Source: a virus
Direction: 5' to 3' (one strand)
DNA length: 22,900 bases
Virus record (IMG/VR): IMGVR_UViG_3300009194_000050
Coordinates: 1 to 22,900 of that record
Shown: positions 1 through 22,900 of the stretch, in pieces
Layout of the letters: every line of letters starts with the position of its first letter
How positions within the stretch are numbered: the first letter of the stretch is position 1
The notes under the pieces: model-generated
The model's input: only the letters and a program-made list of their open reading frames with translations
Told to the model about the DNA's origin: nothing
The model's database searches: none
Position numbers and translations under genes: made by a program

Positions 1-1
1 A

Positions 2-166
2 ACTGACCTTGTAAGAACAAAGCAAGAGGGGGCACAAGGATACGATGCCGATGAATTTATTTGGAAGGGTTATCGTTACCAGATAATGAAAGTTCAGAGC
101 TGGGATATGGGAGTTCTTGACCACCACGAGGCGTGGGCTGCTAGGATTTCAGTTACTCCAAATTGA
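2..166 (+). CDS. C-terminal end of a probable head-closure (stopper) protein, partial
   Basis: An open frame enters from the left edge and ends at TGA 164-166, giving the last 54 residues of a protein. The visible part is rich in aromatic and charged residues (FIWKGYRYQIMKVQSWDMG), ending in AARISVTPN. A short beta-rich tail with 'G-Y-R-Y-x-I-x-K-V' followed by 'W-A-A-R' is common in head-completion and head-closure proteins of the SPP1 gp16 type. The next two genes are a gp10-like connector and a neck terminator, so a head-tail joining role fits the position. The family call is inference from this fragment and its neighbours. The start lies outside the window. Confidence 0.5.
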   Translation, partial: TDLVRTKQEGAQGYDADEFIWKGYRYQIMKVQSWDMGVLDHHEAWAARISVTPN

Positions 167-173
167 GGTGTGT

Positions 174-680
174 ATGATTAAGACTAGTTATACCGCAGAC
201 ACGAAGGAATGGAAACGAATCAAAAGACAGCTTCTTGCTTCAAACAAAAAGAGTTTGCAGATTGGTTGGTTTAATGGAGATTTGCATTCTCAAGCTGAAG
301 AGAGTGGTCCACCAATCCCACTAGCTCAATTAGCCTTGTGGTTGCATAACGGAACAGTGAATATGAGAGGGGCCACAATCCCGCCTCGTATGTTCATCAC
401 CGAAGGCTTCATGGTGTATTTAAAGAACAGACCAATCTTTGAGAACGCTTTGAAAAGACGCCTTCCTTTGGTTATTGAAGGTAGGATGAGTTGGGAACAA
501 CTATATGCTTCTCTTGGCGACGAGATGGTGGAGTTGCTCCAGATGGTGATGGACTCTTGGTCATATCCGCCTAATGCTCCTCTTACTGTTGCACTGAAAG
601 GTCGAGACGATCCTCTGGACAAAACAGGAGAACTTATCTCCAAGGTTAAATGGCGTATCGGAGATAAGGAGTTTGTTTAA
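174..680 (+). CDS. Head-tail connector / neck protein, HK97 gp10-like
   Basis: This is a 168-residue protein. I start it at ATG 174, preceded by GAGGTG (165-170, overlapping the upstream stop), not at the upstream in-frame ATG 117, which lies deep inside the previous gene. The middle has 'G-W-F-N-G' and 'L-A-x-W-L-H-N-G-T' followed by 'I-P-P-R-M-F', and the C-terminal third has 'P-P-N-A-P-L-T-V-A-L-K-G-R-D-D-P-L-x-x-T-G-E-L'. That is the usual order of motifs in gp10/neck-type connectors: 'PPRPFF', then 'N-x-x-x-T-x-x-x-K-G-x-x-x-P-L-x-D-T-G-x-L'. Such proteins sit at the junction between the portal/head-closure complex and the tail. Its stop overlaps the next start by one base, so translation is probably coupled. 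Confidence 0.75.
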   Translation: MIKTSYTADTKEWKRIKRQLLASNKKSLQIGWFNGDLHSQAEESGPPIPLAQLALWLHNGTVNMRGATIPPRMFITEGFMVYLKNRPIFENALKRRLPLVIEGRMSWEQLYASLGDEMVELLQMVMDSWSYPPNAPLTVALKGRDDPLDKTGELISKVKWRIGDKEFV

Positions 681-1216
681 TGTCTGTCTACAGTCAAATC
701 AGAGACGCATTGTTCGATGGCTCTGATGCTCTAATAAAAAGAACAGAATACACCCCACAGATTATCTTTAGTCACGGTAATGGCTTAGAACCAACTAATG
801 ATTACATCGTGATTAACATTCTTGGACTTGAACAAACGGGAAGAGTTTACAACTCGTCTTTGACAGATGGGGTTGTAGGACCAACAGGTCTTAAGTCACA
901 TTTCCAAAGCTTTCACGAAGCTCGTGTTCAGTTCAGTTTTTACGGTAGCAACTCTGGGGATATTGCTGATGTGTTCCATCGGTATATCACCAACTACGCA
1001 ATGACTCGTGATGATTGGTGCAGGTTTGGGTTGGCACCTAATAGAAAAACACAAGTCGTATACAACCCTCAGTTGAGGGATACACAGTGGGTTGATGCTT
1101 TTAACTTCACTGTCACCTTTGCTTATGGCGTGCATGAATCTAAAGAAGTTGATTGGGTTGAGCATGTCACAATCAATACAAATGGTAGGTCTTCTACTAT
1201 TCCACCTGTTGTCTAG
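680..1216 (+). CDS. Neck / tail terminator protein, gp12-like
   Basis: This is a 178-residue protein whose ATG shares one base with the previous stop (TAATG). It has a mid-protein pattern 'D-Y-I-V-I-N-I-L-G-L-E-Q-T-G-R' at about residues 40-55, then a run of beta strands including 'A-R-V-Q-F-S-F-Y-G' and 'W-V-D-A-F-N-F-T-V-T-F-A-Y'. This layout matches the LIC_12616 / gp12-like neck-terminator family of contractile phages, which caps the tail tube and joins it to the neck. The location directly before the sheath gene agrees with that role. Family assignment is from motif memory, not a search. Confidence 0.7.
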   Translation: MSVYSQIRDALFDGSDALIKRTEYTPQIIFSHGNGLEPTNDYIVINILGLEQTGRVYNSSLTDGVVGPTGLKSHFQSFHEARVQFSFYGSNSGDIADVFHRYITNYAMTRDDWCRFGLAPNRKTQVVYNPQLRDTQWVDAFNFTVTFAYGVHESKEVDWVEHVTINTNGRSSTIPPVV

Positions 1217-1253
1217 TGACAACTTTTAAGTATAAACACAAGAGGATACGCAA

Positions 1254-2282
1254 TTGGCAGCAATTGACTCTTTTGTTGAGGTTTTTATTACTAAGAACAC
1301 TCAACAGATTGATATTACATCTTTCAGCATCCCAATGATTCTTTCTGCCCACAGCGCATTCACTGAACGTGCTCGTGTGTATACCAGTCTTACTGGAGTA
1401 GCTGAGGACTTCGACACCACTTCTGAAACTTATATCATCGCACAAAAACTGTTTAGTCAGGAACTGGTTTTCCCGCAAATCGTTATTGGTCGTAAAGAAG
1501 AGCTTGAAAGCTATAGTGATGCTCTTTTTGCTGTCCAAGAAGAAAATGACAGTTTCTATGCTGTTGTTATCGACAGCCACGACAAGGCCGATGTTCTTGC
1601 CTTTGCTCAGACTATTGAAGCAATGCCTAAGATTTTTGGTACGTCTACTTCTGACGCTCTGGTGAAATCTGCAAGCTCTACCACTGATGTTGGCGCTGAG
1701 TTGCAAGCTCTCAACCTTGATCGCACTTTCGTCCTCTGGTCTGCTGATGCAGATACTCAGTACCCGGAAGCCGCTTGGCTGCACCAACTGCTCGAAGTTC
1801 CTGGTAGTAATACATGGGCACTCAAAGAACTTAACGGGATTACAGTAAGCCGTCTTTCGGAAACGGATGTTACCGTACTCACCGATAAGAATGTTAACTT
1901 CTTCCGTAGCGTTAAGGGTGCGCCTGTTGTAATGAGCGGCACCATGGTGAGCGGTACATGGGTTGATGAAACTGTGTTCCTAGACTGGTGGAAGGCTCGT
2001 GTTCAAGAGGCAATTTTCTATCGCCTAATTAACAGCCGCAAAATCCCCTACACCCAAACTGGTGCGACCATCATCGAAGCCGAAATCCGTGCAATTAACG
2101 CTCAAGGTATTGCAAACGGTGGTATCGCTGACAGCCCCGCACCAACCGTACAAGCTCCGAATGTACTCGCTATCCCTGAAATGATTCGTGCCACTCGTGT
2201 AATGGGTGACTTTATTGTCACGTTCCGTTTGGCAGGTGCTGTTCATAAGGTTAGCGCTGTACGTGCAACCGTTTCTGTTTAA
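1254..2282 (+). CDS. Contractile tail sheath protein, DUF3383 family
   Basis: This 342-residue protein starts at TTG 1254 behind AGAGG (about 1241-1245). The next in-frame ATG is at residue 28 and would remove the conserved first strand, so TTG is preferred. The N-terminal pattern 'D-S-F-V-E-V-F-I-T-K-N-T-Q-Q-I-D-I-T-S-F' followed by a short loop and 'Y-T-S-L-T-G-V-A-E-D-F' resembles the start of DUF3383 proteins, which are the sheath subunits of a group of myoviruses. The C-terminal region ('E-A-I-F-Y-R-L-I', 'K-I-P-Y-T-Q-T-G', 'T-F-R-L-A-G-A-V-H-K-V') fits the polymerising core. It is followed after 10 bases by the tube gene, the normal sheath-tube order. The sheath contracts around the tube on DNA injection. 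Confidence 0.85.
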   Translation: MAAIDSFVEVFITKNTQQIDITSFSIPMILSAHSAFTERARVYTSLTGVAEDFDTTSETYIIAQKLFSQELVFPQIVIGRKEELESYSDALFAVQEENDSFYAVVIDSHDKADVLAFAQTIEAMPKIFGTSTSDALVKSASSTTDVGAELQALNLDRTFVLWSADADTQYPEAAWLHQLLEVPGSNTWALKELNGITVSRLSETDVTVLTDKNVNFFRSVKGAPVVMSGTMVSGTWVDETVFLDWWKARVQEAIFYRLINSRKIPYTQTGATIIEAEIRAINAQGIANGGIADSPAPTVQAPNVLAIPEMIRATRVMGDFIVTFRLAGAVHKVSAVRATVSV

Positions 2283-2292
2283 GGAGAAGTAA

Positions 2293-2817
2293 ATGTCTGC
2301 AAATATTCTTTCTACCTACTTCCCTGAAGCAGTTAGTATTGTACTATCGAATGCCAATTTTAGCCACGTTGTTAGTGGTGTAGCAGAAGGCACTTTCATC
2401 ACGGTTGCTCGTGAAACCCCGGCCACTCAGTTGGTTATTGGCGGTGATATGAGTGCCATGCGCGTTCGTCGCAAGAACCGTGCTTCGACTGTCACTGTTA
2501 CGCTGATGCAAGGCAGTGACTCTAATGACGTTTTCAGTCAGATTCTGAAAAACGACGAAGACGCTATGAATAACGACTGGCTGTTCAGCTTGACTATTCG
2601 AGATGGATCGGGTCGTACAGTGATGTTTAGCCCGCAAGCATATATCGCCAACATGCCAGATATTTCGTTTGGCACTGAAGGTGATAATCGTGATTGGGTT
2701 ATTCAGTGCATTGACCTTGACGCCCATGTTGGTGGGGGTGGTCTTCTTGACGCTGCTACTGTGAGCACCCTTGATGATGTAGGTTACGAAGTTCCAGAGA
2801 GCTGGATTAGTGCCTAA
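2293..2817 (+). CDS. Tail tube protein, DUF3277-like, copy 1
   Basis: This 174-residue protein lies behind AAGGAG (2281-2286). It has 'S-G-V-A-E-G-T-F-I-T-V-A-R' near the N-terminus, 'T-V-T-V-T-L-M-Q-G-S-D-S-N-D-V-F' in the middle, then 'L-T-I-R-D-G-S-G-R-T' and 'A-Y-I-A-N-M-P-D'. This pattern belongs to the DUF3277 tube subunits found just after DUF3383 sheath genes. It is the closest of the three tandem copies to the standard family and probably forms the main tube that DNA passes through. A strong hairpin follows the stop (2824-2843). Confidence 0.8.
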   Translation: MSANILSTYFPEAVSIVLSNANFSHVVSGVAEGTFITVARETPATQLVIGGDMSAMRVRRKNRASTVTVTLMQGSDSNDVFSQILKNDEDAMNNDWLFSLTIRDGSGRTVMFSPQAYIANMPDISFGTEGDNRDWVIQCIDLDAHVGGGGLLDAATVSTLDDVGYEVPESWISA

Positions 2818-2823
2818 AGATAG

Positions 2824-2843
2824 GGAGGGGCACTCGCCCCTCC
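2824..2843 (+). terminator. 8-bp hairpin after the tail tube gene
   Basis: GGAGGGGC (2824-2831) and GCCCCTCC (2836-2843) form a perfect GC-rich 8-bp stem with a 4-base loop. Only a weak T run follows (AATTTCC), and the ribosome site of the next gene lies 12 bases on. It is more likely a leaky terminator or a 3' mRNA stabiliser that raises tube output over the downstream genes than a full stop. Confidence 0.55.
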
Positions 2844-2865
2844 AATTTCCTACAGAGGTGGAAAG

Positions 2866-3351
2866 TTGGAACTTTGGACATATTGCCCAGAAGAAGTGAC
2901 AATTCTCGTTATGGGCGCACCCCTTGAGGGATTAGTTGACGGAACGTTCATCTCTGTCCAAAGACAATCTCCTGTCTTTACGTCTAAAGCGACAGCAGAT
3001 GGAAGAATTACAAGGGTTTACAGCGCAGCAGAGATTTGGGAGATTCAGTTCACAATGATGAACTCCAGCCCCTCAAACTATTTGCTTAATAGTCTGGTGT
3101 TGCTGGACAAGGCCACCAAGCGTGGAAAGTTTCCCCTTATGATTAAAGATGGAACAGGGGGTACGTTGATTTTTTCTACATCGACATGGGTAGAAGAGCT
3201 TCCTGCTGTAACATTCAATACAGACGTTAGTGAAAGAGTTTGGACTCTTAAGAGTGCTAACGCAGTTGTTACCATTGCCGGTAGTGGAGAATCTTCAGCA
3301 GTGTCCGATGTTCTAAACACCATTGCAGGCTCTATTCCCGGTCTATTGTGA
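2866..3351 (+). CDS. Tail tube-like protein, DUF3277-like, copy 2
   Basis: This 161-residue protein starts at TTG 2866, behind GAGGTG (2855-2860). It aligns along its length with the preceding tube protein: 'P-E-E-V-T-I-L-V', 'L-V-D-G-T-F-I-S-V-Q-R', 'F-T-M-M-N-S-S-P-S-N-Y', 'M-I-K-D-G-T-G-G-T-L-I-F' and 'E-E-L-P-A-V-T-F'. The last 20 or so residues are a small hydrophobic tail that copy 1 lacks (SDVLNTIAGSIPGLL). It may be a tube initiator, tube cap or minor tube subunit; the sequence does not decide. Divergence from copy 1 is large, so this is not a recent duplication. Confidence 0.65.
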   Translation: MELWTYCPEEVTILVMGAPLEGLVDGTFISVQRQSPVFTSKATADGRITRVYSAAEIWEIQFTMMNSSPSNYLLNSLVLLDKATKRGKFPLMIKDGTGGTLIFSTSTWVEELPAVTFNTDVSERVWTLKSANAVVTIAGSGESSAVSDVLNTIAGSIPGLL

Positions 3352-3359
3352 GGTAATTT

Positions 3360-3860
3360 ATGGCAGGGGATATTTTAACGTATAGTCCCGATCTAGTACA
3401 GCTTGTCTTTGGGGGCTATACAGTTTCAGGGTGGAATCGAATTGCTATACAGCGAAACTCTGAATTTGTTAAACAGATTCGAGGTATCAGAGGCAAGCAC
3501 GCTAAAGAGGTTAGTCGAGACACGTCTTGCACAATACTTCTAACCCTCGCCCAGTCTAGTGAAACTAATACAGTTCTAGGGAAGATTCTTGAGTTTGAAG
3601 AGTCTACTAAAGGTAAGGTTAGGCTAGAAATAATGTTGAAAGACGGCGGTGGAGAAAGTGTTTTCGCATCTGTTGAGTGCTACATTGGTGGCTGGCCCTC
3701 AGTTCTGTACAGCAGTGAAATCAATGACATAGAGTGGAAGTTTATTTGTGACTCTTCTAAGTGGAATTTGAAGGGAAGCGAAGCAAATAAAAACGCACTG
3801 GTTGATATGGTTAGCGGCGCTCTTGGGAGTGTTGGTAACACAATCAGTGGTTTATTCTGA
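3360..3860 (+). CDS. Tail tube-like protein, DUF3277-like, copy 3
   Basis: This 166-residue protein starts 8 bases after copy 2, behind GTGAGGT (3349-3355). It keeps the family skeleton: 'S-P-D-L-V-Q-L-V-F', 'W-N-R-I-A-I-Q-R', 'L-T-L-A-Q-S-S-E-T-N', 'L-K-D-G-G-G-E-S-V-F' and 'C-Y-I-G-G-W-P'. Like copy 2 it ends in a hydrophobic, glycine-rich tail (GALGSVGNTISGLF). Its role could be a specialised tube ring at the baseplate or neck end. The shared tail suggests that copies 2 and 3 act together, but that is inference. Confidence 0.65.
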   Translation: MAGDILTYSPDLVQLVFGGYTVSGWNRIAIQRNSEFVKQIRGIRGKHAKEVSRDTSCTILLTLAQSSETNTVLGKILEFEESTKGKVRLEIMLKDGGGESVFASVECYIGGWPSVLYSSEINDIEWKFICDSSKWNLKGSEANKNALVDMVSGALGSVGNTISGLF

Positions 3861-3880
3861 ACAAGTTTTGGAGGAATGAC

Positions 3881-4192
3881 ATGACTAAAATTAATAAAGA
3901 TATCAAAGAAATTGAGATTGATGGTGAGAACTATATTCTCAAGCTAATGCCCGCTATGGATGGACTTGACTTCATTGCTCAGATGGGTAAAGAGGGTATG
4001 AACTCTCGTATGATTTTTAACGCGGTGAGCAAGTGTGTCCAGCGCGGCAGTACCGGATTTACAGAGAAGACTTTTAACGAGCACTTCAAGGGGCGGATTT
4101 CCCACCTCATGAGGCTTGTTGATGCTGTGGTGGATTTTAACTTCCCCGATATGAAAGAGGGAAACGAGCAAAGCGATACAGAAGACCTGTAA
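3881..4192 (+). CDS. Tail assembly chaperone, short form (TAC)
   Basis: This is a 103-residue protein starting at ATG 3881 behind GGAGG (3870-3874). It is a small acidic-tailed protein ('E-I-E-I-D-G-E-N-Y-I-L-K-L-M-P-A-M-D-G-L') of the type encoded before tape-measure genes. These are the lambda gpG and Mu gp41 counterparts, which coat the tape measure during tail assembly. The last 12 codons overlap a -1 frame that stays open to 4446. The heptamer GGGAAAC at 4159-4165 would divert part of the ribosomes into it. This entry is the normal termination product, ending at TAA 4190-4192. Confidence 0.75.
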   Translation: MTKINKDIKEIEIDGENYILKLMPAMDGLDFIAQMGKEGMNSRMIFNAVSKCVQRGSTGFTEKTFNEHFKGRISHLMRLVDAVVDFNFPDMKEGNEQSDTEDL

Positions 4193-4446
4193 AGGCTGTA
4201 TCGCAGAAAACCCAGAATCCCCGGATGTTAAAAATTGAAGAGAATTTTTCCGGGGATTATGATGTGTTGAGGGTTATATTCTCTACCAGCAATCCTATTG
4301 AGACTTTATACAATCTAAAGCACAAATATTCAATAAGGCTTTACCAAGAATATTTAGAGTATTTGGATGTACACGAAGAGCTTAAAGCTATTGCTAAATC
4401 TGAGGCCGAGAATGAGAAAAGTAGCAAATCGACTAACCGAAGGTGA
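3881..4446 (+). CDS. Tail assembly chaperone, -1 frameshift form (gpGT-like)
   Basis: This is a predicted 188-residue fusion. The 103-residue frame is read up to GGA-AAC (4160-4165), the ribosome slips back one base on G-GGA-AAC, and reading continues from CGA 4165 to the stop at 4444-4446. The -1 frame is open from 4141 to 4446. The extension is basic at first (RAKRYRRPVKAV), then has a helical domain ('V-I-F-S-T-S-N-P-I-E-T-L', 'L-Y-Q-E-Y-L-E-Y-L-D-V'). The in-frame ATG 4225 has no Shine-Dalgarno sequence in front, so separate expression of the 73-residue part is unlikely. Long and short chaperone forms made in a fixed ratio are standard for long-tailed phages. Confidence 0.75.
4159..4204 (+). 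promoter_or_regulatory. -1 programmed ribosomal frameshift signal
   Basis: The slippery heptamer G-GGA-AAC (4159-4165) is in the correct phase for the X-XXY-YYZ rule. After a 7-base spacer, GCGATACAG (4173-4181) pairs perfectly with CTGTATCGC (4196-4204), a 9-bp stem with a 14-base loop. The zero-frame stop codon lies in that loop. Heptamer, spacer length and stem all match the usual design of phage tail-chaperone frameshift sites. Confidence 0.85.
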
Positions 4447-4454
4447 GGTAGAGG

Positions 4455-5387
4455 ATGGCAGGACCTTATGAAAACCTAGAAGTCGTTGCGAGGTGGAAAA
4501 GCGGTCGTACCTTCTTTGTTTGTGTGAAGTGCCATATATGCGCAGATGATGCCGAGTTAAACGGTGATGCGTTGTATGAAATGCGTGAACATAAATATCT
4601 TACAGGACAAAAACCTTGCGAGTGCTCTCGTGCCCCAAGAAGGAGCAAAGAACAGTATGAAGTTTTACTCAGAAGGGCGCTAGAATTAGATGGTTTTTCT
4701 TTTGTAGGGTGGACAAGCAAAGAGTACACCACAAGCGGAAGGGTTTTGATTAAATGCCCCTCTCATGGAGTCCTTGAGCCTAAGTCTGTAAATGATGTCC
4801 TTACGGGAAGGCGGTGTATTGAGTGTAGACGAGAATTAGTTGCCGAGATAAGAACGAGGAGCGACTACGGTCTGAACAAACAATATATAGAGGACTCTGT
4901 ATATGCTGAAGGGTCCCGTATTGAGAGGGACAAGTCTTGCTCAAAAAGCTTTATCTTCACTTGCGGAAGTTGTGGTGAAATTTGCTATAACCTAACAGAC
5001 GGAAGTTTTCGAAAAAGAACCATACCGTGTTCTTGTAACAGCCTTAGTAATAGAAGATATTCCTATATTTTTGAAATATATGACAATGGAAGTCCAATAG
5101 CCCTAAAGTTTGGTGTAACTTCAAATCCTTGGGCAAGAATCCATAAGCAAAGAAAAGAAAGCGGTCTTATAGTTAAGTTTGTCGGTATCTGGAAATACGA
5201 GAACTACAACCAGTGTTTATTTGCAGAAAAAGAAGTTTCCAAACAAGTTGTTACCGGAACCTTGAACAAACAGCAGTACCCAGACGGCTACACAGAAACC
5301 ACAGATGTAAAAAATCTAAGCACAATATGTGAAATATTTGAAACTTGTGGTGGGGTCAGGTTACGACCCAAAGGAGGAAAACAATGA
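4455..5387 (+). CDS. Zinc-ribbon protein with GIY-YIG-like C-terminus, probable free-standing homing endonuclease
   Basis: This 310-residue protein starts at ATG 4455 behind a purine-rich GAGGTAGAGG. Three cysteine clusters suggest tandem zinc ribbons: C23/C26/C29 with C55/C57; C101-P-x-x-H104 with C121/C124; and C170/C173 with C192/C194. The middle unit, 'I-K-C-P-S-H-G', resembles the CapR/DUF723 type of DNA-binding ribbon seen in phage endonucleases. The C-terminal 100 residues have 'Y-S-Y-I-F-E-I-Y' (202-209), 'K-F-G-V-T-S-N-P-W-A-R-I' (218-229) and a glutamate-rich helix near E258, an order that fits a divergent GIY-YIG nuclease. It separates chaperone and tape measure, which are normally adjacent, and its stop overlaps the tape-measure ATG. 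That argues for a selfish insertion. The nuclease call is moderate: the GIY and YIG motifs are degenerate. Confidence 0.6.
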   Translation: MAGPYENLEVVARWKSGRTFFVCVKCHICADDAELNGDALYEMREHKYLTGQKPCECSRAPRRSKEQYEVLLRRALELDGFSFVGWTSKEYTTSGRVLIKCPSHGVLEPKSVNDVLTGRRCIECRRELVAEIRTRSDYGLNKQYIEDSVYAEGSRIERDKSCSKSFIFTCGSCGEICYNLTDGSFRKRTIPCSCNSLSNRRYSYIFEIYDNGSPIALKFGVTSNPWARIHKQRKESGLIVKFVGIWKYENYNQCLFAEKEVSKQVVTGTLNKQQYPDGYTETTDVKNLSTICEIFETCGGVRLRPKGGKQ

Positions 5388-6426
5388 GTGGCCCGATTTC
5401 ATCTTTTTACGCAGACATTGGCGTAAACATCTCCCAATCCCAGATAAGAAAAGTTGATAACTTCTTTGATAGGATTGAATCTAAATTAAAATCTCTTTCT
5501 AAGGGTTTCAATTTACAACCAAATATCAAACTGAAACTGAACAGCGGAGAGGTTTCATCGTTAAAGCAAAAAATCAAGGCTGCAACGAAAGACTTGTCTG
5601 TAGATGTTCCGGTATCTTTGAAGCCTAAGGTTAACAAGAAAAGCTTTTCCTCTGTACTTAACAGACAAAGTTTGAAGGCAACGTCTGCTACACTAGGGGT
5701 TGCTGTAAATAAAGCACTTGGGACACTCACTCCTGTAATTAACGCTAGAGTAAACTCAACAATTCTCCAAGCTAGTGTTAATACTGCTTTACGTGGTTTG
5801 GGTAGTGGCTTTGAGATTAGTCCAAAAATTTCTAAAGCTGCGATTACTTCAATGAGGGACGAGCTTAGGGTTGGTTTGTCAAACATCTTCATTAACCCAA
5901 TCCTTAGTCAAAGCTACCTAAATCAAGCGAGGCAATCTCAGCGACCGCAAAGACAACCAACTGAACGCAATCAGTTAGCTGATAAGTCTGGCCGCAATTT
6001 CATGTATGGCGGCGGTACAGCAGGTGCGCTGGCGCGTTATGGGTTTGGTAGTGTGCCGTTTATTGGCGGAGCTTATGGTCTTAGTACGCTAAATACTGCA
6101 AACCAAGAAGCGATTTCTACAAGGCTGACAACTGAAGCGGTTCTTCAGTCTCAAGGTTATTCATCTGAACAAGGCCAAGCAATGTTCCGATGGCTAAGAA
6201 ACCTTGGAAATGAAAACGGTTTTAGTTACATGGACGCAGCCCCCGATTTCAACCAGTTCCTTTCTAACGCTCTCGGTGCTGGTGTCTCTCTTGGTGGTAG
6301 TCAAGATATTTTCCGTGGCTTTAGTGAATACCAAACAGCGATGGGTGTAACTCCTGCACGTCGCAAGTTGGTTAACAACGCCCTTAGTCAGATGCTCGGT
6401 AAAGGCACTATCAATATGGAAGAGCT
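5384..6426 (+). CDS. Tape-measure protein, exon 1
   Basis: The start is ATG 5384, behind a strong AAGGAGG (5371-5377) that lies inside the upstream gene; the in-frame TTG 5345 lacks this. Exon 1 gives the N-terminal 347 residues and two bases of the next codon. It begins with a long helical, basic region ('K-V-D-N-F-F-D-R-I-E-S-K-L'), then 'G-G-G-T-A-G-A-L-A-R-Y-G-F-G' and 'N-A-L-S-Q-M-L-G-K-G-T-I-N-M-E-E-L', typical of the region before the 'LPGA' box of tape-measure proteins. Reading on gives a premature TAG at 6446. The 5' splice site is placed after T6426 because GAGCT (6422-6426) pairs with the intron guide GGCTC (6435-6439) and ends in the expected U.G wobble. The protein sets tail length and is ejected through the tube. 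Confidence 0.8.
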
Positions 6427-7531
6427 TGAATTTAGGCTCGCTGCATAGAAATATGCAGAAAAATAAATCTCTTTAATTGCCGGAAACACTCGTTTAGGTG
6501 TTGACTACCGCCATATTGTAGTAATACAATAGTAGGCTCCATGCGTAATGGCATGGGTATGGTAAAAACGTCAACAATAGAGTCAATCGGCAGCTAAATA
6601 TCTTAAAAGCTCCCCAAGTCAGTAAGGAGAAATCAATGCAAAACGAAAAGAAAATAATTTCTGGCGTACTAGTAGCCCGCTCAAACCGCTGGCCTAACTA
6701 CGGAGTCAGCAAATGTGGACGCGCTTTCAGGTGGGACACTGAAAAAGAGATGAAAGTCGGAATGCTTACAGCAGGTGACTACCCGGTTTTCAGAGTTAGT
6801 CACCAATGTAAAGCGTCTTGGGCTTGTATCCACTATGCAATAGTTGAATGCTGGGTGAGTAATCCTAACCCCGAACTTTTTGTTGAAGTTAATCACAAAA
6901 ATGGGGATAAGATGGATTATTCTTTTGATAACTTGGAGTGGTCTACCAAATCCCAAAATCAACGACATGCGCTGGACACTGGCTTACGGAGTCGTGGTAG
7001 TGATCTGTGGAACGCCGGGTTAACGGACGAACTAGTTCATATAATTTGCCAAGAACTTCAAGACGGTTGCTTCCCGAAAGATTTAGCAAAGAAACATGGC
7101 GTGTCGGAGCATATTGTCAGAAAACTTAGGGATGGGAGTACATACTTCCACATTAGAAGTTTATATCCGATAGATCATAAGTATAAAGTAGACTTTTCTG
7201 AAAGTACAGTAAGATGGGTCTGTGAGAGAATTGTTGAAGGTTACGCAGATAAGAAAATCTCCGATATTGCAACAAATAAAAATCTCACAACGATAGAGGT
7301 TAAACGAATCCGTAACAAAATTCGTTATCGCACAATAAGTGACGATTACTTTTAAGATAGAAGCTCAACGACTATCCCGAAAGGGAGTACACCACAAGCT
7401 ATTGGTGGTGGAAATAGGAGAAACCTAAACAAGTAATGTTGTAGGTTAAGATATAGTCTCATCTGCACAGAGATGTGCAGCAGTTCATAAGAGAACGGGA
7501 AGAGTAGTAGCGAACTCTTCCGAAGATAATG
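6427..7531 (+). ncRNA. Group I intron 1 (td-like, IA2-type) in the tape-measure gene
   Basis: The core elements all lie in order. P1 is 6422-6426 with 6435-6439, including a U.G at the splice site. P2 is the hairpin 6441-6447/6452-6458 with a GAAA loop. P3 is 6468-6473 with 7416-7421. P4 joins TGCCG (in the P box near 6478) with CGGCA (Q box near 6588). P6 is AGC/GCT, and P6a is TATCTT 6599-6604 with AAGATA 7354-7359. P7 is GACTA 7370-7374 with TAGTC 7454-7458, P8 is 7423-7446, and P9 is 7463-7469/7474-7480 with a GAGA loop. P9.1 is 7498-7505/7514-7521. The last base is G7531. P10 (TAGA 7532-7535 with TTTA 6431-6434) supports the 3' splice site. The HNH gene sits in the P6a loop, as in the phage T4 td intron. 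Confidence 0.88.
6636..7355 (+). CDS. Intron 1-encoded HNH homing endonuclease
   Basis: This 239-residue protein starts behind AAGGAG (6623-6628). The HNH_3-type core runs from H66 ('I-H-Y-A-I-V-E-C-W') through 'E-V-N-H-K-N-G-D' (N86, H87) to 'F-D-N-L-E-W-S-T' (N99, E101) and H111. The C-terminal half has two helix-turn-helix-like segments (about 148-167 and 207-228), expected to bind the target DNA. It would cut intronless tape-measure genes at the insertion site so that the intron is copied in. The TAA stop overlaps the 3' strand of P6a (7354-7359), so gene end and ribozyme are fitted together. The product is made from an RNA that must also fold and splice, so its expression is probably low or early. 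Confidence 0.85.
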   Translation: MQNEKKIISGVLVARSNRWPNYGVSKCGRAFRWDTEKEMKVGMLTAGDYPVFRVSHQCKASWACIHYAIVECWVSNPNPELFVEVNHKNGDKMDYSFDNLEWSTKSQNQRHALDTGLRSRGSDLWNAGLTDELVHIICQELQDGCFPKDLAKKHGVSEHIVRKLRDGSTYFHIRSLYPIDHKYKVDFSESTVRWVCERIVEGYADKKISDIATNKNLTTIEVKRIRNKIRYRTISDDYF

Positions 7532-7562
7532 TAGAAGGCAGATGGCAGAAAGTATGCCGGGT
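7532..7562 (+). CDS. Tape-measure protein, 31-nt micro-exon 2
   Basis: Between the two introns lie only 31 coding bases. Joined to the 'CT' left by exon 1 they read Leu-Arg-Arg-Gln-Met-Ala-Glu-Ser-Met-Pro-Gly. Together with its flanks this gives E-E-L-R-R-Q-M-A-E-S-M-P-G-T-M-D-I-F-A, the familiar 'EELRRQLxEALPGAxxIFA' box of tape-measure proteins. Without it, exons 1 and 3 do not join into that motif. The left boundary follows G7531 and pairs in P10 with intron 1. The right boundary ends in T7562, which makes the U.G of intron 2's P1. The exon exists only if both introns splice out separately. Confidence 0.8.
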
Positions 7563-8554
7563 TAACATAAGTAGCCCCTATCTGAAGAAATTTGGATAGC
7601 AAACCTATCTAATTGCGGGAAAGCCCTTAGAGCTTGATTTTACTTAAAAGTGTGGTACACTTGTATTTTAAGTAACAAGATTGGGTGATCCGCAGCGAAG
7701 GCCCGATCTTCTCTAACCAAGGAGGTCAAAATGTTTTATATAGTCCCAAATTATGAGTTTGCTCAAGTAAATAGTGATTCTCAAATAAAGAGTACCTTAA
7801 CCGGCACGATCTACACACCATATACAGATAAGGACGGATATCTCAGGTGTAACGTGTGGGACGGGGAGAAGCTGCGAGGTATTTATGTACATCGCGCAGT
7901 AGCTCTAGTCTTTGTAGAAAACCCTTACGGTAAGCCGATTGTGAACCACATCGACTCTAACCGGCAGAATAACACTATTGAAAATCTGGAGTGGGTTACA
8001 CCAAAAGAGAACTCTCAACACGGAGTTCTTGCTGGTAACTTCCCTATAGGGGAAGAAGCATATCACTCGATTTACAGCACAGAGCAAATACATGAGGTTT
8101 GCAAACTCCTATCCTTGAATAAGAGTGCGGAGTTCATTTACAGAAATACTGGCGTCAGTAAGAGCGTCATAAACTCTGTAAAAATTCGCAGAACCTGGAA
8201 AGAGATTTCAAAAGACTATGTTCTCCCAGAAGTAAAACCAAAGATTACAGACGAGGTAGCAGAGAAAATTCTCTATCTCATCGAAAAAGATTTTAGCATA
8301 TCCGAGATAGTCAAGATTATTGACCATCCCCGTGTCAATCGACACACGGTAGCTAATATCAAGAATGGGAAAACTTTTAAACATTTAAGGGCAACGTTCA
8401 ACGATCAGCCGTAAGGCGTACACCCAAGTGGGTGGAAATGGTAGGCACCTAAACAAGTAATGTTGTAGGTGGTGATATGATCTGGTCTATATGGAAACAT
8501 ATAGCAGCTTGAATAAAGCGGGGGAGGACTAACGACCCTCCTTGAACATAAACG
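7563..8554 (+). ncRNA. Group I intron 2 (td-like, IA2-type) in the tape-measure gene
   Basis: P1 pairs GGGT (7559-7562) and TA (7563-7564) with TAGCCC (7572-7577), including the U.G at T7562. P2 is 7578-7583/7594-7599. P3 is CCTATC 7604-7609 with GGTAGG 8440-8445. P4 joins TGCGG (P box near 7614) with CCGCA 7690-7694. P6a is GCCC 7701-7704 with GGGC 8389-8392. P7 is GATCA 8403-8407 with TGATC 8478-8482. P7.1 is the CACCC/GGGTG hairpin near 8420-8435, P8 is 8447-8470, and P9 is CTATATG/CATATAG with a GAAA loop near 8487-8504. P3, P4 and P7 differ in base from intron 1 but keep pairing. The 3' end is set at G8554 from likeness to the end of intron 1 and from the protein motif; G8560 is possible. 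Confidence 0.85.
7731..8414 (+). CDS. Intron 2-encoded HNH homing endonuclease
   Basis: This 227-residue protein starts behind AAGGAGG (7721-7727). HNH_3 core: 'Y-V-H-R-A-V-A' (H54), 'I-V-N-H-I-D-S-N' (N72, H73), 'I-E-N-L-E-W-V-T' (N85, E87) and H97. The N-terminal part ('Y-T-D-K-D-G-Y-L-R-C-N-V-W-D-G') is the usual strand pair before this fold. Two helix-turn-helix-like segments follow (about 132-151 and 189-213). It shares domain layout with the intron 1 enzyme but little sequence, so the two probably recognise different sites. Its last codons (AAC GAT CAG CCG) run through the 5' strand of P7 and the 3' strand of P6a, so its C-terminus is constrained by ribozyme folding. Confidence 0.85.
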   Translation: MFYIVPNYEFAQVNSDSQIKSTLTGTIYTPYTDKDGYLRCNVWDGEKLRGIYVHRAVALVFVENPYGKPIVNHIDSNRQNNTIENLEWVTPKENSQHGVLAGNFPIGEEAYHSIYSTEQIHEVCKLLSLNKSAEFIYRNTGVSKSVINSVKIRRTWKEISKDYVLPEVKPKITDEVAEKILYLIEKDFSISEIVKIIDHPRVNRHTVANIKNGKTFKHLRATFNDQP

Positions 8555-9967
8555 ACAATGGATATTTTTGCCCAAGCTTATGCTCAAATGACCAAGAGTG
8601 GCAAGAGCGGACAAGCGGCACTGTCTGATCTTTACGATGCTATCCCTACAGGGAAAGTAAGGGCTGCTGAAATCTTACCATTAGTCTCAGAAATAATGCG
8701 AGAAAGAGCAGAGCCGAAGCTTGGAGTTCTGCGAAAATCTTCTATTGCAGAGCAGGCTAGGGTTCGGAACACCATTTCTGATTTGGTAAACACGTTCTCA
8801 ACTTCAGGCGGTGAAGAGGGTTTTTCAAGATTCTTCAGGTCAGCGAATTACGCACTAACAGGCTTAACCCCAGTGGTTGAATCTTTAGGACAGGCGTTTA
8901 ATTGGCTGTCTAAGGCTTTAGAAGGGCCAATGCTCCTCATGGGAGATATGGGACAATTGTTTGAGAGGACCAAAGATAGGGTTGAGCAGTTGAACCCCGC
9001 TATACTTGAGTTGAGTGCTCTTGGTTTGGCTCTGACAACCAAATGGGGCCGTGTTGGTGCAATGTTCTCTATGATTTATCTGGTGATGGAGGATATTGTC
9101 GGGTGGGTCAACGGAAGAGATAGCGCCATTGGCTTGGTAATGGACAAAATGCAAGAGTTTGTCTCCTTTGATAAGGATATCATGGCTATGTCTATGTCTG
9201 TTCTCACTCTGGCTGCTGCTTTTAAAATTCTCAGCACATCCATGTCCCTCATTCCTGATATATTTAATCAGCGTGGTAAAAAAGGTAAAACACCAGATAT
9301 CGATCTTCCAGATGTGGGTAAGTCCCAGAAGGGCGGGGCTATTGGTAAGTGGTTGATTGGTTTAGGGCTTCCAGCAACAATTATGGGGGCAACTGCTTGG
9401 GGGCTTGATGAGATTGGCTTCTTTGATAAGATGTCAAACATCAAAGAAAACATGCAGCCAATCGTAGATGACATCACAAATCCAAAATCTATCTTGTTCG
9501 ACAGGATGTCAATAGGGGATGCGAAAAAGCAGTATCCGGGCGGTCTTGGGGTGCTGTGGAATAACTCTGATGAGTTCTTGGAGAGCGAGAAGTATAGGGT
9601 ATACGCACAAGAACAAGCACAGAAGTTTGACCAAACTGTAGCAGCCATTCAGCAGATGCAATCCCTTGGCTACTCAGAAGATAAGATTAAATCGGCTCTT
9701 GGTAGCACATCATTTAATCTTCCCTATGATTTTGAATATGCTGGGAATGTTTATAATCCGAGCAATGTACATCAAGCCGTACAAGACGCATCTACAGTAA
9801 ATAATAATTCGAACACAACAATCACCAATCAGTTTGATATTAAGATTGATGGTGTGATTGATCCTGCTGGACTTGAATCTGTGTTTGAAGAACAAGTAAT
9901 GCCCCGTGTTGAGTCTTGGTGGACTAATGAGCTGGGAAATGTCAATATGTCTTTTGGGAGTAAATAA
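8555..9967 (+). CDS. Tape-measure protein, exon 3
   Basis: Exon 3 adds 470 residues and the TAA at 9965-9967. It opens with T-M-D-I-F-A-Q-A-Y-A-Q-M directly after the 'MPG' of the micro-exon. An ORF finder would start at ATG 8558, but no ribosome site precedes it (CGACAATGG), and it is the splice product that makes sense. Later parts include helical segments, hydrophobic stretches around 'W-L-I-G-L-G-L-P-A-T-I-M-G-A', and a beta-rich end ('T-T-I-T-N-Q-F-D-I-K-I-D-G-V-I-D') seen in many tape-measure C-termini. The full spliced protein is 828 residues. Its stop overlaps the next start by one base. Confidence 0.82.
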   Translation, partial: TMDIFAQAYAQMTKSGKSGQAALSDLYDAIPTGKVRAAEILPLVSEIMRERAEPKLGVLRKSSIAEQARVRNTISDLVNTFSTSGGEEGFSRFFRSANYALTGLTPVVESLGQAFNWLSKALEGPMLLMGDMGQLFERTKDRVEQLNPAILELSALGLALTTKWGRVGAMFSMIYLVMEDIVGWVNGRDSAIGLVMDKMQEFVSFDKDIMAMSMSVLTLAAAFKILSTSMSLIPDIFNQRGKKGKTPDIDLPDVGKSQKGGAIGKWLIGLGLPATIMGATAWGLDEIGFFDKMSNIKENMQPIVDDITNPKSILFDRMSIGDAKKQYPGGLGVLWNNSDEFLESEKYRVYAQEQAQKFDQTVAAIQQMQSLGYSEDKIKSALGSTSFNLPYDFEYAGNVYNPSNVHQAVQDASTVNNNSNTTITNQFDIKIDGVIDPAGLESVFEEQVMPRVESWWTNELGNVNMSFGSK

Positions 9968-10827
9968 TGTCTCTAGTCCTAGAATTTGGCAATATTGATG
10001 GGTCTGGCGAAGTGTCAGCTTTGTTCTATATCAATGCTGTCACAAACTACACTAAGAAAGTCTCTGGTAAAGTTAGCAAACACCCGCTCGATGCGGGTGT
10101 TAGCATCTCGGATCACTTCATAGCAGACAACCTCACCTTCTCGATTAGGGGAGTTATTACTTCCGCCGATATTACATACGCAGCCTACACAACATCATTT
10201 GCGGCGGTTGGTGTGAATAACGTGCAAATGGGTGAACCACCTATCGCAATAACGGTAGACGATGGAAACTCATTACTTAGCAAGTTCATACCGGATGTTG
10301 TTGGACAATTCCTGTCTCCTGTCGAACCTGAAATTGTTGGGGATACGTCTTCTGTTAGCGAAGCTGGGGGAAGTTTTTCAGAATTTATTGAAAAAATGAT
10401 TCTGAGTGTCATTTATAATCCTTCGACAAACTCTTACAGAAACAGCCTAGTTCCAGTTTCTTTGTATGAAATGGAGGGTAACACCTACAGCAAAGCTCCG
10501 TACTCAAATCTTATAGTCACGGACTTCACTGTAGAAGAAACTCCTGACACCGGAAACGGCTGTCATTTTACTATGACACTGGAGCAATCCCGCTTTGTTG
10601 ATATCAGAACAGATAAATTACCAGAAGATGTGAATGAATCTGTCAAGAAACAAGCAGCGCCCACCGAAAATAAAGGAAAGGCAGATAGCACCACTAAGCC
10701 TGTAGACGAAGGGACAGAGCAATCTCTTGAGAAAGAGAAAGGTCCAACAACTTTGCGTAAGATGCTCGATCAGGGGGCAGATTACCTAGACCAAGGTGTT
10801 GACTATGTGATGGGGGTATTTAATTAA
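9967..10827 (+). CDS. Baseplate protein with Dit-like N-terminal domain
   Basis: This 286-residue protein overlaps the tape-measure stop by one base. The N-terminal pattern 'K-H-P-L-D-A-G-V-S-I-S-D-H-F-I-A-D-N-L-T-F-S-I-R-G-V-I' is the hallmark 'P-x-D-x-G-x-x-I-x-D-H' strand set of Dit-like tail proteins, which surround the tube at the hub. The middle holds 'V-I-Y-N-P-S-T-N-S-Y' and 'F-T-V-E-E-T-P-D-T-G-N-G-x-H-F-T-M-T-L-E-Q', also typical. The C-terminal 70 residues are charged and low-complexity. It comes right after the tape measure, where a tube-to-baseplate connector is expected. Confidence 0.7.
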   Translation: MSLVLEFGNIDGSGEVSALFYINAVTNYTKKVSGKVSKHPLDAGVSISDHFIADNLTFSIRGVITSADITYAAYTTSFAAVGVNNVQMGEPPIAITVDDGNSLLSKFIPDVVGQFLSPVEPEIVGDTSSVSEAGGSFSEFIEKMILSVIYNPSTNSYRNSLVPVSLYEMEGNTYSKAPYSNLIVTDFTVEETPDTGNGCHFTMTLEQSRFVDIRTDKLPEDVNESVKKQAAPTENKGKADSTTKPVDEGTEQSLEKEKGPTTLRKMLDQGADYLDQGVDYVMGVFN

Positions 10828-11144
10828 TGAACTATACAATTCTACCCCTTTACCAAAGCCAAGACTATTTCTATTCTGTTGTGCTAGAGGAGATTGCTTG
10901 TGTAATCAGAATCTACTACAACCAAAGAGTTGATGGTTGGTTTTTTGATTTAAGGGAAGAGGGAGGTTCCTACTATGTCCAAGGTGAACGACTCGTTGCG
11001 CTCTACCCAATGTTGGACAACTACACGTCTCTTCCGTTCTCTGGTTTTCTCTGGCTAGAACCTATCGGTGATAGTATGGATAAGTATAGTACCGATTCTT
11101 TTAACCTATACAAGTGGTTCAGGCTGTTCTACATTTCTCAGTGA
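10827..11144 (+). CDS. Baseplate plug protein, Pam3 gp18-like
   Basis: This is a 105-residue protein whose start overlaps the previous stop (TAATG). The pattern 'I-L-P-L-Y-Q-S-Q-D-Y-F-Y-S-V-V-L-E', a strand pair with 'I-R-I-Y-Y-N' and 'W-F-F-D-L', then 'V-Q-G-E-R-L-V' and 'G-F-L-W-L-E-P-I-G' fits the small beta-sandwich 'plug' family placed between Dit-like and hub genes in compact contractile baseplates. It is thought to sit inside the hub. The assignment rests on size, order and motif memory. Confidence 0.65.
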   Translation: MNYTILPLYQSQDYFYSVVLEEIACVIRIYYNQRVDGWFFDLREEGGSYYVQGERLVALYPMLDNYTSLPFSGFLWLEPIGDSMDKYSTDSFNLYKWFRLFYISQ

Positions 11145-11156
11145 CGGGAGGCTTAA

Positions 11157-12020
11157 ATGCCTAGCTTATCGAATAGGATATACTCCCTTGTAGTGGGAGA
11201 TACCAATGGTGGGTGGCAGATTACTGACCTGCATATTACGTTCGATATTAGCAAGGTGAGCGATAATAAAAAGAAAAATAACTCTGCAATTATCGAAGTT
11301 TACAATCTCTCAAGAGAAAAACAAAAATTTCTAGAGGGGAAATATGTATCTGCTGTTTTGAGTGTTGGTTATAAAGAGACTGGCCTGAAAAGGTTGTATG
11401 CGGGTCAGATCACAGAGGCATCAACTCGGAAAAGTGGTGCTGATGTTATTACAACCATCAGGATTGGTACAGCTTACACAGAACTAAACCATCAGGTGCT
11501 GAACAAAATAGTTCCTGAAGGGGAGAAGGTAGAAGATGTTATCATGGAGATAGCAAAAGCCCTTGGTACATCGCGTAACGTAATCACTGGAATCAATTGC
11601 AAGAATCCGGTTTATGACGGATACCCTCTCTCTGGCACTCCAAGAGAGATGTTGGATGAGGTTTGTCGGGCTAATCAAATGGAGTGGTCCATAGATGACT
11701 CTGTGTTGTATGTAAATGATATATCTGATAGCCACACACAAGACCTTGGAGCGGTTGTTGTCATAAGTCAAACCTCTGGACTTATCGAACGTCCGTACCT
11801 AACTTCCGGCGAGATTGGGCGATCTTCTAAAGATAAAAAGAAGAAAAAGGGGTTGCAATTTAAATGCATTATAATCCCCGATCTTGTTGCTGGCTCTCTA
11901 ATTAAGCTGGAGTATGAAGAGTTGACCGGATACTACAAGATTGACTCTATGCGTATTAGAGGCGGGTGGCGGGACAATGATTGGTATATGGACATTAAGC
12001 TTACGGAGAGGGTGGGATAA
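11157..12020 (+). CDS. Baseplate hub protein, gp27/gpD-like
   Basis: This 287-residue protein lies behind GGGAGG (11145-11150). It starts with a tube-like beta domain ('D-L-H-I-T-F-D-I-S-K-V', 'A-I-I-E-V-Y-N-L-S-R-E'), followed by 'Y-A-G-Q-I-T-E-A' and 'D-V-I-T-T-I-R-I-G'. Next come a helical insert with 'D-V-I-M-E-I-A-K-A-L-G' and 'G-T-P-R-E-M-L-D-E-V-C', and 'W-S-I-D-D-S-V-L-Y-V'. This order is standard for hub proteins that form the ring on which tube and spike are mounted. The C-terminal part 'L-V-A-G-S-L-I-K-L' to 'Y-Y-K-I-D-S-M-R-I-R-G' closes the second ring domain. The next gene, the spike, overlaps by one base. Confidence 0.75.
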   Translation: MPSLSNRIYSLVVGDTNGGWQITDLHITFDISKVSDNKKKNNSAIIEVYNLSREKQKFLEGKYVSAVLSVGYKETGLKRLYAGQITEASTRKSGADVITTIRIGTAYTELNHQVLNKIVPEGEKVEDVIMEIAKALGTSRNVITGINCKNPVYDGYPLSGTPREMLDEVCRANQMEWSIDDSVLYVNDISDSHTQDLGAVVVISQTSGLIERPYLTSGEIGRSSKDKKKKKGLQFKCIIIPDLVAGSLIKLEYEELTGYYKIDSMRIRGGWRDNDWYMDIKLTERVG

Positions 12021-12679
12021 TGGCACAAGAATATTCTTTACAAGAGACACTAACTAGGTCTTTCCTTCAAGGAATGGAGAATGTGTACACATCTATCCCC
12101 GGAATTGTAGTTACAGTTAGGGATAACTTCCAGAATCTATCTGTGGATGTTCAGCCAGCAGTCAACATTAAGAAAGAAGATGGTACTGTATCCGAACGAC
12201 CCGTTGTGTTGAATGTTCCTGTACTAATGCCGTCGAGCAGGGACGGAGGACTTACACACAATGTTTCAGTTGGCGACTCTGTGTGGCTGATGTTTTCGAT
12301 GGCTGGATTAGACACATGGAAGCGCGGTAACGGGACACCCGTAATCCCGTCAGACTTTAGAAAGTTTGACAAAAGAGATTGTGTTGCAATGTTGTCCCCA
12401 TTCCCTTTTAGTGAAAGTGTGAATAATCCAGACAAACATGTTTGGTCACATGATCCTAATGATGTTGTTCTGTACCACAACCTAGGTAGCGGAGAGGAAA
12501 CAGAGATTAGGCTTCATAGGTCGGGTGGTGTAACTATCAACACCAATCAGGGCGTCACTGTCAATGCCGGTGAATTTGTTGAAGTGAACACTAAAGACTA
12601 TACGGTCAATACTGAAACTTACACAGTGATGGCAAGCGGAGCTGTTGGTATATACGGCAGTCGCGTAGATATTAACTAA
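12020..12679 (+). CDS. Baseplate spike protein, Gp138/gpV-like
   Basis: This 219-residue protein starts in the stop of the hub gene. The N-terminal 120 residues form an OB-fold-like domain with 'P-G-I-V-V-T-V', 'V-D-V-Q-P-A-V-N' and 'V-G-D-S-V-W-L-M-F', as in the Gp138 N-terminal family. The C-terminus has short alternating strands ('G-G-V-T-I-N-T-N-Q-G-V-T-V-N-A', 'V-N-T-K-D-Y-T-V-N-T-E'), the mark of a trimeric beta-helix needle. It should form the membrane-piercing spike below the hub, tipped by the PAAR protein of the next gene. Confidence 0.8.
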   Translation: MAQEYSLQETLTRSFLQGMENVYTSIPGIVVTVRDNFQNLSVDVQPAVNIKKEDGTVSERPVVLNVPVLMPSSRDGGLTHNVSVGDSVWLMFSMAGLDTWKRGNGTPVIPSDFRKFDKRDCVAMLSPFPFSESVNNPDKHVWSHDPNDVVLYHNLGSGEETEIRLHRSGGVTINTNQGVTVNAGEFVEVNTKDYTVNTETYTVMASGAVGIYGSRVDIN

Positions 12680-12688
12680 GAGGTATGT

Positions 12689-12988
12689 ATGCCTGCTATA
12701 GCAAGAATAGGTGATCCGGCTACGCAGCACCCTTGTGGTGGACAAGCAAACCCGGCTGAGGGTAGTCCAAACGTCTTTGTTGAGGGGATTGCTGTACACC
12801 GGCTAGGTGATAGTAATGTAGCGCACTCATTCAATGCCCCTCCTACATGCGTACCTCATTCTACGACCTTGGTTTCTGGAAGTGGTTCTGTGTTTGTTAA
12901 CGGTAAAGCAGTTGCTCGTGTTGGGGATGGTTATTCTTGCGGTATGACGATTACAGCAGGAGCATCAACAGTTTATGCAGGTGGGTAG
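12689..12988 (+). CDS. PAAR-domain spike tip protein
   Basis: This is a 99-residue PAAR protein: 'P-A-I-A-R-I-G-D-P-A-T' at the start, 'H-P-C-G-G' and 'V-F-V-E-G-I-A-V-H-R-L-G-D' in the first half, 'V-F-V-N-G-K-A-V-A-R-V-G-D' and 'C-G-M-T-I' in the second. Histidines 14 and 37 and the cysteines are candidates for the metal site that fixes the conical tip. It sits directly after the spike gene and caps it. It ends three bases before the next ATG, with no gap. Confidence 0.9.
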   Translation: MPAIARIGDPATQHPCGGQANPAEGSPNVFVEGIAVHRLGDSNVAHSFNAPPTCVPHSTTLVSGSGSVFVNGKAVARVGDGYSCGMTITAGASTVYAGG

Positions 12989-13360
12989 ATGGACATAGCA
13001 CTAGATGTTAATGGTACTGGTGATGTTTTATTTGTGAATAAAGCTGCGCCCGTAAAGACTTCCGAAGCCGATGTTGTAGCTCAGCGTCTTTGGATACACT
13101 TGCGCACAATCAGAACAGAGTGGTTCCTTGACGAGCCATACGGGGTTCCTTGGTTTGAGATTTTGGGCACCAAGAAGTCCAAGCAACAGATCGACGCAAT
13201 TCTTCAAAGGGAAGTTCTCTCAGTTCAAGGCGTAAAAGAGATAGTAAATTGGTCGAGCAGTTTTGACAATTCAACCAGAAAGTATGGTTGCCAATTTACT
13301 GTAAAGACAACAAATGGTGGGATTACCAGTCAAATAGCTGTAGTGTCACCAACCATCTAA
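12989..13360 (+). CDS. Baseplate wedge protein, gp25-like
   Basis: This is a 123-residue protein whose ATG follows the previous stop at once. Motifs 'V-A-Q-R-L-W-I-H-L-R-T-I-R-T-E-W-F-L-D', 'G-V-P-W-F-E-I-L-G' and 'I-L-Q-R-E-V-L-S-V-Q-G-V' match gp25/gpW-type wedge proteins, which anchor the first sheath ring to the baseplate. Size and position before the gpJ-like gene fit. Confidence 0.8.
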   Translation: MDIALDVNGTGDVLFVNKAAPVKTSEADVVAQRLWIHLRTIRTEWFLDEPYGVPWFEILGTKKSKQQIDAILQREVLSVQGVKEIVNWSSSFDNSTRKYGCQFTVKTTNGGITSQIAVVSPTI

Positions 13361-13371
13361 CGAGGTCACAA

Positions 13372-14817
13372 ATGGCTGGATTGACGAATAATGGGTGGGA
13401 GACTAAAAGACTTCCTGAGATTCTTACGGACTTGCGAACAAGGGCGGGGGTTATTTTCCAAGACCTCCTTGAAGACCCGAACGATGTTGTAGATACAAGC
13501 GAAGACAGCACAATTGGTCGGTTTATAGGGTTGATTACACCAGCTATCACCGATCTTTGGGAGGCTGGTCAGGGAGTGTATACAGCTTTTGATCCAAATT
13601 CAGCCACTGGTATTCCTCTGGATAATATGGTGGCTCTGTCGGGTATCACGCGACTGTCTCAGTTGCCTACTAGGGCAGATATGTATCTTACTGCTTCTGT
13701 TGGAATCACTGTTCCTTCAGCTTCTGTTGTGCGAAGCGATATAACCGCTACTGATTACAGCACAGTAAGCGATGTTGTTTTCAACCCCACTCAAACCGTA
13801 GGTGTTGGCATCAACGTTGTAACACTGGCTGTTAATAATAGCTATACAATCCGATATAGAGCATCTTCAGATTCGAGCTACATTTCAATCACTGTTTCAT
13901 CTACCAGCACCCCCTCAATTGAAGGAATCTACTCTGCGTTTGAAACAGAGGTGCAAAACAACCACCAAGACTTATACACAAGCAGGGAAAACGGGAGACT
14001 CTTCATCAGACCTGTCACTAACTTTCAACTCTTTGATTTTGAAGTTAGCAATAACCTAGCAATTAGTAAAGTTGTTAAGACGGTAGATGTAGAGGCATCG
14101 GTTGCAGGACCAATTGAACAGGCTGCAAACACCATTGCTACAATCAGAACCCCTGTACTTGGGTGGGACAGTGCCACAAACCCACAAGCTGCATCCGTGG
14201 GCAGATATGAAGAAACAGACGAGCAACTACGAGCACGCTGGAGAAACACAAAGTTTCAGTTCGCTACCAATATTGTTGAGTCGCTATACAGTTCAATCTT
14301 CTCCTTAGAGGGTGTCACCAACGTAGTCATCTACGAGAATGATACGGACGAAGTTGATGAGATTGGTGTCAATCCGCACTCTTTCCTCACTCTTGTAGAC
14401 GGTGGGCTTGAATCAGACATCGCCAAAGCTATCTGGCAAAACCGCCCCGCTGGAATTGGTAGTCAAGGTAACACAGCTATTGACATTGTAGATTCTTTTG
14501 GGTATGTGCGAACAGTAAACTTCTCTCGTCCTGTTGAAGTTCCCATCTTTATCGAACTGTCTATTCAAACTGATAGCAGATTTCCTGAAGATGGTGAGAA
14601 TAAAATCAGGGAAGCCCTCATTTCTTACATCAATAGATTGACAATCAACGATGATGTTGTTTACAGCCGTCTGTATACACCAATCAATACAGTAGCTGGT
14701 CATCAAGTTAATTCGCTAAGAATTGGTACATCGTCTGATAACCTCGGGTATAGTAATGTAACCACGAACTTCGATGAAATTGCCAAGACTCAGGCAGTTA
14801 ACATTGTATTCGTGTAG
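13372..14817 (+). CDS. Baseplate wedge protein, gpJ-like
   Basis: This is a 481-residue protein. I start it at ATG 13372, after GAGG (13362-13365), rather than at the upstream in-frame ATG 13288, which overlaps most of the wedge gene's end. N-terminal 'I-L-T-D-L-R-T-R-A-G-V-I-F-Q-D' and 'D-S-T-I-G-R-F-I-G', mid 'A-x-G-I-P-L-D-N-M-V-A-L-S-G-I-T-R', then 'E-T-D-E-Q-L-R-A-R-W-R' and 'V-T-N-V-V-I-Y-E-N-D-T' make the baseplate J family pattern. This is the P2 gpJ or T4 gp6 counterpart that links wedges into a ring. It is followed after 8 bases by the gpI-like gene, the usual J-I order. Confidence 0.85.
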   Translation: MAGLTNNGWETKRLPEILTDLRTRAGVIFQDLLEDPNDVVDTSEDSTIGRFIGLITPAITDLWEAGQGVYTAFDPNSATGIPLDNMVALSGITRLSQLPTRADMYLTASVGITVPSASVVRSDITATDYSTVSDVVFNPTQTVGVGINVVTLAVNNSYTIRYRASSDSSYISITVSSTSTPSIEGIYSAFETEVQNNHQDLYTSRENGRLFIRPVTNFQLFDFEVSNNLAISKVVKTVDVEASVAGPIEQAANTIATIRTPVLGWDSATNPQAASVGRYEETDEQLRARWRNTKFQFATNIVESLYSSIFSLEGVTNVVIYENDTDEVDEIGVNPHSFLTLVDGGLESDIAKAIWQNRPAGIGSQGNTAIDIVDSFGYVRTVNFSRPVEVPIFIELSIQTDSRFPEDGENKIREALISYINRLTINDDVVYSRLYTPINTVAGHQVNSLRIGTSSDNLGYSNVTTNFDEIAKTQAVNIVFV

Positions 14818-14825
14818 GAGGTTAT

Positions 14826-15635
14826 ATGACAGTGAATCCATTTGAGGAAACTCAATATCTCGACGAAGCAAGAAGTCGCTATACGATTCAGTTCGAAGAG
14901 CAACCAGTATTTGATAAATATGTACAACTGCTACTAAGTGAATTCCAAGAGATTCAACAACAGTACAAGGCTTTGATGCAAGAGCGCAGCCTTGATACAG
15001 CAGTTGGTGCTCAGCTTGATCTTTTGGGAGCGATTGTCGGACAAGATCGGTTGTTGGTTAACGTTGACATCTTTGAGTTCTTCGGCTTCGACGCTGTTCC
15101 AAACTCCCTAGGTTTTGGTACTTTGGATGACTCTTCGGTAGGTGGTATATTCTATGATGCTAACAATCCGAGGTTTGGTAATGTTGAACTTAATGACGAT
15201 CTTTACAGGCTTTTAATTAAAGCTAAGATTGCAAAGAACGTAACCAGAGCCACACCTGAAGATATTATGCGCTTTGCTAACTTTGTATTTAATACAGAGG
15301 GCAGCACAATCCAAGATGAAGGTGGGGCGGCTTTCCGTTTGTTGGTGGGTAGGCAGCTTAGTGCAATTGAAAGAAGCCTCTTAACGTATGTCGATAAGAC
15401 TTCTGAGTATAACAGCTATCTGCTACCCAAGCCAGTCGGTGTAAGAGTTTCGTTTGGTGATTTTGATTACAACAATTTCTTTGCTTTCTCTGAAGTACCA
15501 AATGCAAAAGGGTTTGGTTCATTTGAGGAGCAATACTATGACGGCACCTACACTTACTCTGGAGAGTTGAACTACTTACCCGCTATGAAAGAAGGCGTTG
15601 GTGGTAAATTTGCATCCTTACTTATGGTGGAATAA
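14826..15635 (+). CDS. Baseplate/tail protein, DUF2612 (gpI-like)
   Basis: This 269-residue protein lies behind AGGAGG (14816-14821). The first 70 residues ('A-R-S-R-Y-T-I-Q-F', a helix, then 'R-S-L-D-T-A-V-G-A-Q-L-D-L-L-G-A-I-V-G') are the diagnostic start of DUF2612, which takes the place of tail protein I and joins baseplate to fibres. 'D-D-L-Y-R-L-L-I-K-A-K-I-A-K-N' and 'A-T-P-E-D-I-M' follow. A repeat-like element appears twice: 'F-F-G-F-D-A-V-P-N-S-L-G-F-G' (about 84-97) and 'F-F-A-F-S-E-V-P-N-A-K-G-F-G' near the C-terminus. The duplicated motif is visible directly; its purpose is not known. Confidence 0.75.
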   Translation: MTVNPFEETQYLDEARSRYTIQFEEQPVFDKYVQLLLSEFQEIQQQYKALMQERSLDTAVGAQLDLLGAIVGQDRLLVNVDIFEFFGFDAVPNSLGFGTLDDSSVGGIFYDANNPRFGNVELNDDLYRLLIKAKIAKNVTRATPEDIMRFANFVFNTEGSTIQDEGGAAFRLLVGRQLSAIERSLLTYVDKTSEYNSYLLPKPVGVRVSFGDFDYNNFFAFSEVPNAKGFGSFEEQYYDGTYTYSGELNYLPAMKEGVGGKFASLLMVE

Positions 15636-16297
15636 TGGCAATATTAACAGAAACAAATAGTTGGTCGCCTAATATCTACGGGGTTGACTACTACACACCT
15701 GTTCTTGGTGGTCTTCCAGAGTACAGCAATGGTATTCCTGTCGGTGGGTTCGCCAACGTAGCAGCACAACAACTCGCCAACCGAACTGTATATCTCCTAG
15801 ACAGACTACAAACAAACGAGCTTACAACTTCAGGAATTGAAACAGATTTAGAAACTGTACGGATAACTGTTGAACAGCACATCGGCAGTCGCGGTGATGC
15901 TCACGGATTGGCCACTCAAACCGCGCACGGTTTTATGAGTGCCGACGATAAGTACAAACTAAATCATATTTCAACCGTAGCGACAAGTGGAAGTTACAAT
16001 GACCTGACTGACAAGCCACCCTTGGATTTCTTTGTCCGATCTGGTGATTTTGAGGCGCGTGTAGGTGAAAGATACTACATCATGCAAAACCTTACTGTGA
16101 CTCTAGGAGACCCAGCTTTCTACGGATGGGTTGAGGGAGATTATATTGCAATGAGTAAATCCCCCACGGCACAAGCAACTGTTCAAGCATCTGCCGGTAT
16201 TCAGATTATCACATCGGCTGGAACAGACTACAGCGTTGTATTTGATGTGGACGATGAAGTTATCTTCGTCTTTGACGGGACAAATTGGAGAGTTTAA
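15635..16297 (+). CDS. Tail fibre protein 1
   Basis: This is a 220-residue protein overlapping the DUF2612 stop by one base. The N-terminal half has 'N-V-A-A-Q-Q-L-A-N-R-T-V-Y-L' and 'D-A-H-G-L-A-T-Q-T-A-H-G-F-M-S-A-D-D-K-Y-K-L-N', then 'G-S-Y-N-D-L-T-D-K-P'. All three are common in trimeric phage fibres. The last 75 residues ('R-Y-Y-I-M-Q-N-L-T-V-T-L' to 'V-I-F-V-F-D-G-T-N-W-R-V') are shared with the next protein. It is likely a proximal fibre or baseplate-attached fibre segment. Confidence 0.7.
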   Translation: MAILTETNSWSPNIYGVDYYTPVLGGLPEYSNGIPVGGFANVAAQQLANRTVYLLDRLQTNELTTSGIETDLETVRITVEQHIGSRGDAHGLATQTAHGFMSADDKYKLNHISTVATSGSYNDLTDKPPLDFFVRSGDFEARVGERYYIMQNLTVTLGDPAFYGWVEGDYIAMSKSPTAQATVQASAGIQIITSAGTDYSVVFDVDDEVIFVFDGTNWRV

Positions 16298-16915
16298 ATG
16301 CCTCAAATTACAAAACCAGACACACTCAATGTTGTTTGGGCAGACCAAGGGATGAAGATTAAACCCGAGGACAGTAAGATTCTTCGCGGTTGGGTTGAAG
16401 AAGTCCCACCACTGCAATTCTTTAACTGGTTGGATAGCCGACAAGATCAAGCCCTTGCTCATATTAACCAGCATGGAATTCCTGTATGGGATGCTGTTAC
16501 AGAATATCAAGCAAACAAGAGCTACGTTCAAGGCTCGGATGGTGTTATTTACAAGTGTATTGCCACAAATTTTGGATATGACCCCATCTCCAATCCCTCC
16601 TATTGGGAGGAGGCGTTTGTTTCAATTAACTCGGAGTCAGGTAGACAAGAATATATTGGGTACGTTGCGCAGTCTACGTCTTTTACTGCAATTGCAAACA
16701 CGCGATACTATGCACTCGCTCCGCTGACAGTAACTCTGCCAGATACTGCGTCGATTGCAAGTGTTGTCACCCTTGCTAAGCGCCCAAACATTAGTGTCAC
16801 TGTGAAAGTGAACACTGGAACAATTTCTACTAATGTTGGGTCGGATAGCACCGTGATTTTTGATATAAATGATGAAGTGAACTTCGTATTTAACGGAAGT
16901 GTTTGGGAAGTTTAA
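16298..16915 (+). CDS. Tail fibre protein 2, with carbohydrate-binding-like segment
   Basis: This 205-residue protein starts at the base after the previous stop. It begins with 'V-W-A-D-Q-G-M-K-I-K-P' and 'G-W-V-E-E-V-P-P-L-Q-F-F-N-W', found in fibre-associated proteins. Residues about 63-98 ('W-D-A-V-T-E-Y-Q-A-N-K-S-Y-V', 'Y-K-C-I-A-T-N', 'P-S-Y-W-E-E') look like the aromatic chitin-binding-type module (ChiC/CBM5-12). The C-terminal part repeats the domain of fibre protein 1 ('T-V-I-F-D-I-N-D-E-V-N-F-V-F-N-G'). It probably helps to hold or extend the receptor-binding fibre. Substrate is unknown. Confidence 0.65.
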   Translation: MPQITKPDTLNVVWADQGMKIKPEDSKILRGWVEEVPPLQFFNWLDSRQDQALAHINQHGIPVWDAVTEYQANKSYVQGSDGVIYKCIATNFGYDPISNPSYWEEAFVSINSESGRQEYIGYVAQSTSFTAIANTRYYALAPLTVTLPDTASIASVVTLAKRPNISVTVKVNTGTISTNVGSDSTVIFDINDEVNFVFNGSVWEV

Positions 16916-16944
16916 CCCCTTCTAAATAAGAGGATTTTAAATAT

Positions 16945-18459
16945 ATGGCTATTTCTTTGCGTTCTGCTCGTTCTCTTGTAGTCGGGGATGTTAGTTTGGA
17001 GGGTGATGTTATTGTCTTCCAAGGCAGCACGAACACCTACACCATCACAGACTTCAACAGCTTTAGTGAGTACTCAGTTAGCTCCGACTACGGCACTGCT
17101 TCTGTGGCTGGTGATGTGATTACTCTCGTTGTTCCAACCCCTGCTACACAGAATCAAATCAAGCTCACCGTGATTAAAGACAGCAAGTCTTCTGTGTTTA
17201 CTGTAGCTGTTGGTGCGTCTGTTGTAAACACCCCTTCTATTACCTCTCCCGTCAATGGTGCAACAGGGGTTGCTCTTCAACCGACTATTGAGGCATCAGC
17301 ATTCAGTACCACTCCTCCGGCTCAAGGTGTACACCAAAGCTCGCAATGGCAGGTTGCAACAAGTGCTGATTTCTTGAATATTGCTTACGACAGTGGTGTT
17401 GATACTGTAAACAAAACATCAATCACCGTTCCATTACCTTTGTCGATGAACACTCAGCACTGGGTACGAGTGCGGTATACAAGCTCTACAATCGGTGCAT
17501 CTGAGTGGAGCAGTGTAGTGAGTTTCACCACTACAAACCAATACGTTGTTCAACCAACGGTTTCTGTAACTGATGGTCCAAGCAATGTCGGTGAAACCCC
17601 CACTATTTCTACATCAGCATTTTCTGTCTTTGGTGGTAGCGATACTCACGCCTCTACTGACTGGCAGATTGTAAAAGTTTCTGACAGTAGTGTTGTCTGG
17701 CAATCCCTTGGTAATACCAGTAACAAAACATCTATCGTAGTTCCTGCTGGTGTGTTGCTTGAATCTCAGGATTATGTAGCTCGTGCAAGGCACAATGGGA
17801 CCACTGTTGGGTCTTCTGCATGGGGGGAGTATTCCTTCACAACCAAAGCTGAGTTTTTCACCTTTGACCCAAGCTCTGTAGGTCTGCCTTATGGTGGTGG
17901 TTATTACGCTGGTAAGTTCATAACAGGTGGAGTCACTTACGCACTCATTGTAGCCCCTAAAGCTCAAGGTGGGGAGTATAGTAATCTTGCTTGGAAGACT
18001 TCGAATACTACCACAGCCGGAACAACCAGTATTAATGATGGATTGGCGAATACTAATGCAATGATTGCAGCAGGGGCATCCGCACACCCCGCAGCCAACT
18101 TCTGCAACAACCTTAATATCAACGGCTATGATGACTGGTATCTTCCTGCTAAAGGTGAGTTGGAGATTCTATATCGTTATCTGAAACCAACCACGGATGC
18201 TAACTCTACAAGTTCTGGTGCCAACACAAGCTCTGTACCAACAACGGGTAATTACACATCTGGAAGTCCTGCCCAGACAAGTGCTACTATCTTCAGGACT
18301 GGTAACAGCGAAGCCTTTACTTCAAACTACTACTGGTCCAGTACAGAGTATTCGTCTACGTATGGTTGGCTACAGAGCTTCAGCGATGGCAACCAGACCT
18401 ACACCACCAAGACGAACAGCGCGCTCTATGTTCGTGGAGTACGCCGTATTGCAATATGA
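16945..18459 (+). CDS. Tail fibre/adhesin with Ig-like repeats and DUF1566 C-type-lectin-like variable domain
   Basis: This is a 504-residue protein behind AGAGGA (16929-16934). Residues 1-88 look like an Ig-type domain. Two repeats of about 100 residues follow, each with 'W-Q-(V/I)', 'N-K-T-S-I-(T/V)-V-P' and 'S-x-W-(S/G)-x-x-x-S-F-T-T', as in Fn3/Ig-like fibre repeats. From about 300 on comes a DUF1566-type fold: 'G-Y-D-D-W-Y-L-P-A-K-G-E-L-E-I-L-Y' (394-410), 'Y-Y-W-S-S-T-E-Y-S-S-T-Y-G-W' (463-476) and the ending 'Y-V-R-G-V-R-R-I-A-I'. This C-terminal layout is that of DGR-diversified receptor-binding proteins. An Avd-like gene and a template-repeat fragment lie downstream. It is the probable host-recognition protein, with its binding face set by the last 43 residues. 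Confidence 0.8.
   Translation: MAISLRSARSLVVGDVSLEGDVIVFQGSTNTYTITDFNSFSEYSVSSDYGTASVAGDVITLVVPTPATQNQIKLTVIKDSKSSVFTVAVGASVVNTPSITSPVNGATGVALQPTIEASAFSTTPPAQGVHQSSQWQVATSADFLNIAYDSGVDTVNKTSITVPLPLSMNTQHWVRVRYTSSTIGASEWSSVVSFTTTNQYVVQPTVSVTDGPSNVGETPTISTSAFSVFGGSDTHASTDWQIVKVSDSSVVWQSLGNTSNKTSIVVPAGVLLESQDYVARARHNGTTVGSSAWGEYSFTTKAEFFTFDPSSVGLPYGGGYYAGKFITGGVTYALIVAPKAQGGEYSNLAWKTSNTTTAGTTSINDGLANTNAMIAAGASAHPAANFCNNLNINGYDDWYLPAKGELEILYRYLKPTTDANSTSSGANTSSVPTTGNYTSGSPAQTSATIFRTGNSEAFTSNYYWSSTEYSSTYGWLQSFSDGNQTYTTKTNSALYVRGVRRIAI
18328..18456 (+). other. Probable DGR variable region (VR) at the 3' end of the fibre gene
   Basis: These are the last 43 codons of the fibre gene, the ligand-binding part of a DUF1566/C-lectin fold. 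Bases 18350-18380 match 19136-19166 at 26 of 31 positions. All five differences are at adenines in the downstream copy (A to T, C, T, G, T at 18361, 18370, 18371, 18377, 18379). Adenine-specific change between template and target is the signature of DGR mutagenesis. The exact VR limits are inferred. Confidence 0.65.
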
Positions 18460-18474
18460 TGTGCTTTGCACATC
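18458..18474 (+). terminator. Hairpin at the fibre stop codon (terminator and/or DGR target hairpin)
   Basis: GATGTGC (18458-18464) and GCACATC (18468-18474) form a perfect 7-bp stem with a TTT loop, starting inside the stop codon. A T-rich stretch follows. In known DGRs a hairpin/cruciform just after the variable region promotes target recognition, so either role, or both, is possible. Confidence 0.5.
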
Positions 18475-18491
18475 TTTGCAATTCTTGTTTT

Positions 18492-18504
18492 GAGCCGAAG
18501 GCTC
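18492..18504 (+). other. Small GC hairpin downstream of VR
   Basis: GAGCC (18492-18496) pairs with GGCTC (18500-18504) around a GAA loop. It is the middle of three hairpins between the fibre and Avd-like genes. It could be part of the DGR target structure or of a compound terminator. Confidence 0.4.
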
Positions 18505-18508
18505 CTTT

Positions 18509-18545
18509 GCACCATCCGTCTGCTTCGGCAGCGGTGGTGCTTCTT
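18509..18545 (+). terminator. Strong terminator hairpin with TTCG loop
   Basis: GCACCA, CCG and CTGC (from 18509) pair with GCAG, CGG and TGGTGC (to 18540), closed by a TTCG tetraloop with two bulged T. The 13-bp arm is followed by TTCTT. This is the best rho-independent terminator in the window and should end most of the structural-gene transcript after the fibre gene. Confidence 0.7.
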
Positions 18546-18615
18546 AAAACTGTCTTACTAATCTTACTCTACGATGTGTATGGGTAGAAAGGTAAGCTTA
18601 TAAAGGATATAGATA

Positions 18616-18981
18616 GTGGCACGGAAAGCAAATGACTTAGACATATATAAAGACGCATACTCTCTTTTACAAGTGATTTCCCATGCTGTGAAGAATATGA
18701 GGAAAGATTTCAAACACTTGTTAGGTAAAGAGAGCATCCAGCAAGGAGTTGCTATTCTCAGGTGTATTAATCAGATCAACAGCACCAAAGATACACACTC
18801 CAAGTTGAGTCTTCTTGATAGCCTACACGAGCAAGTACTAATTCTTCAACTCAATCTGAGGCTTTGTAAAGACCTCCACCTGATTGACGAATCTAAGTTT
18901 GCTAGGGCTGTAGAGTTAGGCGTGTCTGTAGAGTCTCAGTGTTTGAAGTGGAACACTTATGTCCAACGTAGCAAGAGATAG
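18616..18981 (+). CDS. avd: Avd-like four-helix-bundle protein (DGR accessory variability determinant)
   Basis: This 121-residue basic protein starts at GTG 18616, behind AAAGGA (18602-18607). The whole chain is predicted helical: 'Y-K-D-A-Y-S-L-L-Q-V-I', 'M-R-K-D-F-K-H-L-L-G', then 'L-L-D-S-L-H-E-Q-V-L-I-L-Q-L-N-L-R-L-C-K-D-L-H-L-I' and 'K-F-A-R-A-V-E-L'. The order (aromatic first helix, 'F-x-x-x-L-G', leucine-rich third helix, 'R-L-x-K-D-L-x-L-I') is that of Avd/bAvd proteins, which form a barrel that binds the DGR reverse transcriptase and template RNA. Position right after a DUF1566 fibre gene is the classic DGR order. No reverse transcriptase follows in this window. Related bundles occur outside DGRs, so the name depends on the context. 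Confidence 0.75.
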   Translation: MARKANDLDIYKDAYSLLQVISHAVKNMRKDFKHLLGKESIQQGVAILRCINQINSTKDTHSKLSLLDSLHEQVLILQLNLRLCKDLHLIDESKFARAVELGVSVESQCLKWNTYVQRSKR

Positions 18982-18986
18982 TGAGA

Positions 18987-19003
18987 GGCACCTAAATGGT
19001 GCC
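18987..19003 (+). terminator. Hairpin after the Avd-like gene
   Basis: GGCACC (18987-18992) pairs with GGTGCC (18998-19003) around TAAAT, 5 bases after the stop. No good T tract follows. It may be a weak terminator or the 5' edge of a structured RNA. A second stem, CCTACAC (19088-19094) with GTGTAGG (19107-19113), lies further on in the same gene-free stretch. Confidence 0.4.
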
Positions 19004-19135
19004 CTCCAATCCAAATGTTTTAGGTGTCTACCCTAACAGAATGTTGTTACGGATATGAACTTCAACTAATTTTGGAAGTTTAGTTTTCCTACACTTGCCT
19101 TTGGTTGTGTAGGGTGACGTGTAATTAGACACAAC

Positions 19136-19166
19136 ATTCGTCTACGAATGGTTGGAAACAGAACAT
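19136..19166 (+). repeat. Probable DGR template-repeat (TR) remnant
   Basis: This 31-base stretch in a non-coding gap matches the fibre VR (18350-18380) at 26 positions; the five mismatches are all A here. Read in the VR frame it gives AAT, AAA and AAC codons where the VR has TAT, CTA and AGC, the A-rich codon choice expected of a TR. Similarity stops on both sides, so only about a quarter of a normal TR is present. It looks truncated; a second, complete TR outside the window is possible. Confidence 0.6.
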
Positions 19167-19172
19167 TTCTGC

Positions 19173-19200
19173 TTTACATGTGTAGTTATTGGTGTATACT
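19173..19200 (+). promoter_or_regulatory. Sigma70-like promoter for the HNH-AP2 gene
   Basis: TTTACA (19173-19178) and TATACT (19195-19200) are separated by 16 bases, each one base off consensus. The start codon of the endonuclease gene lies 34 bases after the -10. It begins directly after the TR remnant, so the element may have arrived with the endonuclease gene. Confidence 0.6.
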
Positions 19201-19233
19201 ACCAGTACCAAAAACATAAATAGGAGGTACGTT

Positions 19234-19767
19234 GTGAAATATACACCACTCCCGGATAAGGAATTTCTCCACGAGTGTTTCAGTTACGATAAGGTAACTG
19301 GCGATGTAACATGGAGAGTACGCCCACGCCATCACTTTAGTGGTAATGCTGCATGGAAGACGTTCAATACGAGGAATGCAGGAAGTCGTGTTGGAACAAG
19401 AAACTCCCAAGGATACGAGAATGTAAGATTTACTTATAAGGGGGCTGCTAAAAGTTACCTCCTGCACAGATTGATCTGGTGTATGGAGAATGAGGACCCT
19501 TGCGACTACCAAATTGATCACATAAATCACAACAGGTCAGATAACAGTGTCTGCAATTTACGCCTCGCTACCAGTGCTCAGAATTTAGGCAACATGACGG
19601 TCAAGCGGGATGGGCTACAGGGCGCATTCTATCTCAAAGATAGGGGTAAATGGCGTGCGCAGATCAAGATCAACTATACTTCAGTCTTCTTGGGCATATT
19701 TGATACAGAAGAGGAAGCTCACGCTGCATATATGAAAGCTAAGAAAGAAAGAAATTCTCAATTTTGA
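19234..19767 (+). CDS. Free-standing HNH endonuclease with AP2 domain
   Basis: This is a 177-residue protein. The start is GTG 19234 behind TAGGAGGT (19221-19228); the in-frame GTG 15 codons upstream lies in the promoter region and is not used. N-terminal 'L-F/L-x-Y-D-x-x-T-G-D-V-T-W' type strand, 'L-L-H-R-L-I-W' (H78), 'I-D-H-I-N-H-N-R-S-D-N' (D95, H96, H99) and 'C-N-L-R-L-A-T' (N108) make the HNH_3 core. Residues about 127-170 ('G-A-F-Y', 'K-W-R-A-Q-I-K', 'L-G-I-F-D-T-E-E-E-A-H-A-A-Y') form an AP2 DNA-binding domain. This HNH-AP2 form is a known phage homing endonuclease. It sits where a DGR reverse transcriptase would be expected and has its own promoter. Confidence 0.85.
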   Translation: MKYTPLPDKEFLHECFSYDKVTGDVTWRVRPRHHFSGNAAWKTFNTRNAGSRVGTRNSQGYENVRFTYKGAAKSYLLHRLIWCMENEDPCDYQIDHINHNRSDNSVCNLRLATSAQNLGNMTVKRDGLQGAFYLKDRGKWRAQIKINYTSVFLGIFDTEEEAHAAYMKAKKERNSQF

Positions 19768-19779
19768 AGGACTACTTAA

Positions 19780-20388
19780 ATGAAATACATCCAATTCACA
19801 TACGTTGACTTTGCTACGCGCATCCCTGTCTCTAAAGAGCCTGCTAAACGTGGCCCCGATATTCCTGAAGGAATCACCCCAACATTTGCAGTTGAGTCAT
19901 CTTTTGGACAAGTTCCTGTCCTTTACGGTATTGCGGAGGATGAGTTTGAACCAGAAGAGTGGATGGTGGAAGTGACGGAAGGTGACTTCTATGCCGCATT
20001 CAAGCAAGAACTTAAAGAACGTGCCAGCAAGAAACGTAAGATGCTTGAACAAGGTGGTGTGGTGGTTGGTGGTAATACCATCCAAACAACTGTTGAAGAC
20101 CAGAACCGTGTAAGCAATATGGTGGCTGGCTTGAATATCACCCCAGAGGCTACGCAAGTGGACTTTGAGTACGCTCCGGGGCAGTGGACTGTAATTACTC
20201 GTGAAGAAGCCACTGCTATTGGTCAAGCTGTATTCAACCATGTGCAATTGTGTTTCACTTGGTGTAAAGATGTTCACGCTAAGGTAGATGCTATTCTCAC
20301 TCTGGAAGATGCTCTCCCTGTTGTAGAAGAGATTGCTTTTGCAAGCTCCGACACCCTATACCCGGCAACTGAAACCGAAGAAGCATAA
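19780..20388 (+). CDS. DUF4376-containing tail-fibre-associated protein
   Basis: This 202-residue protein starts 12 bases after the HNH gene, behind GAAGGA. The first 65 residues are variable with many Glu. From about 75 on, 'K-E-R-A-S-K-K-R-K-M-L-E-Q-G-G-V-V-V-G-G-N-T-I', 'T-x-x-E-D-Q-N-R-V' and 'W-T-V-I-T-R-E-E-A-T-A-I-G-Q-A-V-F-N-H-V-Q' form the DUF4376 pattern. Proteins with this domain are commonly encoded next to phage tail fibres and may act in fibre assembly or attachment, but the exact role is unknown. The next gene overlaps by one base. Confidence 0.7.
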   Translation: MKYIQFTYVDFATRIPVSKEPAKRGPDIPEGITPTFAVESSFGQVPVLYGIAEDEFEPEEWMVEVTEGDFYAAFKQELKERASKKRKMLEQGGVVVGGNTIQTTVEDQNRVSNMVAGLNITPEATQVDFEYAPGQWTVITREEATAIGQAVFNHVQLCFTWCKDVHAKVDAILTLEDALPVVEEIAFASSDTLYPATETEEA

Positions 20389-20672
20389 TGAATAAGTTAG
20401 ACTTATACAAGACCGATAAGTCTAAGAGGTCGTGGGGGGTTGCTGTTCTAATCTCCCTTGATCAGCTTGTTAACACTATTTTCTTTGGCTACCCAGACGA
20501 GACTATCTCCAGTCGTGCCTTTAGGGAAGATATTAAGTGGTTGGAGAGTCTTATAAATGCACTATTCTTCTTCGATTATCAAGACACTGCGGCTGGACGT
20601 ATTAGACACTGTGAGCTTGCGTACTATGGTGAGTTGGCTCAGGAACACATATCTCTTGAGAGGATTATTTAA
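20388..20672 (+). CDS. Conserved small phage protein of unknown function
   Basis: This 94-residue protein overlaps its neighbours on both sides by one base (TAATG at each junction). 'W-G-V-A-V-L-I-S-L-D-Q-L-V-N-T', 'G-Y-P-D-E-T-I-S-S-R-A-F-R' and 'R-x-R-H-C-E-L-A-Y' are visible. Similar small proteins with 'P-D-E-T-L-S-S-R' are widespread near phage lysis genes and are sometimes labelled helicase-like without support. No catalytic motif is seen. It is soluble by composition and coupled to the two neighbouring genes. Confidence 0.65.
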   Translation: MNKLDLYKTDKSKRSWGVAVLISLDQLVNTIFFGYPDETISSRAFREDIKWLESLINALFFFDYQDTAAGRIRHCELAYYGELAQEHISLERII

Positions 20673-21373
20673 TGACACGTCTTACGAAAAATGAAGGAAA
20701 AGTTCCATCGTCTGTCTGGTTTAAAGCTGTGTGTCAGTGGCTTTCTGTATGTCTTACTTATGGGATTGGTTGGATTCTTACATTCTTCCCGATGGGCTTG
20801 ATCGTTGCCGCTACTTCCAAGAAACAGTCACAGCATCCGCAAGGTAAGCATCTTGTGGCTGAACATAGCAGTCAGTATGTAAGCCAAGGCTCCAGTGGTT
20901 CGTGGGAATATTGGAATAGTGATGTTTCGTGGGCTAAGCCGTGGAACAACTACGAAGATGGAACTCTCGGAGAACCCTCTGGTAAAAACTCTGCGCGTGT
21001 AAGTGGTAAAGAGCGTAGTTTCTGGAGCCAATATAAGTGGACATGCCGTAATCCCTTCAACTGGGAGAAGCGCACTAACCCTAAATATCATTGCCTTGTA
21101 GATGAATGCACTCTCGAATATTGGGGGGAGTATTCTCTTTCGGATAAGACTACAGATCAGCAAGGATGGCAATTTGTCATTGCAACACATACCACAACTG
21201 GTAAGAAATACTACTCTTATCGGAAAGTTAAAGTGCTTGACAATCAAAAGCAAGTGAGACACACCCTTATCGGATTTAAAATTAAGCCAGAGCACGCACT
21301 TCAAATTCAGGATGAAGATGATAAGGACAAAGCTTTCACTATACGCCTCCCAGTAAAACAAACGATTGACTGA
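20672..21373 (+). CDS. Membrane-anchored protein of unknown function
   Basis: This 233-residue protein starts in the stop of the previous gene. Residues about 21-47 (from WLSVCLTYGIGWILTFFPMG on) form one hydrophobic segment, preceded by a basic N-terminus. The rest is polar, rich in Trp, Tyr and Ser, with 'W-S-Q-Y-K-W-T-C-R-N-P-F-N-W' in the middle and 'W-Q-F-V-I-A-T-H-T-T-T-G-K-K-Y-Y-S-Y-R' later. The 'R-N-P-x-N' element recalls a small phage family (DUF7338-like) seen near lysis genes. I cannot name a function. It lies 2 bases before the endolysin gene. Confidence 0.6.
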   Translation: MTRLTKNEGKVPSSVWFKAVCQWLSVCLTYGIGWILTFFPMGLIVAATSKKQSQHPQGKHLVAEHSSQYVSQGSSGSWEYWNSDVSWAKPWNNYEDGTLGEPSGKNSARVSGKERSFWSQYKWTCRNPFNWEKRTNPKYHCLVDECTLEYWGEYSLSDKTTDQQGWQFVIATHTTTGKKYYSYRKVKVLDNQKQVRHTLIGFKIKPEHALQIQDEDDKDKAFTIRLPVKQTID

Positions 21374-21375
21374 AA

Positions 21376-21948
21376 ATGAAAACTATAAAAACTAAATTGA
21401 TTGCAGCATTTATTGCAGCGGGGCTTAGTGCCCCGGCTGCTTTTGTTGCATATGACCTCACTGCACCATCTGAGGGCGTTGTTCAAGAGGTTTATCTTGA
21501 TCCAGTTGGTCTCCCTACTGTCTGTATTGGGAGGATGGATCGCTCTTTAAAGTTCGGTCAGAAATTCACTCTCGAAGAGTGTATGCAAATGTTCGCTGAA
21601 GATTGGAAGAAACATCAAAAGCAATTGGACTCTGTTGTGAAAGTTCCTTACGCATCTGATTGGCAACGTGAAGCTCTTACAGATTTCACCTTCAATCTGG
21701 GTATTGGCAATGTCCGTTCCAGCACTTTGATTAAGTTATTGAATCAAGGAAGGCACAAAGAAGCTTGTCAAGAATTAAGTAAGTGGGTGTATGCGGGAGG
21801 TAAGAAACTAAAAGGTCTCGTCACTCGTAGAAAAAACACACTCCCTTATTGTTTGGGTGAGCTTTCTTACGACAAGCAAAAAGCTTATGAAGATTTCTTG
21901 AAGGAATACAATAATGAAATTTCACGAAGATTGGAAAAAGATTCTTAA
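21376..21948 (+). CDS. Endolysin, GH24 lysozyme with SAR-type N-terminus
   Basis: This 190-residue protein has the GH24 catalytic triad with exact phage P21/T4 spacing: E33, D42 (9 on) and T48 (6 on), within 'S-E-G-V-V-Q-E-V-Y-L-D-P-V-G-L-P-T-V-C-I-G'. Later 'Q-R-E-A-L-T-D-F-T-F-N-L-G-I-G' and 'L-V-T-R-R-K' are standard for the fold. Residues 7-26 are a weakly hydrophobic Ala/Gly-rich helix with a basic flank, as in signal-arrest-release lysozymes that stay in the inner membrane until it is depolarised. It would cut peptidoglycan. The holin gene begins inside its 3' end. Confidence 0.88.
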   Translation: MKTIKTKLIAAFIAAGLSAPAAFVAYDLTAPSEGVVQEVYLDPVGLPTVCIGRMDRSLKFGQKFTLEECMQMFAEDWKKHQKQLDSVVKVPYASDWQREALTDFTFNLGIGNVRSSTLIKLLNQGRHKEACQELSKWVYAGGKKLKGLVTRRKNTLPYCLGELSYDKQKAYEDFLKEYNNEISRRLEKDS

Positions 21949-22144
21949 GACTTACAGCTTTCTTTCTCTTGTAGCAAACTTGCTGATTGCTCTCAGTGTT
22001 TCTGGCTTGGCTGTATTAGGTGTCCTGTCCTCTCAAGTGGCATTTGGAACTCTAGCTGTCTCAGCATCCATTCTTGGCCTTCTTGGTGCTATTGGTAGGT
22101 TGGTGGATCAATCTTATGACGATATGAGGGAAGATGATGAATAG
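21914..22144 (+). CDS. Holin, probably of pinholin type
   Basis: This 76-residue protein overlaps the endolysin by 35 bases in another frame. It has a polar start ('H-E-D-W-K-K-I-L-K-T-Y-S'), two hydrophobic segments (about 14-38 and 43-62) and an acidic tail ending in DDMREDDE. Size, two membrane helices and the place between endolysin and spanins fit a class II holin. With a SAR endolysin, small depolarising pores would be enough, so a pinholin is plausible. Confidence 0.75.
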   Translation: MKFHEDWKKILKTYSFLSLVANLLIALSVSGLAVLGVLSSQVAFGTLAVSASILGLLGAIGRLVDQSYDDMREDDE

Positions 22145-22538
22145 ACTATTTATCATAACAGTGGTTGTTCTACTCTCCCTCACTTCTTTGTTTGGTTATC
22201 TATCCTACTCATTTTATAGCGATAAAGCAACGCTTAAAGCTGATGTTGATCGTTTAGCGAAAGCTAATGAATCTCTTGTTTCTGATGTAGAAAAGGCTAC
22301 TAAATCCTGTCTTATCGTTGATGAAATCAATAGAAAGCACAACGAAGAACAGAAAGCCTTGGATGAGAAGAAAGAAGGGGTTGTAAAGCAGATAGATAGC
22401 ATCCCAAAGAAATCTCACACAACAACTAAGGAATCCTCGGATGTTGAAGAAACTAACGTTGTGGACATTGATGGTGTGTTGCCTCTTGATCTTCAGCGGA
22501 TGCTCCAACAGAGCTATCGAGACGCAATACAGAGATAG
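22134..22538 (+). CDS. Rz: Rz-like inner-membrane spanin
   Basis: This 134-residue protein starts at ATG 22134 (or 22137), overlapping the holin stop. One N-terminal membrane helix (about 4-25) is followed by a charged, coiled-coil-forming periplasmic part ('L-K-A-D-V-D-R-L-A-K-A-N-E-S-L-V'). The Rz1 gene begins inside it in the +1 frame, the standard nested spanin layout of Gram-negative phages. It links inner and outer membrane in the last lysis step. Confidence 0.8.
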   Translation: MMNRLFIITVVVLLSLTSLFGYLSYSFYSDKATLKADVDRLAKANESLVSDVEKATKSCLIVDEINRKHNEEQKALDEKKEGVVKQIDSIPKKSHTTTKESSDVEETNVVDIDGVLPLDLQRMLQQSYRDAIQR

Positions 22539-22728
22539 GGTTCATACAACACCGGATAGTCTTCTTGTCGATCCATGTGTAGCTAAAGAAGCTGGGTGGT
22601 CTGTTAGAAGCCTTAGTATTGGATATGTAGAGAACACTTCCTGTATTGCTAAATACAAATCCTTGCTTGAGAGACAAAGAGAGCACAAGAAAAAGATAGC
22701 GGAGCTTTATAATGCCACACAGGAATAA
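22441..22728 (+). CDS. Rz1: Rz1-like outer-membrane lipoprotein spanin
   Basis: This 95-residue protein starts inside the Rz gene in a different frame and runs past its end. The signal peptide (1-20) ends in 'I-F-S-G-C', giving a lipobox with C21 as the lipidated residue. The mature part is longer than in lambda and has two further cysteines, C46 and C63, in the periplasmic region. The pair with Rz is expected to fuse the two membranes. Lipobox and nesting make the call firm despite low primary conservation. Confidence 0.82.
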   Translation: MLKKLTLWTLMVCCLLIFSGCSNRAIETQYRDRVHTTPDSLLVDPCVAKEAGWSVRSLSIGYVENTSCIAKYKSLLERQREHKKKIAELYNATQE

Positions 22729-22900
22729 TCAACCAATAGAAACATCTGCAGTAATTGTCGATAGACGGATTAACACCTATTGGGAGAGGGCTGCGCTTGG
22801 TCTTATGGCTATCGTCATGTCTCTTGTAGTGTGGAGTTTCCAAGAACAAGGAAAGCGTGTGGAAAACCTTGAAGCCAAAGTAATTGCAATGGACAAGGTG
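22712..22900 (+). CDS. Small membrane protein, partial at the right edge
   Basis: An ATG at 22712 overlaps the end of the Rz1 gene and the frame is open to the window edge (63 codons, no stop). A polar start (MPHRNNQPIETSAV) is followed by one hydrophobic helix ('A-A-L-G-L-M-A-I-V-M-S-L-V-V-W-S-F') and a charged heptad-like stretch ('R-V-E-N-L-E-A-K-V'). It could be a second lysis protein such as an antiholin, or a small coiled-coil membrane protein. No family is recognised. Confidence 0.6.
   Translation, partial: MPHRNNQPIETSAVIVDRRINTYWERAALGLMAIVMSLVVWSFQEQGKRVENLEAKVIAMDKV

Follow-up and report, generated by a model that had tools for sequence, protein, structure and literature searches.

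Adenine-patterned variation in a phage tail fibre next to the remnants of a diversity-generating retroelement

Introduction

In the diversity-generating retroelement (DGR) of the Bordetella phage BPP-1 (avd-TR-brt, with mtd as target) the spacer that follows the template repeat (TR) on its 3′ side brings in bRT-Avd and primes the synthesis of cDNA at IMH* (PMC12875486), and this core works in trans on phage lacking the core (PMC3240598). The Pseudomonas phage LPPA56 (OR188718; L035), with a 42-kb genome containing a tyrosine recombinase, also has a complete core; its two-target DGR is found in genes annotated only as hypothetical proteins. Loss of the reverse transcriptase (RT) itself is not new. 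In Treponema denticola isolates targets are left over after the DGR has been lost (PMC4891356), and in many genomes of the crAss-like Epsilonunovirus phages the RT is fragmented or absent while the proteins bearing the variable repeat (VR) are conserved (PMC11054128).

We have analyzed a stretch of virus DNA of 22,900 nucleotides (IMG/VR record IMGVR_UViG_3300009194_000050, positions 1 to 22,900), which is called the window throughout. It shares with BPP-1 a VR at the 3′ end of a fibre gene, adenine-only differences between VR and template, an avd-like gene next to the target and an inverted repeat directly after the VR. It differs from BPP-1 in that there is no RT, the template comprises 29 nt without IMH* and spacer, an HNH endonuclease gene stands in the RT position and the loop behind the VR is TTT and not GRNA. 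In LPPA56 two Lcl_C-type targets, Avd, TR and RT follow in this order, and the target domain is 40% identical to that of the window; the difference lies in the completeness of its core. With the leftovers of Treponema and Epsilonunovirus the locus has in common adenine-biased VR targets or conserved VR-bearing proteins while the RT or the whole core is missing. Unlike these, however, the window keeps avd, a leader and a TR fragment with an HNH gene in place of the RT, and many separate phage genomes have one type of template in common although they do not contain it. A further comparison is offered by the record L117 (IMGVR_UViG_3300046313_000122), which has a fibre domain 56% identical to that of the window, the same gene order and a TR with TGGAAACAGAAC, but contains a complete TR and an RT gene that abuts the chaperone gene.

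Results

Two close relatives of the window were available. L001 (record L007, 9,185 bases) is 92% identical to the window over 8 kb and shares its TR segment, avd and HNH gene, whereas the VR differs. L011 (89,992 bases) has a fibre with a third VR which is followed directly by the DUF4376 gene, without avd, template or HNH gene. No nucleotide relatives of the window were found among 50,697 phage records, and for the baseplate protein the nearest matches are Pseudomonas phages of roughly 90-100 kb, at only 42-46% identity.

The DGR target is a tail-fibre gene on the plus strand (16945..18459; phrog_4245, 1.3e-35). The DUF1566/C-lectin layout which a preliminary description of this DNA had claimed for the C-terminus was confirmed by Pfam, since residues 347-500 match the C-type-lectin-like Lcl_C domain (PF07603, 2.1e-11). 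The VR (18337..18429, plus strand) shows adenine-only mismatches to the template in three phages, namely the window, L001 and L011, and is hypervariable as expected of a DGR target: between the window and L001 a 30-codon VR stretch contains 10 nonsynonymous and 1 synonymous codons, compared with 17 and 48 in the preceding domain. Downstream of it the 3′ end of the VR (18430..18456, plus strand) is without any difference among these three phages, while the upstream gene diverges by 13-27%; by analogy with BPP-1 this invariant segment may have an IMH-like role. Directly 3′ of the VR there is an inverted repeat of 7 bp with a 3-nt loop (18458..18474) resembling DGR target hairpins (compare PMC3240598). 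It reads GATGTGC-TTT-GCACATC in the window and GATGTGT-TTT-ACACATC in L001 and L011, so the closing pair covaries from C-G to T-A in the relatives. Among the RT-less relatives with adenine-patterned VRs, three (L171, L127 and L133) have another 3′ end (AGARTACCCGTATAACAA..) and the hairpin of the rest is absent.

The template-repeat fragment lies at 19136..19164 on the plus strand and covers 18350-18378 of the VR; 29 nt are secure, and 31 had been reported at first. The longer segment, 19136-19166, is ATTCGTCTACGAATGGTTGGAAACAGAACAT and its counterpart 18350-18380 is ATTCGTCTACGTATGGTTGGCTACAGAGCTT. The two are identical at 26 of 31 positions, and the mismatches at template positions 12, 21, 22, 28 and 30 all fall on A, which bears out the earlier claim of a 31-base match with all five mismatches at template adenines. 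A recount also gave the same 11 adenines and a chance of p=0.0027, in agreement with the earlier estimate of about 0.003. Throughout the window this is the sole pair of 29-mers which agrees at 25 or more positions and in which only adenines of one copy are mismatched, and an equivalent pair did not occur in any of 120 Markov-shuffled windows, which rules out a chance repeat. When the 29-nt core is compared with the three VRs of the window, L001 and L011, 8 of 29 columns vary and all lie within the 10 adenine columns (p=1e-5, the columns not being fully independent owing to shared ancestry). The VR thus differs from the fragment at template adenines only, also in L001, which has the same segment and another VR, and in L011, which is without the segment; the adenine-biased variation that was to be expected among relatives is present. 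The pattern suggests that the copying behind it was mutagenic retrohoming.

The secure core extends up to ...AAC. Here the intact templates of relatives go on with TTC.. and the fragment reads ATTTCTG..; at position 30 each of the three fibres has T. Within the window the match stops at 19164-19166, short of a TR 3′ end with IMH*, and this single copy of 29-31 nt is the only one found. Before it departs, the fragment reads TGGAAACAGAAC, which is identical in the TRs of L117 and of a further relative, L128. Moreover, none of the three VRs contains the AAA codon of the fragment, which speaks independently for its nature as a template. The template fragment is also nearly palindromic between 19129 and 19162 (CATTCGTCTACGAATG), and an RNA hairpin is predicted there.

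We then compared the silent sites. Synonymous differences were counted among codons with the same amino acid, in the VR plus tail and in the domain before the VR. Between the window and L001 there is 1 difference in 28 codons of VR plus tail versus 48 in 146 of the preceding domain (p=0.0009), and between the window and L011 1 in 26 versus 51 in 145 (p=0.0008). When the comparison is restricted to the 60 codons immediately preceding the VR, p rises to 0.05 and 0.008, respectively. For the pair L001/L011, whose members are closer to each other in this domain, no homogenisation is seen (3/27 versus 29/152, p=0.42). As silent differences would disappear when sequences are copied from a common template, the homogenised VR fits recent writing, and these sites indicate that the fibre VR has been rewritten more recently than the surrounding gene diverged and is not an old fossil. 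The earlier suggestion that decay of the cassette leaves a fixed adhesin is too simple in this respect.

The silent sites bear on two other explanations. According to the first the DGR has long been dead and the fibre is a fixed adhesin under ordinary mutation. The core is plainly broken, and both the leftover Treponema targets (PMC4891356) and the fragmented or absent RT of crAss-like phages (PMC11054128) are precedents; with a VR homogenised relative to the same gene upstream and no non-A difference in 29 columns of three phages, however, such an old decay is already disfavoured and appears very improbable to us. According to the second, ordinary homologous recombination swaps VR segments between phages and so spreads variants written elsewhere. 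Phage fibres recombine often and the remnant block itself has moved between relatives (see below), but each VR compared shows the adenine-only pattern clearly, and such a pattern cannot arise from recombination alone; furthermore the homogenised stretch begins at the VR, whereas recombination would give scattered ends. We consider this explanation unlikely.

One observation concerns variation within a population. L010, a relative from another sample, ends at ...TCGTCTACG, corresponding to window position 18360, immediately ahead of the first adenine that varies within the fragment. Assemblers halt where a population branches, and this end point hints at standing VR variation in the population of L010.

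Downstream of the fibre gene an intact avd-like gene (18616..18981, plus strand) with a GTG start encodes a protein of 121 residues. The profile search places it in the Avd group as proposed earlier, with PHROG 3206 ('Avd protein of DGR') at E=3.4e-19; Avd is also its best NCBIfam match (NF033474, 3.1e-8) and bAvd its best match in Pfam, both below the curated cut-offs. The AlphaFold model (pLDDT 90.6) is a four-helix bundle which superimposes on Bordetella Avd (4dwl) with a VIA-align Z of 15.9 and an rmsd of 1.6 over 109 residues, and on the Avd of a DGR ribonucleoprotein (8ub8) with a Z of 16.1, while unrelated bundles reach about 14 and less. However, the S23-family protein 2rld and Xcc0516 (2gsc) fit the model equally well or better than Avd, so that the fold alone is not decisive; a fold search with the model likewise returned Avd and S23 proteins. 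Taking profile and predicted fold together (Z about 16 for Avd), the protein is Avd-like. A sequence search of the PDB with the Avd profile gave designed proteins only, and a plasmid sequence search found no Avd in plasmids.

Between avd and the template fragment a structured RNA leader is predicted (18979..19135, plus strand) from folding and covariation: the region 18979-19240 folds at z=-3.9, and the pairing of one leader hairpin survives a two-sided change between the window and L001. In LPPA56 and L117 the corresponding region does not fold clearly better than shuffled sequences, and we therefore do not claim an RNA leader as a general DGR feature.

No RT was found in the window, and hence no DGR-type RT linked to the TR. 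Together with the VR/TR match and the PHROG 3206 assignment this absence supports the reading of the preliminary description, in which a DGR target is accompanied by an Avd gene and a shortened template while the window has no RT. In the position held by the RT in relatives, as judged from the gene order of L117, there is a gene (19234..19767, plus strand) for an HNH_3 endonuclease (PF13392, 3.7e-11; phrog_99, 3.1e-50) with a DNA-binding AP2 module, the latter below its cut-off. It is of homing type and homing is putative. From its position this gene would have displaced the RT. A scan with the HNH protein had an already known relative as its only match. The cassette site is flanked on the other side by a fibre-associated, chaperone-like DUF4376 gene (19780..20388, plus strand; PF14301, 1.2e-14). 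In L011 this gene comes immediately after the fibre, and in L118, a member of the wider fibre family, a gene in the corresponding place does the same. As the RT, the priming spacer and the IMH*-bearing 3′ end of the template are all missing, the local core, by comparison with BPP-1, should be dead and unable to diversify the fibre.

A group I intron was considered for the gap between avd and the HNH gene and rejected, since Rfam has no match there and matches the tape-measure region only. In that region (5345-9967) the tape-measure gene is split. A group I intron-like RNA is found at 7214-7480 (E=2.8e-9, just under the gathering score), and weaker ones at 6417-6813, 7554-7768 and 8248-8504; the ORFs 6636-7355 and 7731-8414 between the tape-measure parts look like HNH homing endonucleases by eye. 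Apparently there are several introns in this one tape-measure gene.

The identity between the window and L001 is unevenly distributed. It is 78-87% across most of the second half of the fibre gene, 98-100% over most of 18,500-19,800 (about 1.3 kb; one 100-base bin in the leader has 88%) and 77-96% after the remnant block. The contrast between the block and the 78-90% of its surroundings points to a recent movement of the remnant block between lineages, and homing by the HNH endonuclease would explain its spread.

To see what a complete cassette looks like at such a site we turned to Avd loci in IMG/VR. The RT lies just downstream of avd in 59 of 64 loci, which makes the state of the window an exception. 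Among the other five, one is the record of L001, the contig of L106 ends too early, and in L107 and L108 the match to Avd is confined to its first half. These last two have several short VR-type lectin genes with no RT found nearby and are further broken DGRs. In three relatives of the fibre family (L117, L128 and L152) a complete DGR adjoins the fibre, and the differences between TR and VR are almost only at adenines; the TRs of L117 and L128 read TGGAAACAGAACTTCAACAATGG. The order in L117 is fibre, avd, TR, RT and chaperone, then small genes and a lysozyme, and the order of the window (fibre, avd, TR fragment, HNH, DUF4376) is that of L117 with HNH in place of the RT. An RT at this same place in a related phage, which the preliminary description had led one to expect, is thus found in L117.

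The complete TR and RT might also lie elsewhere in the same phage genome, the TR next to avd being a dead duplicate. The window is a 22.9-kb fragment record, and gut prophages offer examples of VRs far away from the RT cassette (PMC12629997). Against this stand the usual adjacency of RT and avd just described and the relative L011, in whose 89,992 bases there is no RT, no Avd and no second VR copy. Its bases 2-121 recur at 89,874-89,992 (98.3%), and with this 120-bp end overlap the record looks complete. We give this arrangement little credence.

L117 and L118 show the cassette site in its occupied and empty states. The empty site of L118 reads ...AAAAGGCTTTTATGTACATACAACTAAC, and the occupied site of L117 reads ...AAAAGGCTTTTATG-avd...RT...AAAATTATGTACATACAACTAAC. 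The boundaries of the cassette coincide exactly with two start codons (ATG-to-ATG), and TTATG stands at either end.

Scanning with a profile of the fibre domain gave 494 relatives, of which 80 were kept, and 35 records were examined whole. RT and Avd are both absent in 32 of these 35. With the TR of L117, the one template used, we compared 16 VRs of equal length without an adjacent RT; fibres outside this cluster match it poorly. Mismatches at its adenines amount to 156/320 at codon position 1 and 139/320 at position 2, versus 6/272, 35/272 and 34/528 at non-adenines of codon positions 1, 2 and 3. Taken singly, the VR of L121 mismatches the L117 TR at 17 of 44 A and at 0 of 67 other positions, and that of L118 at 20 of 44 A and 2 of 67 non-A (p=4e-8), while the gene before the L118 VR differs from L117 at 57 of 338 non-A sites.

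Several of these records seem to be whole genomes. In L118 (63,739 bases), L137 (54,721) and L125 (38,336) the first 127 bases are repeated exactly at the end, as is usual for circular assemblies; in L115 and L159 the end repeats are imperfect. None of the five contains an RT, an Avd or a second template copy. In the 6.3-kb record of L012 there are two adjoining fibre genes (2498-5608) with three Lcl_C-type ends in total and a chaperone-like gene of its own after each fibre gene; no RT is found in this record.

Two explanations present themselves: frequent loss of the DGR, with a fast turnover of the cassette, or diversification of the RT-less phages in trans. Given how many genomes are without a cassette, loss after writing is not the most economical explanation for every one of them. 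In the fibre-domain tree the RT needs only three changes, and L117 is nested among RT-less fibres, in a part which is poorly resolved; cassette turnover may be too fast for parsimony. In the second case the VR of the window would still be diversified by a core (avd, TR, RT) that resides in the host, in a prophage or in a DGR+ phage infecting the same cell. Besides the tree, the absence of RT and Avd from most of the family, including L011 and the five other end-overlapping records, speaks for such a supply, as do the RT-less VRs whose mismatches to the L117 TR concentrate at A without a second TR copy in the end-repeat records. The hairpin behind the VR has been kept with a compensatory change, and BPP-1 without avd, TR and brt was diversified from a plasmid (PMC3240598). 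A donor for the group of the window was, however, not found: pattern scans of IMG/VR returned known VRs, the remnant and unrelated matches, and a scan of GTDB species genomes a single actinobacterial match (L030), whose context is without a DGR and which we judge to be chance. We found no report of natural trans supply between phages in the open-access literature. Furthermore, the remnant core in the window argues that a cassette was once present in cis, and rapid gain and loss explains the same data. For the family as a whole trans supply has to be taken seriously; on balance, and for the window too, we doubt it.

Discussion

Our preferred reading, which we hold to be somewhat more probable than not, is that the window contains the target end of a DGR together with its wreck, and that the cassette was once in cis and has been lost recently. 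The fibre VR would have been written by adenine-mutagenic copying from a full-length template ...GGTTGGAAACAGAAC..., the pattern being seen in three phages. The avd-TR-RT cassette would have been flanked by the fibre gene and the DUF4376 gene, in the manner of L117. Presumably the HNH endonuclease gene then took the place of the RT and of the 3′ part of the template, so that avd, the RNA leader and 29 template nucleotides were left over, and this remnant block spread between close relatives. Since cassettes come and go precisely at the junction of fibre and chaperone genes, we regard the VR as a target that is still maintained and that was probably written by a cassette lost only recently.

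DGR surveys normally start from the RT. In the whole fibre family the VRs bear the marks of a DGR while most genomes hold neither RT nor template, so that most of these targets would escape an RT-based survey. L117 and L118 with their occupied and empty sites, together with the apparently circular RT-less genomes, make it testable whether these targets are frozen or written in trans. If the latter is true, host-range diversification of a phage can be supplied by its neighbours, and the DGR core, sitting on another replicon of the same cell and writing into phages which contain only the target with VR, 3′ end and hairpin, would be a shared resource of the phage population.
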